A program made the position numbers and the translations under genes. The notes under the pieces were generated by a model. It ran no database searches and had not been told where the DNA came from. It worked only from the letters and a program-made list of their open reading frames with translations. From Herbidospora galbida (GTDB lineage Bacteria > Actinomycetota > Actinomycetes > Streptosporangiales > Streptosporangiaceae), in the NCBI RefSeq assembly GCF_005233835.1, contig NZ_SZQA01000016.1, positions 62,001-126,000 of the forward strand: a DNA stretch of 64,000 bases, written 5' to 3'. Every line of letters begins with the position of its first letter. The stretch's first letter is position 1. This document shows, one piece after another, positions 1-64,000 of this stretch.

Positions 1-2728
1 GGCGGCCGGGGCGCCAGCGGGGCTCGCCGGGGCGCAGGCCGTGGAGGGCGTCGAGGCCGCCGACCTCGATGACGTGCTCGGCCACCGGGCGGGACGGGCG
101 GGCGCGCTCCCAGAAGTCGGCCATCGACACGTACGGCTGGCCGGCGATCATGCGGTCGACCTCGGCCTCGCTGATGCCCTTGATGGCCGAGAACGGGACG
201 CGGAGGCCGTAGCCCCGGCCGAAGAGCGGCGGGTCGCCGGCGGCCGGGCCCAGTTTCTCCACGCGCCAGTCGCGGGCGGAGCGGTTGACGTCGAGCGGCA
301 GGACCTCCACGCCGCACTGGCGGGCTTCGTCGAGGATGACGCGGTTGGGGTACATGCCCGGTTCGTGGGTGAGGACGCCGGCGAAGAAGGCCGCCGTGTG
401 GTGGCGTTTCAGCCAGGCCGACTGGTAGGTCGGCAGGGCGAAGGCCGCCGCGTGGGCCTTGCAGAAGCCGAAGGCGCCGAACGCGTCGAGGACCCGCCAG
501 GTCGCCTCGACCGTCGCGGCGTCGAACTCGGGGCGTACGTTCATCTCCCACCAGGTCCGGACCCGGGTGCGGCCCTCGGGTGAGGACAGTGAGCGGCGGA
601 TCTTCTCGGCCTGGGACAGGCCGCAGCCGGTCATGATGTCGACGATCTTCAGGACCTGCTCGTGGAAGACCACGACGCCGTTGGTCTCGGCCAGCGCGGA
701 CCGCAGCTCGGCGTGGGGGTAGACGGCCGCGCGGAAGCCGTGCCGCGACTCCAGGTAGGGGGTCACCATGTCGGAGTTGACCGGGCCGGGGCGGAACAGC
801 GAGATGTCCACGATCAGGTCGTGCATGGTGCGGGGTTCGAGCTTGGCGACGAGTTCGCGCTGGCCGGGCGACTCGATCTGGAAGCAGCCGATGGTCCGGC
901 TCTCGCGCACCATGTCGTACGTCGCCGCGTCGTCGTGCGGGACCTCGTCGAGGGCCACGTCGGTGTCGTCGACCCGCTTGATCTCGCCGAGCGCGTAGGC
1001 CAGGGCCGACTGCATCCGCACCCCCAGGACGTCGAGCTTCAGCAGCCCGGCGTCCTCGACGTCGTCCTTGTCGAACTGCGACATGGGGAACTCCAGCAGG
1101 CTGCGTTCGACCGGGGTGCGGCCGCGCAGGCCCATGTTGCCGACCAGCACGCCGCACGGGTGGAGGGCGATGTGCCGGGGCAGGCCGTCGAGGCGTTCGG
1201 CCAGCCGGAAGACCGTCTCCAGGGCCCGGCCGCCCAGGCCGCTGTCGCGCAGTTCGGGCAGGTCGTCCAGGGCCGCCCGGATCTGCTTGGCCCTGACATG
1301 GGGGAACGCCTTGGCGATGGCGTCGATCTCGTGCGGCGGCAGGCCCATCGCGGCCCCCACGTCGCGGATGGCGCTGCGGGCCCGGTAGGTCTCCATCATC
1401 GACACGCAGGCGACGCGCGACTCCCCGTACCGGTCGAGGATGGCCCGGTAGCAGTCGAGGCGCCGGGCCGACTCGACGTCGACGTCGATGTCGGGCAGCC
1501 CGACGCGGCCCTCGGACAGGAAGCGCTCCATCAGGAGGCCGTGGTCGATCGGGTTGACCTCGCCGATCTTGATCAGGTAGTTCACCAGGCTGCCCGCGCC
1601 CGAGCCCCTGATCGCGCAGCGGATACCCATGCCGCGGATCATGTCGGTGATCCCGGCGACCGCGACGAAGTAGCCCGACAGGCGCTTCTTCTCGATGATG
1701 GCCAGTTCGGCGGCCAGGCGCTCGCGCGCCTCCCGCGACCGGCCGAGACCGCGGTCGAGCAGGCCGTCTTCGCAGCGGTGGCGCAGCAGTGGGACCGGGT
1801 CGCTCCCGATCTCCGGCAGGTGCAGCCGGGGGTCGACCTCGTCGATCAGCGGCACGATCTCGACCGGGTCGAGCACGCACGCCTCGGCCGCGCGCCGCGT
1901 CACGCCCAGCAGCCGGGTCGCCCGCGCCCCGTCGCCGCCGCACACGCGCAGGGCGACGCGGCCCATCTCCTCGGCGTTCTTCAGGTAGGCGTGCGACGAC
2001 GACTCCACGTGCCGTCCGTGCAGCGGGACGAGTTTCCTGGCCGCGTCGAGCACGTTGCCGACCTGGTAGTCGGCCGGGTCGAGGTGCCTGACCGCGTTGG
2101 TGAGGATCGCGGGCAGCCCGAGGGAGTCGGCCAGGGCGAGCAGGTGGGTGGCGGTGTTGACGTCGCGGTAGCCGTAGAGGTCGACGATCTCCACGGCGGT
2201 GCCCGGCACCGCCGCGCGCCAGCGCTGCAGCAGGTCACGGGCCTGCTGGTCGCGGCGGGCGGCGACCGCGCGGCCGACCTCGGAGCGCGGGCCGAGCAGC
2301 ACGATCAGGCGGCCGTCGGCGGCGTGGCGGCCGACCAGGTCCATGGTGACCCGGGGCGTGCCGCGCTCGCCCGCGTAGTGGGCGGCGGTGACCAGGCGGC
2401 ACAGATCGGACCATCCGTCGCGTCTGGCCAGGACGACGATCCGGTCGTCCTCGTCGGACCCTGAGCCGGACCTTGAGCCGGACCTTGAGCCGGCCCCTGA
2501 GCCGGACCCTGAGCCGGACAGGGCCAGGTCGACGCCGACGATCGCGCCGATGCCCGCCTCGTGGCAGGCCCGGACGTGCTTGATCGCGCCGTAGAGGCCG
2601 TCGCGGTCGGTCAGCGCGAGGGCGTCCATGCCGTGCTCGACCGCCCTCTTCACGAGGGCCGGCGGGAAGGCGGAGCCGTAGCGCAGCGAATAGGCGGAGG
2701 CGACGTGGAGGTGCTGGAACGGTCCCAT
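1..2728 (-). CDS. dnaE2: Error-prone DNA polymerase III alpha subunit DnaE2 (ImuC), 3' end outside window
   Basis: DnaE2 is a non-processive C-family polymerase that copies past damaged bases and causes SOS mutagenesis. About 909 residues lie in the window; the C-terminal OB-fold part runs off the left edge. The N-terminus begins MGPFQHLHVASAYS, a PHP domain with H-x-H, followed by TDRDG. The polymerase core carries PDIDVD at residues 412-417, the catalytic aspartates, and further on LFRPGP and FCKAHAAAFA typical of this family. The ATG overlaps the stop of the DUF6504 gene (TGATG), so the two are translationally coupled behind two SOS boxes. An Imu-type partner set (ImuA', ImuB) is not encoded upstream here. 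Oddity: a 12-bp tandem repeat inserts a Ser-Gly/Arg-rich stretch into the PHP domain. Confidence 0.93.
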   Translation of the reverse strand, partial: MGPFQHLHVASAYSLRYGSAFPPALVKRAVEHGMDALALTDRDGLYGAIKHVRACHEAGIGAIVGVDLALSGSGSGSGAGSRSGSRSGSGSDEDDRIVVLARRDGWSDLCRLVTAAHYAGERGTPRVTMDLVGRHAADGRLIVLLGPRSEVGRAVAARRDQQARDLLQRWRAAVPGTAVEIVDLYGYRDVNTATHLLALADSLGLPAILTNAVRHLDPADYQVGNVLDAARKLVPLHGRHVESSSHAYLKNAEEMGRVALRVCGGDGARATRLLGVTRRAAEACVLDPVEIVPLIDEVDPRLHLPEIGSDPVPLLRHRCEDGLLDRGLGRSREARERLAAELAIIEKKRLSGYFVAVAGITDMIRGMGIRCAIRGSGAGSLVNYLIKIGEVNPIDHGLLMERFLSEGRVGLPDIDVDVESARRLDCYRAILDRYGESRVACVSMMETYRARSAIRDVGAAMGLPPHEIDAIAKAFPHVRAKQIRAALDDLPELRDSGLGGRALETVFRLAERLDGLPRHIALHPCGVLVGNMGLRGRTPVERSLLEFPMSQFDKDDVEDAGLLKLDVLGVRMQSALAYALGEIKRVDDTDVALDEVPHDDAATYDMVRESRTIGCFQIESPGQRELVAKLEPRTMHDLIVDISLFRPGPVNSDMVTPYLESRHGFRAAVYPHAELRSALAETNGVVVFHEQVLKIVDIMTGCGLSQAEKIRRSLSSPEGRTRVRTWWEMNVRPEFDAATVEATWRVLDAFGAFGFCKAHAAAFALPTYQSAWLKRHHTAAFFAGVLTHEPGMYPNRVILDEARQCGVEVLPLDVNRSARDWRVEKLGPAAGDPPLFGRGYGLRVPFSAIKGISEAEVDRMIAGQPYVSMADFWERARPSRPVAEHVIEVGGLDALHGLRPGEPRWRPGR
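2456..2515 (-). repeat. Five tandem 12-bp units inside dnaE2
   Basis: On the minus strand the unit is GGCTCAGGGTCC with C/A variation, five copies in frame, read as Gly-Ser-(Gly/Arg)-Ser. It encodes roughly residues 72-91, right after IVGVDLAL in the PHP domain and before an acidic DEDD stretch. The reading frame is kept through the array, so it is a flexible loop insertion rather than a disruption. Confidence 0.9.
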
Positions 2729-2982
2729 CAGTCCCACGCCCGCAGCATCAGCCACGCGTCGGTGGCGGTGTCGTAGCGCAGTTCGTAGGTGCCCGACTGC
2801 GCCTCCACCCGCCAGAAGCGGCGTTCGCCGGGGTCGGTGGCGGAGGTCTTCCACCATTCCCGGGCGACCACCCAGTGGTCGAGGATCTGCCGGACCACAT
2901 AAAGCCGGTCACGCCAGACGAACCTGACGGGCTGGCCGTCTCGGACCCACACCTCGATCGGATCGCCATACAGTCTGCTCAC
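2728..2982 (-). CDS. DUF6504 family protein, first gene of the dnaE2 operon
   Basis: An 84-residue protein beginning MSRLYGDPIEVWVRDGQPVR and rich in Trp and Arg (REWWK, FWRVEA). It matches the small DUF6504 family, which in actinomycetes sits beside ImuB or DnaE2; its biochemical role is not known to me. The start is a GTG preceded by GGGAGAAGG. Its TGA shares one base with the dnaE2 ATG. It is the promoter-proximal gene behind two SOS boxes, so it is expected to be induced with dnaE2. A role as an accessory of translesion synthesis is inference from position alone. Confidence 0.85.
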   Translation of the reverse strand: MSRLYGDPIEVWVRDGQPVRFVWRDRLYVVRQILDHWVVAREWWKTSATDPGERRFWRVEAQSGTYELRYDTATDAWLMLRAWD

Positions 2983-3050
2983 GGACCTTCTCCCGATGGC
3001 TCCCAGTTGCCTGCGATCGCCACCCGGGGGAAGGGGCGGGCGGTGCTGTA

Positions 3051-3066
3051 TCGAACATATGTTCTC
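3051..3066 (-). promoter_or_regulatory. LexA (SOS) box 1 of the DUF6504-dnaE2 operon
   Basis: TCGAAC-ATAT-GTTCTC. The core GAAC-N4-GTTC is a perfect palindrome, and only the last two bases depart from the actinobacterial consensus TCGAAC-N4-GTTCGA. It lies about 70 bp upstream of the GTG at 2982. Confidence 0.88.
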
Positions 3067-3072
3067 AGGGCG

Positions 3073-3088
3073 TTGAACGCAAGTTCGA
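3073..3088 (-). promoter_or_regulatory. LexA (SOS) box 2 of the DUF6504-dnaE2 operon
   Basis: TTGAAC-GCAA-GTTCGA, one mismatch to TCGAAC-N4-GTTCGA. It starts 22 bp from box 1, about two helical turns, so two LexA dimers could bind the same face of the DNA. Confidence 0.85.
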
Positions 3089-3127
3089 ACGTCAGGGTAT
3101 GACGTAGTTCATTTCCCCCGGTTTCTG

Positions 3128-3133
3128 TACGGT
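3128..3133 (+). promoter_or_regulatory. Candidate -10 element of a leaderless kinase transcript
   Basis: TACGGT fits TANNNT and is followed by 8 nt and then the GTG start at 3142, the geometry of leaderless actinobacterial mRNAs. No convincing Shine-Dalgarno or -35 is seen. Confidence 0.45.
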
Positions 3134-3141
3134 GGGTCGTC

Positions 3142-4746
3142 GTGGCGAACGAACCTCAGCAGATAGGGCCTTATCGCATCACCGGCCGGCTCGGCCGGGG
3201 CGGCATGGGCACCGTCTACCTCGGCCAGGACGAATCCGGCCGGAAGGTCGCCGTGAAGGTGATCAACACCGAGTACAGCCAGAACGAGAACTTCCGGGTG
3301 AGGTTCCGCCGCGAGGCCGAGTCGGCCCAGCGGGTACGCCGCTTCTGCACCGCCGCCGTGCTCGCCGCCGACCTCGACGGCGAGCAGCTCTACGTCGTCA
3401 CCGAATACGTCGAGGGCCCCAACCTCGAACAGGCCGTGGAGAGGTCGGGCCCGCTGACCGGGTCGAGCCTGGAGGCCCTGGCGGTCGGCGTGGCCACCGC
3501 CCTCACCGCCATCCACGCCGCCGGGATCGTCCACCGCGACCTCAAGCCCTCCAACGTGCTGCTGTCCCCCGTCGGCCCCCGGGTGATCGACTTCGGCATC
3601 GCCCGCGCGCTCGACACCTTCGGCGGGGTCACCCACACCGGCGAGCTCGTCGGCACCCCCCGGTACATGGCGCCCGAGGTGCTGCGCGGCGAGGCGATCT
3701 CACCCGCGTGCGACGTGTTCTCGTGGGGCTGCCTGGTGGCGTTCGCGGCCAGCGGCCGGGCCCCGTTCAACGGCGAGGCGCTGCCCGCCGTGATCTTCCA
3801 GGTGCTCAACGCCGAGCCGGTGCTCGACAACCTCGAACCGCAGATGCGCCAGCTGGTGCTGGCCGCGCTCGACAAGGACCCGCGCAACCGCCCGTCCGCC
3901 CAGCAGCTCCTCGACAGCATGGTCGGCCGGGTCACCCCGGAGATCGCCCAGCACACGGTGGCCCAGACCTGGAAGCAGAGCGCGCCGCTGCGCCGCCGCC
4001 CGGCCAACCGGGGCCGGCTGGTCGCGGGGGTCGCCGTCGCGGCGGCGATCGCGGTGACGGCCGGGGTCATCGGGGTGCGCGCCCTGGCCGGACCGGGCGG
4101 CCCGCCGACCGGCCTGGGCACCCTCTACCAGGAGGACTTCACCACCAACGGCGACTGGCCCGGCACCTACGACCCCGACTCCGGTTACGGCTACGGCTAC
4201 ACCCCCCAGGGCACCTACGCGATCGACCTGAACGCCGACAACCCCGAGAGCCTCACCGCCGCGCCGATCCCGTTCGTCGCGAAGCAGGAGGCGACCCCCG
4301 GCCCGTCGCCGACCCCGGTCACCCCGCTCGGCCTGCTCATCGGCGTCGACGTCCAGACCCAGGACCCGGTCGGCAGCGGCGAATACGGCCTCTTCTGCCG
4401 CGCGACCAAGGACAACTACAAGGACAACCGCTACGAGTTCCTGCTGACCAGCTCCGGCGAGGCCCGCATCCGCCGGGTCTCCGGAGGTTCGGGCGGGATC
4501 ATCGCCGACGGCGTCGTCGAGGGGCTGACCGACAAGCTCAACCTGTACGTCTCCTGCGAGCCCGGCGAGGGCAAGTCGGTCCAGCTGCAGATGTGGGTCA
4601 ACGGGAACCCGGTGCTGTCGGCCACCGACACCAACGGCCTGCCCAGCGGCGACGTCGGCGTCGTCGGCCGGGTGCAGCCCGACGGGGAGTCGTCGCTCCG
4701 GCTGACCATCGACAACTTCGTGCTCCGAGGCGAGCTGGACGGGTAG
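3142..4746 (+). CDS. Transmembrane Ser/Thr protein kinase with extracellular jelly-roll domain
   Basis: A Hanks-type receptor kinase of 534 residues that phosphorylates cytosolic proteins in response to an unknown outside signal. Visible kinase motifs are the glycine loop GRGGMG (residues 19-24), Lys39 in VAVKV, HRDLKPSN with Asp133, DFG at 150-152 and APE at 177-179. One membrane helix spans about 292-313. The outside part (about 325-534) has no PASTA repeats; its pattern (LYQEDFTTNGDW near the start, LTIDNFVLRGEL at the end) resembles LamG/DUF1080-like beta-jelly-roll folds, perhaps for sugar or cell-wall binding. The quinone oxidoreductase starts 10 nt downstream, so the two are probably co-transcribed. 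The family call is sure; the ligand is unknown. Confidence 0.93.
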   Translation: MANEPQQIGPYRITGRLGRGGMGTVYLGQDESGRKVAVKVINTEYSQNENFRVRFRREAESAQRVRRFCTAAVLAADLDGEQLYVVTEYVEGPNLEQAVERSGPLTGSSLEALAVGVATALTAIHAAGIVHRDLKPSNVLLSPVGPRVIDFGIARALDTFGGVTHTGELVGTPRYMAPEVLRGEAISPACDVFSWGCLVAFAASGRAPFNGEALPAVIFQVLNAEPVLDNLEPQMRQLVLAALDKDPRNRPSAQQLLDSMVGRVTPEIAQHTVAQTWKQSAPLRRRPANRGRLVAGVAVAAAIAVTAGVIGVRALAGPGGPPTGLGTLYQEDFTTNGDWPGTYDPDSGYGYGYTPQGTYAIDLNADNPESLTAAPIPFVAKQEATPGPSPTPVTPLGLLIGVDVQTQDPVGSGEYGLFCRATKDNYKDNRYEFLLTSSGEARIRRVSGGSGGIIADGVVEGLTDKLNLYVSCEPGEGKSVQLQMWVNGNPVLSATDTNGLPSGDVGVVGRVQPDGESSLRLTIDNFVLRGELDG

Positions 4747-4756
4747 AAAAGGCGCC

Positions 4757-5704
4757 ATGCAAGCGATCATCGTCACCACACCAGGCGGCTCATCGGCTCT
4801 CGACTACGCGGAGGTGCCCGACCCCGTGCCCGGGGAGGGCCAGGCGCTGGTCGAGGTCGCCGCGAGCGGCGTCAACTTCATCGACGTCTACCACCGCGAG
4901 GGCCGCTACCCGCTTCCCACTCCGTTCGTCCCGGGCTCCGAGGGGGCCGGCACGGTCCTCGCCGTCGGCCCCGGCGTCACCGAGGTCGCCGTGGGCGACC
5001 GGGTGGCCTGGGCCAACATCATCGGCAGCTACGCCGAGAAGCAGCTCGTCCCGGCCGAACGGCTGGTGCCGGTCCCCGACGGGCTCGACCTCGACCTGGC
5101 GGCCGCGGTGCTGCTCCAGGGCATGACGGCCCACTACCTGACCCACGCGACCCACGAGGTGCGCGAGGGCGACGTCGTGCTGGTCCACGCCGCCGCCGGG
5201 GGCATGGGGCTGCTGCTGACCCAGACGGCCAAGATGCGCGGCGCCCACGTGATCGCCACCGTCTCCTCCGACGCCAAGGAGGAGCTCGCGCGCGCGGCCG
5301 GGGCCGACGAGGTCCTCCGCTACGAAGACGTGGCCGCGAACGTGCGGAAGCGCTGTCATGTCGTGTACGACGGCGTCGGCGCCGCCACCTTCGAGGACTC
5401 CCTGGCGGCCCTGCGCCCGAGGGGCCTGCTGGCCCTCTACGGCGCCGCCAGCGGCCCGGTCCCCCCGTTCGACCTCCAGCGCCTGAACGCGGCCGGGTCG
5501 CTGTTCGTCACCCGCCCGACCCTGGGCCATTACGTGACCACCCGCGCCGAACTGCTGGAGCGGGCCGAAGACGTCCTGGGCTGGGTCGCCGACGGGTCGC
5601 TCGACGTGACGATCTATCACCGCTATCCCCTGGCCGAGGCCCGCCGGGCCCACGACGACCTGGAAGGCCGCCGGACGACCGGCAAATTGCTCCTCATTCC
5701 CTGA
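4757..5704 (+). CDS. NADPH:quinone oxidoreductase (zinc-less MDR family)
   Basis: A 315-residue medium-chain reductase that reduces quinones or related enones with NADPH in the cytosol. It shows the N-terminal GroES-like fold with SGVNFIDVYHREG and PGSEGAGTV, then the nucleotide-binding AAAGGMG motif near residue 152, and ends TGKLLLIP as in Qor proteins. The cysteine and histidine ligands of zinc alcohol dehydrogenases are absent, consistent with the zinc-free branch. Length matches the family (about 320). It follows the kinase gene by 10 nt and precedes the patatin gene by about 15 nt, so the three may share a transcript. The natural substrate cannot be read from the sequence. Confidence 0.9.
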   Translation: MQAIIVTTPGGSSALDYAEVPDPVPGEGQALVEVAASGVNFIDVYHREGRYPLPTPFVPGSEGAGTVLAVGPGVTEVAVGDRVAWANIIGSYAEKQLVPAERLVPVPDGLDLDLAAAVLLQGMTAHYLTHATHEVREGDVVLVHAAAGGMGLLLTQTAKMRGAHVIATVSSDAKEELARAAGADEVLRYEDVAANVRKRCHVVYDGVGAATFEDSLAALRPRGLLALYGAASGPVPPFDLQRLNAAGSLFVTRPTLGHYVTTRAELLERAEDVLGWVADGSLDVTIYHRYPLAEARRAHDDLEGRRTTGKLLLIP

Positions 5705-5719
5705 TTTAGGTTGGAAGAC

Positions 5720-6532
5720 GTGAACCAGACGGCGTTCGTACTCGGTGGCGGCGGGGTCCTCGGCGCCCACGAGGTGGGCATGCTGCGCGCCCTCGCGGAG
5801 GCCGGGATCAAGCCCGACCTCATCGTCGGCACCTCGGTGGGGGCGCTGAACGGGGTCGTCCTGGCGGCCAACCCGACCGACGCCGTCGACCGGCTCAGCG
5901 AGCTCTGGAGCACCCACATCGTGCGGACCGCGTTCGCCGGTTCGTGGATGACCCGCCTGTCCACCCTGGCCCGGACCGGCACCCACCTCCACCCGATCGA
6001 CCCGCTGCGCCGCCTGCTGGGGGGCCATCTGCCCGACACGTTCGAGGAGCTGGAAGTCCCTTTCCAGTGCGTCGCCGCGTCGATCCAGAAGGCCCGCGCC
6101 CACTGGTTCACCAAGGGCCCGCTCGCCGACGCGGTGCTCGCCTCCTGCGCGGTGCCCGGCCTGCTGCCGCCCGTGCGCATCGACGGCGAGCACTTCGTCG
6201 ACGGGGGGCTGGTGCACAGCATCCCCGTCGGCCGGGCGGTGGCCATGGGGGCGACCCGCATCTTCGTCCTGCACGTCGGCCGGATCGAGCGGCCGCTCGA
6301 ACCCCCGGCGAAGCCGTGGGAGGTCGGCCTGGTCGCCTTCGAGATCGCCCGCCGCCACCGCTTCGCCGAAGAGATGGCCTCGCTGTCCGACGACATCGAG
6401 GTCCACGTGATGCCGGCGGCCTTCGGGGGCCGTCCCGGCCTGTCCGACCTCCGCTACCGGGACGCCTCCCGGATCGCCCGCCACGCGGGCCGCGCCTACG
6501 AGGCCTCCGCCGCCTATTTGGCAGAACTATGA
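5720..6532 (+). CDS. Patatin-like phospholipase
   Basis: A 270-residue serine acylhydrolase of the patatin/RssA type, with a Ser-Asp catalytic dyad acting on lipid acyl esters. The sequence shows the glycine-rich oxyanion loop LGGGGVLGAHE at the N-terminus, the nucleophile elbow GTSVGA near residue 42 and DGGLVHS with the catalytic Asp near residue 160. No signal peptide or membrane helix is seen, so it is probably cytosolic. I chose the GTG at 5720 (MNQTAFVLGGGG); a TTG at 5711 in the same frame would add three residues. It is followed by a hairpin element and an acyltransferase gene, which suggests membrane-lipid turnover, but the substrate is unknown. Confidence 0.9.
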   Translation: MNQTAFVLGGGGVLGAHEVGMLRALAEAGIKPDLIVGTSVGALNGVVLAANPTDAVDRLSELWSTHIVRTAFAGSWMTRLSTLARTGTHLHPIDPLRRLLGGHLPDTFEELEVPFQCVAASIQKARAHWFTKGPLADAVLASCAVPGLLPPVRIDGEHFVDGGLVHSIPVGRAVAMGATRIFVLHVGRIERPLEPPAKPWEVGLVAFEIARRHRFAEEMASLSDDIEVHVMPAAFGGRPGLSDLRYRDASRIARHAGRAYEASAAYLAEL

Positions 6533-6538
6533 ACTGAA

Positions 6539-6590
6539 GCGAGACGCGGACGGCCGAAGGACGGCCGTGGCTCGCGTGGAGAATCTGCCC
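6539..6590 (+). repeat. Hairpin repeat element, copy A, with GAATCTGCCC tag
   Basis: A hairpin: GCGAG (6539-6543) pairs with CTCGC (6571-6575), and inside it ACGGCC (6550-6555) with GGCCGT (6563-6568). Five nt after the stem comes GAATCTGCCC (6581-6590). Copy B at 10912-10961 has the same stem plan, the same 5-nt gap and the identical 10-nt tag. There is no T-run, so it is not a standard terminator. Confidence 0.7.
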
Positions 6591-6609
6591 AGAAGAAACG
6601 GAGTCGGTC

Positions 6610-7635
6610 ATGCTCCCTCCCCGGATCGTCCGGCGGCTGATCTTCGCGCCGCTGGTGATCGTGCTGACCGTCGCCGTCATCCTCACTCTGCCCGTGTGGC
6701 TCGTCTTCGGCTTCATCGTGGGCCTGCGCCTGCCGCCGCCGCGCCGACGGGGCCTGCGGCTGGTCGTGTTCGCCGTGGTGTGGCTCGCGCTCGAGTCGGC
6801 GGCGCTGATCGCCAGCCTCGAACTGTGGGTCGCGTCGGGCTTCGGGGGGCGCCTGAGCGAGGCCAGCCACCAGGAACGTCACTACGCGCTGATCCGCTGG
6901 CTGCTGACGAACGTCTACGGCGCGGCGGTGGCGATCTTCCGGCTGTCGGTCACCATCGACGAGCCCGCGCTGACCGGCGAGGAGGTCGCCCGGAGGCTGA
7001 CCCGGCCGATCATCGTCCTGTCGCGGCACGCCGGCCCCGGCGACTCGTTCCTGCTCGTCTACCACCTGCTGGCCCGCTACCAGCGGCGTCCGCGCATCGT
7101 GATGAAGGCGGCGCTGCAGTTCGACCCGTCGGTCGACGTGATGATCAACCGGCTGCCCAACGCGTTCGTGCCGAAGAAGATCGCCGAGAGCGGGATCGTG
7201 GCGGAGATCTCCCGCCTGGCCTCCGACATGGACGCCGACGACGCCCTCGTGATCTTTCCCGAGGGCGGCAACTTCACCCCGGCCCGCCGCTTCCGGGCGA
7301 TCAGGCGGCTGCGCGAACGCGGCCTGCCCGCCGAGGCGGCCCGCGCCGAGCGCCTCGACCACCTGCTGCCGCCCCGCCCCAACGGCGCCATCGCGGCCAT
7401 GACCGCCTGCCCCGAGGCCGACGTGATCTTCGTCGCGCACACCGGCCTCGACGACCTGATCACCCTCGGCGACGTGTGGCAGCACCTGCCGGAAGAGGCC
7501 CGCATCACGGCGAAGTGGTGGCGCTGGGCGGCCGAGGACGTGCCGAGGGAGCGCGAGGCCCAGATCTCCTGGCTGTTCGACCAGTGGACGGCCATCGACA
7601 AGTGGATCAGCGCCCAGAAGGAGAAGGACTCCTGA
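6610..7635 (+). CDS. Membrane 1-acylglycerol-3-phosphate acyltransferase-like protein
   Basis: A 341-residue PlsC-type acyltransferase, probably making or remodelling phospholipid. Two N-terminal membrane helices are seen at about 11-38 and 48-70. The acyltransferase signature H-x4-D appears as HAGPGD near residue 139, and the substrate-binding block as FPEGGNFTP near residue 218, a variant of the usual FPEGTR. The C-terminus is hydrophilic and Trp-rich. The start ATG at 6610 has only a weak upstream purine run. The gene lies 34 nt after the GAATCTGCCC hairpin element and downstream of a patatin lipase, a sensible pairing of deacylation and reacylation. The specific acyl acceptor cannot be told. 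Confidence 0.85.
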   Translation: MLPPRIVRRLIFAPLVIVLTVAVILTLPVWLVFGFIVGLRLPPPRRRGLRLVVFAVVWLALESAALIASLELWVASGFGGRLSEASHQERHYALIRWLLTNVYGAAVAIFRLSVTIDEPALTGEEVARRLTRPIIVLSRHAGPGDSFLLVYHLLARYQRRPRIVMKAALQFDPSVDVMINRLPNAFVPKKIAESGIVAEISRLASDMDADDALVIFPEGGNFTPARRFRAIRRLRERGLPAEAARAERLDHLLPPRPNGAIAAMTACPEADVIFVAHTGLDDLITLGDVWQHLPEEARITAKWWRWAAEDVPREREAQISWLFDQWTAIDKWISAQKEKDS

Positions 7636-7638
7636 GGT

Positions 7639-7752
7639 TCAGTGATCTGACGGCGGTCGCCGCCGGTGGTGCCGCCGCGCCGTGGTGAGCAGGGCGATGC
7701 CCACCAGTAGCCCCACGGCCGCGACGGCCGCCGTCGCCGCGATCACGACCAT
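7639..7752 (-). CDS. 37-residue single-helix membrane peptide at the end of the cob operon
   Basis: A small ORF beginning [20 protein letters not shown] and ending in a basic, His/Arg-rich tail. It predicts one membrane helix with the tail inside the cell. The ATG (7750-7752) overlaps the last codons of cobQ and is preceded by GGGAGG at a 7-nt distance, one of the best Shine-Dalgarno sequences in this region, which is the main reason to believe it. I do not recognise a family. Its position suggests co-translation with cobQ. Confidence 0.5.
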
Positions 7753-9203
7753 GCGGGACCTCCCGGGGGGATGACCGGCTTCGCCGCGCCCGCGCCCTGG
7801 TCGATCAACTCCCTGAGCGCGCCGGTGTCCATGTGCTGTTCGACGAGGTCGCCGATGGCGTCGAGGCGCCGCTCGCGCAGCCCGGCGAAGTCGACGGCGC
7901 TCTCGACCGGCAGGCCGGCCTCGGCCAGGAACGCCCGGCGGAACCCGTCGTTCTCGAAGGCCCCGTGCCAGGTGGTGCCCCAGACGTCGCCCCGGCGGCA
8001 CCCGTCGAGGAACGGTTCGGCACCCGGGGCGGGGGTGACGACGCCGTGGTGGATCTCATACGCGGCCACGCGGTGACCGTATGCCTCACCCGTCGGCCTG
8101 GCCAGCACTTTTTCCGGTGCGAACCGGACTGTGGCCGGGAGGAGGCCCAGCCCCGGCACCGTGCCCCGCCGGGATTCGACATCGTCGTGGATGGTCTCGG
8201 CGAGCATCTGGTAGCCGCCGCAGATCCCGACGATCGGGCCCCGTCTCCTGGCCAGCGCGTCGGCGATGCCCCGTTCCCTGAGCCAGGCGAGGTCGCTCAC
8301 CGTGGCCCGCGACCCGGGCAGCACGACCAGGTCGGCGCTCCCGATCTCGCGGGGCGAGGTGACGAACCGGACGTTGACCCCCGGTTCGGCCGCCAGGGCG
8401 TCGATATCGGTGAAGTTGGAGATGCGCGGATATCTCACCACCACGACGTCGATGTGCCCGTCGCCGGTTTCCGGCCGGTTGTCCAGCGCGAGGGAGTCCT
8501 CGACGTCCATCCACAGCCCGTCGAGCCAGGGCAGCACCCCGTAGACCTCGCGGTGGGTCAGCCCGCGCAGCATGTCGAGCCCCGGTTCGAGCAGCTCGAC
8601 CGCGCCCCGGAACTTGTTGATCACGAACCCGGAGATGAGCGCCTGGTCCTCGGGCTCCAGCAGCGCCAGGGTGCCGTAGAGGTGGGCGAACACCCCGCCC
8701 CGGTCGATGTCGCCCACCACGATCACCGGCAGGCCGGCCGCCCGCGCGAGCCCCATGTTCGCGATGTCGTTGGCCCGCAGGTTGATCTCCGCCGGGCTGC
8801 CCGCGCCCTCGCACACGACCACGTCGTACTCGGCCCGCAGCCGCGCCAGCGACTCCAGCGCGACCGACTTCAGGTGCCTCTTCAGATTCGGGTACGTCAG
8901 CGCGTCGACGTCGGCGAGCGGCCGGCCCTTCACCACGACCTGGCTGCGGCGGTCGCTGCCCGGCTTGAGCAGGACGGGGTTCATGTCGGCCGTCGGCTCG
9001 ATCCCGCAGGCGGCGGCCTGGGTGGCCTGCGCCCGCCCGATCTCGGCGCCGTCGGCGGTGACGTAGGAGTTGAGCGACATGTTCTGCGCCTTGAACGGCG
9101 CGACCCGCACGCCCTGGCGGGCCAGCCAGCGGCAGATCCCGGTGGTGACGACGCTCTTCCCGGCGTCGGAGGTGGTCCCGGCGACCAGCAGCGCGCCCTT
9201 CAT
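7743..9203 (-). CDS. cobQ: Adenosylcobyric acid synthase CobQ
   Basis: A 486-residue glutamine-dependent amidotransferase that adds four amide groups to adenosylcobyrinic acid a,c-diamide in late cobalamin synthesis. The N-terminal dethiobiotin-synthetase-like domain shows GTTSDAGKS and [11 protein letters not shown]; the C-terminal glutaminase domain shows GICGGYQML with the nucleophile Cys, and YEIHHG with the catalytic His. Length matches the family. The ATG at 9203 overlaps the cobD stop by ATGA. A longer upstream frame exists but is antisense to cobD's codon pattern and has no support. Other cob genes are not in the window, so the pathway must be split over several loci. Confidence 0.95.
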
Positions 9204-10090
9204 CGCCGCCTCGCCAGCACCGCGAGGGCCGCCGCCGCCCAGGCCACCCGCCTGGTCAGCGTCACGGCCCGGGAGATGTCCGCCTTCGTGGGCCGGGGGC
9301 CGTCTCCGAGCTCGGGGCGGTGCTCCAGGCGGCCGCCGTAGTCGTTGACGCCGCCCAGGGTCACGTTCAGGGCTCCGGCGAAGGCCGCTTCGCACTGGCC
9401 GGAATTGGGGCTGGGGTGGCGGGAGCCGTACCGGAAGACGGCTCTGAGAGTCGGCCGGACGCGACCGGAGCACAGCGCGGTGAGCAACCCCGTGAGACGG
9501 GCCGGAACGTAGTTGGCGGCGTCGTCGAGGCGGGCCGCCGCCCAGCCGAACCGCTCGTAGCGGGGCGAGCGGTGGCCGATCATCGCGTCGAGCGTGTTGA
9601 TCGCCCGGTAGGCCAGCAGTCCGGGCACGCCCGCGACCGCGCCCCAGAAGAGGGGGGCGACGACGGCGTCGGAGGTGTTCTCGGCGAGCGACTCGACGGT
9701 CGCGCGGGCCAGTTCGTCCTCGCCCAGGCCGCTCGGATCGCGGCCGCACAGGTGCGGCAGCCGGCGGCGGGCGGCGGCGAGGTCGTCGTCGGCCAGGTGC
9801 CGCGCCATGGCGGCGCCCTCGCGGGCGAGCGTGGTGCCGCCGAGAACGGCCCAGGTGGCGGCCGCCGTGACCAGCGTCTTCCTGGGGAGCAGAGCTCCCA
9901 GGGCGGTCACCGAGCCGACGCAGACGGCGGTGAAGATCAGTCCTCGGGTACGGGAGTCGCGATAGACCCGCCGCTCCAGCCCACCTGCGGCGGTGCCGAA
10001 CAGCGCCACCGGGTGCCCCCGCCGGGGATCACCGACCAGTGCGTCCAGTGCCACCCCGAGCGCGATCCCCCGCGCTTCCTCCCCCATCAC
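9200..10090 (-). CDS. cobD: Adenosylcobinamide-phosphate synthase CobD/CbiB
   Basis: A 296-residue membrane protein that joins the aminopropanol linker to adenosylcobyric acid. It contains the family blocks [16 protein letters not shown] near the N-terminus, [39 protein letters not shown], and [15 protein letters not shown], with several hydrophobic helices. The start is the GTG at 10090 or the ATG at 10087; an AGGAGA at 10101-10106, sitting on the stop codon of the upstream phosphotransferase, gives 10 nt to the GTG. Its stop overlaps the cobQ ATG. These overlaps make phosphotransferase-cobD-cobQ one unit. Confidence 0.95.
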
Positions 10091-10104
10091 GCACGCATTG
10101 TCTC

Positions 10105-10890
10105 CTATTGGAGGAAACGGTGCAGATCATCCTCATTCGCATCAAGCCACGCGGCGGCCCGCCGGATGCGCTGCCCGATGCCCGACTCCCACATGACCGC
10201 CCATCCGCCGCCGTCGGTCTCGGCCTTACGCTTCATGGCCACGTACGAGCGATCGAGACGCAACCGCGCGGTGGGCAGCAGCCGCAGCCTCTCGGCGGCG
10301 CTCAGCCCGTAGGCGTCGGCGAACACCCGGATGCGCCGCCCGGTGTCCAGATCGGGCCGGTCCCGGTCGACCGGATCGGCGATCGGCGCCCAATGACGCA
10401 GCGTGGTCACCACGTCGAACAGCCGCGACACCGGCCGCGCCATGTCGAAGTCGATCAGCGCCACCGGCAGCCCGTCGCGGAAGACGACGTTCTCGGGGGT
10501 GACGTCGCAGTGCCCCACGACCTCCGGCGCGGCGTCGTCGGCCGACCCCGTCTCCCAGACCGCGTCGGGCCTCGGCCGGAACCCCGCCACCGCGTCGTGG
10601 TAGCGCCGCTGCAACCGGGCCAGCTCGGCCAGCACGTCCTCACCGGCCGGAAAGGGCCGCCCCGGCACGTCGCCCGGCACGAAGGTCAGCACCTCCCGCC
10701 CCAGCTCGTCGATGCCCAGCACACGGGGCGCGCCGTCGAACCCGACGGCCTCCAGATGACGGAGCAGGGTGTGGACGGCGGGCGAGGTGGCCTTCAACGG
10801 GCGGCGGACCGTGTCACCGACCCGGACCACGCCTTCGGTGACGTCGCCGCCGGACAGCGGGACTTCGTCGGCCCGCGACACAACGAACAT
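10105..10890 (-). CDS. Aminoglycoside/choline-kinase-fold phosphotransferase
   Basis: A 261-residue member of the APH superfamily. The Brenner motif is GHCDVTPENVVF (the usual HGDxxxxN with Gly replaced by Cys), followed by the metal-binding block IDFDMA. The N-lobe and the C-terminal helices match small-molecule kinases. I chose the ATG at 10890 (MFVVSRADEVPLSGG); the frame is open further upstream, but that stretch includes the hairpin repeat and does not look coding. It is the first gene before cobD and cobQ, spaced so tightly that its stop overlaps the cobD ribosome site. The substrate is not evident; antibiotic resistance should not be assumed. Confidence 0.85.
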   Translation of the reverse strand: MFVVSRADEVPLSGGDVTEGVVRVGDTVRRPLKATSPAVHTLLRHLEAVGFDGAPRVLGIDELGREVLTFVPGDVPGRPFPAGEDVLAELARLQRRYHDAVAGFRPRPDAVWETGSADDAAPEVVGHCDVTPENVVFRDGLPVALIDFDMARPVSRLFDVVTTLRHWAPIADPVDRDRPDLDTGRRIRVFADAYGLSAAERLRLLPTARLRLDRSYVAMKRKAETDGGGWAVMWESGIGQRIRRAAAWLDANEDDLHRFLQ

Positions 10891-10911
10891 GCAGCTTGAG
10901 GGTAGCGGAAA

Positions 10912-10961
10912 GCGAGATACGGCGGCCGAAGGCCGTCGTATCTCGCGCTCGGAATCTGCCC
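10912..10961 (+). repeat. Hairpin repeat element, copy B, with GAATCTGCCC tag
   Basis: A near-perfect 16-bp stem: GCGAGATACG (10912-10921) with CGTATCTCGC (10937-10946), continuing through GC/GT and GGCC/GGCC to a GAA triloop. After 5 nt follows GAATCTGCCC (10952-10961), identical to copy A at 6581-6590. It sits 22 nt upstream of the phosphotransferase ATG on the opposite strand. Confidence 0.75.
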
Positions 10962-11160
10962 TGATGACACGAGGCACTGGAAAAAACGGCGACGACCTGC
11001 TACGGAGCGTGACTACCGTCGGGTAGGCTCGCGGCAAGCAAGGGCTTGATCTTTTGAGTCACTGCTGAGCGAAGGGACCCGGACACGAAATGTCTCTCCC
11101 GTGAACGCCAGGTGGGTCGTGCCCACATCGAGCGCGGCCGCAGCCGCGGGGTCATTCGCG

Positions 11161-11358
11161 ATGGCCCCGGAGGATTCCACCGGCCTGTTTCTCGCGGTCG
11201 CCCTCGGAGTGGCGGCCGTGCTCGCGATATTGCTGGTCGTCGAGGCGTCGGCCGCGACGTTCTCCGAGAAGCACAGCGCCAGGGCCCTGAAGGTGCTGGC
11301 CTTGCTGTTCGGCCGGGAGGAACCGGCCGACGAGCCCGAGGAGGAATCGTCGGCTTAG
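11161..11358 (+). CDS. Small single-helix membrane protein of unknown function
   Basis: A 65-residue protein starting MAPEDSTGLFLAVALGVAAV: a short acidic N-terminus, one membrane helix (about residues 9-30), a helical middle (TFSEKHSARALKVLALLFG) and an acidic tail EEPADEPEEESSA. I do not recognise a family. A GTG at 11101 in the same frame would add 20 residues, but their codons use more A at third positions and look less coding, so I prefer the ATG. No strong ribosome site is seen for either. It lies alone between the hairpin repeat B and a convergent tRNA gene. Confidence 0.6.
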   Translation: MAPEDSTGLFLAVALGVAAVLAILLVVEASAATFSEKHSARALKVLALLFGREEPADEPEEESSA

Positions 11359-11368
11359 CGAAGATGCG

Positions 11369-11442
11369 CGCGCCCTGAGGGATTCGAACCCCCGACCGGT
11401 GGATTAGAAGTCCACTGCTCTATCCGGCTGAGCTAAGGGCGC
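11369..11442 (-). tRNA. tRNA-Arg, anticodon TCT
   Basis: On the minus strand GCGCCCT...AGGGCGC closes the 7-bp acceptor stem. The D-arm is GCTCAGCCGGATAGAGC, the anticodon stem GTGGA/TCCAC encloses CTTCTAA with anticodon TCT, and the T-arm reads CGGGGGTTCGAATCCCTC. The 3' CCA is not encoded. It decodes AGA and probably AGG, rare codons in this genome. Confidence 0.97.
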
Positions 11443-11513
11443 TCAGTGCCTCATTCTGCATGATCCCCGGACTGGTTTCACAACGCAAAATGTCGGCGTC
11501 GGTCGATAGCGTA

Positions 11514-11528
11514 GAGGAGCTACTCCTC
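11514..11528 (+). promoter_or_regulatory. Inverted repeat upstream of the ATPase regulator gene
   Basis: GAGGAG-CTA-CTCCTC, a perfect 6-bp palindrome with a 3-nt centre, just after GATAGCGT (a possible -10) and 65 nt before the regulator ATG. It could be an operator or a short hairpin in the leader. Confidence 0.35.
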
Positions 11529-11592
11529 CGCTCCCCGTAGGGGGCGGTTTCTCCCGCCCGCCCGCTCCCGATCTCCCCGTCCGGAGGATCTG

Positions 11593-14500
11593 ATGGACTC
11601 TCAGCTCATCGGGCGCGACCATCCCGCGGGGGTGCTGCGCGCCGAGATCGGCCGGGCCCTCGACAGCCACGGCGGTCTGGTGCTGGTCACCGGCGAGGCC
11701 GGGATCGGCAAGACCACGCTGGTCACCGGCGGGGTCGAGGAGGCCAGGCGGGCGGGCGCCCTCGTGCTCGGGGGGTCGTGCTGGCAGTCGGGCGGCGCGC
11801 CCGGCTACTGGCCGTGGGTGCAGGTCATCCGGGCGCTGCGCCGGGCCGGCGAGTGGTCGTCGGTGGGGGCCGAGGCCGCCGACGTGCTGGCCATCCTGCT
11901 GGGCGAGCGGCCGGGCGGCGGCAAAGAGGTGCTCGACGGGTTCCGGCTCTACGACGCGGTGACGACGGCGCTGGTGTCGGTGGCGCAGAGCCGTCCGGTC
12001 GTGGTGGTGCTCGACGATCTCCACTGGGCCGACACGGCGTCGCTGCGGCTGCTGGAGTTCGCCGCGCAGCACACCTGGTTCGAGCGGCTGCTGCTGCTCG
12101 GCACCTACCGCGACGTCGAGGCCGAGGCGCCCGACCATCCGCTGGCGCCGCTGATCATGCCGCTGGTGGCGAAGGCGACCTGCATCTCGCTGACCGGGCT
12201 GGAGCGCGACGAGGTCGGCGCACTGATGGCCCGCACCGCCGGGCGGGTGCCCGAACCGGCGCTGGTCGACGAGGTCCACCGGAGAACCGGCGGCAACCCG
12301 TTCTTCGTCGAGCAGACCACCCGGCTCTGGCAGGGCGGCGGGTCGGTGACGGCGATCGCGCCGGGGGTGCGCGACGCGCTGCAGAGACGCGTCTCGCTGC
12401 TGCCGCCGCAGGTGGCCGGTCTGCTGACCGACGCGTCGGTGCTGGGGCGGGAGTTCCACCGCGACGTGCTGGCGGCGCTGGCCGGGCTGCCGCCCGCCCG
12501 CGTCGACGGGCTTCTCGGGCAGGCCGTGGCCTCGCGGCTGGTCGTCCAGCTGCCCGAGGGGCGGCTGGCGTTCGCCCACGATCTCGTCCGCGAGACGCTT
12601 TACGAGTCGCTCGGTGAGGGCGCGGCCGGGCGGCACGCCCGGGTGATCACGGTCCTCGACGCCGATCCGGCGCTGAGGGCCCACCTCCTGCCGGCCGACC
12701 AGGCCCGCCACGCCTATCAGGCGGGCCGCGAGCTGCCGCCGGCCGTCGCGGTCGAGCGGCTGCTGTCGGCGGCCGGCGAGGCCCACGGGCGGATGGCCAT
12801 CGACGAGTCGATCGGCCATCTGCGGCGGGCCGCCGACCGGGGCGAGGGCCTCGAACCGCGCCGCCGGGCGCTGATCGCGATGGAGCTGAGCTCCTGCCTG
12901 TTCCACCTCGACGACGTCGACGAGACCCGCGCCACGCTCGAATCTGCCTGGACCTTCGCCCAGCAGACGGGCGACGCCGACGTGCTGGCCCGGGTGGCGA
13001 TCAGCTACTACCGGATCGACGGGCCCGGCATGATCGGCGGGTTCGCCGGTGGCCGCAGCGCCGAGGTCGTCCAGGTCGCCTATCAGGCCCTGCTCGGCGG
13101 CCCGCCGACCACGCCCGACGCGATGGCCGACCAGCTCGCCGTCCACATCGCGGCGGTCGCCCGCGCGGGCGACGACCACGAGGCGCTGACCTTCGGCCTG
13201 GCCGCCCGCCACGACGTGCTGTTCGGGCTGGGCACGGCCGCCGAGCGCATCGAGCTGACCAGCGAGATGGAGACGGTCGCCCGGCGCGCCTCCGACACCG
13301 ACACCGCGCACTTCGCCGCCTCGCTGCGCTGGGTGGCGCTGCTGGAGGCGGGCGATCCCGCCTACCTCAACCAGTTCAGCGAGTCGACCGCCTTCGCCCT
13401 GCGGGTCGGCGGCGAACGAATGATCTTCTCCGCCCGCGTCGACCAGTCGATCATCATGACCCTGGCCGGCCGGTTCGCCGAGGCCGAGGAGTTCCTGCGC
13501 GGCGCGATGGAGGTGATCGCCGAGGAGAGCCGCCACTCGTTCTCCTTCATGAGCGACCACGTCCTGTGGGCGGCGCTGCTGCACCAGGGCCGGTTCGCCG
13601 AGATCCCGGCGGTGCTGAAGCGCCTGGAGTCGTCGGGGCACGCCCAGGTCGACCTGCTGACGGGCATCACCGCCCTGCAGGCCGGCGACCTCGCCACCGC
13701 GCTGAGCGTGCTGCCCGACGACGGGGTCGAGGCCTATCCCCGCAGCTTCGCCCCGCTCGGGCTGCGGTTCATCGCCCACGCGGCGGCCGAGTCGGCCGAC
13801 GCCGAGCTGACGGCGTGGGCGGCCGAGACGCTGACCCCTCATTCGGGCGGCTGGCTGGTCAGCATCGGCGGCTGCGACATCGCCGGTCCGGTCGACCACT
13901 GGCTCGGCGTGCTGGCCGCCTCGCGCGGCCGGTGGGACGAGGCGATCGGCCGCCTCACCACCGCCCGCGCCTCCGCCGTGGCGTTCCAGGCCCGGCCGTG
14001 GGTCGTGGAGGCCAACGTCGAGCTCGGCCGGGCGCTGCTGGCCGCCGGCGAGCCGCTGCGCGGCCGGGTGGCGCTCGACGAGGCGGCGGCCGAGGCGGCC
14101 GAACTCGGCATGCGCCACATCGGCCGGAAGATCGAGGCGATCAGGCCCGGCCGGGCGGCCGCTCCCGCGAAGCCTCCCCGGCTCGCGCCCACCTTCCGCC
14201 GCGACGGCGACGTCTGGGAACTGGCCTACGACGACCTGGTGGTCCGCATGCCCGACGCCAAGGGCCTGCGCGACCTCCATCTCCTCCTGGGGGCGCCGGG
14301 CACCGACATCCCGGCGGTCCGGCTGCTCAACCCCGAAGGGGGCCGCGAGGCGGTCGCGGCCCGCAGCTTCGGCGGCGACGCCGTCCTCGACGACGAGGCC
14401 AAGGCCCGCTACCGCCGCCACCTGGCCCGGCTCGACGAGGAGATCGACCGGGCGGCCGGGCTCGGCGACGACGAACGGGCCGCCGCCCTCGACCGGGAGC

Positions 14501-14730
14501 GGCAGGCCCTGCTCGACGAACTGCGCGCCGCCGCCGGGCTGGCCGGGCGCGACCGGCGGCTGGGCGACGAGGCCGAGCGGGCCCGCAAGACGGTGACCGC
14601 CCGCATCCGCGACACCCTGCGCAAGCTCGGCGAACGCCATCCGTCTCTCGCCTCCCATCTGCGTGAGTCGATCAGCACCGGTTCGTCGTGCGGCTACCGG
14701 CCCGGGTCGCCGGTCCGCTGGCGGCTCTGA
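11593..14730 (+). CDS. Large STAND-type ATP-binding transcriptional regulator (1045 aa)
   Basis: A 1045-residue signal-transduction ATPase. Near the N-terminus it carries LIGRDHPAGVLR, the Walker A motif GEAGIGKT (residues 34-41) and a Walker B VVVVLDDLHWAD around 137-147, as in MalT/LuxR-type and AfsR-type ATPases. The middle is a long helical TPR-like region. The C-terminus (about 870-1045) has a conserved actinobacterial module: WELAYDDLVVRMPDAKGL, a Glu/Arg-rich coiled-coil-like stretch, and RARKTVTARIRDTLRKLGE, which may bind DNA; a typical LuxR helix-turn-helix is not visible. The ATG follows GGAGGATCTG, a clear ribosome site. The gene is monocistronic and convergent with the ABC exporter. 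Its target and inducer are unknown. Confidence 0.85.
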   Translation: MDSQLIGRDHPAGVLRAEIGRALDSHGGLVLVTGEAGIGKTTLVTGGVEEARRAGALVLGGSCWQSGGAPGYWPWVQVIRALRRAGEWSSVGAEAADVLAILLGERPGGGKEVLDGFRLYDAVTTALVSVAQSRPVVVVLDDLHWADTASLRLLEFAAQHTWFERLLLLGTYRDVEAEAPDHPLAPLIMPLVAKATCISLTGLERDEVGALMARTAGRVPEPALVDEVHRRTGGNPFFVEQTTRLWQGGGSVTAIAPGVRDALQRRVSLLPPQVAGLLTDASVLGREFHRDVLAALAGLPPARVDGLLGQAVASRLVVQLPEGRLAFAHDLVRETLYESLGEGAAGRHARVITVLDADPALRAHLLPADQARHAYQAGRELPPAVAVERLLSAAGEAHGRMAIDESIGHLRRAADRGEGLEPRRRALIAMELSSCLFHLDDVDETRATLESAWTFAQQTGDADVLARVAISYYRIDGPGMIGGFAGGRSAEVVQVAYQALLGGPPTTPDAMADQLAVHIAAVARAGDDHEALTFGLAARHDVLFGLGTAAERIELTSEMETVARRASDTDTAHFAASLRWVALLEAGDPAYLNQFSESTAFALRVGGERMIFSARVDQSIIMTLAGRFAEAEEFLRGAMEVIAEESRHSFSFMSDHVLWAALLHQGRFAEIPAVLKRLESSGHAQVDLLTGITALQAGDLATALSVLPDDGVEAYPRSFAPLGLRFIAHAAAESADAELTAWAAETLTPHSGGWLVSIGGCDIAGPVDHWLGVLAASRGRWDEAIGRLTTARASAVAFQARPWVVEANVELGRALLAAGEPLRGRVALDEAAAEAAELGMRHIGRKIEAIRPGRAAAPAKPPRLAPTFRRDGDVWELAYDDLVVRMPDAKGLRDLHLLLGAPGTDIPAVRLLNPEGGREAVAARSFGGDAVLDDEAKARYRRHLARLDEEIDRAAGLGDDERAAALDRERQALLDELRAAAGLAGRDRRLGDEAERARKTVTARIRDTLRKLGERHPSLASHLRESISTGSSCGYRPGSPVRWRL

Positions 14731-14739
14731 ACGGTCGGG

Positions 14740-15587
14740 TTACTTGCGGTTGTAGGCCCGCATCGTCAGCGGCCCGAAGATGGCCAGCAGCGCCGCCGTG
14801 GCGACGAACACCCAGGTGAGCTCGCCCATGTCGGGGTTGCCCGACATCAGCGACCGGACCGCCGCCACCAGCCGGGTGATCGGGTTGACCTCGACGAACG
14901 CCTGCAGCCAGCCGGGCATGGTCGACGGGTCGACGAAGATGTTGCTCAGGAAGGTCAGCGGGAACAGCACGAGCATGCTGACCCCCATGACCGACTTCTC
15001 ACTGCGCAGGTAGAGCCCGCACATCGTCCAGATCCACGAGAAGGCGAACGAGAAGACGACCAGCAGCCCGATGCCGGCCGCCACGCCCATCACGCCGCCG
15101 CCCGGCCGGAACCCCAGGATCAACCCGACCGCGGTGATCACCAGCGACGCCAGCACATAACGCAGCACGTCACCCAGCAGGTTGCCCACCAAGGCCGCGG
15201 GCCGCCAGATCGGCAGCGACTTGAACCGGTCGAACACGCCCTTGGCGATGTCGATGTTCACCGCCAGCCCGCTGTACATGGTGGTCATCACGACGCTCTG
15301 CACCATGATCCCGGGCAGCAGGAACTGCAGGTACTCCCCGGTCGAACCGGCCAATGCCCCGCCGAACAGGTAGGTGAACATCAGCGTCATCATGATCGGG
15401 AAAGCCGTCACGTCGAACAGCTGCTCCGGCACGTGCTTGATCTTCAGGACGGCCCGCCACCCGAAGGTCAGCGACGCCGACAGCGCGCTCGGCCGGGCCG
15501 GCCGCTCCCGGGGGTCGAGAACCGCGCCGATGGTCTCGGCGGCGGGGACGTAGACCGGCTCGGCCGTCTCGGTCGCGGTGGTGGCGG

Positions 15588-15591
<4 letters not shown>
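14740..15591 (-). CDS. ABC-2 type exporter permease (DrrB family)
   Basis: A 283-residue integral membrane protein with about six helices ([88 protein letters not shown]). It forms the channel of a daunorubicin-resistance-type efflux pump with the ATPase encoded just upstream. The ATG at 15591 overlaps the ATPase stop by ATGA, so the two subunits are made together. The N-terminal 45 residues are hydrophilic and Pro/Glu-rich. The exported substrate is not known; drugs or lipids are typical. Confidence 0.92.
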
Positions 15592-16568
<977 letters not shown>

Positions 16569-16591
16569 GCCCTCTAGGCGCGAGACCGCGT

Positions 16592-16608
16592 GCTAGATCG
16601 GATCTAGC
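16592..16608. promoter_or_regulatory. Candidate operator between the drug exporter and the flavin oxidoreductase
   Basis: GCTAGATC-G-GATCTAGC, a perfect 8-bp inverted repeat around one base. It sits 24 bp before the exporter start and 45 bp before the oxidoreductase start, where a TetR- or PadR-type repressor could control both. No regulator gene for it is adjacent. Confidence 0.6.
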
Positions 16609-16652
16609 GGCCCGCGAGATACGGTCGGAGCGGAGATCAACGGGAGGAAGAG

Positions 16653-18035
16653 ATGGCTGACGTCTTCGACGTGATCGTTATGGGCGCTGGGCCGGTCGGT
16701 GAGAACGTGGTCGACCGGGCCGTACGCGGCGGCCTGTCGGTGGCCGTGATCGAGGCCGAGCTCGCCGGCGGCGAGTGCTCATATTGGGCGTGCGTGCCGA
16801 GTAAGGCCCTGCTGCGCCCCGTCGACCTGGCCGGAGAGGTCGAGCGGGCGCCGGGCCTGACGGTCGAGCCGATCGACGTGCCGGCGGTGCTGGCGCGGCG
16901 TGACTGGGCGGTGAACGACTACAGCGACAGCGGCCAGGCGCGCTGGCTGGAGTCGCTGCCGTCGACGTACATCAGGGGCCGGGCCCGGCTCGCCGGGGAG
17001 CGCAAGGTCGACGTCGGCGGCCGGGTGCTGACCGCGCGGCACGCGGTCGTGGTGGCGACGGGCAGCCTGGCGGCCATCCCGCCGATCCCCGGGCTGGCCG
17101 AGGCCAAGCCCTGGACGAACCGCGAGGCCACCGGCGTGAAGAAGGTGCCGGGCCGGCTGATCGTGCTGGGCGGCGGCGTGGTGGCGTGCGAGATGTCGCA
17201 GGCGCTGCACGCGCTGGGCGCGACCGAGACGACCATGGTCGTGCGCGGCCACCGCCTGCTCGAGCGGTGCGACGGCTTCGCCGCCACGATGGTCGCCGAC
17301 GCGCTGGTGGCCCGGGGCATCGACATCCGCTTCGGCACCCGGATCGAGCGGGTGGAGCGGACCGGCGGCGAGGTCGTGGCCCACCTGTCCGACGGCACGA
17401 CGCTGACCGCCGACGAGATCCTCGTCGCCGCCGGGCGCACGATCGGCGCCGACATCGGCCTGGAGACCGTCGGCCTGCCGGACGCCCGCCCGATCGAGGT
17501 CGACGACAGCATGCGCTCGGTCGCCCACGACTGGCTCTACGCGGTCGGCGACGCCAACGGCCGGGCGCTCCTCACCCACATGGGCAAGTACCAGGCCCGG
17601 CTGTGCGGCGACGTGATCGCGGCCCGCGCCAACCGCCGCCCCGACGACCTGCCGTCGATGCGCGACCAGGCCGACCGCTACGGCCCGCCCCAGGTCATCT
17701 TCACCGACCCGCAGGTGGCCGCGGTCGGCCTCACCGAGGAGGCGGCGCGGGAGCGGGGGCTCAACGTCCGTTCCGTCGAGTACGACATGAGCGGCATCAC
17801 CGGCGCCTACCTGTCGGCCGAGAACTACATCGGACGCGCGAAGGCCGTGGTCGACGAAGACCGCAAGGTGCTGCTCGGCGTGACCTTCGCCGGCCCGGCG
17901 GTGGCCGACATGCTCCACTCCGCCACCATCGCGATCACCGCCGAGGTGCCGCTCGACAAGCTCTGGCACGCCGTGCCGTCGTTCCCGACGGTGAGCGAGG
18001 TGTGGCTGCGCCTGCTGGAGACCTACGGCCTCTAG
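16653..18035 (+). CDS. FAD-dependent pyridine nucleotide-disulfide oxidoreductase, paralogue 1
   Basis: A 460-residue flavoprotein of the dihydrolipoamide dehydrogenase/mercuric reductase family. It has the FAD-binding GAGPVGE near the N-terminus, the redox disulfide GGECSYWACVPSK (Cys-x4-Cys), an NAD(P) block LGGGVVACEMSQAL, and LYAVGDANGRALLTH. At the C-terminal interface the usual HPTxxE is FPTVSE, so the catalytic His of true lipoamide dehydrogenases is missing. A related gene lies at 35198-36541 with the same C-x4-C and YPT in place of HPT. No dehydrogenase-complex genes are nearby, so the substrate is probably not lipoamide. GGGAGGAAGAG gives a strong ribosome site. Confidence 0.9.
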   Translation: MADVFDVIVMGAGPVGENVVDRAVRGGLSVAVIEAELAGGECSYWACVPSKALLRPVDLAGEVERAPGLTVEPIDVPAVLARRDWAVNDYSDSGQARWLESLPSTYIRGRARLAGERKVDVGGRVLTARHAVVVATGSLAAIPPIPGLAEAKPWTNREATGVKKVPGRLIVLGGGVVACEMSQALHALGATETTMVVRGHRLLERCDGFAATMVADALVARGIDIRFGTRIERVERTGGEVVAHLSDGTTLTADEILVAAGRTIGADIGLETVGLPDARPIEVDDSMRSVAHDWLYAVGDANGRALLTHMGKYQARLCGDVIAARANRRPDDLPSMRDQADRYGPPQVIFTDPQVAAVGLTEEAARERGLNVRSVEYDMSGITGAYLSAENYIGRAKAVVDEDRKVLLGVTFAGPAVADMLHSATIAITAEVPLDKLWHAVPSFPTVSEVWLRLLETYGL

Positions 18036-18797
18036 TCACGTCTGGTAGGCGGAGTCCCTGACGTCGGTGATCGCCATGTGCCCCGGCGCGTGACCGATCG
18101 CGAACGGGATCCCGGCCGCCATCACCGCGGCCTGCGGGGTGACCCCGCAGGCCCAGAACACCGGCACCTCCCCCGGCCGGACCTCGACGGGGTCGCCGAA
18201 GTCGGGCACGTCGAGGTCGTCGATCCCCAGCCCCGCCGGGTCTCCGATGTGGACGGGCGCCCCGTGCACCTCCGGATAGCGCGCGGAGACGCGGACCGCG
18301 TCGGCGACCCGCCCGGCCGGGATCGGCCGCATCGACACCACCAGCGGCCCCGACAGCCGCCCGGCCGGCCGGCACGGCACCGAGGTGCGGTACATGGGGA
18401 CGTTCCCGCCCGTCTCCAGATGCCTGACCGGGATGTCCTCCCTGACCAGGGCGTCTTCGAAGGTGAAGCTGCATCCGATCAGGAACGGCACCAGATCGTC
18501 GCGCCAGAACCGGGTCACGTCGGTCACCTCGGCGACGGGGGCGCCGTTCTCGTACACGACATAGCCCGGCAGATCGGTCCGAAGGTCACCCGCGAAGATC
18601 GGCAGGCTGGTGGCCCCAGGATCTCCGACGTCGAGGACCGGACAGGGCTTGGGATTGCGCTGCGCGAAGAGCAGCATGTCGTATGCGAGGTCCGCGGGCA
18701 CGGCGAGCAGGTTGGCCTGGGCGTACCCGGGACACCACCCTGCGGTGGGCGTCTTCAGCCCGGCCCGGAACCTGCTCCGGGCCTCGTGAGGGGTCAT
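18036..18797 (-). CDS. Putative hydro-lyase, DUF1445 / D-glutamate cyclase-like
   Basis: A 253-residue protein of the DUF1445 family (PF07286), related to mammalian D-glutamate cyclase. Recognisable blocks are [48 protein letters not shown] and [13 protein letters not shown]. Length matches the bacterial family (about 260). It is annotated as a hydro-lyase by family; the bacterial substrate is uncertain. It ends exactly where the convergent oxidoreductase ends and is divergent from the pirin gene, sharing a 91-bp promoter region with an inverted repeat. Confidence 0.88.
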
Positions 18798-18818
18798 ACG
18801 GGAACGTCCTCCGGAATA

Positions 18819-18832
18819 GTTGAAACCTCAAC
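18819..18832. promoter_or_regulatory. Inverted repeat in the hydro-lyase/pirin divergent promoter
   Basis: GTTGA-AACC-TCAAC, perfect 5-bp arms, followed by CAAGTTG. The TTGA-N4-TCAA form resembles operators of MarR-family redox regulators, but no such gene is in the neighbourhood. Confidence 0.4.
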
Positions 18833-18888
18833 CAAGTTGTGGGTGCATAGTCGTGCGAACCTGGCTCGAAACAGGAAGGAGCCCCCTG

Positions 18889-19860
18889 ATGCCCGCCGTA
18901 ACCGTGGACAACCCGCTCACCCTCCCCCGGCTGCCCGAGCCCATGGCGGCCGTGCACGAGCGCAAGGTCCTGACCGTCGCCACCGCGCCCACCGGCTTCG
19001 AGGGCGAGGGGTTCCCGGTCAGAAGAGCGCTGGCTACGATCAAGCCAAAGTATCTCGATCCGTTCATCATGATGGACCAGATGGGCGAGGTGGATTACGC
19101 GCCGGGCGAGCCGAAGGGCACGCCGTGGCATCCGCACCGGGGCTTCGAGACGGTGACGTACATCATCGACGGCGTCTTCGACCACACCGACTCCCACGGC
19201 GGCGGCGGAACGATCACCAACGGCGACACGCAGTGGATGACGGCCGGATCCGGCCTGCTCCACAAGGAGGCGCCGCCGGAGTGGCTGGTCCAGAAGGGCG
19301 GCCTGTTCCACGGCATCCAGCTCTGGGTGAACCTGCCGTCCAAGTCGAAGATGCTCGCACCGAAATATCAGGACATCGGGCGATCCAACGTGGTCCTGCT
19401 GAGCAGCCACGACGGCGGCGCGCTGGTCCGCGTGATCGCCGGCGACGTGGCCGGGCACCTGGGCCCGGGAGCCACCCACACGCCCATCACGCTCATCCAC
19501 GCGAGCATCACACCCGGGGCGCGGCTGTCGATCCCGTGGCGGTCCGACTTCAACGCGCTCGCGTACGTGCTGTCCGGCCGGGGGACCGCCGGGAGCGACG
19601 GCCAGCCTCTTGAGATGGGGCAACTGGCCGTGTACGAGGGATTCGGCGCGACCCAGGCCGAGACGATCACCCTGACGGCGGCGAAGACGCAGGACACGCG
19701 GTCGCCGAACCTGGAAGTGATCATCCTGGGCGGCAAGCCGATCGGCGAGCCGGTGGCCCACTACGGGCCGTTCGTGATGAACACGAAGGCGGAACTGCAG
19801 CAGGCGTTCGAGGACTTCCAGGCAGGACGCCTGGGGACCATCCCGGCGGGACACCACTGA
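18889..19860 (+). CDS. Pirin family bicupin protein
   Basis: A 323-residue bicupin. The N-terminal cupin has the metal-binding WHPHRGFETVTYIIDG with HPHRGFET and the later SGLLHKEAPP; the C-terminal half (ITPGARLSIPWRSDFNALAYV) is the second cupin. Pirins of this kind bind iron and may act as quercetin dioxygenases or as redox-linked regulators. The ATG at 18889 has AGGAAGGA ten nt upstream. A strong terminator follows 14 nt after the stop, so the gene is probably monocistronic. Confidence 0.93.
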   Translation: MPAVTVDNPLTLPRLPEPMAAVHERKVLTVATAPTGFEGEGFPVRRALATIKPKYLDPFIMMDQMGEVDYAPGEPKGTPWHPHRGFETVTYIIDGVFDHTDSHGGGGTITNGDTQWMTAGSGLLHKEAPPEWLVQKGGLFHGIQLWVNLPSKSKMLAPKYQDIGRSNVVLLSSHDGGALVRVIAGDVAGHLGPGATHTPITLIHASITPGARLSIPWRSDFNALAYVLSGRGTAGSDGQPLEMGQLAVYEGFGATQAETITLTAAKTQDTRSPNLEVIILGGKPIGEPVAHYGPFVMNTKAELQQAFEDFQAGRLGTIPAGHH

Positions 19861-19874
19861 CCCTGCGAACGCAG

Positions 19875-19905
19875 AGAACGGCCAGGTCCCAGACTTGGCC
19901 GTTCT
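19875..19905 (+). terminator. Terminator after the pirin gene
   Basis: AGAACGGCCA (19875-19884) pairs perfectly with TGGCCGTTCT (19896-19905); an 11-nt loop separates them and TCGTATTT follows. Confidence 0.88.
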
Positions 19906-19991
19906 TCGTATTTGGCCGATCGACTTTCCCGGCGGGCAGGGTGTATCGGGGACGCGCGGAATTTCGTCCACGAAAGACCTGGAAAACGGGT

Positions 19992-20029
19992 GGATCTCGG
20001 CGAGCTGTGCGCCAAACTCGCCGAGATCC
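19992..20029. repeat. 13-bp perfect inverted repeat in a gene-poor stretch
   Basis: GGATCTCGGCGAG (19992-20004) and CTCGCCGAGATCC (20017-20029), 12 nt apart. It stands in a region (19906-20145) where I see no convincing gene; on the minus strand the frame of the small ORF at 20146-20286 stays open across it after one in-frame TGA. It may be part of a decayed gene or a structured RNA. Confidence 0.6.
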
Positions 20030-20145
20030 GCGACGATCCCGTCCACCCGCCGGGTGGCGGGACGGTATACCTGTTCCCGTTTGGTTCTGGTGCCGTCGGC
20101 GCGGGAACTGACCGTGGGACCGACCAGTTCCCGAGCCTCCGACGA

Positions 20146-20286
20146 TCAATCGCGAACGCGCCGACTTCCCTTCAGCCGGTGGCCGGCTGAGGGACGGCGG
20201 AACTCGCCGGTCCGGTCGAACTCCTCGTCGCGGCGCGGGCCGTCGAGAAGGTCGGTCCACTGCATGGTGAGCCGGGTAGTACGCAT
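20146..20286 (-). CDS. 46-residue ORF with good ribosome site; possibly the 5' end of a broken gene
   Basis: It begins MRTTRLTMQWTDLLDGPRRD and is very hydrophilic and Arg/Asp-rich. GGGGGAT lies 8 nt before the ATG. It ends at a TGA, but the same frame continues without another stop for over 1.5 kb, and the first 80 or so codons after the TGA (to about 19906) still read as a plausible protein before the frame enters the pirin terminator and antisense of pirin. Either this is a real small protein or a point mutation closed a longer gene. I recognise no family. Confidence 0.4.
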   Translation of the reverse strand: MRTTRLTMQWTDLLDGPRRDEEFDRTGEFRRPSAGHRLKGSRRVRD

Positions 20287-20442
20287 GTCAATATCCCCCG
20301 ATAAAACGCTGTTTTGCGTGAGTTAGTTGTATTCGGCATCGCTTGCAGCTCGCTTGCCGCCCGACTGATCAGCAGGTCGAAGCCATATATTTCATCTTCT
20401 GTCTATTGAAAGCAGACAAACAGTTCGCTTCGGTGGTGTCCC
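20287..20442. other. AT-richer intergenic region with two inverted repeats
   Basis: This 156-bp stretch is clearly lower in GC than its surroundings. It holds AAAAC-GCT-GTTTT near 20306 and TGTCT (20400-20404) / AGACA (20414-20418), 24 bp before the sialidase-fold gene. It probably contains divergent promoters for the small ORF at 20146 and the gene at 20443. Confidence 0.5.
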
Positions 20443-22110
20443 ATGAGTGAAATGGTGGGCGCGGGCGTGAGCCGCCCGGTCGTCGTCGATGCGACCGTGG
20501 TCCGCGACGCGGCGGGAGAGCTGGCCCGCGAGGGCAACCGGGTGCCGGACATCGTCGCCCTCGACGCGCGCCGGTGGATCGTCTGCTGGCGTTCGGGCGT
20601 ACCCGACCCCCACGACCGCACCCCCACCGACCAGGGCGCCATCAAGTTCGCCGTCACCGGCGACGGCGGCGCCACCTGGAAGAAGGGCACCCTCGCGGCG
20701 GCGACCGCCACCCACCGCTACCACTACGCGATGCTCTTCGCCGAGGGCTCCTTCGTGTACGCCCTCCTCGGCCGGATCACCGTCGCCGAGGACCGCGAGG
20801 AATCCGACGTCGATGGATTCCCCGTCCACCTGACCCTGAAGCGCTCCCCCGACGGCGGCACGACCTGGGTCGACCAGCCGATCACGGTCGACGTCCCGCC
20901 CAACACCCGAGGCGTCGTGGTGGCCGGCAAACCGGTCAAGGTCGGAGACGTGTGGACGGTCCCGTTCTGGCGTCAGGGCGCCGGGGCCTCCCAAGCGGCG
21001 ATGCTCCGCTCGACCGACCTGAAGACGTGGAAGGCGGGCGCGCTGGCGGCCAACCCGCCCGGCATCGGCGTCGAGGAACCCCAGATCGCCCTGCGCCGCG
21101 ACGGCACGCTGGTGATGGTGACCCGGGCGCTCGTCCGCCGCGCCCGGCCGGAGGACCGCGAGCCCCACTACCGCGTCTCGGCCGCCCACTGCGCGACCAC
21201 CACGAGCACCGACGGCGGCCTGACCTGGGCGCCGATGCGGCTCCACCCCGACCTGCCGAACTACTACGTGAAGACCTTCTACATGATCGACTCAGCCGGC
21301 CGGGAGATCGCCCTCTACAACACCTTCGCCGGCCCCATCAGGGAACCCCGCCCCGACCGCTTCCGCGAGGTCCTCCACTACAAGGTCGCCAACCCGGGCG
21401 AACCCTGGCAACCCGGCCGCCTGTTCGCCGACGGCCCCCGCCTGACGAAGACGACCGCGCGCGGCTGGGACGTCTACCCGAGCGCCGCCGAGATCTCCCC
21501 CGGCGTCCTCGCCGTGGTCTGGGAGCACAACCAGATCGAGATCAAGGTCGCCCGCCTGACCCTGAACACCCCCCTGCCCAAGGACCTGGCCCCCGGCCGC
21601 TGGGCTCTGGACGCGGGCGCGACCGTCGGCTCCGACGGCGGCCTGCGCCTCCGCTCGACGACGGCCAGGGCGGTCGGGGCCAGGAAGGCGATCGCCGAGA
21701 TGTGCGACTTCACGGTGGAGTTCCAGGGCCAGGTCGTGGACGACAGCGCGCTCGACCCCGCGACCGGCCAGGGCGTCTGCCTGGGGACGAAGGTGTGCAA
21801 CGGGGCGAGGCGGCTCATGCTGACGGTGCAGAAGGGCGGCGTCTGGACCATGCGGAAGGGATCGACGACCTGGGAACGCGTCTTCGCGACGTCGCCCGCG
21901 CCTGCGGTGTGGAAGGTCGTGACCGACAGCGCGGGCGTGGCCCGCCTGTTCCGCGACGGCGCCGACACCGGCGTGACATGGGTGATCCAGGACAGCGGCG
22001 AGGCCGCCCAACTGAGCCACTGGGTGATGGGCACGCGCGGGGGGAACGCGGCGGAGGCGCACATCGCGTGGACCCGCCTGACCCCGACGATCGAAGAGAA
22101 CCCGGCCTGA
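20443..22110 (+). CDS. Sialidase-fold (BNR/Asp-box) protein with C-terminal jelly-roll region
   Basis: A 555-residue protein. Three Asp-box motifs of the S/T-x-D-x-G-x-T-W type are visible: TGDGGATW, SPDGGTTW and STDGGLTW, which mark blades of a six-bladed sialidase-type propeller (residues about 15-370). The last 170 residues (DFTVEFQGQVVDD, AHIAWTRLTP) resemble a concanavalin/LamG fold. Such proteins are exo-sialidases or other glycosidases and sugar-binding proteins; I could not place the full set of catalytic Arg residues. There is no signal peptide, which is unusual for a sialidase and suggests a cytosolic role or a different export route. It stands alone, with an AT-rich promoter region in front. 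Confidence 0.82.
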   Translation: MSEMVGAGVSRPVVVDATVVRDAAGELAREGNRVPDIVALDARRWIVCWRSGVPDPHDRTPTDQGAIKFAVTGDGGATWKKGTLAAATATHRYHYAMLFAEGSFVYALLGRITVAEDREESDVDGFPVHLTLKRSPDGGTTWVDQPITVDVPPNTRGVVVAGKPVKVGDVWTVPFWRQGAGASQAAMLRSTDLKTWKAGALAANPPGIGVEEPQIALRRDGTLVMVTRALVRRARPEDREPHYRVSAAHCATTTSTDGGLTWAPMRLHPDLPNYYVKTFYMIDSAGREIALYNTFAGPIREPRPDRFREVLHYKVANPGEPWQPGRLFADGPRLTKTTARGWDVYPSAAEISPGVLAVVWEHNQIEIKVARLTLNTPLPKDLAPGRWALDAGATVGSDGGLRLRSTTARAVGARKAIAEMCDFTVEFQGQVVDDSALDPATGQGVCLGTKVCNGARRLMLTVQKGGVWTMRKGSTTWERVFATSPAPAVWKVVTDSAGVARLFRDGADTGVTWVIQDSGEAAQLSHWVMGTRGGNAAEAHIAWTRLTPTIEENPA

Positions 22111-22185
22111 GGACGAGCACGGGGCGCCGAATTCGAACCGCGGGCCGGACGGGAAAGACATCCCTGCTTTTCACAAACGTCTATT

Positions 22186-22734
22186 TCAGGCGAGACCTAG
22201 CGTCAATCGACGATTCTCCAGATCGATGTCACATAACCGGACCCGGAGGTCCTGACCTTCGGCTGGGCGTGAGCCGTCCGGAAACTCCCCGGTGGGCACG
22301 AGACCCTCGACGCCCGGTGCCAGCTCGACGAACACCCCCGGTGGAGTGATCAACGTCACGGGCCCGGTGAACACTTCACCCAGCCGCGTCCGGGCGAACT
22401 CGATCAGAGGATCCTCCTGCACCGCCTTCAACGACACGGAGACCCTCAGACGGACGGGATCGACGTCCAGGACCATCACCAGGACGTCCTGTCCGACCCG
22501 GACGAGATCCTCGAAACGCTCGAAGCGCAGCCAGGACGCATTCGCCGCTGACACCATCCCGTCCACACCGCCGATGTCCACGAAGATGCCGAACCGCGTG
22601 ATGGCGGACACCACGCCACGGCGAACCTGCCCGTTCTGGAATCCCCGCACCTTGTCGCGCACGTCCCGGACAGACCTGTCCGCCTCCGTCGAGCGGGGGC
22701 CAGGCTCCAGCTCACCCGTATCCGCATCCACCAT
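22186..22734 (-). CDS. Protein with two S1 RNA-binding domains
   Basis: A 182-residue protein. Two S1 beta-barrels are visible: residues about 36-105 (GQVRRGVVSAITRFGIFVDIGGVDGMV...VLVMVLDVDPVRLRVSVSLK) and about 115-182 (GEVFTGPVTLITPPGVFVELAPGVEGLVP...DIDLENRRLTLGLA). It resembles a shortened ribosomal-protein-S1-like factor and should bind single-stranded RNA, perhaps at the ribosome. It is transcribed in the same direction as egtABCD but lies 150 bp beyond egtD, after a strong hairpin, so it likely has its own promoter. No catalytic domain is present. Confidence 0.88.
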   Translation of the reverse strand: MVDADTGELEPGPRSTEADRSVRDVRDKVRGFQNGQVRRGVVSAITRFGIFVDIGGVDGMVSAANASWLRFERFEDLVRVGQDVLVMVLDVDPVRLRVSVSLKAVQEDPLIEFARTRLGEVFTGPVTLITPPGVFVELAPGVEGLVPTGEFPDGSRPAEGQDLRVRLCDIDLENRRLTLGLA

Positions 22735-22823
22735 GATCAGCCGAGGGTAGGGGATCTGTTCCTGCCAACCGTCGCCGAGCGACGCTGGGTGACCGCGTTG
22801 ACGTGGATGTGCGGGGCCCAGGC

Positions 22824-22850
22824 GGCCGGCCGTCGAATGTCCGGCCGGCC
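22824..22850 (-). terminator. Hairpin terminator after egtD
   Basis: GGCCGGCCG (22824-22832) and CGGCCGGCC (22842-22850) form a 9-bp all-GC stem with a 9-nt loop, 34 nt past the egtD stop. No T-run follows, as is common in actinomycetes. Confidence 0.65.
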
Positions 22851-22883
22851 GTGGCCGCGTTGACGACCCTCCGCAATAAAAAC

Positions 22884-23834
22884 TCAGCGCGGTACCGCGC
22901 GCGACAGCACCAGGGCGAAGTCGTCGTCAGGGTCGGTGTACCACCGCTCCACCTCGAACCCCGCCATCGCCAGTTCCCGGGTCAGCCCCGATCGGCGGAA
23001 CTTGGCGCTGATCTCGGTGCGCATCTCCTCGCCCTCGGCGAACATCACCGTCAGGTCGAGCGCCCGGACGTGGACGACCATGTCCTTGGTCGCGCGCAGG
23101 CGCATCTCGATCCAGTCGTTGTCGGTGTCGTAGATCGCCACGTGGGCGAAGTCGGCCGGGACGAAGTCGGCGTCGAGACGCCGGTTGATCACGCGCAGCA
23201 CGTTGCGGTTGAACGCCGCCGTGACCCCGGCCGAGTCGTCGTAGGCCGCGATCAGCCGGGAGGTGTCTTTCACCAGGTCGGCGCCGAGCAGGAAGGTCTC
23301 GCCGTCGGTCAGGGTCGAGCGGAGCTCCTTGAAGAAGACCTCGCGGGCCGGTGGCTCCAGGTTGCCGATCGTGCCGCCGAGGAAGGCGACCATCCGGCCT
23401 TGCCGTTGCGGCAGCTGCGACAGGTGGTTCTCGAAGTCGGCGCAGACGCCGACCACCTCGAAGCGCTCCGACAGGCGGTCGGCCGCGGCCTTCAGGGTCA
23501 CCGAGTCGACGTCGACCGGCATGTAGGTGCGCAGGGTCCCGGCCGAGGCCAGGGCGTCGAGGAGCAGTTCGGTCTTCTCCGAGGTGCCGGAGCCGAGTTC
23601 TACCAGGGTCGCCGCGCCGCTGACCGTGGCGATCTCGCGGGCGTGGGCCTTGAGGATGGCCAGTTCGCGCCGGGTCGGGTAGTACTCGGGCAGGCGGGTG
23701 ATCTTGGTGAAGAGTTCGCTTCCGCAGGCGTCGTAGAACCACTTGGGTGGCAGCCATTTCGGCGCCGCCGTGAGGCCGGCGCGGACGTCGTGCTCCAGCG
23801 CCTGCCGCAGGTAGTCAGCGTCGATCAGGTTCAC
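22884..23834 (-). CDS. egtD: L-histidine N-alpha-methyltransferase EgtD
   Basis: A 316-residue SAM-dependent enzyme that trimethylates histidine to hercynine, the first committed step of ergothioneine synthesis. It shows PKWLPPKWFYDACGSELFT, LPEYYPTRRE, the SAM loop VELGSGTSEKT and FLGGTIGNL, all typical of EgtD. The GTG start (23834) overlaps the egtC stop in GTGA, so it is coupled to the three upstream genes. It is the last gene of egtABCD; the lyase egtE is not here and must lie elsewhere or be replaced by another PLP enzyme. Confidence 0.96.
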   Translation of the reverse strand: MNLIDADYLRQALEHDVRAGLTAAPKWLPPKWFYDACGSELFTKITRLPEYYPTRRELAILKAHAREIATVSGAATLVELGSGTSEKTELLLDALASAGTLRTYMPVDVDSVTLKAAADRLSERFEVVGVCADFENHLSQLPQRQGRMVAFLGGTIGNLEPPAREVFFKELRSTLTDGETFLLGADLVKDTSRLIAAYDDSAGVTAAFNRNVLRVINRRLDADFVPADFAHVAIYDTDNDWIEMRLRATKDMVVHVRALDLTVMFAEGEEMRTEISAKFRRSGLTRELAMAGFEVERWYTDPDDDFALVLSRAVPR

Positions 23835-24538
23835 AGGTCCCTCCAGTCGATTCCGTCGGGCGTGACGATCACGAGCGTCCGGTCGGGCACGCTGACCCAG
23901 CCGTCGTCGCGGTCGTCGAGCGGCTCGCTGGCCACCAGCACCCCCTCGGGGAGTGACCGCACGAAGAGCGTGTCTCCCCACGTGGTGGCCGCGATCGTCT
24001 GGCCGTCGGTGGCGAGGAGGTTGACCCTCGCCTCCGCGTCGGCGCCCCCGGCGGCCATGGTGACCTCGGCGATGGCGTCGCCGAGGCTCCAGCCGAGCCG
24101 GCCGAGCGCGAACACCCCGGCGGCGAGCTTGGCCGAGTCGCAGGTGCTCTCGGCCTCGTGAGCCTTCAGGCCGGTCAGCGCCTCGCCGGGGACGCGGCCG
24201 TTGTGGCTGAACAGCCACTTGCCCTCCATGAAGGGGGCGGTGGCGGTCTCCTCGATCGGCATGCCGACCGTGGCGGAGCGGACCGCCGCGATCAGGCAGC
24301 CGGAGATCGCCGAGGCGGCCAGGCCTTCGAGGTTGGCGTCTGCCCACATCGGGATGGATCGGCGATAGCGGATGACGCGGTCGTGGGCGTACCAGCCCAT
24401 GCCGAAACCATCGGCGTTGACGGTGCCCCAGCGCTGGCGTCTCGGTACGTAGGACTGTTTCAGCAGGCCGTGGTCGGGCTGCTGGATCAGGGACGACAGC
24501 GGGCGGGGTTCGCCGAGCCAGGCGGCGTGGCGGCACAT
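23831..24538 (-). CDS. egtC: Gamma-glutamyl-hercynylcysteine S-oxide hydrolase EgtC
   Basis: A 235-residue class-II glutamine-amidotransferase-like (Ntn) hydrolase that removes the glutamyl group from gamma-glutamyl-hercynylcysteine sulfoxide. MCRHAAWLG exposes the nucleophilic Cys2 after loss of Met; NADGFGMGWY and FSHNGRV are the family's core blocks. Length is normal. The start shares one base with the egtB stop (TGATG) and the end overlaps egtD. Confidence 0.95.
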   Translation of the reverse strand: MCRHAAWLGEPRPLSSLIQQPDHGLLKQSYVPRRQRWGTVNADGFGMGWYAHDRVIRYRRSIPMWADANLEGLAASAISGCLIAAVRSATVGMPIEETATAPFMEGKWLFSHNGRVPGEALTGLKAHEAESTCDSAKLAAGVFALGRLGWSLGDAIAEVTMAAGGADAEARVNLLATDGQTIAATTWGDTLFVRSLPEGVLVASEPLDDRDDGWVSVPDRTLVIVTPDGIDWRDL

Positions 24539-25821
24539 CAGCGGGCCTCCCCCGGCGAAGCGTCGCGGGCGCAGCGGAAACCGGCGAAGATCTGGCGGCG
24601 CTGCGGATAGTCCCAGTTGCGGAAGGTCGCGCGCACGGCCGCCGGGTCGGCCGCCCACGAGCCGCCGCGCAGCACGCGGTAGTCGGGCCCGAAGAAGACC
24701 TCGCTGTATTCGCGGTAGGGGAACGCGCGGAAGCCCGGGTAGGGCTGGAACGTCGACGACGTCCATTCCCAGACGTCGCCGATCATCTGCTCGACGCCGT
24801 AGGCGCTCGCCCCGGCCGGGTAGGCGCCCACGGGCGCCGGTCGGGCGGCGCGGTGGCCGAGGTTGGTCAGGCCGGGGGCCGGCGGCTCCTCGCCCCACGG
24901 GTAGCGGCGGGCATGGCCTGCCGCGGGATCCCAGGCGCAGGCCTTCTCCCATTCGGCCTCGGTCGGCAGCCGCTTGCCCGCCCAGCGGGCGTAGGCGTCG
25001 GCTTCGTACCAGCTGACGTGCTGGACCGGCTCGTTCGGCGGGATCAGCTCGGCCCGGCCGAAGCGGGTGCGCCACCAGCTGCCGCCGTCGTCGCGGGTCC
25101 AGAACAACGGGGCCTGGAGGCCCAGCCGGAAGCCCTCGGGGTGCCACCAGCGCGGGTCGCGGTAGCCGCCGTCTTCGACGAAGGCCAGGTAGTCGCCGTT
25201 GCTGACGGGCACGCGGTCGATCCAGAACGCGGCCACGTCGACGGTGTGGGCGGGGCGTTCGTTGTCGTAGGCCCACGGGTTGACGTCGGTGCCCATGGTG
25301 AAGGGGCCGCCAGGAACGAACACCTCACCCGCCACCGGCCGCCCGGCGGGCAGGTCGCCGTCGCTGACGAGGCCGGGCTCGCGGGACAGCTGGAGCGTGG
25401 CCAGCATGGTCTCGTCGTGCTGGTGTTCGTGCTGGATGACCAGCCCGAACACGAAACCGCCGGACTTGAGCGGGTTCGGGTCGTCGAAGTCGACCTTGTC
25501 GAGGACGTCGAGCACGCGGCCACGTACACCCTCGATGTATTTGCGGGCCTCCGCCGGGCCCAGCATGGGCAGCGACGGACGGTCGCGGCGCGGGGTCTTG
25601 AACGCGTCGTATATGTCGTCGATCTCGGGCCGCAGCGGCGTGATGCCGCCGACCTCGCGCAGCACCCAGAGCTCCTCGTAGTTGCCGACGTGGGCGAGGT
25701 CCCAGACCAGTGGCGACATCAGCGGGGAGTGCTGGCGGACGAGGAGGTGGTCGTCGGCGTCGGTGTAGCTGAGCGATCGGTCGCGCACAGCCAGGAGCTG
25801 CGCGGCGATCTGTTCCTTCAT
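24538..25821 (-). CDS. egtB: Hercynine oxygenase (sulfoxide synthase) EgtB
   Basis: A 427-residue non-haem iron enzyme that joins gamma-glutamylcysteine to hercynine with oxygen. The N-terminal DinB-like domain carries the iron ligands: His44 in WDLAHVGNYEE and the H-x3-H-x-E motif HEHQHDE at 131-137. The C-terminal formylglycine-generating-enzyme-like domain is clear from FTMGTD, RLPTEAEWEKA, WEWTSS and LRGGSW. The ATG at 25821 overlaps the egtA stop by ATGA. Use of gamma-glutamylcysteine fits the presence of egtA and egtC in the same operon. Confidence 0.97.
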   Translation of the reverse strand: MKEQIAAQLLAVRDRSLSYTDADDHLLVRQHSPLMSPLVWDLAHVGNYEELWVLREVGGITPLRPEIDDIYDAFKTPRRDRPSLPMLGPAEARKYIEGVRGRVLDVLDKVDFDDPNPLKSGGFVFGLVIQHEHQHDETMLATLQLSREPGLVSDGDLPAGRPVAGEVFVPGGPFTMGTDVNPWAYDNERPAHTVDVAAFWIDRVPVSNGDYLAFVEDGGYRDPRWWHPEGFRLGLQAPLFWTRDDGGSWWRTRFGRAELIPPNEPVQHVSWYEADAYARWAGKRLPTEAEWEKACAWDPAAGHARRYPWGEEPPAPGLTNLGHRAARPAPVGAYPAGASAYGVEQMIGDVWEWTSSTFQPYPGFRAFPYREYSEVFFGPDYRVLRGGSWAADPAAVRATFRNWDYPQRRQIFAGFRCARDASPGEAR

Positions 25822-27026
25822 CGCGTCTCCAAGAGGAGGTCGGCGGCCGGGGACCGGCCGGGTTCGACGAACCGCACGGCGTAGTCGGTGACCTGGTCGA
25901 TCAGGCTCGGTGGCGCGCCCCAGCGCGGCAGCACGGCGGCGGCGGCCCGGAAGGCCGTGACGGCGGCCTGCCGGAAGGCGGGGGCGGCGAGACCGCACCG
26001 GGCGGCCTCGGACCACTGCCCGGCGACGGCCAGCGCGTCTCGCGCCGCAGCGGCGGCCGCCTCGTCGTCGACGATCAGGGCGTAGGACACGGCGACCGCG
26101 ACCGGCCAGGCGACGGGCCCGAGGGCGTCGAGGTAGCGGATCTCCATGAACCCGCGCGGCCGGACGGGCGGAAAGAGCGTGGTGGCGTGGTAGGCGAGGT
26201 CGTCGTGGGTCGGCGGCCGCCCGGCGGTGAGCCGGAAGTCACGGAAACGCGGCCCTCGGGCCGTCTGGCGGTAGGACCCGTCGGGATCTTTGACGCCCAT
26301 CAGGCGCGCGGTCTGGAGATAGGCCGCCCAGTCGGCGGGCGGATGCCCCCGGCCGGGCGTCGACGGGGAGCCCGAGCCGTTCCACGCGGCGAGCGGTTTC
26401 GGCGCTTGCGCCACGTCGGCGACCGGAGCCGTGCGCGACGGGTCGAGGGCCAGCCAGACCGCCTGCCGGCCCGACAGCCACGAGCCGAACCACGGCACCG
26501 GCCCCGGCGAGTTGGCGAACGCCGCCACCAGCGCCGGCCCGAACAGGTGAGACCGGCGCCACCGGGTGAACGGGTCGGCGCCGAAGTCGAGGTTGACCTG
26601 GATCGACGCGGTCGAGCACATCATCAACGCGCCGTAGGGCTCCCCCAGGCAGGCCGCCATGGCGTCGTAGCGCGGGGTGTGGAGCTGGCGCAGCGGGCGC
26701 CGGTGGCCGTCGAGCCCCGACCGGCCGAGGGTGAGGCCGGCGGCGGCGAGCGCGGAACGTACCTGATCGACGTCTTCCTGGAGCGCGGCCACGGCCGATG
26801 GGAGGGCGCCCGGTGGGGCGGACAGTTCGACCTGACCCCCGGGTTCGAAAGTGATCACGCTCTTGCCGGGGAGGGTCAGCCCGGCGAGGGCGCCGGTGGT
26901 CCGCGCGATGGGGACGGTCAGCGCCGGGTCGGACACATCGTGGACGAGGAACTCCAGCTCGACTCCGACCTGATCGCCGGGGCTCCCGGTGAAACAGCCT
27001 TCCGCGTATGCCAGCACATCGGCCAT
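25818..27026 (-). CDS. egtA: Glutamate-cysteine ligase EgtA
   Basis: A 402-residue ATP-dependent ligase that makes gamma-glutamylcysteine for EgtB. It carries VGVELEFLVHD, ITFEPGGQVELSAPP, GRSGLDGHRRP, CSTASIQVNLDFG and RGFMEIRYLDALG, the blocks of the actinobacterial EgtA/GshA2-like ligases. I chose the ATG at 27026 (MADVLAYAEG); a GTG at 27032 adds two residues. The gap to the anti-sigma gene upstream is under 40 nt with no terminator, so egtA is likely transcribed from the sigma-factor promoter. Confidence 0.93.
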   Translation of the reverse strand: MADVLAYAEGCFTGSPGDQVGVELEFLVHDVSDPALTVPIARTTGALAGLTLPGKSVITFEPGGQVELSAPPGALPSAVAALQEDVDQVRSALAAAGLTLGRSGLDGHRRPLRQLHTPRYDAMAACLGEPYGALMMCSTASIQVNLDFGADPFTRWRRSHLFGPALVAAFANSPGPVPWFGSWLSGRQAVWLALDPSRTAPVADVAQAPKPLAAWNGSGSPSTPGRGHPPADWAAYLQTARLMGVKDPDGSYRQTARGPRFRDFRLTAGRPPTHDDLAYHATTLFPPVRPRGFMEIRYLDALGPVAWPVAVAVSYALIVDDEAAAAAARDALAVAGQWSEAARCGLAAPAFRQAAVTAFRAAAAVLPRWGAPPSLIDQVTDYAVRFVEPGRSPAADLLLETR

Positions 27027-27063
27027 GAACACTCAGATCCGCGACCGGCCCCGGCGTTACACC

Positions 27064-27303
27064 TCACTCCGGCTTTTCTGAACTCGCTTCGCGGAAGGCC
27101 GTGAGCAGGTGGGATCGCGTCTGCGGGGACAGGCCGGGGGCGGGGAGCTCACCGAGGGCGGTGATCGCGGCGGTGAACTGGCCGTAGTAGCCGGTGCAGC
27201 CGGAGCAGCGGGCCATGTGGTCGAGGAAGAGGGGACGGGAGGAGTCGTCGAGCGCGTCGTCGAGATAGGCGGTCACGAGTTCGGCGAACTCGTCGCAGTT
27301 CAT
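27064..27303 (-). CDS. Zinc-binding anti-sigma factor (ZAS/zf-HC2)
   Basis: A 79-residue protein MNCDEFAELVTAYLDDAL..., with the H-x3-C-x2-C motif in DHMARCSGC (residues 29-36), the signature of redox- or metal-sensing zinc anti-sigma factors. There is no membrane helix, so it is a soluble sensor of the RsrA type. It overlaps the upstream sigma gene by ATGA and sits directly before egtA. It should hold the sigma factor inactive until its thiols are oxidised; that this happens here is inference from the family. Confidence 0.9.
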   Translation of the reverse strand: MNCDEFAELVTAYLDDALDDSSRPLFLDHMARCSGCTGYYGQFTAAITALGELPAPGLSPQTRSHLLTAFREASSEKPE

Positions 27304-27911
27304 GGCCCTCCTTTCCCGTCGTAATAGGCGGCCAGGTGGTCGCGGACGGCCGCCCTGGCACGGTGGAGCAGCACCCGCTGGTTGGCCGGAGAGATCGACA
27401 GGATCTCGCAGACCTCGTCGGAGCCGTAGCCCTCCATGTCGCGCAGCGTGATCACGGCGCGCTGCCGGGACGGGAGGGTGCCCACCGCCTTGTCGATCAG
27501 TTCCCTGACCTCGCCGGCCAGCGCCGCCCCCTCGGGACCGCCCTCGGCCCGTTCGGGCGGGACGCCGTCGGGCCGCTCGCCGCCCACGCTGCTCACAGGG
27601 ATCGTACGGCTCTCCCGCTCTCCCCGTCTCCGCGCGGTGTTCACCAGGATGCGGTAGACCCACGTGCGCAGCGACGAGCGGCCCTCGAAGGTGCCGACGG
27701 CCCGGATCACGGCGAGCCACGTGTCCTGTACGACCTCCTCGGCCGACGCCGCCGTCGACACGTATGACCTGGCGAGCCGCAGCATTCCCCGTGACCATTC
27801 GTCGAGGAGCAGCGCGAAGACCTCTTCGTCACCACTTTGCAGCCCGGCCACGATCACCGGATCGGGCGGAAAATCGGTCACCCCACCGAGCCTAACGACG
27901 CCCTCCGACAT
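27300..27911 (-). CDS. ECF RNA polymerase sigma factor
   Basis: A 203-residue sigma-70 ECF factor. Region 2 is SRGMLRLARSYVSTAASAEEV followed by VQDTWLAVIRAVGTFEGRSS and LRTWVYRILVNTARRR; region 4 is LPSRQRAVITLRDMEGYGS then DEVCEILSISPANQRVLLHR. I chose the ATG at 27911, since GGAGGG lies 8 nt before it; the frame is open further upstream and a downstream GTG also exists. It is the first gene of a probable six-gene unit sigma-anti-sigma-egtA-B-C-D. It is likely autoregulated, but I cannot define its promoter motif with certainty. Confidence 0.93.
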   Translation of the reverse strand: MSEGVVRLGGVTDFPPDPVIVAGLQSGDEEVFALLLDEWSRGMLRLARSYVSTAASAEEVVQDTWLAVIRAVGTFEGRSSLRTWVYRILVNTARRRGERESRTIPVSSVGGERPDGVPPERAEGGPEGAALAGEVRELIDKAVGTLPSRQRAVITLRDMEGYGSDEVCEILSISPANQRVLLHRARAAVRDHLAAYYDGKGGP

Positions 27912-28234
27912 TCCCGCGACCCTCCAGTGAACGCCCGATGCCCGAGATGTCCCCCCTGCCCGGCATCTCCCCCTGTCCACCTAATCACCCTCTGTGAGCG
28001 ATCTTTTCGGCAGGGTGTCGAAGCAACCTAACCGACGCATGCGAACTCCCGTTGACGTCGTGTGAATTCCGATGGCGACCCTCGCCCGGACCTGGCTACC
28101 CAACGTGACCACAGGGATGAACGGAGAGCGAACACGACGTTGCCACCTGTGGATATCCGGCTGCCGAACGCGGTTTTCCACAGGCCGGTTCCCGCGTCGT
28201 TTGGGCCGGGGCGGGGGCGGTAGGTTCTTGAACC
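27912..28234. other. 323-bp intergenic region between the sigma gene and dapD
   Basis: No gene seen. It carries the divergent promoters. TTGACG at 28053 is a possible -35 toward dapD. Two sequences close to DnaA boxes, TGTGGATA (28149-28156) and TTTTCCACA (28175-28183), face each other and form an 8-bp inverted repeat CCTGTGGA/TCCACAGG. Confidence 0.6.
28147..28185. promoter_or_regulatory. Pair of inverted DnaA-box-like sequences upstream of dapD
   Basis: CCTGTGGA (28147-28154) and TCCACAGG (28178-28185) with a 23-nt spacer; each arm contains most of the DnaA 9-mer (TTNTCCACA). It lies 50-90 bp before the dapD start. It may bind DnaA or another regulator; there is no sign of a replication origin. 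Confidence 0.4.
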
Positions 28235-29191
28235 GTGACTTTCATCGAATCCGGTGCTCACGGTGTGGGGCTCGCGACCGTCACCCCCGACGGCACGGTC
28301 CTCGACGTCTGGTTCCCCAACCCCGCCCTCGGCGACCCCGGCGAGCCGGGAGTCCGGCGCCTGGCCGCGGTCGAGGTGGGCGACCTGGCGAGCCTGGTCA
28401 GGGAAGACCCTGAGCGGCGTGTCGAGGTCGTGGCCGTCTCGGTCGGGATCGGCAAGCTGTCCGACCCGCCGGCCGACACCTATGACGTCTACCTGCGCCT
28501 CCACCTGCTGTCCCACCGTCTGGTCCAGCCCCACCAGGCCAACCTCGACGGCGTCTTCGGCCTGCTGGCCAACGTCGTGTGGACCAACTACGGCCCCTGC
28601 CAGGTCGAGGGCTTCGAGAACGTCCGCGCCCGGCTGCGGGCCCGCGGGCCGGTGACCGTCTACTCGGTCGACAAGTTCCCCCGCATGGTCGACTACGTGC
28701 TGCCGACCGGCGTGCGCGTCGGCGACGCCGACCGGGTCCGGCTCGGCGCCCACCTGGCGACCGGCACGACCGTCATGCACGAGGGCTTCGTCAACTTCAA
28801 CGCGGGCACCCTGGGCGCCTCGATGGTCGAGGGCCGCATCTCGGCCGGCGTCGTCGTGGGCGACGGCTCCGACGTCGGCGGCGGCGCGTCGATCATGGGC
28901 ACCCTGTCGGGCGGCGGCAAGGAGATCATCCAGGTCGGACAGCGCTGCCTCATCGGCGCCCAGGCCGGCATCGGCATCTCCCTGGGCGACGACTGCGTCG
29001 TGGAGGCGGGCCTCTACGTCACCGCGGGCACCAAGGTGACCCTGCCCGACGGCACCGTCGTCAAGGCCAAGGAACTGTCGGGTCAGAACGGCCTGCTGTT
29101 CCTGCGCGACTCGGTGACCGGCGCGGTCGTCGCCAAGGCCCGCACGGGCGGCAAGGTCGAACTCAACGCGGCCCTCCACGCCAACGACTAG
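28235..29191 (+). CDS. dapD: Tetrahydrodipicolinate N-succinyltransferase DapD
   Basis: A 318-residue trimeric enzyme that succinylates tetrahydrodipicolinate with succinyl-CoA in the lysine and meso-diaminopimelate pathway, feeding cell-wall synthesis. It has the actinobacterial N-terminal domain and the hexapeptide-repeat left-handed helix ([54 protein letters not shown]). The catalytic Glu lies in the MVEGRIS block. The start is a GTG after AGGTTCTTGAACC. A strong terminator follows 6 nt after the stop, so it is monocistronic. Confidence 0.97.
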
Positions 29192-29197
29192 CCCGAA

Positions 29198-29222
29198 GGG
29201 CGGCGCCTCTTCGGCGCCGCCC
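29198..29222 (+). terminator. Terminator after dapD
   Basis: GGGCGGCGCC (29198-29207) and GGCGCCGCCC (29213-29222) form a perfect 10-bp stem with a TCTTC loop. Confidence 0.85.
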
Positions 29223-29317
29223 CCGGCTCGTCGACTGCGGTCTTCCGCATGCCCGCGGCCGCACCCACCGGGCCGCTCAAGTTGCCATCCCGCCCTCGCC
29301 CCCCCGAAGATCGCCTC

Positions 29318-29599
29318 ATGCGATGGATCGGCTGGCTTGCGGCCGCGGTGCTGCTCCTCGGCGGGCTGGTGGTGGCGTTCTACCACAACCCCTACGGCTG
29401 GGACGGCCACAGCGAGCTGACCTGCGGCGGGGCCTTCTCCTTCCCGGCGGCCTACAGCGGCGAGCTCAACCCCGCCTGCCCCGGGCGGCTGTGGGAGATG
29501 CGGTTCGGCTCCGTCGCCCTGATCGTGGCCGGTGCGTCCATCGCCTGGGTGACCCGCATCCTGGGCAACCGGGGAGCGCCCCCGGCCGGACGCCTCTGA
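29318..29599 (+). CDS. Small two-helix membrane protein of unknown function
   Basis: A 93-residue protein starting MRWIGWLAAAVLLLGGLVVA, with a first helix at about 4-24, an extracytoplasmic loop containing two cysteines (LTCGGAFSFP, NPACPGR) that could form a disulfide, and a second helix near residues 64-82. I see no known family. The frame is open further upstream (a longer version would start near 29249), but the extra part is Pro-rich and overlaps the dapD terminator area. It is convergent with the MerR regulator gene. Confidence 0.7.
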   Translation: MRWIGWLAAAVLLLGGLVVAFYHNPYGWDGHSELTCGGAFSFPAAYSGELNPACPGRLWEMRFGSVALIVAGASIAWVTRILGNRGAPPAGRL

Positions 29600-29614
29600 G
29601 GGTCAGGGGAAGGA

Positions 29615-30427
29615 TCAGGCCAGCGGTTCCTGGATCTCCGTCACCCAGTTCTCCGGGTCGCCCATCCCGTATTCCAGGTAGACCTCCCGGCTGAACCCGG
29701 CACCCCGCTCCCCGTGGTCCTCGATCCACCGGTGCAGGTTCTGGATGGTCGCGTCCACGCCGTCCATCGGTCCGTGGTGGATGATCGTCGCGGCCCGCTC
29801 GATCGCCGGCAGGTCCACGACGTCGAAGTCGTACGCCGGGTCCGGCGCGACGTTGACCGGGAAGCTGGCGTGGATCTTCACGCCCCCGTCCGGCGCCTCC
29901 TCGTAGTAGGCGATCCCCGGCCCCGCCAGTTCCACCCCGGCCTTGGTCAACCGGGCGTGCAGTTCCGGGTAGAGCGGCTGGATGACGGGCCCGATGTGCT
30001 CGCTGGCGTAGCTCTCGGCCACGGCGGACAACTCCGCGACCCGGACGGCGGGGACGGACTTCACAACGACGTCGGCAGGCAAGACGCCCTCCTTCTCGAT
30101 GATCTGGATCCTCGCCTCGACCCCCCGCAGCCGGGCCCGGTCGGCCTCGACCCGGGCTTCCAGGTCGGCCCGGCGGAGCCGGAGCATCCCCTGCAGTTCG
30201 GCCACGTCGACCTTCTCGTCGAGGATCTGGCGGACCTGCTGGAGGCTGAAGCCGAGGTCCTTCAGGGCCACGACCCGGTTGAGGCGGCTGAGCTGCGCGG
30301 CCTCGTAGGAGCGGTAGCCCGTCAGGGGGTCGACCCGGGCGGGGGCGAGCAGGCCGAGCGCGTCGTAGTGGCGCAGCATGCGCACCGACACGCGGCCGAT
30401 TCTGGCGAAGTCTCCGATGCTGTACAT
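29615..30427 (-). CDS. MerR family regulator with GyrI-like effector domain
   Basis: A 270-residue activator. The N-terminal MerR winged helix is MYSIGDFARIGRVSVRMLRH followed by YDALGLLAPARVDPLTGYRS, then a long dimerisation helix with Arg/Glu repeats (about 75-115). Residues about 120-270 match the GyrI/BmrR effector-binding fold (VVKSVPAVRVAEL, IAYYEEAPDG, AATIIHHGPMDGV). It should sense a small hydrophobic molecule and bend DNA at its target promoter. The ATG at 30427 has GGAGG five nt upstream. No efflux gene lies next to it. Confidence 0.92.
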   Translation of the reverse strand: MYSIGDFARIGRVSVRMLRHYDALGLLAPARVDPLTGYRSYEAAQLSRLNRVVALKDLGFSLQQVRQILDEKVDVAELQGMLRLRRADLEARVEADRARLRGVEARIQIIEKEGVLPADVVVKSVPAVRVAELSAVAESYASEHIGPVIQPLYPELHARLTKAGVELAGPGIAYYEEAPDGGVKIHASFPVNVAPDPAYDFDVVDLPAIERAATIIHHGPMDGVDATIQNLHRWIEDHGERGAGFSREVYLEYGMGDPENWVTEIQEPLA

Positions 30428-30555
30428 GACGCCTCCGGGTTTATCGGCTGACACCGTGTGAGGGTCAACGACTGTCCCTGAGACGCCCCTGAGTTGTCCC
30501 TGATGTTGCCGCCTGACCCGCGATTTCTCGGCAAATGAGACTTACCGTGAAGCCT

Positions 30556-30735
30556 ATGGGACGCATTCTTCTGTACGCCGTCATCGCGGTCGCCGCCTTC
30601 TTCGTCATCGGCTGGCTCATCGGGCTGGTCTTCGGTCTCCTCAAGTGGGCGCTGATCATCGGCGTCATCGGCCTCGCCGTCATGGGGGTCATGAAGCTGA
30701 CCCGCGGCAAGAGCAAGTCGCCCGACTGGTCGTGA
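30556..30735 (+). CDS. Small membrane protein, two hydrophobic segments
   Basis: A 59-residue protein MGRILLYAVIAVAAFFVIGW... with two predicted membrane helices (about 4-25 and 27-46) and a basic, polar tail RGKSKSPDWS. Function unknown. In-frame starts at 30535 (ATG) and 30550 (GTG) are possible; none has a clear ribosome site. It is divergent from the MerR gene and is followed by a strong bidirectional terminator. Confidence 0.65.
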   Translation: MGRILLYAVIAVAAFFVIGWLIGLVFGLLKWALIIGVIGLAVMGVMKLTRGKSKSPDWS

Positions 30736-30760
30736 ACCAGCACTGACACCCCCTACCGCA

Positions 30761-30800
30761 ACGCGAGAGCCCCGGCGCCTTCCGACACCGGGGCTCGCGT
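30761..30800. terminator. Bidirectional terminator between the small membrane protein and the cellulase
   Basis: ACGCG(AG)AGCCCCGG (30761-30775) pairs with CCGGGGCTCGCGT (30788-30800), 13 bp with a 2-nt bulge and a 12-nt loop, followed by ATTT on the plus strand. Both genes end toward it. Confidence 0.85.
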
Positions 30801-30810
30801 ATTTCAGGTA

Positions 30811-32691
30811 CTAGCTGATGGGCGGGTAGGCGTTGGCCAGCAGCTGACGGAACTGGGCCGAGAACCAGTGACCCGACAGCGGGGCGTTCGCCAGAGCACC
30901 GCTCGGGTTGTTCCCGTTACGGTCGTTGCCGCCGTAGGTCGGGTCGCACATCCGGTCGAAGCCCTTGCCCTCGTTGTTCGGGATCTCGGTCGAGGCGCCG
31001 TCGGACTCGCCCGGAGGCTTGACCCACACGTAGGCGTCGATACCGGTGGCCGGGTTGGCCCGCGGACGCTCACCCAGACCCGCGCCGCTCTGGTTGCACC
31101 AGTTGCCGGCGTGGACGCGTCGGTCGACCTTGGAGTTGTTGACGAAGGTGTTCAGGTCGGTCGAGGTGCTCGGCCCGGTCGGCCGGTTCGGGCCGCCCCA
31201 GCCGTTACGCGAGGTGTCGATCAGCATGCCGATGTTGGAGGAGAAGCCCTCCTGGACCAGCCGCTGACGGAAGGCCTGGGCGAAGGACAGCTCGTCGATG
31301 TAGAAGTTCCAGTCGACCCACCGCGAAGAGCGGATCTGCTGGCCGTTGACCGTGCCGCTCACCGAGAAGTGCGGCTCGACCAGAGCCGAGTAGTTGGCGG
31401 TGTTGGTGATGAAGCCGTGGACGGTGGCCTTGCCGCCGGTGGCGAGGTCGGCGGTGGAGCCGAACAGGTCGGCCGACGGACCGAAGTTGGAGTCCCAGCC
31501 CAGCCATCCGTGGTGACCGGCGTCCACGTAGTTGTACACGTTCGGGATCGCGTACAGCTTGGACAGCGCGTAGGCCACACCCTGCTCGTAGGCGCCGGAG
31601 TTCTTCGCCTCCTGGCACGCGGCCAGGTTGAGGTTGGTGACCAGGTTCGGCAGCGAGTCGATCTCGATGATGGCGACGATGCGCAGGTTCCGGTACGCGG
31701 TGTCGGACATGATCGAGGCGATCGGGTCGATGTACTCGGTCTTGTACCGGTTGATGCCGTCCTGGGCGACCTTGAGCTCACCGTTGGAGGCCAGGGCCGA
31801 GCAGTCGCGGTTGGGCAGGTTGTAGATCACGACCTGGATCACGACCGGGGCGGAACCGTTGGCCGCGTCCTGCTGGACGGCCAGGTCCAGGTGGTCACGC
31901 AGACCCTTGCTGTTGTTGCCGGCCGAACCGCTGCTGATCGCGGCGATCCGGTCCAGCCAGATGGCGGTCGAGGTGTTCGCCACGGCCGAACCGCCCGGCT
32001 CGGAGGCCGCGCTGGCCGACCAGTCCGGGTTCACGTAACCGGTCGCGCCCGCATAGGGGTTGTCCACCCGAGGTCCGGGCGACGGCGTCGGGGAAGGCGA
32101 CGGCGACGGAGACGGGCTCGGCGACGGTGAAGGCGAGGGCGAGGGAGAAGGGGACGGAGACGGAGAAGGGGAGGGAGAAGGCGACGGCGACGGGCTGGGC
32201 GACGGCGAAGGCGAGGGGGAAGGCGACGGAGACGGGTTCACGCCGCCGCAGGTCACGCCGTTCACGGTGAAGGACGTCGGCTTGGGGTTGCTACCGCTCC
32301 ACGTCCCGTTGAAGCCGAGGCTCAGGGTGGCGCCGGACGCCAGGCTCCCGTTCCACGGCATGCTCGCCGCGGTCACGTTCGAGCCGCTCTGCGTCCAGTT
32401 CGCCGACCAACCCTGGCTCACGCGCTGGCCCGAGTTCGGGAACGTGAAGCCGAGGTTCCAGCTCGAGAGCGCGTCGCCGGTGTTGCGGACCGTCAGGTTC
32501 GCGGTGAAGCCGCCCTGGCCGGGGCTCGTGGTCCAGTCGTTGGTGGTGTACGTCACGTCACACGTGACCGCCGCCTGCGCGGACGTGGCCGTGACGACGG
32601 CCATGGTGGATCCGAGCGCGGCCACCGCGACCGCGGCGAGGCCGCGGCGCAGTCGGGAGCGCGCGGCTCCGGATCGGGGGGTGGATCTCAT
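30811..32691 (-). CDS. Secreted GH6 cellulase (cellobiohydrolase-type) with N-terminal CBM2
   Basis: A 626-residue exported enzyme that cuts cellobiose units from cellulose. A signal peptide (residues 1-40, ending ATSAQA) is followed by a family 2 cellulose-binding module (about 43-148, CDVTYTTNDWTT...TVNGVTCGG with its two terminal cysteines and exposed Trp), a Pro-Ser linker of about 52 residues and the GH6 catalytic domain. The latter shows YNLPNRDCSALASNGE with the acid Asp, IVAIIEIDSLPN, YVDAGHHGWLGW and WNFYIDELSFAQAF. I chose the ATG at 32691 because AGGAGG lies 9 nt before it. A perfect CebR/CelR operator lies 35 bp upstream. No other cellulose gene is in the window. Confidence 0.95.
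   Translation of the reverse strand: MRSTPRSGAARSRLRRGLAAVAVAALGSTMAVVTATSAQAAVTCDVTYTTNDWTTSPGQGGFTANLTVRNTGDALSSWNLGFTFPNSGQRVSQGWSANWTQSGSNVTAASMPWNGSLASGATLSLGFNGTWSGSNPKPTSFTVNGVTCGGVNPSPSPSPSPSPSPSPSPSPSPSPSPSPSPSPSPSPSPSPSPSPSPSPSPTPSPGPRVDNPYAGATGYVNPDWSASAASEPGGSAVANTSTAIWLDRIAAISSGSAGNNSKGLRDHLDLAVQQDAANGSAPVVIQVVIYNLPNRDCSALASNGELKVAQDGINRYKTEYIDPIASIMSDTAYRNLRIVAIIEIDSLPNLVTNLNLAACQEAKNSGAYEQGVAYALSKLYAIPNVYNYVDAGHHGWLGWDSNFGPSADLFGSTADLATGGKATVHGFITNTANYSALVEPHFSVSGTVNGQQIRSSRWVDWNFYIDELSFAQAFRQRLVQEGFSSNIGMLIDTSRNGWGGPNRPTGPSTSTDLNTFVNNSKVDRRVHAGNWCNQSGAGLGERPRANPATGIDAYVWVKPPGESDGASTEIPNNEGKGFDRMCDPTYGGNDRNGNNPSGALANAPLSGHWFSAQFRQLLANAYPPIS
32080..32236 (-). repeat. Hexanucleotide array coding the Pro-Ser linker of the GH6 enzyme
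   Basis: About 26 units of six bases, purine-only on the plus strand for long runs (GGCGAN/GGAGAN types), translated as (Pro-Ser)n on the minus strand with one Thr. The third positions vary, so it is a repeat at protein level with partial DNA identity. Confidence 0.85.
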
Positions 32692-32725
32692 TGCGGGGGT
32701 CCTCCTGCGATGATTCACTGCGCGC

Positions 32726-32739
32726 TGGGAGCGCTCCCA
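32726..32739. promoter_or_regulatory. CebR/CelR operator of the cellulase gene
   Basis: TGGGAGCGCTCCCA, a perfect 14-bp palindrome identical to the site bound by the LacI-family repressors CelR of Thermobifida fusca and CebR of Streptomyces, which release it when cellobiose is present. Confidence 0.93.
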
Positions 32740-32926
32740 CGGACCTTAGGTGCGCGGTCCCGTGCCGTACAGGAAGACCGTCGGCCCTCAGCCTCCCCCG
32801 TGCGTCCGCCGAAACACCAGCACCGGCGGCGACCAGCGCACACGCCACCCGGTCACCGGCCGAAAACCCCGTTTGTAACGTGAAAGTTTCAGCTCTATCG
32901 CCACGTTTGCCCGGTTTTCTGTAGAC

Positions 32927-32940
32927 TGAACATCGGTTCA
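32927..32940. promoter_or_regulatory. Probable TetR self-operator
   Basis: TGAAC-ATCG-GTTCA, a perfect inverted repeat that shares one base with a likely -10 (TAGACT, 32922-32927), 22 bp before the TetR start. The placement suits autorepression. Confidence 0.6.
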
Positions 32941-32962
32941 TCCAAAATCCGGTGAGGACGCG

Positions 32963-33538
32963 ATGCCCCGTACCGACGAACAGAACGAGGCCCTGCGGGC
33001 GACCACGCGGGAGGCGGTGCGGACGGCCGCGATCCGCGTCTTCGCCAGAGACGGCTTCACCGCCGCGAACATGCGCGGGATCGCGGCGGAGGCCGGGCTG
33101 AGCGTCGGCTCGATCTACCGCCACTACCCGACCAAACATCACCTCTTCGACGAGTTCCTCGACCAGGCCGCCACCGGTCTCGACGCGGCGGCGAAGCGGC
33201 TGGCGGGAGCGGGCCGCCCGATCGACCTGGTCCGCGCGTTCACCGACGAGTACCTGGCCGATCTGGCCCGCGACGACGGCGCGGCCGAGTTCTTCGTGGT
33301 CGTCAACCAGGCGTTCGGCACCGACACCCCGGCCGGGACGACCGCCCGCCTCATGGAGCCGCACCGATCACTGTGGCGGGCCTTCGCCGCCGTCGTCCGG
33401 CGCGGCCAGGAGGCCGGCGAGTTCGCCGGCGGCGACCCCGAGGCCATGACGGTCGTGTACTTCGCCACGCTGTCGGGCCTCACCACGATGCGCCTCGCGC
33501 TGCCCGACGCCGACCTCGTCCTGAGGAGCCTCACATGA
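32963..33538 (+). CDS. TetR/AcrR family transcriptional regulator
   Basis: A 191-residue repressor. The N-terminal helix-turn-helix reads AAIRVFARDGFTAANMRGIA followed by AEAGLSVGSIYRHYPTKHHL. The ligand domain (residues 65-191) is variable and gives no hint of the ligand. An inverted repeat over its own promoter suggests autoregulation. Its stop overlaps the ATG of the acetyltransferase gene (ATGA), so the two act as a pair. Confidence 0.92.
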   Translation: MPRTDEQNEALRATTREAVRTAAIRVFARDGFTAANMRGIAAEAGLSVGSIYRHYPTKHHLFDEFLDQAATGLDAAAKRLAGAGRPIDLVRAFTDEYLADLARDDGAAEFFVVVNQAFGTDTPAGTTARLMEPHRSLWRAFAAVVRRGQEAGEFAGGDPEAMTVVYFATLSGLTTMRLALPDADLVLRSLT

Positions 33539-34128
33539 TCGAGGTCAGCCGCGCCGACCGGCTGGGCGAGGCCTACCGGCGTCCGGTCACCGAGGTGCTG
33601 GTGCGCGGCTTCGCCGACGACTTCGCGTTCTTCTCCGAAGACCCCCGGATCCTCACGGACGCCTTCGCCCACATGATCCTGCTCGACCGCTTCCACGTCG
33701 CCCTCGTGGACGGCGAACCGGCGGCCGTCGCCTCGGTCACCGAAGCCGATCAGGAGTGCTTCGCCCCGCGACGGGCGGAGCTGCGACGGCATCTCGGGCC
33801 GGTCCACGGCACGATCTGCTGGTTGATCGTCCGGAGCCAGTTCCTCGGCGGCCACGACGGCGCGCGGCCCGGTCTCGCCGAGATCGGATTCGTCACCTCC
33901 GCGCCCCGGTTCCAGGGACGCGGCGTCGCGACCGCGCTCCTGCGCCAGGTGATGGAGTTGCCGTACGAGGAGTTCGTGCTCCGCGACATCAAGGACACCA
34001 ACGCCCCCGCGCTGGGCCTCTACGCCAAGCTCGGCTTCCGCGAGTCACGGCGGCGGCCGGTCAGGTTCGCCAAGCGGGCCGGGTTCTCGGCCTACGTCTC
34101 CATGAATTGCCGCAAACCCGTGGCCTGA
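33535..34128 (+). CDS. GNAT family N-acetyltransferase
   Basis: A 197-residue acetyltransferase. The acetyl-CoA loop is RFQGRGVATALLRQVM (the Q/R-x2-G-x-A signature) preceded by the beta strand LAEIGFVTSAP and followed by NAPALGLYAKLGF. The substrate is unknown; such genes beside a TetR regulator often deal with small amines or toxins, which is only a suggestion here. It is translationally coupled to the TetR gene. Confidence 0.9.
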   Translation: MIEVSRADRLGEAYRRPVTEVLVRGFADDFAFFSEDPRILTDAFAHMILLDRFHVALVDGEPAAVASVTEADQECFAPRRAELRRHLGPVHGTICWLIVRSQFLGGHDGARPGLAEIGFVTSAPRFQGRGVATALLRQVMELPYEEFVLRDIKDTNAPALGLYAKLGFRESRRRPVRFAKRAGFSAYVSMNCRKPVA

Positions 34129-34156
34129 GCATAAGTGGGGCTCGACTGGCGAGTAG

Positions 34157-35173
<1,017 letters not shown>

Positions 35174-35197
35174 CGCCGTATGGGCAGGTAGCCGGGC

Positions 35198-36541
35198 ATG
35201 GACGAATTCGACGTGATCGTGCTCGGCATGGGCCCTGGTGGTGAGGACGCCGCCGGCCGGCTGGTCGAGGCCGGGCTGAGTGTGGCCGGGGTCGAGGCAG
35301 ACCTGGTCGGCGGCGAATGCCCCTATTGGGGCTGCGTACCGTCGAAGATGATGATCCGGGCCGCCCACGTCCTGGGCGAGGCCCGGCGCGTCTCCGGCCT
35401 GGCCGGAGACGCGACCGTCTCCCCCGACTGGACGCCGGTGGCCCGTCGCATCCGCGCCGAGGCCGCCGACGACTGGAACGACCAGGCCGCCGCCGACCGC
35501 TTCGAGAAGAAGGGCGGTCATCTCGTACGCGGCCACGGCGTCGTCACCGGCCCCCGCGAGGTGACCGTGGGCGACCGGGTGCTGCGCGCCCGGCGCGGCC
35601 TGCTGATCTCCACGGGGACCCGTCCGGCGATCCCGGACATCGACGGCCTGGCCGGCACGCCCTATTGGACCAACCACGAGGCCGTCGCGACCGAGAGCGT
35701 GCCCGAGTCGATGATCGTGCTGGGCGGCGGGGCGATCGGCCTCGAACTGGCCCAGGTCTTCGCCCGCTTCGGCACCGAGATCACGATCCTGGAGGCCGCC
35801 CCCCACCTGCTGCCCGGCGAGGAGCCCGAGGCCGGGAAGCTGATCGCGAAGGTCTTCCGCGACGAGGGGATCCGCGTGCTGACCGGCGTGTCCGCGTCGC
35901 GGGTGCGATACGACGGCCGTTTCGCCGTGACGGTCGGCGACGAGGTGATCGAGGCGGCCAACCTCCTCGTGGTGGCCGGCCGGAGAACCGACCTGACGGG
36001 CCTGTCGGTCATCGGGATCGACGAGACCGGGAAGTTCATTCCCACCGACCCCCGCATGCGCGTCGCCGACGGAGTCTGGGCGGCGGGCGACGTCACCGGC
36101 CACGGCGGGTTCACCCACGTGGCCAACTATCAGGGCCGGATCGCGGCCCTCGACATCCTGGGCGAGGAGGTCGCCGGGGCCGACTACCGCGCGGTCCCCC
36201 GGGTGACCTACACCGACCCGGAGGTCGGCGCGGTCGGCCTGACCGAGAAACAGGCCCGCGCCGAGGGCCTGGCCGTGACGATCGGCGTCACCACGGCCGG
36301 GGCGCGCGACTGGATCCACGGCACGAAGGACATCCTGATCAAGCTGGTGGCAGCGGACGACGTCCTGGTCGGCGCGACGGCGGTCGGCCCGGCGGGCGGC
36401 GAGGTGATGGGCGCGCTCGCGGTGGCGGTGCACGCCCGGGTGCCGGTGCCGACCCTGCGGTCGATGATGTACGCCTACCCGACCTTCCACCGGGGCATCG
36501 AAGACGCGCTCAAGAACCTTTTGAACCAGGACGGCCCGTGA
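35198..36541 (+). CDS. FAD-dependent pyridine nucleotide-disulfide oxidoreductase, paralogue 2
   Basis: A 447-residue member of the lipoamide dehydrogenase/mercuric reductase family, related to the protein at 16653-18035. It shows GMGPGGED (FAD), the redox pair GGECPYWGCVPSK (Cys-x4-Cys), LGGGAIGLELAQ (NAD(P)) and VWAAGDVTGHGGFTH. At the C-terminus YPTFHRG replaces HPTxxE, so the His-Glu couple of true lipoamide dehydrogenase is absent. It follows mdh by 24 nt. The substrate is unknown; a thiol or metal reductase is possible. Confidence 0.9.
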   Translation: MDEFDVIVLGMGPGGEDAAGRLVEAGLSVAGVEADLVGGECPYWGCVPSKMMIRAAHVLGEARRVSGLAGDATVSPDWTPVARRIRAEAADDWNDQAAADRFEKKGGHLVRGHGVVTGPREVTVGDRVLRARRGLLISTGTRPAIPDIDGLAGTPYWTNHEAVATESVPESMIVLGGGAIGLELAQVFARFGTEITILEAAPHLLPGEEPEAGKLIAKVFRDEGIRVLTGVSASRVRYDGRFAVTVGDEVIEAANLLVVAGRRTDLTGLSVIGIDETGKFIPTDPRMRVADGVWAAGDVTGHGGFTHVANYQGRIAALDILGEEVAGADYRAVPRVTYTDPEVGAVGLTEKQARAEGLAVTIGVTTAGARDWIHGTKDILIKLVAADDVLVGATAVGPAGGEVMGALAVAVHARVPVPTLRSMMYAYPTFHRGIEDALKNLLNQDGP

Positions 36542-36555
36542 TCTAGTGTCACCCG

Positions 36556-37278
36556 GTGGCCTTCACCGGAACCCCCCGCCCCGCCCTGCGGTGGCACCAC
36601 GCCGAAAGCGAGCTCGACGACTTCGCCATCGTGAGCTTCCGGGTGCCCGCCGAGCGGCTGGCCGCCCTGCTGCCGCCCGGTTTCGCGCCCGTGCGCTTCG
36701 ACTGGGCGGCCGGAGGGTCGGGCGGGCTGGTGTCGGCGGTCGGGTTCCGGGACCGGGACTTCCACTTCCGGTTCTGCCCCCGCGTCGCGATCGCCTGCGG
36801 CCAGGTCAACTACCGCGCCTACGTCACCCGCGACGGCGAGCCCGGGGTGTGGTTCTTCCGGACCGCCCTCGACCACCCGCTCGTCGCGGTGCCGCGGCAC
36901 CTGTGGGGGATGCCGTGGCGGCGCACCCGGATCAGGATCTCCGGCGACTGGGGGGCGGAGCCCCGCTGGGAACTCGACGCCGACGACGCGGAGTGCCGGG
37001 CGGCGGGCGTGGCGCCGTACCGGCCCGACGGGCTGGGAGACGGCTGGTTGCCGCTGCTCACCCATCCCACCACGGGCTGGTATCAGGGGCGGCGGTCGGT
37101 CGGGACCTACAGCGTGTGGCATCCCGTCATGGAGCCGGTGTTCCTGGCGGCGACGCACGCCAGGTTCCGGCTGTTCGAGGAGCTGGGGCTGGTCGAGCCG
37201 GGGCAGGAACCCCATTCGGTGCTGGGGCAGGCCTCGATCCACTTCGACGTCCACGTCCCGCCTAGGGTGTCGGCATGA
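36556..37278 (+). CDS. DUF2071 family protein
   Basis: A 240-residue protein of the DUF2071 (YqjF-like) family, which shares the acetoacetate-decarboxylase fold. Blocks such as RVPAERLAALLPPGF, VNYRAYVT, GVWFFRTALDHPL and GTYSVWHPVMEPVF support this. No catalytic Lys comparable to the decarboxylase is evident, and no function is established. The GTG start has no clear ribosome site; it lies 14 nt after the flavin oxidoreductase and overlaps the next gene by ATGA, so it belongs to the same plus-strand group. Confidence 0.82.
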   Translation: MAFTGTPRPALRWHHAESELDDFAIVSFRVPAERLAALLPPGFAPVRFDWAAGGSGGLVSAVGFRDRDFHFRFCPRVAIACGQVNYRAYVTRDGEPGVWFFRTALDHPLVAVPRHLWGMPWRRTRIRISGDWGAEPRWELDADDAECRAAGVAPYRPDGLGDGWLPLLTHPTTGWYQGRRSVGTYSVWHPVMEPVFLAATHARFRLFEELGLVEPGQEPHSVLGQASIHFDVHVPPRVSA

Positions 37279-37661
37279 CGGAGACGACCATCGTCGCGTT
37301 CGACGACCTCGACGTCCGGCTGCGGGTGCTGGTCGACGGATACGCCGACCAGCACCTTCTCGGCGACCTCGACGATCGGGTCGTCATGTGCTGCCAGACC
37401 CGCAGCACGCCGTCGGGGTTCCTGTCGGCGGCGGTGCTGACCCCGGCCCTGATCGTGATCGTCCTGGTGCGGCCCGACGGGGAGTCGGTCCGCCTGGGCG
37501 CGCGGCTGGCCGGCGCCGACCTGCGCGCGGCCGACGGCGGCGTCTGGGTGCACGCCCAGTGGTTCGGGGCCGATCCGAGCTCCTACCTGCTGCCGCTCGA
37601 AGAGGGCAGCGTCTTCCTCGACGTGCTGCGCACCCGGATCACGGCCGCCCGCCACGCGTAA
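37275..37661 (+). CDS. Conserved hypothetical protein, 128 residues
   Basis: It begins MTETTIVAFDDLDVRLRVLV and is soluble, acidic, with beta-rich hydrophobic segments (ALIVIVLVRPDG, VWVHAQWF). I do not recognise the family; the pattern suggests a small PH-like or PilZ-like barrel, but that is only an impression. It starts inside the stop of the DUF2071 gene (ATGA) and ends 3 nt from the convergent GH13 gene. Confidence 0.75.
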   Translation: MTETTIVAFDDLDVRLRVLVDGYADQHLLGDLDDRVVMCCQTRSTPSGFLSAAVLTPALIVIVLVRPDGESVRLGARLAGADLRAADGGVWVHAQWFGADPSSYLLPLEEGSVFLDVLRTRITAARHA

Positions 37662-37664
37662 CCG

Positions 37665-39305
37665 CTACGGTGCGGTCTCCGGGTCGGAGAGGCGGAACCA
37701 GCGGCAGTCGTACTCGCCCACCTCGACCTCGGCCTTGCCGTTCTTGACGTCGACGGTGTCGTCGGAGAACAGGTCGGCCAGCACCTTGCCCTCCTGCTCC
37801 CCGAGGTCGAGGGTGACCGACGACGCCCGTCCGGCGAAGTTGTGCAGGGTCACGACCCCCTCGTTCCTGATCACGAGGACCGCGTCGTCTCCCCCGTCCA
37901 GGACCTCGTAGGCGCCCCAGGCCAGTTCCGGCGCCTCGCGGTACTGCTCGACGAGCCGCCCGATCCACGAGAGCAGCGAGTCGGGGTCGCGCCGCTGGTC
38001 GCCGACGCTGATCTCGTCGGGGCCGTACTCGCCGCCGGGCATCGGGATCGCCGGTTCGACCGTGCTGAAGCCGCCGTGCCGGCCGGACGTCCACTGCATC
38101 GGGGTCCGGACCGACTGGCGGCCCTCGATCGCGAGGTTCTCCCCCATCCCGATCTCCTCGCCGTAGAAGAGCACGGGGGTGCCGGGAAGCGCGAACAGCA
38201 GGCTGTAGACCATCCGGATCCGCCGCTGGTCGCCGTCGAGCATGGTCGGCAGCCGCCGCCGGATGCCGCGGTCGTAAATCCGCATGTCCTCGTCGGGCGC
38301 GAAGGCGGCGAAGACCTCCTCCCGCTCGGCGTCGGTCAGCTTGTCGAGGGTCAGTTCGTCGTGGTTGCGCACGAACGAGGCCCACTGGCTGTCCTTCGGC
38401 GGCGCGGGGCGCTCCCGCAGGGCCTCGGCGAGCGGACGGGCGTCCTCCCGGGCCAGCGACAGGTACATCCGCTGCATCCCGATGAAGTCGAAGCACATCG
38501 TGATCTCGTTGCCGAGCGGGGTGTCACCGAAGTAGGCCATCAGGTCCTTGTACGGCAGGTTCACCTCCCCCAGCAGCATCGCCGTCCCGTCGCGGCGGTT
38601 CATGAACGCCCGCAGGTCGGCGAAGAACTCGTGGGGGTCGGGCAGCGCGTCGTCCTGTTCCAGCACCCGTTCGACCAGGAACGGGACCGCGTCGACGCGG
38701 AAGCCGGACAGGCCCAGCTCCATCCAGAATCCCAGGATGCGGGCGATCTCGTCCCGGACCTCGGGATTGGAGGTGTTGAGGTCGGGCTGGAACTTGTAGA
38801 AACGATGGAAGTAGTACTGCTCGGTCTGGGCGTCCCACTGCCAGAGGCTGTTCTCCTGGTCGGGGAACACCACGCCCTTGGGGTCGTCGGGCTCGGCCTC
38901 GTCCGACCAGATGTACCAGTCGCGGTGCTTGGCGTCCCGTGAGGAGCGGGCGTCCTGGAACCAGGGGTGCTGGTCGGAGGTGTGGTTCACGACCAGGTCG
39001 GCGATCACCCGGATGCCCCGGTCACGGGCCACCCGCATGAACTCCACGAAGTCGCCCAGGGTGCCGAGGCGGGGGTCGACGCTGTAGAAGTCGACGATGT
39101 CGTATCCGTCGTCGTGGTCGGGGGTCGGGAAGAAGGGCATGAGCCAGATGCAGGTCACGCCGATCCGGTCGAGATGGTCGAGATGCTGGATCGCGCCCCG
39201 GAAGTCGCCGATCCCGTCGCCGTTACCGTCGGCGAAGGTCTCGATGTCCAGGCAGTAGACGATGGCGTTCTTCCACCACAGTTCGGAGGTCTGGGTCAGC
39301 CGCAT
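37665..39305 (-). CDS. GH13 alpha-amylase family protein (trehalose synthase/alpha-glucosidase-like)
   Basis: A 546-residue cytosolic alpha-glucan enzyme. The GH13 regions are visible: IGVTCIWLMPFFPTP, ADLVVNHTS (region I), GFRVDAVPF (region II, nucleophile Asp), LLGEVNLPY (acid Glu) and FVRNHDELTL (Asp/His of region IV). WWKNAIVYCLDIETFADGNG at the start and the Trp-rich region are like trehalose synthase and oligo-alpha-glucosidases, but the usual C-terminal maltokinase is absent and EVN replaces the common EAN. I chose the ATG at 39305 (MRLTQTSELWW). No trehalose or glycogen genes lie beside it. Confidence 0.88.
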   Translation of the reverse strand: MRLTQTSELWWKNAIVYCLDIETFADGNGDGIGDFRGAIQHLDHLDRIGVTCIWLMPFFPTPDHDDGYDIVDFYSVDPRLGTLGDFVEFMRVARDRGIRVIADLVVNHTSDQHPWFQDARSSRDAKHRDWYIWSDEAEPDDPKGVVFPDQENSLWQWDAQTEQYYFHRFYKFQPDLNTSNPEVRDEIARILGFWMELGLSGFRVDAVPFLVERVLEQDDALPDPHEFFADLRAFMNRRDGTAMLLGEVNLPYKDLMAYFGDTPLGNEITMCFDFIGMQRMYLSLAREDARPLAEALRERPAPPKDSQWASFVRNHDELTLDKLTDAEREEVFAAFAPDEDMRIYDRGIRRRLPTMLDGDQRRIRMVYSLLFALPGTPVLFYGEEIGMGENLAIEGRQSVRTPMQWTSGRHGGFSTVEPAIPMPGGEYGPDEISVGDQRRDPDSLLSWIGRLVEQYREAPELAWGAYEVLDGGDDAVLVIRNEGVVTLHNFAGRASSVTLDLGEQEGKVLADLFSDDTVDVKNGKAEVEVGEYDCRWFRLSDPETAP

Positions 39306-39339
39306 GGACAGCGCCCCTACCCACTTTTTGCGCACGAAA

Positions 39340-39373
39340 AAGCCGACCGTTGCACGAGGCAATCGGTCGGCTT
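39340..39373 (-). terminator. Rho-independent terminator of the cold-shock gene
   Basis: AAGCCGACCG (39340-39349) and CGGTCGGCTT (39364-39373) form a 10-bp stem extended inward by TTGC/GCAA. On the minus strand the stem is followed by a run of five T, a textbook terminator for csp. Confidence 0.93.
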
Positions 39374-39394
39374 CGGGTTCGTGCTGGATGGAAC

Positions 39395-39598
39395 TTAGAT
39401 CGGCGTCACGTTCTCGGCCTGCGGACCCTTCTGGCCCTGCACGGTCTGGAAGCTGACGCGCTGGTTCTCGTCCAGGCTGCGGTAGCCACCGCTGTTGATC
39501 GCCGAGTAGTGCACGAACACGTCAGGGGTGCCGTCGTCGGGGGCGATGAAACCAAAGCCCTTTTCGGCGTTGAACCACTTGACGGTGCCTTCAGACAA
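39395..39598 (-). CDS. Cold-shock protein (CspA family)
   Basis: A 67-residue single cold-shock domain that binds single-stranded RNA/DNA and melts structure. RNP1 is KGFGFIAPD and RNP2 is VFVHYSAI. The start codon is TTG with AAGGAG seven to eight nt before it; no ATG or GTG fits. The gene has its own promoter (TTGACG at 39752-39757 with TAAAGA 18 nt on) giving a 5' leader of about 120 nt, as is usual for cold-inducible csp mRNAs, and the strong terminator above. Confidence 0.95.
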
Positions 39599-39759
39599 CT
39601 GCTTCTCCTTATGCGGAGCCTCACCGTCCCGTCAGGTCAACGGAACGGGCTGCTTAGCGGACCAGCCCTGCATCCGCCTACGTCGGAAAAGCAGTACGCC
39701 CGCTACCGGCCTTGCGGCCGGAGGCGTTCTTTACAAAACACCACTGCAACACGTCAAGC
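39599..39759 (-). promoter_or_regulatory. Promoter and structured 5' leader of the cold-shock gene
   Basis: TTGACG (39757-39752 on the minus strand) and TAAAGA (39733-39728) form a promoter with an 18-nt spacer. Downstream, CCGGCC-TTGC-GGCCGG (39706-39721) inside ACGCC/GGCGT makes a hairpin near the 5' end of the RNA. The rest of the leader has no gene. Confidence 0.6.
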
Positions 39760-40716
39760 CTAGCGCACCCCGAGCGCGGGGGCAGCCATGTACCACCTCG
39801 CGTGCCCATCGCCTCTGGTCAGAGAGTCGAGACGGCGCGGAAGTTCCTGCCGGGAGAACGGATCGCCAAGGGCGTTCCTGATGTGGATTCCGACGGCGTA
39901 CATGTCCCTGATCTCCATCAGAGTCGCGTAGCCGGGCCAATCTCGCAGGTCAGAGCCGTAGGCGTGGGCGAAGGCGTCGACGTCGCCGGCCGAGAGGCCG
40001 AATCTCCGCTGTCCGTGGTAGGTGTGCACCAGGTCCCACTCACGGGGACCCACGGCCACGCCGTCCCAATCGCAAAGAATCGCATTACCGTCGCGGCAGC
40101 GGAGCAGATTGTCGATCCAGGCGTCGCCGTGGAGCAGAACCGGCGGTCCCGAATCAAGAGTGTGCCAACGATCGGTCAGTTCTTCGATGCGGTCGCCGAG
40201 CCAGCGGCGCTGGTAGGCGGTGAGCACCTCGGCCCGGTGCTCGACCGCGTGCCGGACCTCGGCCAGCGGGTCGGTGAGCCGCCGGAGCGGGATCGACGTC
40301 GGCACCGGTTCGCGGTGGAGATCGCGCAGCACGTGGCCGAGCTCGGTGGTGGTCGGGGAGCCGTTGGAGCGGACGTACCGCCAGAAGGTGACCGCCCGGC
40401 CGCCGTGCACGATCGGCTGGTGCGGGATCTCGTCGACCGGGCGGACCGTCGGGAAGCCCCGGTCGGCCAGCCAGCGGGCCACCGCCAGCACGGCCGGGAG
40501 CCGGGTGAGGGCGTCGGGGGCGGTGGCGATCCGGACCACCATGTCGCCCCGCAGCTTGAAGACGGCGTTGCTGCGCAGCCGCATCAGCCTCGCCCCGCCC
40601 GCGTCGAGCCCGATGCGGTCGCAGACCGCGCGCAGGACGGTGAAGGCCTCGTCGGCGAGCGGGCGGGCGGTCGTGGCGCGGGCGAGGTGCGTGATCGTCA
40701 CGTGTGAGGCGCTCAT
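39760..40716 (-). CDS. Aminoglycoside phosphotransferase-fold kinase
   Basis: A 318-residue APH-family protein. The catalytic loop is VLLHGDAWIDNLL (HGDxxxxN), followed by LCDWDGVAVGPREWDLV, the metal-binding Asp block. It is the usual partner of helix-turn-helix/TPR regulators in actinomycetes. Its ATG overlaps the regulator stop (ATGA), so both come from one transcript starting near 42146. The substrate is unknown. Confidence 0.9.
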   Translation of the reverse strand: MSASHVTITHLARATTARPLADEAFTVLRAVCDRIGLDAGGARLMRLRSNAVFKLRGDMVVRIATAPDALTRLPAVLAVARWLADRGFPTVRPVDEIPHQPIVHGGRAVTFWRYVRSNGSPTTTELGHVLRDLHREPVPTSIPLRRLTDPLAEVRHAVEHRAEVLTAYQRRWLGDRIEELTDRWHTLDSGPPVLLHGDAWIDNLLRCRDGNAILCDWDGVAVGPREWDLVHTYHGQRRFGLSAGDVDAFAHAYGSDLRDWPGYATLMEIRDMYAVGIHIRNALGDPFSRQELPRRLDSLTRGDGHARWYMAAPALGVR

Positions 40717-42146
40717 ATGGCCAGCCGGAGGGACGACTCCGACAGGACCTGGTTCAGGTTGCGGACGGCGGGGAGCCGCGGATCGGCCTCGTTCAGCAGC
40801 GCCTTCGCCCGGGTGATGACGATCGAGGTGCGGTGCTCGGCCGGGACCTGGCTGAGCGCCTGGGCGGCGAGGCGGCAGGCCTCCTCGTAGTCGCCGTGGC
40901 GGGCCAGGTGGGTGGCCTGGTCGAGCAGGATCAGCGCCGGGTCGATCGTCTGGAACCCCGAGTCCATCTCCAGGTTCTGGAGCTGCGAGTCGTCGCCGAG
41001 CTCGATCAGGGTGCCGGTGCGATAGAAGCTCATGCGCTTCTCGGTGAAGACGAAGGCGAGGTCGTCCTGGCTCATGCCGCGCATGCGGGCGAAGATCTGC
41101 TCGGCCTCGGCGAGGGCGATGCGGGCGGCCTTGCGGTCGCCCATCCGGGCCAGGGCCCGCGCCTCGGCCGCCGCCGCGAGGGCCGCGGGGGAACTGGGGG
41201 CCGAACCGGCCAGCATGCGGGCCTCGCGGGCCAGCCGGACGGTCTCGGTGAGGTCGCCGTAGTAGTAGGGCAGCATCGTCTGGTTGGCCCGGACCAGCGC
41301 GCGTAAGCGCAGGTCGCCGACGTCGTCGGCGGAGGTGCGGGCGGTGCCGTACCAGGCGTGGGCCTGGCGGGTGTCGCCGAGCTTCATCAGGGCGTCGGCC
41401 GAGAGCAGGGCCAGCATCGTGGTGGCCGTCAGGAGGCGGCGCTGCACGCCGGCGGGCTGGCGGGCGCCGGTCAGTTTGCGCACGTCGGCCAGCTCCAGCA
41501 TCACCCGGCACAGCATGGGCGTGGGCGGGGTGGTCATGTATTCGCGCCGGTAGCGCAGCACCTGCTCGTCGAGCCGGTCGAGCTGGTCTTCGGTCACCGT
41601 CGTGGTGGCCAAGGACCGGTCCAAATCGTGCCGGGTGCCCTCGACCTCGGCGAAGAACCTGCCGTTGGGGGTGCCCATCAGCATCGCCTGGTGGAACAGC
41701 GCCCGCCGGTCGGTGTCGTCGTCGGCCAGGTCCTCGACGTGGACGGAGTCTTCGGAGGACCCGTTGGCCACGACCACGACCTTCTGGCTCACGCCGGGGT
41801 CGTCGCAGTAGTCGGCGGCGAGGCCGAGGCGTACCGCGTTGGCCTTGTAGAGCCGGGCCAGCAGGTCGATCGTCTGGGGGCGCGGTCGCGCCCGGTTGTT
41901 CTCCCATGCGTTGAGCAGGTCGATGCTGGCCCTCGGCAGGCCCAGCGACTGCTGCTCACAGAGGTATTCGAGTTCCTCGATCGCCTGCCGCGCGGACCAT
42001 CCCCGGCCGAGCCGGTGCGCCTTCAGCATGCTGACGCCGCAGCAGCCGTGGATCGCCTGGACCGTCTGCCACATCGACCACTGCCGTGCCTCGGCCTGCT
42101 CGCGCCAGCGACGAGCACATGCCGGAGAGTGCTCTCCTCGGGCCAT
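40713..42146 (-). CDS. Helix-turn-helix regulator with TPR-type sensor region
   Basis: A 477-residue protein. The N-terminal 120 residues contain a helix-turn-helix of the XRE type (LPRASIDLLNAWENNRARPR then PQTIDLLARLYKANAVRLG). Residues about 170-477 are helical with alanine-rich repeats (HAWYGTARTSADDVGDLRL, ALARMGDRKAARIALAEAEQ) typical of TPR sensor domains that bind peptides or ligands. It is divergent from the 96-residue gene at 42422 and probably regulates it and its own operon. Such regulators in mycelial actinomycetes are linked to development, but the target here is not known. Confidence 0.85.
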   Translation of the reverse strand: MARGEHSPACARRWREQAEARQWSMWQTVQAIHGCCGVSMLKAHRLGRGWSARQAIEELEYLCEQQSLGLPRASIDLLNAWENNRARPRPQTIDLLARLYKANAVRLGLAADYCDDPGVSQKVVVVANGSSEDSVHVEDLADDDTDRRALFHQAMLMGTPNGRFFAEVEGTRHDLDRSLATTTVTEDQLDRLDEQVLRYRREYMTTPPTPMLCRVMLELADVRKLTGARQPAGVQRRLLTATTMLALLSADALMKLGDTRQAHAWYGTARTSADDVGDLRLRALVRANQTMLPYYYGDLTETVRLAREARMLAGSAPSSPAALAAAAEARALARMGDRKAARIALAEAEQIFARMRGMSQDDLAFVFTEKRMSFYRTGTLIELGDDSQLQNLEMDSGFQTIDPALILLDQATHLARHGDYEEACRLAAQALSQVPAEHRTSIVITRAKALLNEADPRLPAVRNLNQVLSESSLRLAI

Positions 42147-42421
42147 CCCGCCTGCCCTTCCGCTGCTGACTTCCCCGCCGGTCCCAGTCTGCCTCGGACC
42201 CGCCGTGATCGGCTATTACGGATATTTCCCCGAGGTTAACCGACACGCACCCAACTGCCAGCGTCGTTATGGGTTCGCGACCCGGGACCCGTGGCTGTTC
42301 CACTGAATACCAGCGGGTTCCCTGGTTATTGCACGTATTCGGCTAGTACGCCCGATTGCCGGGCAGTCATCCCAGGTTCACCCTTTCCGGAGAAAGGTCG
42401 CAACGTCCCCTGGAGACCACC

Positions 42422-42712
42422 ATGGCGATGAAGGCAGATCGCAGCGAGGCGATGGACCACCTCGAACGGCTCGCCGCCCAACTTGAGGCGCACTCGTTCC
42501 AGGTACGCCTGTCGGCGCCGGCCGGCCTCTACCCCCGGCTGCGTGTGGTGAACCCGATGGCCCCGGCCATGGCCGAGGACGTGCTGGCGTCCAACGCCAA
42601 CGACGGAGAGTGGTGGTACTGGCTCTCCTGGGCCGGTCGCATCGGGCACGCCTCGGACGTCGTGACCGCCGCCGAGCGCATCGCCTCGGTTCTGCACGTG
42701 ATCCGCCGATAG
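42422..42712 (+). CDS. Small protein of unknown function divergent from the TPR regulator
   Basis: A 96-residue soluble protein: MAMKADRSEAMDHLERLAAQ, a middle PRLRVVNPMAPAMAEDVLAS and a Trp-rich end (GEWWYWLSWAGRIG). GGAG lies 8 nt before the ATG. I do not recognise a family by name. Its place opposite a helix-turn-helix/TPR regulator gene, a common arrangement in this group of bacteria, suggests it is that regulator's target. A hairpin 60 nt after its stop may end the transcript. Confidence 0.75.
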   Translation: MAMKADRSEAMDHLERLAAQLEAHSFQVRLSAPAGLYPRLRVVNPMAPAMAEDVLASNANDGEWWYWLSWAGRIGHASDVVTAAERIASVLHVIRR

Positions 42713-42774
42713 TTTCGGACACCCCTCAGCCGGTACGGCTCGCGCCTCCGGCGGCCGACTGTCAGGCGGCACCC

Positions 42775-42804
42775 GCGCCCGTCTCTCGTCAAAGAGAGGG
42801 GCGC
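42775..42804 (+). terminator. Hairpin after the 96-residue gene
   Basis: GCGCCC (42775-42780) with GGGCGC (42799-42804) and CTCTC with GAGAG inside, a 2-nt GT bulge and a GTCAAA loop. No T-run. Confidence 0.6.
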
Positions 42805-43037
42805 GGCCCACAAGCCGAACCGGACCAGCTGTCGCCGGCCGCCCACGCCCACCCACCGAGGCGCGGGCCGTACCTCCACCCGACCGATTTGTCCATAGCC
42901 GATCGCCCGCCATGACGCGTGGTTCATTACTCGGACAACCCGTTTGACCTGTCTCACAATGTGGCATTCATGATGTGCACCGCACGTCTGCCCGTTTCTA
43001 TCGACAGGACGCGGATTTCTGGCTTACCCTCGGCTAG
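42805..43037 (+). promoter_or_regulatory. Gene-free, AT-richer promoter region of the CysRS-like gene
   Basis: Beyond the hairpin the base composition drops. TCGACA (about 43001-43006), 18 nt, TACCCT (43025-43030) and 7 nt lead straight to the GTG at 43038, which suggests a leaderless transcript. I see no ribosome site and no gene in this stretch. Confidence 0.55.
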
Positions 43038-44378
43038 GTGGGACTTCGCCTATACGATACTTTCAGCCGGTCGGTCCGCGATTTCTCCCCCCGAATTCCG
43101 GGAATCGCATCGATTTATCTCTGCGGCCCCACCGTCGTCGTCCCACCCCATGTCGGGCAAATACGCTCACAAGTGAACTTCGATATTCTGCACCGCTGGC
43201 TCTTATATTCCGGATATCGCGTTCTCTTCTGCCGCAACGTCACCGACATCGAAGACAAAATCATCAGCCGCTCGCTGTCCGAGGGCGTCCACTGGTGGCG
43301 GATCACCGACCCGGTCTACCGCTCCTTCGAGAGCACCTACGAGGCCCTCGGCTGCCTTCCGCCCAGCGTGGAGCCCCGGGCGACCGGCCACATCCCCGAG
43401 ATGCTGGAGCTGATCGAGCAACTGCTCGCCTCCGGCAACGCCTACACCGCCGACGGCGACGTGTATTTCTCGGTCTCCTCCTTCCCGGGCTACGGCGAAC
43501 TCTCCGGACAGCGCCCGAGCCAGATGCGCGGCGGCGAGGAACCCGGTCACGGCAAACGCGATCCCCGCGACTTCGCGCTCTGGAAAAGAGGCCGCCCCGG
43601 AGAACCCGTTTGGCACGCGCCATGGGGAGACGGCCGGCCCGGATGGCATCTGGAATGCTCGGCGATGGCGCGGAAATATCTGGGCGCCGAATTCGACATC
43701 CACGGCGGCGGGGCCAATCTCATTTTCCCGCACCACGAGAACGAGATCGCCCAGTCGCGCGCCGCCGGCGACGGTTTCGCGCGATTCTGGATTCACAACG
43801 GCCCGGTCACCCACCGGGGCGAGAAGATTCGCAAGGTGGCGAAGAACCCTCTGGCGGTGCACACGTTACTGCGGCGGATCAGGCCGGTGGAACTGCGCTA
43901 TTACCTGGCCGCCGCCCACTATCGGTCGCCGATGGAATTCTCGGTGGGGGCGGTGGAGGAGAGCGCGGTGGCGTACCGGCGGATCGAACGCTTCGTTCAC
44001 CGCGTGGCCGTCGGTGCGCCGGGCGAGCTTCCGCCGCAGTTCAGAGAGGCGATGGACCACGACCTGAATCTCCCGCAGGCCGTTTCGCTGATTCACGCGG
44101 CCGTCAATGAGGGGAACGCCGCCCACGATTCCGGCGACGTTCTCAAGGCGGCGCGGAAATGCGCCGAGGTAAGGGCGATGCTCGACGTGCTCGGCCTCGA
44201 TCCGATGAGCGCCCACTGGGCCAGGGAAACGCAGTTGCGGGAAGTCGCCGGGGCCGTGCTCGGTGTGGTCCGAAATCTCGCCGAGGCCAGCGCGGAGCGC
44301 GGCGAGTTCGAACGGGCCCGGATCATGCACCGGCAGATCGACACGGCACTCAAGATTCGACAGAGGGTTACGCTCTGA
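43038..44378 (+). CDS. Divergent cysteinyl-tRNA synthetase-like protein with degraded HIGH and KMSKS motifs
   Basis: A 446-residue class I synthetase of the CysRS family, near full length. The zinc site that selects cysteine is kept: Cys29 in YLCGPTV, Cys207 in WHLECSAM, His232 and Glu236 in HHENEIAQS. The two ATP motifs are changed: HIGH is HVGQ (residues 38-41) and KMSKS is KIRKV (263-267, in GEKIRKVAKN). NVTDIEDKI and FWIHNGPV are well conserved. It is thus unlikely to be the housekeeping enzyme; it may be a cysteine ligase, a regulatory paralogue, or a drug-insensitive copy. Codons in the first 100 residues contain unusually many A/T third positions. The nucleoside hydrolase gene starts 3 nt after its stop. 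MshC, the mycothiol homologue, keeps HIGH and KMSKS, so it is not MshC. Confidence 0.85.
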   Translation: MGLRLYDTFSRSVRDFSPRIPGIASIYLCGPTVVVPPHVGQIRSQVNFDILHRWLLYSGYRVLFCRNVTDIEDKIISRSLSEGVHWWRITDPVYRSFESTYEALGCLPPSVEPRATGHIPEMLELIEQLLASGNAYTADGDVYFSVSSFPGYGELSGQRPSQMRGGEEPGHGKRDPRDFALWKRGRPGEPVWHAPWGDGRPGWHLECSAMARKYLGAEFDIHGGGANLIFPHHENEIAQSRAAGDGFARFWIHNGPVTHRGEKIRKVAKNPLAVHTLLRRIRPVELRYYLAAAHYRSPMEFSVGAVEESAVAYRRIERFVHRVAVGAPGELPPQFREAMDHDLNLPQAVSLIHAAVNEGNAAHDSGDVLKAARKCAEVRAMLDVLGLDPMSAHWARETQLREVAGAVLGVVRNLAEASAERGEFERARIMHRQIDTALKIRQRVTL

Positions 44379-44381
44379 GGC

Positions 44382-45317
44382 GTGCCCGCACCAAAGAAGA
44401 TCCTCATTGACTGCGACCCCGGGATCGACGACGCACTGGCCCTCACCCTCGCCCACGGCTGCCCGGCGCTCGACCTCGTCGGGATCACCACGGTCGGCGG
44501 CAACGTCTCCCTGGAACTGACGACCCTCAACGCGCTCAAACTGCGGGAGTTCCTGGGATTCCCGTCGGTCCCCGTGGTCGCCGGCTCCGCCGGGGCGCTC
44601 GTCGCCAGCCGCATCGACGCCTCGGAGGTGCACGGCTTCGGCGGGCTGGGCGCGGCGGTGCTGCCGGAACCCCGCCTGAAGGCGACCGACGGGCACGCGG
44701 TCGACTTCATCGTCGACACCCTCTCGGCCTCCCCCGGCGAGATCTCCCTGGTCGCCGTCGGCCCTCTGACCAACATCGCCCTGGCGGTGCGCAGGGAACC
44801 CCGGATCACCGAGTGGGCCCGCGACTTCACGATCATGGGCGGGTCGTACACGCGGGGCAACCGCACCCCGGCGGCCGAGTTCAACATCGCGGCCGACCCG
44901 GAAGCGGCGGCGATCGTCTTCGGCGCCGGCTGGACGGTCAACCAGATCGGCCTGGACGTCAGCCTGACGGCCCTGGCCAACGGGCCGATCCTCGACCGGA
45001 TGCGGGACCTCGGACGGCTCGGCGGCGAGCTGCTGATCCCCAGCCTGGAGTTCTACGGCATGACGACGGCCCACGACGGCCCAGCGGTCCACGACGCCCT
45101 GGCGGTCGCCCATGTCGCCGACCCGAGCCTGTTCGAGTTCACGCCGGGCGTGGTCGACGTGGAGACGGCGGGCCGGTTCACGTCGGGGATGACGGTGATC
45201 GACTTCAACCTGCGCGGCCGCGTGCCGAACGCGAACGTGGCGAGGTCGATCGACGTGGACCGCTTCTGGGACCTCACTCTGTCGAGCTTCGCTCAGGTGG
45301 AGGCACGACTCCCTTAG
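44382..45317 (+). CDS. Inosine/uridine-preferring nucleoside hydrolase
   Basis: A 311-residue calcium-dependent N-ribohydrolase that splits nucleosides into base and ribose. The signature DCDPGIDDALAL is present near the N-terminus, GGNVSLELTTLNAL follows, and later AVGPLTNIA, AEFNIAADPEAA and THD-like AHDGPAVHDALAV. It starts with GTG 3 nt after the CysRS-like gene, so they form an operon. Its last 44 bp overlap the 3' end of the convergent NACHT gene. Confidence 0.93.
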   Translation: MPAPKKILIDCDPGIDDALALTLAHGCPALDLVGITTVGGNVSLELTTLNALKLREFLGFPSVPVVAGSAGALVASRIDASEVHGFGGLGAAVLPEPRLKATDGHAVDFIVDTLSASPGEISLVAVGPLTNIALAVRREPRITEWARDFTIMGGSYTRGNRTPAAEFNIAADPEAAAIVFGAGWTVNQIGLDVSLTALANGPILDRMRDLGRLGGELLIPSLEFYGMTTAHDGPAVHDALAVAHVADPSLFEFTPGVVDVETAGRFTSGMTVIDFNLRGRVPNANVARSIDVDRFWDLTLSSFAQVEARLP

Positions 45318-47466
45318 CCAGATGGTCCGAGAGGATCACATGGGGGAATCGGTAGCTCTTGCCGTCCCGCTGGAGGAGGCCGATGTCGGTGGCGTGGGAG
45401 ATGAACGCCCGGTAGCGGAAGGGCAACCGCCCCAGAACGGCCTGCACGATCCAGCCGCCGAGCCCGGCGACCCAGAAGAAGATCATGTAGCTCGGGACCA
45501 CCGAAGTGACGACGCCGGCCGCGAGCAGTCCCACCGCGCCCATCCCGCCGAAGAACGACACCGTCCCGGTCTCCGCATACGCGGCTCCGATCGCGATCCC
45601 GATGACGGCACCGGTCAAGGTCACGACGAAGACCTTTCCCCCGCCACTCACCTCGCCGGTCGGTGGCGAGCTCTCGTCCCTGTTCGCCAGCACGAAGGCC
45701 AACGGGACACCGATCCAGAGCCCGAGCATGAAACAGGCGTGCCCGGCGGGGTCGCCGGTGAGAAGTGCGAAGACCACACAGACCAGCCCCAACGCCAGGG
45801 CGACTCCCGCGGCGCGGACGTCGGAATCGTCGCCCGCGGTCCCGAGAGCGTAGATCGCGGACCCTGCGGACACCACGCCCAGGGCGCCGAAAAGGATCTT
45901 CTGGCCGGTGCCGCCCACGGACGCCATCATGATGTCGGCGGCGTAGATCAGCGCCCCTCCCCCCGCCCCCAGCACGACACCGGCGACGCCCGCGCGCACG
46001 CGGCTCAGGGGAGGTCCGGCCGTCCACCGCGGAGGGCCCTCCAGTCCTGAGGCGACCAGCACGAACACCCCGCTCCCGGCCAGGACCAGCCCACCCGCCA
46101 GACTCCACCCGATCCCGACGCTCCCGACCATCTTCCCGGCCACGATCGCCGACCAGATGCCTACCGCGATCGGTACCACGACCCCGTTGATCATCCTCTG
46201 GGTCGGCCGGTCCAACGCGGTCCACCAGCTCAACTCGGTGCCCACCAGCGCGGGCCCGGCGAGAGTACGCCGATTGGTCGAGGTCATCAGCCGCGCCACC
46301 TGCGTGATCCAGGTGAGCACCTGGGCCGGCGGGTACCGGCGCCGGCGATTGCGGCGCAGCTTCAGTACCTGGTCGACGAAGGAGCTCAGCAGCGCGTCAC
46401 GGTCCGGCGCGGTCGCCCCGGAACTGTTCGAGGCGACGATGAGGACGTAAAGCCAGAGCGGCGCCGTGATCAGGCCGAGCAGGGCGGGGTCGTCGTCGAC
46501 GGCCTGGTGGGCGAGCCGCAGCCGGCCCTCTCCCTGGGACAGATAGCTCAGCACCTGCTCTGAGGTGAGAGGGCGGATGACGACCGCGCCGCGCAGCAGG
46601 AACCGCTGGGACTCCGGCAGATCCTCGTATTCGGCCGCTCTGCTGCCGACGACGATCTGTACCTGCGGATAGCGGTCGTAGAGCGCGTTCACGCCGGCCA
46701 CGCAACGGGCCCGATACTCCTCCGGCACCTCGTCGAACCCGTCCAGGAGCAGGGCGAGGCGACCGTCCTTGAGCCACGCGTCGGCCACGCCGTCACCGAT
46801 GCCGTAGAGGGAGTCGATTCTGCGCAGCAGCCAGTCGCCCAGTTCGGGGAGCGACGAACGCCGGAAGAGCGACTGGCGGCTGACGGCCCAGTCGGCGAGT
46901 TCGACGACGACCGGCAGCGGTACGCGAGGCTGGTCGGTGCGGGCCAGCAGGGCCTCCGCGAGTTCGAGGATCATCGTGGTCTTGCCCGCGCCGGGCGATC
47001 CCAGGATGAGCATCGACCCGTCGAGATGGTCGTAGACGTCGAGCGGGCTCGCGCCCGGCGGCGGCTCCCACGGGTCCTCGCCTCGGGTGACATGCCAGGT
47101 ACGGGGTGGCGCCCCGACCGCGTCGGACACGGCGTCGAGGTCGAGCCGGGCGCGGGCGACGCGGACCAGTGACTGGTCGAGCCGCTGGGTCACGTAGCGG
47201 CGGATGTTGGCGATGGCGCGGGAGCGGAAGTCCGGGTGAACGTAACCCGCGATCCTGCCCTCGGGCCGCTTCTCCAGTGACTGAAGCACGGTGAAGACGA
47301 TCGCGGTCACGGCCAGCAGCCCCACCAGGGGCCAGATCCAGCCTTCATAGGGCTTGAGCCATGCCGGAGCCTCACCGCCCGTCGCGTAATTGATCACAAT
47401 CGGTAAGAGGACCAGGCCATCGGCCGCGGCCAGGACCAGCAGGACGGTCCGCCAGAACTTCGACAC
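45274..47466 (-). CDS. Membrane-anchored NACHT-domain ATPase (STAND family)
   Basis: A 730-residue protein. Two N-terminal membrane helices (about 6-25 and 42-62) precede a linker and the NACHT domain: Walker A GSPGAGKT (156-163), Walker B LALLLDGFDEVP (237-248), then VGSRAAEYEDLP as sensor 1. Residues about 415-690 hold some eight further hydrophobic helices, and the C-terminus (FRYRAFISHATDIGLLQRDG, then KSYRFPHVIL) looks like a small winged-helix module. Proteins of this kind act as switches; some bacterial NACHT proteins defend against phage, but this membrane architecture has no role I can name. It is transcribed alone and converges with the nucleoside hydrolase. Confidence 0.85.
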   Translation of the reverse strand: MSKFWRTVLLVLAAADGLVLLPIVINYATGGEAPAWLKPYEGWIWPLVGLLAVTAIVFTVLQSLEKRPEGRIAGYVHPDFRSRAIANIRRYVTQRLDQSLVRVARARLDLDAVSDAVGAPPRTWHVTRGEDPWEPPPGASPLDVYDHLDGSMLILGSPGAGKTTMILELAEALLARTDQPRVPLPVVVELADWAVSRQSLFRRSSLPELGDWLLRRIDSLYGIGDGVADAWLKDGRLALLLDGFDEVPEEYRARCVAGVNALYDRYPQVQIVVGSRAAEYEDLPESQRFLLRGAVVIRPLTSEQVLSYLSQGEGRLRLAHQAVDDDPALLGLITAPLWLYVLIVASNSSGATAPDRDALLSSFVDQVLKLRRNRRRRYPPAQVLTWITQVARLMTSTNRRTLAGPALVGTELSWWTALDRPTQRMINGVVVPIAVGIWSAIVAGKMVGSVGIGWSLAGGLVLAGSGVFVLVASGLEGPPRWTAGPPLSRVRAGVAGVVLGAGGGALIYAADIMMASVGGTGQKILFGALGVVSAGSAIYALGTAGDDSDVRAAGVALALGLVCVVFALLTGDPAGHACFMLGLWIGVPLAFVLANRDESSPPTGEVSGGGKVFVVTLTGAVIGIAIGAAYAETGTVSFFGGMGAVGLLAAGVVTSVVPSYMIFFWVAGLGGWIVQAVLGRLPFRYRAFISHATDIGLLQRDGKSYRFPHVILSDHLAKGVVPPPERSSTE

Positions 47467-47531
47467 ACCCCACTATCGCTACACGGAATTAACACGTCAC
47501 GCGTTGCACGGAAGTTCGCCTGAGTTACATT

Positions 47532-47541
47532 TTGTCGACAA
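47532..47541. promoter_or_regulatory. Palindrome TTGTCGACAA before the cysteine-hydrolase remnant
   Basis: A perfect 10-bp palindrome, 18 bp before the ATG at 47560, of the kind bound by GntR/FadR-type regulators. It would control the remnant and atzF together. Confidence 0.5.
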
Positions 47542-47559
47542 TCGACGGAAGGCGAGCCG

Positions 47560-47793
47560 ATGTATCTCGAACCCGCGGCGCGCGTGCTCGCGCAGGCGCG
47601 GGAGAAGGGCTTCACCGTGATCCACACGCGTGAGGGCCATCGCGCGGACCTGTCCGACTGCCCGCCGATCGGTGATCCGGGGCCGCAGGGCCGGATCCTC
47701 GTGCGCGGCGAACCGGGCTGGGAGATCGTCCCGGAGGTCGCGCCCGTCGAGATCGCCTCCTCCGAGGCGTTCCTCAAGGCACTGGAGGGCTAG
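47560..47793 (+). pseudogene. Remnant of a biuret/ureidoacrylate-type cysteine hydrolase
   Basis: A 77-codon frame whose product aligns from memory with the middle of isochorismatase-like cysteine hydrolases: [45 protein letters not shown], and the tail [11 protein letters not shown]. Full-length members have about 230 residues. The N-terminal catalytic Asp region, about 15-20 residues after CPP, and about 95 residues after APVE (with the catalytic Lys and Cys) are missing, all without breaking the frame. A good ribosome site (GGAAGG, 7 nt spacing) and promoter palindrome remain, and its TAG overlaps the GTG of atzF (TAGTG). It cannot be an active enzyme; it may persist as a translation leader for atzF. 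Confidence 0.8.
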
Positions 47794-49466
47794 TGGATCT
47801 GCAGATTCCGGCGCTGAAGGCGGCGTACGCGAACGGCCTGCACCCCCGTGAGGTCGTCGCCGAGGTCTATCGCAGGATCAAGGCCAGGGGTGACGACGGC
47901 GTCTGGATCAGTCTCCGGTCGGAGGAGGAGACCCTCGCCGGCCTGCCCGACGATCCCGATCTGCCCCTCTACGGCATCCCCTTCGCCGTCAAGGACAACA
48001 TCGACGTCGCCGGAATGCCCACGACGGTCGCCTGTCCCGACTTCGCCTACCTGCCCGAGCGGTCGGCGCCGCTCGTCGACCGGCTGGTCGGCGCGGGGGC
48101 GGTCCTGATCGGCAAGAACAACCTCGACCAGTTCGCCACGGGGCTGTCGGGCTCCCGCAGCCCCTACGGCTCGGTGGAGTCGCCGCTGGTGAAGGGGCTG
48201 ATCTCCGGGGGATCGTCGTCGGGGTCGGCGGTGGCGGTGAGCGCGGGGCTGGTCAGTTTCTCGATCGGGACCGACACGGCGGGGTCGGGTCGGGTGCCGG
48301 CGGTGATGACCGGGACCGTCGGGCTCAAGCCGTCGAAGGGGCTGGTCAGCACGCTGGGGGTGGTCCCGGCCTGCGCGTCGCTCGACTGTCCGAGCGTGTT
48401 CTCGCTGAACGTCCACGACGCCCGGACGGTCCTGGAGATCATCCAGGGGTACGAGCAGGACGACCCCTGGTCCCGGCGATTCGACCGCGACACGACGCCC
48501 ATCAGGAAGATCGGCGTCATCCGGGGTGACGAGAACTGGACCGAGGTGCTGACCAGACTCGAAGACCTCGGCTACGAGCTCGTCGACGTCGACATCGCGC
48601 CGTTCCTCGAAGCCGGGCGGCTGCTCTACGAGGGGCCGTGGGTGGCCGAGCGGTGGAGCGTGCTCGGGCCGTTCGTCGAGGCCCATCCCGAGTCCCTGCA
48701 CCCCGTCACCGCGGCGGTATTGAAGAGCGGGAGCGGCGTCACCGGGGCGGAGACCTTCCGGGGCCTGCACCGGCTCAGGGCGCTCATGGCCGAAACCCGC
48801 CGGACCTGGGCCGCGGTCGACGCCATCGCCGTGCCGACCGTCCCGAGGACGTTCACGCTCGCCGAGATGGCCGAAGACCCGATCGCCAGGAACTCCGTCC
48901 TGGGCACCTACACGACCTTCGCCAACCTCCTCGATCTGGCCGGGATCGCCGTCCCGGCCGGCTTCACGTCCGCGGGCAGACCGCACGGCGTCACCCTGCT
49001 GGCCCCCGCAGGCGCCGACGGTCCGCTCGCGGACGCGGCCGAACGTTTCCACACGGGCCGGGCGGGGGCCACGCCGTACCGGGTCAGGACCGGCAGGACA
49101 CTGCTGGCCGTGGTGGGGGCGCACCGGACCGGCCATCCGCTGCATCCGGAGCTGCGGGCGCTCGGCGCCACCTCGGCGGGCCTCGCCCATACGGCCGGGG
49201 CCTACCGGCTCTACGATCTCGGCGACCGCCCCGGCATGGTCCGGACGACGGACGGCGCGTCCATCGAGGTCGAGCTCTTCCACCTCGACGCGGCCGGGCT
49301 GGGCGGGCTGCTCACGAGGATCCCGCCACCCCTCGGGCTCGGCTCGGTCGAGCTCGACGACGGGACCCACGTCGTCGGGTTCCTCTGCGAGGCCCACGCG
49401 GTCGCGGACGCCCCGGACATCACGGGTTACGGCTCCTGGCCGGGCTACGTGAACGCCCGGCCGTAA
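47793..49466 (+). CDS. atzF: Allophanate hydrolase AtzF
   Basis: A 557-residue amidase-signature enzyme that splits allophanate to carbon dioxide and ammonia. The Ser-cisSer-Lys machinery is visible: AVKDNIDVAG (Lys), GGSSSGSAVAV (cis-Ser) and TDTAGSGRVPA (nucleophile Ser). The C-terminal 130 residues (AYRLYDLGDRPGMVRT, IPPPLGLGSVEL) are the allophanate-hydrolase-specific domain. No urea carboxylase gene is near, so allophanate would come from biuret, whose hydrolase is the decayed gene just upstream. The GTG start depends on coupling to that remnant. Confidence 0.95.
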   Translation: MDLQIPALKAAYANGLHPREVVAEVYRRIKARGDDGVWISLRSEEETLAGLPDDPDLPLYGIPFAVKDNIDVAGMPTTVACPDFAYLPERSAPLVDRLVGAGAVLIGKNNLDQFATGLSGSRSPYGSVESPLVKGLISGGSSSGSAVAVSAGLVSFSIGTDTAGSGRVPAVMTGTVGLKPSKGLVSTLGVVPACASLDCPSVFSLNVHDARTVLEIIQGYEQDDPWSRRFDRDTTPIRKIGVIRGDENWTEVLTRLEDLGYELVDVDIAPFLEAGRLLYEGPWVAERWSVLGPFVEAHPESLHPVTAAVLKSGSGVTGAETFRGLHRLRALMAETRRTWAAVDAIAVPTVPRTFTLAEMAEDPIARNSVLGTYTTFANLLDLAGIAVPAGFTSAGRPHGVTLLAPAGADGPLADAAERFHTGRAGATPYRVRTGRTLLAVVGAHRTGHPLHPELRALGATSAGLAHTAGAYRLYDLGDRPGMVRTTDGASIEVELFHLDAAGLGGLLTRIPPPLGLGSVELDDGTHVVGFLCEAHAVADAPDITGYGSWPGYVNARP

Positions 49467-49511
49467 CATCCGGCGGCATCGCGCGAAACATCGGTTTCCT
49501 ACGCTCCGGAC

Positions 49512-51041
49512 ATGGCGGACATATTCGACTCATATGCCCTGGCCGAAGCATGGGACGAGATGTTCGAGCGGCCGGGGACGCCCCGGCCGCCGTATCAAGG
49601 GCTGTTCGCGGCCCTGCAACCCCTCGGGGCCGACGAGCTCCGGTTCCGGGCCGACCAGCTGGCCCGGGTGTTCACCGACCGGGGGGTGACCTTCGACTAC
49701 GCCGGCGAGGAGCGCCCATTCCCGCTCGATCTGATCCCCCGCGTCATCGACGCCGCCGAGTGGGACCTGATCGCCCGCGCGGTCCGGCAGCGGGTGCGCA
49801 CGCTGGAGGCCTTCCTCGCCGACGTGTACGGCGGCCGCCAGATCTTCCACGACGGGGTCGTGCCGTGGTCGCTCCTGCACAGCTCCCCCCACTTCCACCG
49901 GATGGCCGACGGGATCAGACCGGCGAACGGGGTCCGCGTCCACATCGCGGGCGTCGACATCATCCGCGACGAGGTGGGCGCCTTCCGGGTGCTGGAGGAC
50001 AACGTCCGCACCCCGAGCGGCGTGAGCTACGTCCTGGAGAACCGGCTGGCGATGATGCGCACGCTCCCCGCGCTGTTCACCGAGCAGCGGGTGCGGGCGG
50101 TCGACGAATACCCGGCCCGGCTGCTGGCCGCCCTCCGGCGGGCCGCGCCCACGGCGATCAACGACCCGACGGTCGTCGTGCTCACCCCGGGCGTCTACAA
50201 CGCCGCCTACTTCGAGCACGCGCTGCTGGCCCGGCTGATGGGCGTGGAGCTGGTCGAGGGCCGTGACCTGGTCTGCGAGAACAACCGCGTCTACATGGTC
50301 ACCACGCACGGCAAGCGGCCGGTGCACGTCATCTACCGGCGGGTCGACGACGACTACCTCGACCCGCTGCACTTCCGGCCCGACTCGACCCTCGGCTGCC
50401 CGGGGCTGCTGAACGCCGCCCGCGCCGGCACGGTCGCCATCGCCAACGCGGTCGGCAACGGGGTGGCCGACGACAAGCTGCTCTACACGTACGTGCCGGA
50501 CCTGATGAAGTACTACCTCGGCGAGACGCCGCTGATCACCAACGTGGAGACCTACCGGCTGGAGGACGCCGACACCCTCGAATGGGTGCTCGGCAACCTC
50601 GGCGACCTGGTGCTCAAGCCCGTCGACGGGGCGGGCGGCAAGGGCATCGTCATCGGCCCCCGGGCCGCCGACGAGACGCTCGGGACGCTGAAGGAGAACG
50701 TACAGAGAGATCCGCGGGGGTGGATCGCCCAGCGGCCGGTGGCCCTGTCGACCTCGCCCGCCCTGATCGGCGACCTGCCCCGGCCCCGGCACATCGACCT
50801 GCGGCCGTTCGCGGTCAACGACGGCGACGACGTCTGGCTGCTGCCGGGCGGCCTCACCCGGGTCGCGCTGCCGGAGGGCGAGCTGGTCGTGAACTCCAGC
50901 CAGGGCGGCGGCTCCAAGGACACGTGGGTGCTGTCGGAGCCGGGGCCGCGCATCCCGCACGTGGTGACCGGCGGCCACCAGCCCCCGGCGCACTGGCAAC
51001 CGAGCCGCAACGCCGCCTGGGACGGGGAGAGCGAACAGTGA
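49512..51041 (+). CDS. Circularly permuted ATP-grasp protein (DUF404/DUF407 type)
   Basis: A 509-residue predicted amide-bond-forming ligase. Blocks include PFPLDLIPRVIDAAEWDLIA, FLADVYGGRQIFHDG, GVDIIRDEVGAFRVLEDN, LVLKPVDGAGGKGIVIGP (ATP-grasp core) and VNSSQGGGSKDTWVL. These proteins occur with an alpha-E protein and a transglutaminase-like protein, as here; published comparative analysis of ATP-grasp amidoligases predicts a peptide synthesis or modification system, without a proven product. Its stop overlaps the GTG of the alpha-E gene (GTGA). Confidence 0.92.
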   Translation: MADIFDSYALAEAWDEMFERPGTPRPPYQGLFAALQPLGADELRFRADQLARVFTDRGVTFDYAGEERPFPLDLIPRVIDAAEWDLIARAVRQRVRTLEAFLADVYGGRQIFHDGVVPWSLLHSSPHFHRMADGIRPANGVRVHIAGVDIIRDEVGAFRVLEDNVRTPSGVSYVLENRLAMMRTLPALFTEQRVRAVDEYPARLLAALRRAAPTAINDPTVVVLTPGVYNAAYFEHALLARLMGVELVEGRDLVCENNRVYMVTTHGKRPVHVIYRRVDDDYLDPLHFRPDSTLGCPGLLNAARAGTVAIANAVGNGVADDKLLYTYVPDLMKYYLGETPLITNVETYRLEDADTLEWVLGNLGDLVLKPVDGAGGKGIVIGPRAADETLGTLKENVQRDPRGWIAQRPVALSTSPALIGDLPRPRHIDLRPFAVNDGDDVWLLPGGLTRVALPEGELVVNSSQGGGSKDTWVLSEPGPRIPHVVTGGHQPPAHWQPSRNAAWDGESEQ

Positions 51042-52015
51042 GAGAACTGCTCAGCCGCATCGCCGAGACGCTGTACTGGATCGGCCGGTACGTCGAACGC
51101 TCCGACGACATCGCCCGCCTGCTCGACGTCTCCCTGCACCGCACCCTCGGCGACGACGAGGACTGGTCGACGGTGCTGGCCATCCTCGGCCACGAGGGCG
51201 GCGACAACCCGACGACCGAGACGATGATCCAGCGTCTGGCCTACGACTCGGCCACGCCGAGCTCGATCGCCGGCTGCGTCAGGGCGGCCAGGGAGAACGC
51301 GCGCGGGGTGCGCGAGATCATCTCCAGCGAGGTCTGGGAGTGCCTCAACGTCACCTGGAACGAGCTGCCGATCCGCCAGATCGGGGCCGAGCGGCTCGGC
51401 CCGCACGGCTATCTCCGGTACGTCCGCGAGCGCGCCGCCCTGTTCTCGGGGCTGGCCGACGCGACCATGAGCCGCGACGACGGCTGGCTGTTCATCGTGC
51501 TGGGCCGCAGCCTGGAGCGGGTCGACATGACCGCCCGCCTGCTGGCCGTGCACGGCGAGGTGCTGCCCAGCGAGTTCGCGCCGCACTCGGAGTCGACCGG
51601 CTGGAAGGCGCTGCTGGAGGCGTGCGGGGCCGACGAGTCGTTCACCCGGACCCACCGGGGCGACGCGAAGCGGGTGCTGGAGTTCCTCCTCCTCGACCGG
51701 CTCTTCCCCCGCTCGGTCATGCACGCCCTCACCACGGCCGAGCAGTGCCTGGCCGAGCTCAGCCCCAACCAGGGCAGGGCGGGCATGAGCGACCCGGCGC
51801 GGGCGGCCATCGGGCGGGTCCGGATGGCGCTGGAGTACGCCGACACGGCGGGCCTCGAAGAGCAGCTGCCCGAGCTGCTGATCACCCTCCAGGCGGCCTG
51901 CGTGATCGCCTCGGAGGGGTTGACGGAACGGTTCTTCCAGCACGTGTCGACGGTGCGCTGGGAGCTGGGCGTGCAGGCGCTGGGAGGTGCGGTGTGGAAA
52001 CCGGCTGGCGTGTGA
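51038..52015 (+). CDS. Alpha-E domain protein
   Basis: A 325-residue all-helical protein of the alpha-E family (COG2307). It begins RELLSRIAETLYWIGRYVER and contains SDDIARLLDVSLHRTLGDDE, WNELPIRQIGAERLG, FIVLGRSLERVDMTARLL and VLEFLLLDRLFPRSV. It is always linked to the circularly permuted ATP-grasp gene and probably forms a complex with it; no catalytic residues are known. Overlaps on both sides (GTGA with the ligase; 22 bp with the transglutaminase gene) show tight coupling. Confidence 0.92.
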   Translation: MRELLSRIAETLYWIGRYVERSDDIARLLDVSLHRTLGDDEDWSTVLAILGHEGGDNPTTETMIQRLAYDSATPSSIAGCVRAARENARGVREIISSEVWECLNVTWNELPIRQIGAERLGPHGYLRYVRERAALFSGLADATMSRDDGWLFIVLGRSLERVDMTARLLAVHGEVLPSEFAPHSESTGWKALLEACGADESFTRTHRGDAKRVLEFLLLDRLFPRSVMHALTTAEQCLAELSPNQGRAGMSDPARAAIGRVRMALEYADTAGLEEQLPELLITLQAACVIASEGLTERFFQHVSTVRWELGVQALGGAVWKPAGV

Positions 52016-52830
52016 GGATCCGCCACTCGACGTTCGTGGAGTACGAGGGCGAGGCGGCGTCGTCGTACAACGAGGTCCGGATGACCCCGGTCGACGACCA
52101 CCGGCAGGCCACGCTCGACTGCAGCCTGGTCATCCGGCCGGCGACGCCGGTCTGGACCTACCGCGACTACTGGGGCACCCACGTCAGCGTCTTCGACGTG
52201 ACGGGCGGCCACCGGACGCTCGCGATCGAGGCGGAGGCCCGGGTCGACACCTCGCCGGTCCGGCCACTGGCCAAGCCGCTGAGCTGGGACCTGCTGAGGA
52301 ACGTGTCGGGCCCGGTCGCCGAGCTGCTGCGGCCCACCGAGCGGACCACGATCACCTGCGGCGAGGTCGGGCTGGCCCAGGCGCACGGCCGCGACCCGCA
52401 CGAGACCGCCGAGGCCATCGCGTGGGCCGTGCACGAGCGGGTCGAATACGTGCCGGGCGCGACCGGGGTGCTCACCAGCGCCCAGGAGGCCTGGGACCAG
52501 GGCAAAGGCGTCTGCCAGGACATGGCGCACCTGACCGTCGCGCTGATGCGGGCGGCCGGGCTGCCGGCCCGTTACGTCTCCGGATACATCCATCCGGCGG
52601 CGGACGCGGTCATCGGCGAGCCCGTCGCGGGGCAGTCGCACGCGTGGGTGGAGTACTGGTCGGGCGAGTGGAACGCGCTCGACCCGACAAATCGCTCAAA
52701 AGTAGGCGAAACACATGTAGTGGTAGCGCGCGGGAGAGACTACGCTGACGTACCCCCTTTGAAAGGTATTTACCAAGGACCACCTGCGGGAAGACAAGAA
52801 GTAAAGGTCGAAGTGACCCGGTTGGCGTGA
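51994..52830 (+). CDS. Transglutaminase-like cysteine protease-fold protein
   Basis: A 278-residue protein with an N-terminal beta domain (RIRHSTFVEYEGEAASSYNE) and a transglutaminase core: Cys in GKGVCQDMAHL, His in SHAWVEYW and Asp in NALDPTN. It is the third member of the ATP-grasp/alpha-E system and may cut or cross-link its peptide product. I chose the GTG at 51994 because GGGAGG lies 6 nt before it; a GTG at 52012 gives the more usual GTGA overlap. From codon 232 (52687) to the end the third-position GC drops from near 100% to about 43% by my hand count, although the protein sequence stays typical of the family (HVVVARGRDYADVPPLKGIY). Confidence 0.92.
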   Translation: METGWRVRIRHSTFVEYEGEAASSYNEVRMTPVDDHRQATLDCSLVIRPATPVWTYRDYWGTHVSVFDVTGGHRTLAIEAEARVDTSPVRPLAKPLSWDLLRNVSGPVAELLRPTERTTITCGEVGLAQAHGRDPHETAEAIAWAVHERVEYVPGATGVLTSAQEAWDQGKGVCQDMAHLTVALMRAAGLPARYVSGYIHPAADAVIGEPVAGQSHAWVEYWSGEWNALDPTNRSKVGETHVVVARGRDYADVPPLKGIYQGPPAGRQEVKVEVTRLA

Positions 52831-52883
52831 TCATTACGTATTACTGGGAAGGCTGAGACCAATACGAGAGAGGAGAGCCTCTT
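52687..52883 (+). other. Low-GC island over the transglutaminase 3' end and the following leader
   Basis: About 200 bp with codons such as ACA, AAT, AAA, GTA, AGA and TTG, followed past the stop by TCATTACGTATTACTGGG and CAATACGAGAGAGGAG. The boundary at 52686/52687 is abrupt. It may be a recombined segment or hold a promoter or structured RNA for the 31-codon ORF downstream. Confidence 0.7.
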
Positions 52884-52979
52884 GTGAAAAGGGTCCAGAT
52901 CGTCCAGCGCCCCCGTCCGCCCCGGCAGCCGCTGCCCATCGACCTACGCACTCCGTCGGGGCGGGTTCTCCCTTTTTGA
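52884..52979 (+). CDS. 31-residue Pro/Arg-rich ORF after the transglutaminase gene
   Basis: A short ORF from GTG, encoding VKRVQIVQRPRPPRQPLPID and a further 11 residues ending GRVLPF. AGGAG lies 8 nt before the start. It is basic and proline-rich, with no membrane segment. The codons return to high-GC use. Its place behind an ATP-grasp/alpha-E/transglutaminase set invites the idea that it is a peptide substrate, but no such precursor is known to me, and it could also be a leader peptide or chance. Confidence 0.45.
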   Translation: MKRVQIVQRPRPPRQPLPIDLRTPSGRVLPF

Positions 52980-52992
52980 CCCGGCCCTTGTC

Positions 52993-54099
52993 CTACCGCC
53001 GGCCCGACGAAGCGTCGGCGGCCCGTTCATAACAGCGCTCGAACCCCTCAAGGACCACCGGCCACGAGCATCTGACCGGCGACGTCGACCGATTGTGCTC
53101 GGCGATCGCCCCTCGTAGCGCAGGGTCCCCCGCGAGCCGGGCCACCGCACCGGCCAGCTCGTCGAAGGTGCGCCCCAGCAGGCCCTCCTTGCCCGGGCTC
53201 ACGAAATCGGCCACACCGCTCTGCGACCGTGCCACCACCGGCACCCCCGCCGCGCGTGCCTCCAGCGCGGCCAGACCGAACGACTCCCGGGGCGCCGGGG
53301 CGACGAAGACGTCGGCCTCCGCCAGCAGCCCCCTGATCTGGTCCCGGGTATACCTTCCCGGCATCTCGACCCAGTCGATCCGCTTCGACCTCAGATGGCG
53401 TTCCATCTGGCCCCGTGCGGGCCCGTCTCCCACGATCGTGGCCCGCAGGGTGACGCCCCTGCGCGTTCTGGCCTTGGCGGCCTCCAGGAGCTTCAGGAGT
53501 CGTACGGGCTGCTTGCGCGGCGCCAGCCGTCCCACTGCGACCACGTGGACCTCGTCTGAGGGGACGCGGGCCGGGCCTTCGGGCCGCCAGCCCGACAGGT
53601 CGAGCCCGTTCGACACGACGTGGACCGGGACGTTCGGCCCCGCCACGCGCCGGATCGGCCGGGCGGCGGCCTCGGAGACGGCCGTGCCGACGAGCCCCCA
53701 GCCCGTCCAGTTCCAGGTCTTCAGCGACCGGTAGAGGTTCGCGGTGACCGGATCCCACATGCTGTGGACGGTCACGACCGTGGGCAGCCCCACCCGGTGG
53801 GCGGCCAGCACCCCCATCCACGCGAACGGCGAGACCGCGCCCGTGTGGACGTGCACGACGTCGGGGCTGCGCTGCGTCATGATCCGGATCAGATGGCCCG
53901 TGCCGCGCGGGTGGACCGGCAGGTCGAACGGCATGCGCGCGGTGATCCGGTGGACGCCCGGCAGCGGCTCGCCCGGCGTGGCGGTGACCACCTCGACGTC
54001 GTGCCCGGCCTCGCGCTGGCTCCTGATCAGGTCGGCGACCTGCACCTCGATGCCGCCCAGCCGGGGCAGGTAGCAGTCGCTCACGTGAAGGATGCGCAC
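52993..54099 (-). CDS. GT-B glycosyltransferase (family 4)
   Basis: A 368-residue retaining glycosyltransferase. The N-terminal domain starts RILHVSDCYLPRLGGIEVQV and contains VVHVHTGAVSPFAW; the C-terminal nucleotide-sugar domain has VAVGRLAPRKQPVRLL, PGRYTRDQIRGLLAEADVFV and PRESFGLAALEARAAGVPVV, the E-x7-E motif of GT4. The GTG at 54099 was chosen because it starts the conserved LGGI-type N-terminus. Probable product: a mannosylated lipid or cell-surface glycan, as with PimB-like enzymes; the donor is not certain. It is divergent from the PIG-L deacetylase gene. Confidence 0.9.
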   Translation of the reverse strand: MRILHVSDCYLPRLGGIEVQVADLIRSQREAGHDVEVVTATPGEPLPGVHRITARMPFDLPVHPRGTGHLIRIMTQRSPDVVHVHTGAVSPFAWMGVLAAHRVGLPTVVTVHSMWDPVTANLYRSLKTWNWTGWGLVGTAVSEAAARPIRRVAGPNVPVHVVSNGLDLSGWRPEGPARVPSDEVHVVAVGRLAPRKQPVRLLKLLEAAKARTRRGVTLRATIVGDGPARGQMERHLRSKRIDWVEMPGRYTRDQIRGLLAEADVFVAPAPRESFGLAALEARAAGVPVVARSQSGVADFVSPGKEGLLGRTFDELAGAVARLAGDPALRGAIAEHNRSTSPVRCSWPVVLEGFERCYERAADASSGRR

Positions 54100-54157
54100 C
54101 CGATCAGCCTGACAGAGGTCCGGACCCGGCTCAAACGCGCGATCGGAGGGTGGGATC

Positions 54158-54961
54158 ATGTGTCGGGTGAAGACAGCGGTGTTCTTTCACGCCCATCCCG
54201 ACGACGAGGCGCTGCTGACGGCCGGGACCATGGCGATGCTCGCGGCCGAGGGCCATCGCGTGGTCCTGGTGGTGGCCACGGCCGGCGAACACGGCCTGGC
54301 CGAACTACCCCACGGCGACGAGCTCGGCGAGGCCCGCATGAACGAGCTCTACGACTCGGCCGCCCGCCTCGGCTGCGCCCGCGTGGTGCGCCTCGGCTAC
54401 GCCGACTCGGGCCTGGAGGCCGGCGGCGGCGCCGAAGACCGCCCCGCCGACGCCTTCATGGACGCCGACATCGAAGAGGCCGCCACCCGCCTGGCCGCGA
54501 TCCTCGACGAGGAGAAGGCCGAACTCCTGACCATCTACGACCCCTCGGGCGGCTACGGCCACCCCGACCACGTGCAGGTCTACCGGGTCGGCACCCGGGC
54601 GGCGAAGCTCGCCGCGACCCCGCCGATCCTCCTGGAGGCCACCGTCAACCGCGACCCCCTGCTCAAGGGCGTGCGGCTGGCCGCGAAGTTCTACCCGCAG
54701 CTCGACATCCGCTCGTTCGAGACCGCCTACTCGGCCTCGGCCGACATCACCCACCGGGTCAACGTCCGCAAGTGGACGTCGGTGAAACGCCAGTCGATGG
54801 CCGCCCACGCGACCCAGGCCAGCGGCGGCGACGGCGACCGCACCCTGGCCGCCCTGCTGAAGATCCCGGCCCCGGTCTACCGCTACGTCTTCGGCACCGA
54901 GTGGTACGTCCGCCGCGACCTGCCCCCCGGCACGAAGATGACCCATCCCTTCGACGACTGA
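54158..54961 (+). CDS. PIG-L/LmbE family N-acetylglucosaminyl deacetylase-like protein
   Basis: A 267-residue zinc hydrolase. The metal-binding AHPDDEALLTAG is near the N-terminus, and GGYGHPDHVQVYR provides the third ligand and active-site His. The family includes MshB and Mca (mycothiol) and lipid deacetylases. The C-terminus (VFGTEWYVRRDLPPG) matches a common actinobacterial subgroup distinct from MshB. GGAGGG lies 7 nt before the ATG. It is divergent from a glycosyltransferase and followed by an LPG-synthase-type membrane protein, a set that suggests glycolipid or cell-envelope chemistry. Confidence 0.9.
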   Translation: MCRVKTAVFFHAHPDDEALLTAGTMAMLAAEGHRVVLVVATAGEHGLAELPHGDELGEARMNELYDSAARLGCARVVRLGYADSGLEAGGGAEDRPADAFMDADIEEAATRLAAILDEEKAELLTIYDPSGGYGHPDHVQVYRVGTRAAKLAATPPILLEATVNRDPLLKGVRLAAKFYPQLDIRSFETAYSASADITHRVNVRKWTSVKRQSMAAHATQASGGDGDRTLAALLKIPAPVYRYVFGTEWYVRRDLPPGTKMTHPFDD

Positions 54962-55014
54962 TTCTCGTACCAGAGGATGAGCGAAGCGGTCTCGGTGCCC
55001 GGCAGACTGGGCGC

Positions 55015-56076
55015 ATGAACAGGTGGGTGCGGGTCGCCATGTCGGTCGCGTCGCTGGCGCTGGCCGCGGGGCTGATCGTCTACCTGCCCTCGATCATCGG
55101 GGCGCTCACGGGGGCGACGATGTCGTGGGGCCAGATCGGCGACCTGTTCGCCGCGGTCTCCTGGCAGATGGCGGCGCTGATGACCGCCGTGTGGCTGGCC
55201 AGCCTGCTCGCCTACACCTTCGTGCTCACCGGGTCGCTGCCCGGCCTCGGGCACACCCAGGCTCTCACCCTGAACGCCGCCGGGAGCGCGGTCAGCAACC
55301 TGCTGCCCTTCGGCGGGGCGGCCGGGGTCGCGCTGACCATGGCGATGACCAAGGGCTGGGGGTTCCCCGTCGGGGCCATCGTCGCCTCGACCCTGGTCAG
55401 CGGGGTCTGGAACATGCTCTTCCGGTTCCTGCTGCCCGCGGTGGGGATCCTCGCCCTCCTGCTGTCGGGCACCGCGCTGTCGCCCACGGTCACCAAGGCC
55501 GGGTGGGCCGCCTCGGCCTCGCTGCTCGCGCTCGTCGTGATCGTCGGGGCGGCGCTGTTCTGGGATCGGGGAGCCCGCGTCATCGGGCGCGGCGCCGACC
55601 GGCTCGTGGCGCTGTCGCCCGGGAAGATCCGGCCCGCCGAGCGGTGGGCCTCGACCGCCATCCACAAGCTGCGCGACGACATGGCCGGGGTGGTCCGGTC
55701 GGGCTGGCTGAAGATGTCGTTCGGGATGGTGTTCTTCCTCGGCTTCCAGTGGCTGATCCTGGCGCTGTGCATGCTCGGGACCGGCTCGTGGGTCGGGCCG
55801 GCCCAGTCGATCGCGGTGTTCGCGCTGTCGCGCGTGCTGACGAGCGCGCTGGCCACGCCCAGCGGCGCCGGGTTCATGGAGGCCGGCACCGCGCTCGCGC
55901 TGATCGGGTTCGGCGCGGGCGAGGCGCAGGCCACCGCCGCCGCGATCCTGTTCGGATTCTGGACGTACACGATCGAGATCCCGTGGGGCGGGCTCGCCCT
56001 CGGGGGCTGGGCGCTTCTGCGCAGGCGCGACGGGAGGCGGGAAGCCCAACCGGTCACCCGCGAGAAAGCATCATGA
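55015..56076 (+). CDS. Lysylphosphatidylglycerol-synthase-type membrane protein (UPF0104)
   Basis: A 353-residue integral membrane protein with about eight helices, such as SVASLALAAGLIVYLP and MFFRFLLPAVG-like segments, and the family block NAAGSAVSNLLPFGGAAGVAL, plus SRVLTSALATPSGAGFMEAG near the end. It corresponds to the flippase-like half of MprF without the synthetase domain. It probably moves a lipid across the membrane. It follows the PIG-L deacetylase gene by 53 nt. Confidence 0.88.
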   Translation: MNRWVRVAMSVASLALAAGLIVYLPSIIGALTGATMSWGQIGDLFAAVSWQMAALMTAVWLASLLAYTFVLTGSLPGLGHTQALTLNAAGSAVSNLLPFGGAAGVALTMAMTKGWGFPVGAIVASTLVSGVWNMLFRFLLPAVGILALLLSGTALSPTVTKAGWAASASLLALVVIVGAALFWDRGARVIGRGADRLVALSPGKIRPAERWASTAIHKLRDDMAGVVRSGWLKMSFGMVFFLGFQWLILALCMLGTGSWVGPAQSIAVFALSRVLTSALATPSGAGFMEAGTALALIGFGAGEAQATAAAILFGFWTYTIEIPWGGLALGGWALLRRRDGRREAQPVTREKAS

Positions 56077-56159
56077 TCTTGCGCGACAATTGACCTCACT
56101 CTCCCCGAAGTGAGGATGACCGGTGAACGTCTTGTGTACCGTTTGGCGGCGCGCATAGC

Positions 56160-59100
56160 GTGGCGGCTGACATGAGCACGGTGGTCTTCCGGGTCCTGGG
56201 TCCGGTCGAAGCGTATGACGGCGACAACGAGCTCGATCTGGGCGGGCTCCGCCAGCGGGCCGTTCTGGCGCGGCTTCTGGTCGCCCGGGGCCAGGTCGTA
56301 CCCGTCGACACCCTCCTTTTCGACCTGTGGTCCGACGACGCCGCCAAGGGCGCGCAGTCGGGCCTGCAGGTGTACATCTCCCGGCTGCGCCGGGTGCTCG
56401 AGCCCAACCGTCCCCGTGGCGGGCCCAACCGGCTGCTGGTCACCGTCGCCTCCGGCTACGCCCTGCGGGCCGCGCCGGAGCAGATCGACGCCCTCCGGTT
56501 CGAGGCGACCGTCCGGGCCGCCGGCGAGCGGCTCGACGACAACCCGCAGACGGCCAGGGCGCGGCTCGAGTCGGCGCTGGGCCTGTGGCAGGGCACGCCC
56601 TACAGCGACTTCCAGGATCAGGCCTGGGCCGAGGCCGAGGTGACCCGCCTGAGCGAGCTGCGGCTGGTGGCGCGGGAGCGCCACGCCGACGCCGGGCTGC
56701 GCCTGGGGCTCCACGCCGAGACCGTGCCCGACCTCGAAGCGCTCACCACCGAACACCCGCTGCGCGAGGAGGGCTGGCGGCTGCTGTCGCTCGGCCTCTA
56801 CCGCTGCGGGCGGCAGGGCGACGCGCTGGCCGCGCTGCGCCGGGCCCGCACCATCCTCGACGACGAGCTCGGCATCGACCCCGGCCCCGCCCTGCGCAAG
56901 CTGGAGAGCGACATCCTGTCGCAGGATCCGGGGCTCGAACTGACCCCGCTGCCGCGCCGGGCCGAGACCACCCCGACCTGGCCGCCGCGCCCGCTCGAAG
57001 TGAGCCCGCTGCCGCCGCTGGAGCCCGAGCCGTTCGTCGGCCGCGAGTCCGAGCTGACCGCGCTGCTGGCCGCCGCCCCCCACGCCAAGTCGGGCCGGCT
57101 CGCCATCGCGATGGTCACCGGCGACCCGGGGTCGGGCAAGACGACGCTGCTGCGGCAGCTGTCCGGCCGCCTCGAAGGGCAGGGCTGGATCATCGCCGGG
57201 GGCGGCTGCCCCGACAGCGCGGCGACCCCGCCCGGCTGGGCCTGGGTCGAGGTGCTGCGGGCGCTGATCGCCCGGCGCGGCGCCGGGGAGTACGGCGCGC
57301 TGCTCGCGCCGCTGCTCGACGACCACGCGCCGGTCCCCAACGACGACGACGCCTCCGGCGGCTTCCGGCTCCACCGGGCGGTCGGCGGCTTCCTGTCGGG
57401 CGTGGCCCGCGAGGCCCCGCTGCTGATCACCCTCGAAGACCTCCACTGGGCCGACGACCAGACTCTCGCGCTGCTGCGCGCGCTGCCGAGCCTGCTGGCC
57501 GCCAGCCGGGTGCTGCTCGTGGTGACCTGCCGCGAGGGCGAGCTCAGCGACCCGCAGCAAGACGTGCTGGCCGCCCTGGCCCGCCTCGGCCCGGTCCGGG
57601 TCGAGCTCGACGGGCTGGCCCCGGCGCAGGCGGCCGAGCTCGTGCGGGCGACGTTCGTACGCGGCGAGATCGACCACGACGTCGTGGCCGCGATCGTCGA
57701 GCGCACCGGCGGCAACCCGTTCTACGTGAAGGAGACGGTCCGCCTCTTCGAGGCGGAGGCCGACATCTCCCAGGTGCCTTCCGGCGTACGCGACGTGCTC
57801 CGCCGCCGGATCGCGCGCCTGCCCGAGAAGGCCCAGCAGATCCTGCTGCAGGCCGCCGTGATCGGCCGCGACGTCGACGTCGACGTGCTGGTCGACATCT
57901 CCGGCGAAGAAGACTCCGTCGTCGACGCGGTCGAGGCCGCGCTGCTGGCCGGCCTGGTCACCGAACCGGGCGCCGGGCGGCTGCGCTTCGACCACGAGAT
58001 GGTCCGCGACACCCTCTACTCCGACGCCTCCCGGCTGCGCCGCTCGCGCCTCCACGCGGCGGTCGCCTCGGTCATCGAGTCGCGCACGCCGGGCGACGTG
58101 GCGGCCCTGGCCCACCACTACGACCTGGCCGGCACCGCCGACACGGCCGCCAAGGCGGTCCGCTACGCGGGCCTGGCCGGCGAGCAGGCCGAACGCCGCT
58201 ACGCCTACCGCGAGGCCGCCTCGCAGTGGGAACGCGCGATCAACGCCTACGACCGCGCGGGCGGGCGTCCGGGCAGAGACCGGCTCGAACTCCAGGTCCG
58301 CACGATCCACGCGCTGGCCCTGGCCGGTGACATGACCGCCGCGCGCGCCCACCGGCGCGACGCGATGGACGTGGCGCTGCCGCTCGGCGACCTCGAACTG
58401 ACCGCCCGGGTGGCGGCGGCCCTGGCCGTGCCGCACAAGGGCATCGCCCGCGACTTCACCCGCACGGCGTGGGAGATCGTCGACGTCACCGAGAAGGCGC
58501 TGCTGGAGCTGCCGCCCAGCGAGCACTCGCTGCGCGCCAGCCTGCTGGCCACCCTGGCCCTGGAGCTAGAGGGCTCGGCCACCCCGCGCGGCGAGCAGGC
58601 GTCACTGGAGGCCGAGGAGCTGGCCCGCGCCAGCGGCGACCCCAACCTGCTGGCGATGGCGCTGAGCGGCCGCCTGCGGCAGTCCTACACGCTGGCCCAG
58701 GTCGACGAGCGCGAAGACATCGGCCGCGAACTGCTCCGGGTCGGCGCCGAGTCGGGCCAGATCTCGGTGCAGACCCTCGCCCACCTGGTGCTGCTCGAAT
58801 GCGCGGCGGCCCGCGGCGACTTCGCCGAGGCCGACCGCCAGCTCGCCCGCGCCGACCAGCTGGGCCGGCAGTACGGCCTGGCCGCCCCGGCGGCCGTCGG
58901 CGCCTGGTACGCCGGTCAGCGCCTCATGATCGCCGGCGACTACGCGGGCGCCGAGACGGCCTACCGCAACGCGGCCCGCCTGACGGCCCGCGCGGGCATG
59001 CTCGAAGGCCGCCAGGACCTCCCGCTGATCGCGACCTTCTGCCTCCACCTGGTGCAGGGCAAGGCCGACGAGATGGCCGACGCGCTCGGCGAGGCCCACA

Positions 59101-59501
59101 CCCGCGGCGCCAAATGGACCCTCGACGCCTACGCGGTCGCCCTGGCCGAGGCGGGTCACCTGCGCGACGCCCGCGCGGTGGCCGTGACCCGCGAGCCGGT
59201 CCGCGGCGACTTCCTCTACGAACTGGCGATGACCTGGCGGGCCCTCGCGGGCCTGCGCCTCGACGACGTCGACCGCATGAACGAGGCCTACGCCGCCCTG
59301 CGCCCCTTCCACGACCGCATCGCGGGCGCCGGAACGGGCGTGGTGGCCCTGTGGCCGGTCGCCCGGACCCTGGGCGACCTCGCCGTCAAGCTGGGTCGTC
59401 CGGACGCCAGGGCGCACTACGAGAAGGCCCTGGCAGTGGCGCGGCGGGTCGGCGCGCAGCGCTGGGTCGACGACGCCGAGATCGCCCTCGACCGGGCCTA
59501 G
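56160..59501 (+). CDS. SARP/AfsR-type regulator with BTAD, ATPase and TPR domains (1113 aa)
   Basis: A large activator. Residues about 8-100 form the OmpR-like winged helix (FRVLGPVEAYDGDNELDLGG, LRQRAVLARLLVARGQVVPV); about 105-255 is the bacterial transcriptional activator domain (DALRFEATVRAAGERLDD, LDDELGIDPGPALRKLE); the ATPase has Walker A GDPGSGKT (321-328) and Walker B LITLEDLHWADD; the rest is TPR-like. SARP proteins switch on secondary-metabolite clusters, but no such cluster is in the window. The GTG at 56160 has no ribosome site; an ATG at 56172 (MSTVVFRVLG) is equally possible. It resembles the ATPase regulator at 11593 in architecture. Confidence 0.92.
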   Translation: MAADMSTVVFRVLGPVEAYDGDNELDLGGLRQRAVLARLLVARGQVVPVDTLLFDLWSDDAAKGAQSGLQVYISRLRRVLEPNRPRGGPNRLLVTVASGYALRAAPEQIDALRFEATVRAAGERLDDNPQTARARLESALGLWQGTPYSDFQDQAWAEAEVTRLSELRLVARERHADAGLRLGLHAETVPDLEALTTEHPLREEGWRLLSLGLYRCGRQGDALAALRRARTILDDELGIDPGPALRKLESDILSQDPGLELTPLPRRAETTPTWPPRPLEVSPLPPLEPEPFVGRESELTALLAAAPHAKSGRLAIAMVTGDPGSGKTTLLRQLSGRLEGQGWIIAGGGCPDSAATPPGWAWVEVLRALIARRGAGEYGALLAPLLDDHAPVPNDDDASGGFRLHRAVGGFLSGVAREAPLLITLEDLHWADDQTLALLRALPSLLAASRVLLVVTCREGELSDPQQDVLAALARLGPVRVELDGLAPAQAAELVRATFVRGEIDHDVVAAIVERTGGNPFYVKETVRLFEAEADISQVPSGVRDVLRRRIARLPEKAQQILLQAAVIGRDVDVDVLVDISGEEDSVVDAVEAALLAGLVTEPGAGRLRFDHEMVRDTLYSDASRLRRSRLHAAVASVIESRTPGDVAALAHHYDLAGTADTAAKAVRYAGLAGEQAERRYAYREAASQWERAINAYDRAGGRPGRDRLELQVRTIHALALAGDMTAARAHRRDAMDVALPLGDLELTARVAAALAVPHKGIARDFTRTAWEIVDVTEKALLELPPSEHSLRASLLATLALELEGSATPRGEQASLEAEELARASGDPNLLAMALSGRLRQSYTLAQVDEREDIGRELLRVGAESGQISVQTLAHLVLLECAAARGDFAEADRQLARADQLGRQYGLAAPAAVGAWYAGQRLMIAGDYAGAETAYRNAARLTARAGMLEGRQDLPLIATFCLHLVQGKADEMADALGEAHTRGAKWTLDAYAVALAEAGHLRDARAVAVTREPVRGDFLYELAMTWRALAGLRLDDVDRMNEAYAALRPFHDRIAGAGTGVVALWPVARTLGDLAVKLGRPDARAHYEKALAVARRVGAQRWVDDAEIALDRA

Positions 59502-60521
59502 TCAGTCGCGCTCGACCAGCGGCAGGTACGGGAACTCGCCTCTGGGCTTGGGCGCGACCGACTCGCGGCCGATCCCCAGCGTCACCGGGGTGTTGGCCGC
59601 GAAGGAGAACATCACGTCCGGGGCGTTGTCGGTCAGGGCGCGGCCGTTCCAGCCCGCGAAGGTGAAGGCGGCCTTGGTGCCGATCCGGTAGGGCAGCATG
59701 TTCGGCAGCATGCGCTCCATCACCGTCTGCGCGTAGGCCTCCGGGTCGGCGGCCGTGCCGTAGGCGCGCACCACTCCGGCCACCTTCGAGCGGATCAGGT
59801 CGCCGTGGATGCGGATGTCGTCGGCGGGGCCGTTGGTGTTGAGGCGGTCGCCCAGGTCCTCGTCGTACTGGGTGAACAGGGGGTGGATCATCGGCAGGCC
59901 GCAGCGGTTGATCGGGCGCCAGCCGCCGCTGTCGGTGGCGAGGCTGGTCTGGGCCCAGACGCCGATGCGGCCGTCGGGGCCGGCGATCGGGCGCAGCTCG
60001 TCGTCGGGGAGTTCCAGGACGATCGAGTAGACCGTGTGGCCGGCGAAGAGGTTGCCCGCTTTGTCGGGGTTCCAGCCGGTCAGGTCGACGGTGGTGCCGT
60101 GCTGGAAGGCCTGGCCGACGGCGTGCAGGACGTCGGGTTCGATCCAGAACGAGTCACCCGCCTGGCCGGTCCAGACGCGCCCGCCGCAGGGTAGGTCGGT
60201 CGTCTCGCCGAGGCGGCCCTCGGCGATCGACTTCTCCTCACCGGAGGTCACGCGGTGGAGGCGGAAGGTCTGGCCGCCCTCGGCGTCGCGCTCGCCGAAG
60301 GTGAAGCGGAAGGTCACGTCCTCGACGGCGTCGCCGTCGCCGTCGATCTTGATCTCGTAGCGGCCCTCCGGGTGGAAGCCCTTCGGGGCGTCGGGACCGG
60401 CGAAGGAGTGACTGTGGTCGGCGGCGAAGACGGTGCCGCGCTCGCCGCGGAAGACGTACAGGTCGCAGACGTCCAGGCGCGGGTCCTGGCGGGCGAGGGG
60501 CGAGTCGAGGTGGTGGGACAT
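59502..60521 (-). CDS. DUF4331 family protein
   Basis: A 339-residue protein beginning MSHHLDSPLARQDPRLDVCD and containing LYVFRGERGTVFAADHSHSF, the start of the DUF4331 family, in which the fold resembles a beta-propeller or sandwich; no enzymatic role is established. Conserved blocks GHTVYSIVLELPDDEL and INRCGLPMIHPLF are present. No signal peptide. It ends immediately at the SARP stop (convergent) and is downstream of a small membrane-anchored gene on the same strand. Confidence 0.88.
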   Translation of the reverse strand: MSHHLDSPLARQDPRLDVCDLYVFRGERGTVFAADHSHSFAGPDAPKGFHPEGRYEIKIDGDGDAVEDVTFRFTFGERDAEGGQTFRLHRVTSGEEKSIAEGRLGETTDLPCGGRVWTGQAGDSFWIEPDVLHAVGQAFQHGTTVDLTGWNPDKAGNLFAGHTVYSIVLELPDDELRPIAGPDGRIGVWAQTSLATDSGGWRPINRCGLPMIHPLFTQYDEDLGDRLNTNGPADDIRIHGDLIRSKVAGVVRAYGTAADPEAYAQTVMERMLPNMLPYRIGTKAAFTFAGWNGRALTDNAPDVMFSFAANTPVTLGIGRESVAPKPRGEFPYLPLVERD

Positions 60522-60593
60522 GGGTGTTTCCGATCCGAGAGGGCTCTGACCCGGACGGCCCTGCCCCCGCCCAGGGAGATTCAGCCCCATGAA

Positions 60594-61079
60594 TCAGCAG
60601 TCGACCTGGAACTTCTCGCTGATGAGCCGGTTGTCCGCCACGTCCAGGACCGCCCGGTAGACGCCGGGGTTGCCGGGGACGCGGACCCGCCAGTCGACGG
60701 TGCGGGCGGCGCCGTCGTAGCCGCCCGTGCCCGACAGGTAGTCCTGCCAGGCCTCGGCCGAGGGGCTGTAGCGCTGCAGCGTCCACTCGTAGGAGACGGC
60801 GCCCGACTCGGCCACGGCACGGACGCGGTAGGAGCAGTCGGGGAGTTCGCCGACGGCCAGCACGCCAGGTTCGGGGGCGGCGAGTCTCACTTCGGCGGGG
60901 ACCGATTGGGCCGACGACAGGGCGACGGAGCGGGTAGGTTCGTCGGTGACGGCGGTTCCGGTCAGGTAGGCGGCGGCGACCGCGAGGGTGGCGACGAGGA
61001 GCCGCAGCGCGGTTCCGCCGCCACTCGCGACGACCGGGGCGAGGCTGCGGGATTTCATGCCTTTTTTGTAGAACGCCAT
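60594..61079 (-). CDS. Membrane-anchored or secreted protein of unknown function
   Basis: A 161-residue protein with a basic N-terminus (MAFYKKGMKSRSLAP), one hydrophobic segment (ALRLLVATLAVAAAYLTGTA, about 24-43) and an extracellular beta-rich domain with two cysteines (LPDCSYRVRAVAE, and the terminal VDC) that could be bridged. WTLQRYSPSAEAWQDYL and VDWRVRVPGNPGVYRAVLDV suggest a fibronectin-like or Ig-like fold. No family recognised. The ATG at 61058 is an alternative start. It is divergent from the DedA gene, with the candidate iron box between them. Confidence 0.7.
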   Translation of the reverse strand: MAFYKKGMKSRSLAPVVASGGGTALRLLVATLAVAAAYLTGTAVTDEPTRSVALSSAQSVPAEVRLAAPEPGVLAVGELPDCSYRVRAVAESGAVSYEWTLQRYSPSAEAWQDYLSGTGGYDGAARTVDWRVRVPGNPGVYRAVLDVADNRLISEKFQVDC

Positions 61080-61147
61080 GGTTGAGCGGTGGTTGCCGTC
61101 CACTTGCAGGGGCGTGTGGTGCCTGGCGCGGTCCACGATGCGTCGCT

Positions 61148-61166
61148 TAAGGTAAGGCTGTCCTAA
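61148..61166. promoter_or_regulatory. Candidate iron box (IdeR/DmdR type) upstream of dedA-like gene
   Basis: TAAGGTAAGGCTGTCCTAA matches TTAGGTTAGGCTAACCTAA at 15 of 19 positions, including both AGG/CCT arms. It lies 24 bp before the DedA start and 69 bp before the divergent gene. Confidence 0.6.
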
Positions 61167-61189
61167 TTCCCAGTACGAGGCGGCGCACG

Positions 61190-61699
61190 GTGGAGCTCGC
61201 GGACCCGATGTCGACGTCGTTCCTCGGGATGCCCTACTGGCTCGTCGGCGCGATCCTCACCGTCGCCCTGTTCGGGGCCTTCCAGGTCTACTACTGGGTC
61301 GGCCACAAGGTCGGCGACACCGTCTACGAGTCGCGGCTGGGACGCCGGATCGGGCAAGAGCGGATCATCAAGGTCGAGAACGTCGTCCGCAAATGGGGGG
61401 CACTCGCCGTCTACGGGTGCTTCTTCGTGCCGGGGCTGCGGCACACGCTGCCCTGGGTGGCCGGGGTGCTCCGCATCAACTACCGCTGGTATCTGGTGGC
61501 CAGCGCGCTGGGCTGCCTGACCTGGGCGCCGCTGGTGTGGTTCGGGCTCTACGCGGTCGTCTGGGCGTGGCTCGGGCTGGCCGCCGACTCGCCGGTGATC
61601 GCGGTCGTCGTCGCCGTCGTGGTCGCGGTCGCCCTGGTCGCGTACGTCCTGTGGCGCCGCCGCGGCCGAGGCGCCACGACGGCGTCGCAGGCGGGTTAG
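61190..61699 (+). CDS. DedA (SNARE-associated) family membrane protein
   Basis: A 169-residue membrane protein, short for the family. It has four helices and the DedA core: VYYWVGHKVGDTVYESRLGR near residue 35 and FFVPGLRHTLPWVAGVLRIN in the middle (the usual F-x-R-x3-P region). DedA proteins flip undecaprenyl phosphate or other lipids and need the proton gradient. Start GTG with GAGG 9 nt upstream; an ATG six codons on is possible. Control by iron is suggested by the site in front. It is convergent with, and overlaps by 4 nt, the YegP gene. Confidence 0.88.
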   Translation: MELADPMSTSFLGMPYWLVGAILTVALFGAFQVYYWVGHKVGDTVYESRLGRRIGQERIIKVENVVRKWGALAVYGCFFVPGLRHTLPWVAGVLRINYRWYLVASALGCLTWAPLVWFGLYAVVWAWLGLAADSPVIAVVVAVVVAVALVAYVLWRRRGRGATTASQAG

Positions 61700-61878
61700 A
61701 GCTCCGAGTCGTCGAGCACCGCCTCCGGTGCGGTGCGGCGTACCGACTCGATGCCGTTCACGCAGGCCGCGCGGCTGGTGAAGGCCTCGCTGACCGCGAT
61801 GGTCTGCCCGTTGCCCATGACGAGCCGAAACCGGTAGGCCCCCGCCGCGTCTCTGCTGATGACGAATCTGCTCGCCAT
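61696..61878 (-). CDS. YegP-like DUF1508 protein
   Basis: A 60-residue protein, one DUF1508 unit: MASRFVISRDAAGAYRFRLV, then MGNGQTIAVSEAFTSRAACV and NGIESVRR. These are small alpha-beta proteins of unknown function found in many bacteria. GGGGGGA lies 5 nt before the ATG. It is divergent from the carboxypeptidase gene. Confidence 0.92.
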   Translation of the reverse strand: MASRFVISRDAAGAYRFRLVMGNGQTIAVSEAFTSRAACVNGIESVRRTAPEAVLDDSEL

Positions 61879-61935
61879 GTCTTCCCCCCGAATGCCGTCC
61901 GGCCGTCGCACACCTACCCGTGCGATCATGCGGGC

Positions 61936-62745
61936 ATGCGTGCCGTCGTTCTCGTCAGTGCCGCCCTCACCTGGGCGATCGTCCTCTCGGCCCCCGCTCA
62001 CGCCGACCCTCGGGTGACCGCGAGCGAGGTCTACGTCGTGGATCTCACGTCGGGAACGGTCCCGTACGCCAAACACGAGGACCGGCGGGTGCCCGTCGCC
62101 AGTCTCACGAAGGTGATGACGGCCTACGTGGTGCGGCGGCAGGCCGATCTCGACGACCTGGTGACGATCACCGCCGCCGACGTGAACCACGCCCACTCCA
62201 CCGGCGCCACCCACGCCGGGCTGCGGGCCGGGGAGCGGCTGACCGTCCGGCAGCTCCTCTACGCGCTGCTGCTGCCCTCGGCCGCCGACGCCTCGAACGC
62301 GCTGGCGCGCGCCTACGGGCCCGGCAAGCGGCGGTTCGTGAACCGGATGAACGCCGCCGCCCGCGCCCTCGACCTCGACGACACCCGCTTCGTGAACGCC
62401 GACGGGATGCCGGCGCCCGGTCAGTACTCGACCGCCCGCGACCAGCTGGAGCTGACCCGGGTGGTGCTGAAGGACAGGGTGCTGGCGCAGATCGCGCGGA
62501 CCCGGGTGGCGCGGGCCGCCGGGCACACCTGGACCAACACCAACAAACTGCTCGGCACCACGCCCGGCGTCATCGGGCTGAAGACGGGTTTCACAAGGGC
62601 GGCCGGCTACTGCCTGGCGTTCGCGGCCCGGCGGGACGGGCACACCTATCTCGGGGTGATCCTGGGCGACACGGGAGACCTGCGGCGGTTCACGACCGCG
62701 CGGAACCTGCTGAGCTGGGCCGAACGAGTGAGTGACAGGCGATAG
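61936..62745 (+). CDS. Secreted D-alanyl-D-alanine carboxypeptidase (peptidase S11)
   Basis: A 269-residue penicillin-binding protein that trims the D-Ala from peptidoglycan stem peptides. A signal peptide ends at APAHA (residue 23). The catalytic SLTK is near residue 56 and the KTG box in GLKTGFT near residue 213. The SxN motif is not intact: the segment reads LLPSAADASNALA where SANDAA is usual, so Asn is replaced by Ala. Activity may be reduced. No C-terminal membrane anchor is seen, unlike many DacA proteins. Its last 56 bp overlap the convergent TrmH gene. Confidence 0.9.
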   Translation: MRAVVLVSAALTWAIVLSAPAHADPRVTASEVYVVDLTSGTVPYAKHEDRRVPVASLTKVMTAYVVRRQADLDDLVTITAADVNHAHSTGATHAGLRAGERLTVRQLLYALLLPSAADASNALARAYGPGKRRFVNRMNAAARALDLDDTRFVNADGMPAPGQYSTARDQLELTRVVLKDRVLAQIARTRVARAAGHTWTNTNKLLGTTPGVIGLKTGFTRAAGYCLAFAARRDGHTYLGVILGDTGDLRRFTTARNLLSWAERVSDRR

Positions 62746-63511
62746 CGGCGGCGGCCACGACGTTCAGGGAGTCGACGCCGTTCTTGAGGGCGGCGGGGCT
62801 CATCGGGATGCGGACCCGCTCGGTCGCCTGGCCGAGCCAGCGCGACGACAGGCCGTCGCCTTCGGAGCCGAGCAGCAGCGCCGCCTTCTCGCCCAGCGTG
62901 ACCTCGTCGATCGGCACGGCCGAGGCGTCGGGGGTGAGCGCGAGGGTGTCGTAGCCGTCGAGGGCGGCCAGGCCGCCGTGCCAGTCGTCCATGCGGGCCC
63001 ACGGGATGGCGAAGACGGCCCCCATCGAGACCTTGATCGCCCGGCGGTAGAGGGGGTCGGCGCAGCGCGGCGACAGGACGACGGCGTCGACCCCGAGCGC
63101 CGCCGCCGACCGGAAGATCGCGCCGACGTTGGCATGGTCGACCAGGTCTTCGAGGACGATGATCCGGCTGGAGCGCCGGGCCAGCGTGGCGACCGAGGGC
63201 AGTTCGAGGCGCTCGAACGAGGCCAGCGCGCCCCGGTGGACCGGGAAGCCGGTCACCTGCTCCATGAGGGCGTCGCTCACGACGTACACCACCTGGTTTT
63301 CGAGCACGTCGGCCAGGTGGGTGAGCCATTTCGGGGTGGTCAGGAAGGCCCGCGCGGGGTGGCCGGTCTGGAGGGCGCGGCGGATGACCTTCTCGCCTTC
63401 GGCCAGGAACAGGCCGTGTTCGGCCTCCAGGCTCTTGCGGAGCTCCACGTCACGCAGGTGGGTGAAGTCGGTCAAGCGCGGGTCAGCCGGGTCGTGGAGC
63501 TCGATGACCAT
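62690..63511 (-). CDS. SpoU/TrmH family RNA 2'-O-methyltransferase
   Basis: A 273-residue SPOUT methyltransferase acting on tRNA or rRNA ribose. Motif 1 is IIVLEDLVDHANVGAIFRSA, motif 2 AALLLGSEGDGLSS and motif 3 RIPMSPAALKNGVDSLNVVA, the trefoil-knot core. The N-terminal 90 residues are the substrate-binding domain (FLAEGEKVIRRAL). The ATG at 63511 follows a GTG at 63514 in the same frame; either may be used. RNA target not predictable. Confidence 0.93.
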   Translation of the reverse strand: MVIELHDPADPRLTDFTHLRDVELRKSLEAEHGLFLAEGEKVIRRALQTGHPARAFLTTPKWLTHLADVLENQVVYVVSDALMEQVTGFPVHRGALASFERLELPSVATLARRSSRIIVLEDLVDHANVGAIFRSAAALGVDAVVLSPRCADPLYRRAIKVSMGAVFAIPWARMDDWHGGLAALDGYDTLALTPDASAVPIDEVTLGEKAALLLGSEGDGLSSRWLGQATERVRIPMSPAALKNGVDSLNVVAAAAIACHSLVRPSSAGSARS

Positions 63512-63526
63512 CACGCAAGCCTACCC

Positions 63527-63543
63527 TTGCCACCCCTTGGCAA
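63527..63543. promoter_or_regulatory. Inverted repeat between trmH and the CDF-like gene
   Basis: TTGCCA-CCCCT-TGGCAA, perfect 6-bp arms around 5 nt, 81 bp before the transporter start and 16 bp before trmH. A possible metal-responsive operator, given the transporter. Confidence 0.4.
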
Positions 63544-63623
63544 CGGCAAATCGGTGTGACGGTTCGTGGCCGATAAAGTACTCAGCGCTGTATCCGGCGG
63601 TGCGAGGGCGATCGGAGGTCAAG

Positions 63624-64000
63624 GTGCCTGACCAGCGGACGCTCACGCGCCCGGCCGTTTCGGCCGAGAGCTGGCTGAGGGACGCCCGCCGCGCGCGCCT
63701 GCTGTCGGTGGCGACCCTCGGCTGGCTCGGCGCCGAATCCCTTGTGGGCGTGTACGCCGGCTGGGCCGCCGACTCGGTCGCGCTGCTCGGCTGGGGCCTC
63801 TCGGCCCTGGTCGAGGCGCTGGCCAGCCTCATCGTGCTGTGGCGCTTCACCGGTGCCCGGCTGGTGTCACCGATGGCCGAGTTCCACGCGACCCGCGCGG
63901 TGGCGGTGAGCTTCTGGCTGCTGGCGCCCTATCTCGTGCTGCACGTGCTCCACGACCTGGAGCACGGTCACCGGGCCGCGCCGACGGTGCTCGGCGTCTT
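63624..64000 (+). CDS. CDF-like cation efflux membrane protein, 5' part
   Basis: The first 125 codons of a gene cut by the right edge. After a polar start (VPDQRTLTRPAVSAESWLRD) come helices in the pattern of cation diffusion facilitators: SVATLGWLGAESLVGVYAGW, then AADSVALLGWGLSALVEALA and SLIVLWRFTG, and a third pair of helices ending in LEHGHRAAP. The Asp in ADSVALLGWG fits a metal site of this family. GGAGG lies 5 nt before the GTG. Metal specificity is unknown. Confidence 0.75.
   Translation, partial: MPDQRTLTRPAVSAESWLRDARRARLLSVATLGWLGAESLVGVYAGWAADSVALLGWGLSALVEALASLIVLWRFTGARLVSPMAEFHATRAVAVSFWLLAPYLVLHVLHDLEHGHRAAPTVLGV

Follow-up and report, generated by a model that had tools for sequence, protein, structure and literature searches.

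A conserved, probably repurposed paralogue of cysteinyl-tRNA synthetase with an apparently rebuilt nucleotide site in Herbidospora and related actinobacteria

Paralogues of aminoacyl-tRNA synthetases that have taken up new jobs are few and instructive. Some are known as resistance genes. MshC, the cysteine ligase of mycothiol synthesis, does without anticodon recognition. According to an excerpt of the report on CysRS* of the Desulfobacterales, this paralogue of cysteinyl-tRNA synthetase (CysRS) lacks the anticodon-binding domain and charges a dedicated tRNA, SelC*, which is genetically coupled to it (PMC9437257). Here we describe CysL, our name for a CysRS paralogue encoded at 43038–44378 on the forward strand of the window, the 64,000-nucleotide stretch of Herbidospora galbida DNA that was analysed. 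The gene starts with GTG and encodes 446 residues with HxGQ, KIRK and GGAN motifs. No work on this paralogue was found among the open-licence papers listed. CysL is a conserved, repurposed CysRS and a clean case of its kind: it is found in one bacterial family, its ATP site has been rewritten in a fixed way beside an untouched cysteine site, its tRNA-reading end is degenerate, and it is under purifying selection. Its ligand would reveal how a synthetase turns to other chemistry.

In profile searches CysL reaches 349.4 bits against PF01406 and 248 bits against the MshC profile TIGR03447, the latter under the cut-off of 485.1. Against the cysS profile TIGR00435 it reaches 359.5 bits, above the equivalog cut-off of 340, which counts against repurposing. 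The profile score and the zinc and cysteine residues are those of a CysRS; the HIGH, KMSKS and GGxD motifs and the C-terminal segment are not. Annotation by this score would call CysL a tRNA ligase, a name that probably does not fit it. The 8.3 Mb genome encodes three PF01406 proteins, namely a canonical cysS product (G000:C29), CysL and an MshC-like protein (G000:C55), the last so called because it is the third and shorter one, with 404 residues and HLGH and KMSKS motifs. The preliminary description of this DNA had asked for a canonical cysS besides CysL, and since it is present in the same genome, CysL does not have to be the housekeeping enzyme. Among the matches listed, CysL is about 52–60% identical to the full-length canonical CysRS of relatives.

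The comparison set comprises 43 loci from 43 genomes, the window included, and 24 aligned canonical CysRS. Residues C29, C207, H232 and E236, which we take to be the zinc ligands, and T69, W203 and H222, presumably the cysteine site, are invariant in all 43 CysLs, bearing out the earlier statement that the zinc and cysteine-recognition residues are kept. In the alignment their E. coli equivalents are C28, C209, H234 and E238, and T68, W205 and H224. In the excerpted report on MshC structures the zinc ligands are C43, C231 and H256 (PMC9736012).

The ATP motifs of the window protein are HVGQ (38–41) and KIRKV (263–267), as had been claimed, and the picture of a CysRS paralogue with a retained cysteine/zinc site and unusual ATP motifs is supported across the family. 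In 43 of 43 CysLs HIGH has become HxGQ, TDIDD has become TD[IMV]ED, and KMSKS has become K[IV][RH]K, after which three positions vary freely. The aspartate of GGxD is replaced by Asn in 41 and by Pro in 2. H38, G40, K263 and K266 (the last two being both lysines of KMSKS) are invariant, and the replacements are fixed rather than random. To call these motifs dead was therefore too strong; with both lysines surviving, the nucleotide site looks rebuilt. The GGxD aspartate, which we assume to be a ribose contact, is retained in all five solved CysRS and MshC sequences that were compared. One CysRS, 6UJD, carries HLGN, which indicates that an amide is tolerated at the fourth HIGH position. In the excerpted account of MshC, K289 of KMSKS and H55 of HIGH touch a sulfonamide that mimics a phosphate (PMC9736012); the counterpart of K289 is kept in CysL, and that of H55 is the glutamine.

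The 24 canonical CysRS share 169 invariant sites. Every one of the 43 CysLs preserves 107 of these; 30 more are mostly kept, 20 are replaced in most CysLs and 12 have changed to one fixed residue (at least 90%). By our own grouping, 17 of the 32 changed sites lie at residue 407 or beyond, 10 belong to or adjoin the HIGH, TDIDD, GGxD and KMSKS motifs of the ATP site, and 5 are elsewhere. The C-terminal segment is degenerate in all 43, with loss of residues that are invariant in canonical CysRS from position 407 on. Canonical CysRS end in EDTPxGPRW; RW within the last 25 residues is seen in none of the 43 CysLs. From E. coli CysRS we take this segment to be the anticodon-binding one. A structure model of CysL (mean pLDDT 64.6, pTM 0.63) is too weak to place ligands.

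Among the matches listed for 250 genomes of the family, CysL is present in 41 at 69% identity or more, and G085 and G121 encode further CysLs at 60% identity that share the motifs. On the basis of identity, the other listed matches, at 60% or less, were counted among the canonical and MshC-like proteins; these being the best matches only, a CysL under about 57% would hide among the canonical CysRS. A scan for the pattern CG[AP]TV...PHxGQ across 84,980 species, each represented by one genome, gave 38 stretches, of which one (L198) is not CysL and 37 are. The 37 CysLs came from Herbidospora, Acrocarpospora, Planotetraspora, Microbispora, Microtetraspora, Sphaerimonospora, an unclassified member of the Streptosporangiaceae and one actinobacterial metagenome-assembled genome. 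Such a scan detects solely copies with this pattern, and the CysL of G067 is not among its matches. Second CysRS genes are frequent on plasmids: 624 plasmid records hold a CysRS match, 503 of them from Klebsiella, all below 60% identity to CysL.

In a tree of 18 of the 43 CysLs, the 24 canonical CysRS and one MshC, the CysLs form one side of a branch with support of 100/100. CysL is a single clade beside CysRS. MshC is remote in the same tree and forms no common clade with CysL, a placement that depends on one MshC row with a very long branch. The tree program warned that long branches meet (L128 and L129 with canonical CysRS, and the MshC row), and the point at which CysL joins CysRS is therefore unsure. 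The dN/dS of CysL is 0.10 among seven Herbidospora, 0.14 among five Acrocarpospora and 0.14 among nine Microbispora; the gene is under purifying selection. Decay into a pseudogene is ruled out by these values and by the fixed motifs. In a midpoint-rooted tree of five neighbour proteins from 30 loci, the G085/G121 type groups with genomes that lack CysL (100/79), in which case CysL would be ancestral and would have been lost in those genomes. Ancestry with loss would follow only under the midpoint root, and the root is unsure.

The AT-rich 5′ codons pointed out in the preliminary description are real, GC3 being 0.60 in the first 60 codons and 0.84 after them; the acquisition drawn from them, taken as a recent event, is not supported. 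A low-GC3 start is found in 11 of 11 CysL loci measured, from five genera, and a dip common to all of them is no sign of recent arrival. In the regulator and small-protein genes described below, the first codons show a milder dip. Acquisition from AT-rich DNA was rejected on account of the dip in all 11 loci, the milder one in these two genes and the constant place of CysL in its block, and recent acquisition in general finds no support, given the single clade, the same position beside the same three genes in 43 of 43 loci, purifying selection and a conserved promoter.

The promoter-like motif lies at 43001–43037 on the forward strand, with TCGACA at 43001–43006, an 18-nt spacer, TACCCT at 43025–43030 and 7 nt to the GTG. 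TCGACA is present in all 43 loci. The second hexamer is TACCCT in 39, TACGCT in 3 and TATCCT in 1, the spacer is 18 nt in 42 and 17 in one, and the distance from the motif to the start codon is exactly 7 nt in every locus. Extended to the GTG (43001–43040), the motif has one match in the window, with 0.03 expected by chance. A simple scan for the sigma-70 consensus did not report it and listed one site inside the CysL gene instead; the motif was missed because TACCCT matches only 3 of the 6 consensus bases. The 7-nt distance would place the transcription start at the GTG, thereby allowing leaderless translation. The leaderless expression proposed earlier is thus well supported by the spacing in 43 of 43 loci, against which stands the sigma-70 scan, and the CysL mRNA is probably leaderless and made from its own conserved promoter.

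Upstream of the −35 hexamer lies an operator-like element at 42953–42978 on the forward strand, with the family consensus CTCACAATNNNCATTTNNNGATGTGC, from which the window copy differs at 3 positions. With up to 4 mismatches it occurs in 39 of 43 loci at about −85 to −60 and is missing in L122, L127, L128 and L129. As a control, 21 of 4000 random 200-base pieces matched, drawn from loci that contain the element itself. At up to 3 mismatches the whole genome has just one match, and so has the window. The element could be an activator site. In the window CysL, TTA is used twice, at codons 56 and 277, and the TTA frequency of CysL is 0.98 per 1000, compared with 0.07–0.52 in four neighbour genes. 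Regulation through bldA was considered; TTA occurs in 16 of the 43 CysLs, and not at a single shared position.

Three genes accompany CysL in all 43 loci. The small protein sm118 (42422–42712, forward strand) has 96 residues, is 78–99% identical to the 11 copies aligned with that of the window, and has no Pfam or NCBIfam match. Divergently oriented is the gene of an NsdA-family regulator with HTH and TPR-like parts (40713–42146, reverse strand), which scores 118.5 bits against NF053720 (cut-off 75), and 22.2 bits against the NsdA equivalog, for which 830 is required. Just 3′ of the regulator gene, an APH-type small-molecule kinase is encoded at 39760–40704 on the reverse strand (PF01636, 77 bits). 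CysL has one orientation in 41 loci and is inverted in place in two (L128, L129). The regulator and the 96-residue protein seem to belong to a broader family of regulator/small-protein pairs that has no name (G125, G095 and others), and the small protein has 9 matches in the genome G125. In several loci (L105, L107, L123) CysL is separated from the small protein by a gene on the opposite strand for an unknown protein of 247 residues; in L105 and L123 the same gap also holds a pair that by eye resembles a toxin-antitoxin system.

Farther downstream, at 52993–59501, lies a conserved block found with and without CysL. It encodes a GT4 glycosyltransferase related to BshA and MshA and far under those cut-offs (52993–54159, reverse strand), a PIG-L deacetylase whose best NCBIfam match is MshB, at 135.6 bits and under the cut-off of 224.35 (54158–54961, forward strand), a flippase-like LPG_synthase_TM membrane protein (55015–56076, forward strand, start approximate; PF03706, 55.7 bits) and a SARP/AAA regulator. 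The GT4 gene is within the fetched stretch in 36 of 43 CysL loci and was not found in that of the other 7. For control, 394 genomes from across the class were searched; 12 have the regulator at 70% identity or more, 6 with CysL and 6 without. In the six loci without CysL the kinase, the regulator and the small protein are present in 6 of 6, and so is the block of GT4, deacetylase, membrane protein and SARP. These six gave no CysL match, and other genes stand between the two blocks. The blocks being complete without it, CysL occupies a variable gap of an older block. Thus the neighbourhood alone is no proof of a joint pathway, and this position counts against a sensor and against a thiol-pathway role alike.

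The reading that we favour, and hold tentatively, is that CysL is a cysteine-binding enzyme that works independently of tRNA. It would be a neofunctionalised CysRS that has given up the charging of tRNA-Cys for translation, in which the zinc-dependent cysteine pocket would be intact, the nucleotide site rebuilt in a fixed way (HxGQ, GGxN, TDxED, K[IV][RH]Kx) and the anticodon-reading C-terminus lost. Retention of HxG and of both loop lysines suggests that a phosphate-bearing ligand may still be handled beside cysteine. Most likely CysL resembles MshC in needing no tRNA to activate cysteine or transfer it onto some acceptor, and it is probably made from its own promoter. The comparison shows paralogy, fixed motif changes, a degenerate C-terminus, purifying selection, a conserved promoter-like motif and a conserved neighbourhood, from which we infer cysteine binding, absence of tRNA charging, catalysis without tRNA and regulation. 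A tRNA partner was considered and rejected: neither the window nor the 14 other loci scanned, out of 42, have a tRNA gene close to CysL. The window from 36000 to 60000 has no Rfam match at the gathering threshold.

Given the replaced GGxD aspartate, the drift of the residues after the KMSKS-like motif and the want of a partner enzyme strictly tied to CysL, a protein that binds cysteine without catalysis is almost as good a fit. It is possible, as the preliminary description had suggested among other ideas, that CysL is a sensor, here of cysteine or cysteinyl-adenylate, acting with the NsdA-family regulator, the 96-residue protein and the APH-type kinase; we regard this, which follows closely, as somewhat doubtful. 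The linkage to these three genes in every locus, even where CysL is inverted, the altered ATP motifs of all CysLs and the operator-like element of 39 loci fit such a role. Invariant loop lysines are unexpected in a pure cysteine binder, and the regulator, kinase and small protein, complete in 6 of 6 loci without CysL, do not need it.

It appears unlikely that CysL serves as cysteine ligase in a second pathway of mycothiol type, together with the GT4 and the MshB-like deacetylase and leading to an undescribed thiol or cysteinyl amino sugar. If true, its rebuilt nucleotide site would have no like among the CysRS-type proteins of this comparison. The kinship of the PIG-L protein to MshB and of the GT4 to BshA and MshA parallels MshA-MshB-MshC, and the deacetylase and membrane protein stand beside GT4 wherever the stretch reaches. 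All family scores are under the equivalog cut-offs, however, seven loci yielded no GT4, and the same block in 6 of 6 loci without CysL suggests that the vicinity may be inherited gene order.

The nucleoside hydrolase (44382–45317, forward strand, 311 residues), an IUNH-family protein of UriH/RihC type and a facultative neighbour, does follow CysL as two open reading frames 3 nt apart, as was first described. It scores 294.3 bits against PF01156 (gathering cut-off 34.2) and 281.8 bits against UriH, below the cut-off of 450, and is also under that of RihC; the genome has two PF01156 hydrolases. The proposal that both proteins form one pathway on a cysteinyl nucleoside is very unlikely. The 3-nt spacing holds in 7 of 7 Herbidospora, 13 further loci have the hydrolase within 0.4 kb, making 20 of 43, and it is under purifying selection. 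In 21 of the 43 loci the fetched stretch showed no hydrolase; it lies 5 kb away in an Acrocarpospora (L097), and cannot be judged in L104, where the contig ends. Among the matches listed, the same type (at least 60%) is in 21 of 41 CysL genomes; at least 40 genomes that lack a CysL at 69% identity or more also have it, two of them by a partial match. A general pairing, whose co-occurrence the preliminary description had wished to see checked, is thus not borne out, and the cysteine-ribose product that rested on it is weakened. The hydrolase is probably an ordinary one that came to lie next to CysL in some members of the family, and the pairing is not the key feature of CysL. Within Herbidospora the NACHT-like protein at 45314–47466 varies far more than the proteins around it, being 45–63% identical in four relatives and without a match in L036 and L039.

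Least probable of all, a working, inhibitor-resistant CysRS for self-resistance, also raised earlier, can draw on the precedent of synthetase paralogues as resistance genes and on the APH-type kinase nearby, and is disfavoured by the degenerate C-terminal segment and the replaced GGxD aspartate in all 43.

Comparison with the described systems places CysL as follows. The hydrolase downstream shares the PF01156 family and the DCDPGIDDA motif with UriH and RihC, and scores under both cut-offs. CysRS* of the Desulfobacterales, as far as the excerpted source describes it, is likewise a CysRS paralogue without an anticodon-binding domain, whereas no tRNA gene stands near CysL in the window and the 14 of 42 other loci. 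With bacterial CysRS (TIGR00435) CysL has the zinc and cysteine site and a score above the profile cut-off in common; it differs in HxGQ, K[IV][RH]Kx, GGxN, TDxED and a degenerate C-terminal segment, and in being a second gene in a genome with a canonical cysS. MshC is CysRS-derived and has the cysteine/zinc site, like CysL, and the GT4 and PIG-L genes of the CysL block are similar to those of MshA and MshB, with which MshC works. The MshC sequence compared, in contrast, keeps HLGH, KMSKS and GGxD, and the genome with CysL has an MshC-like protein of its own.
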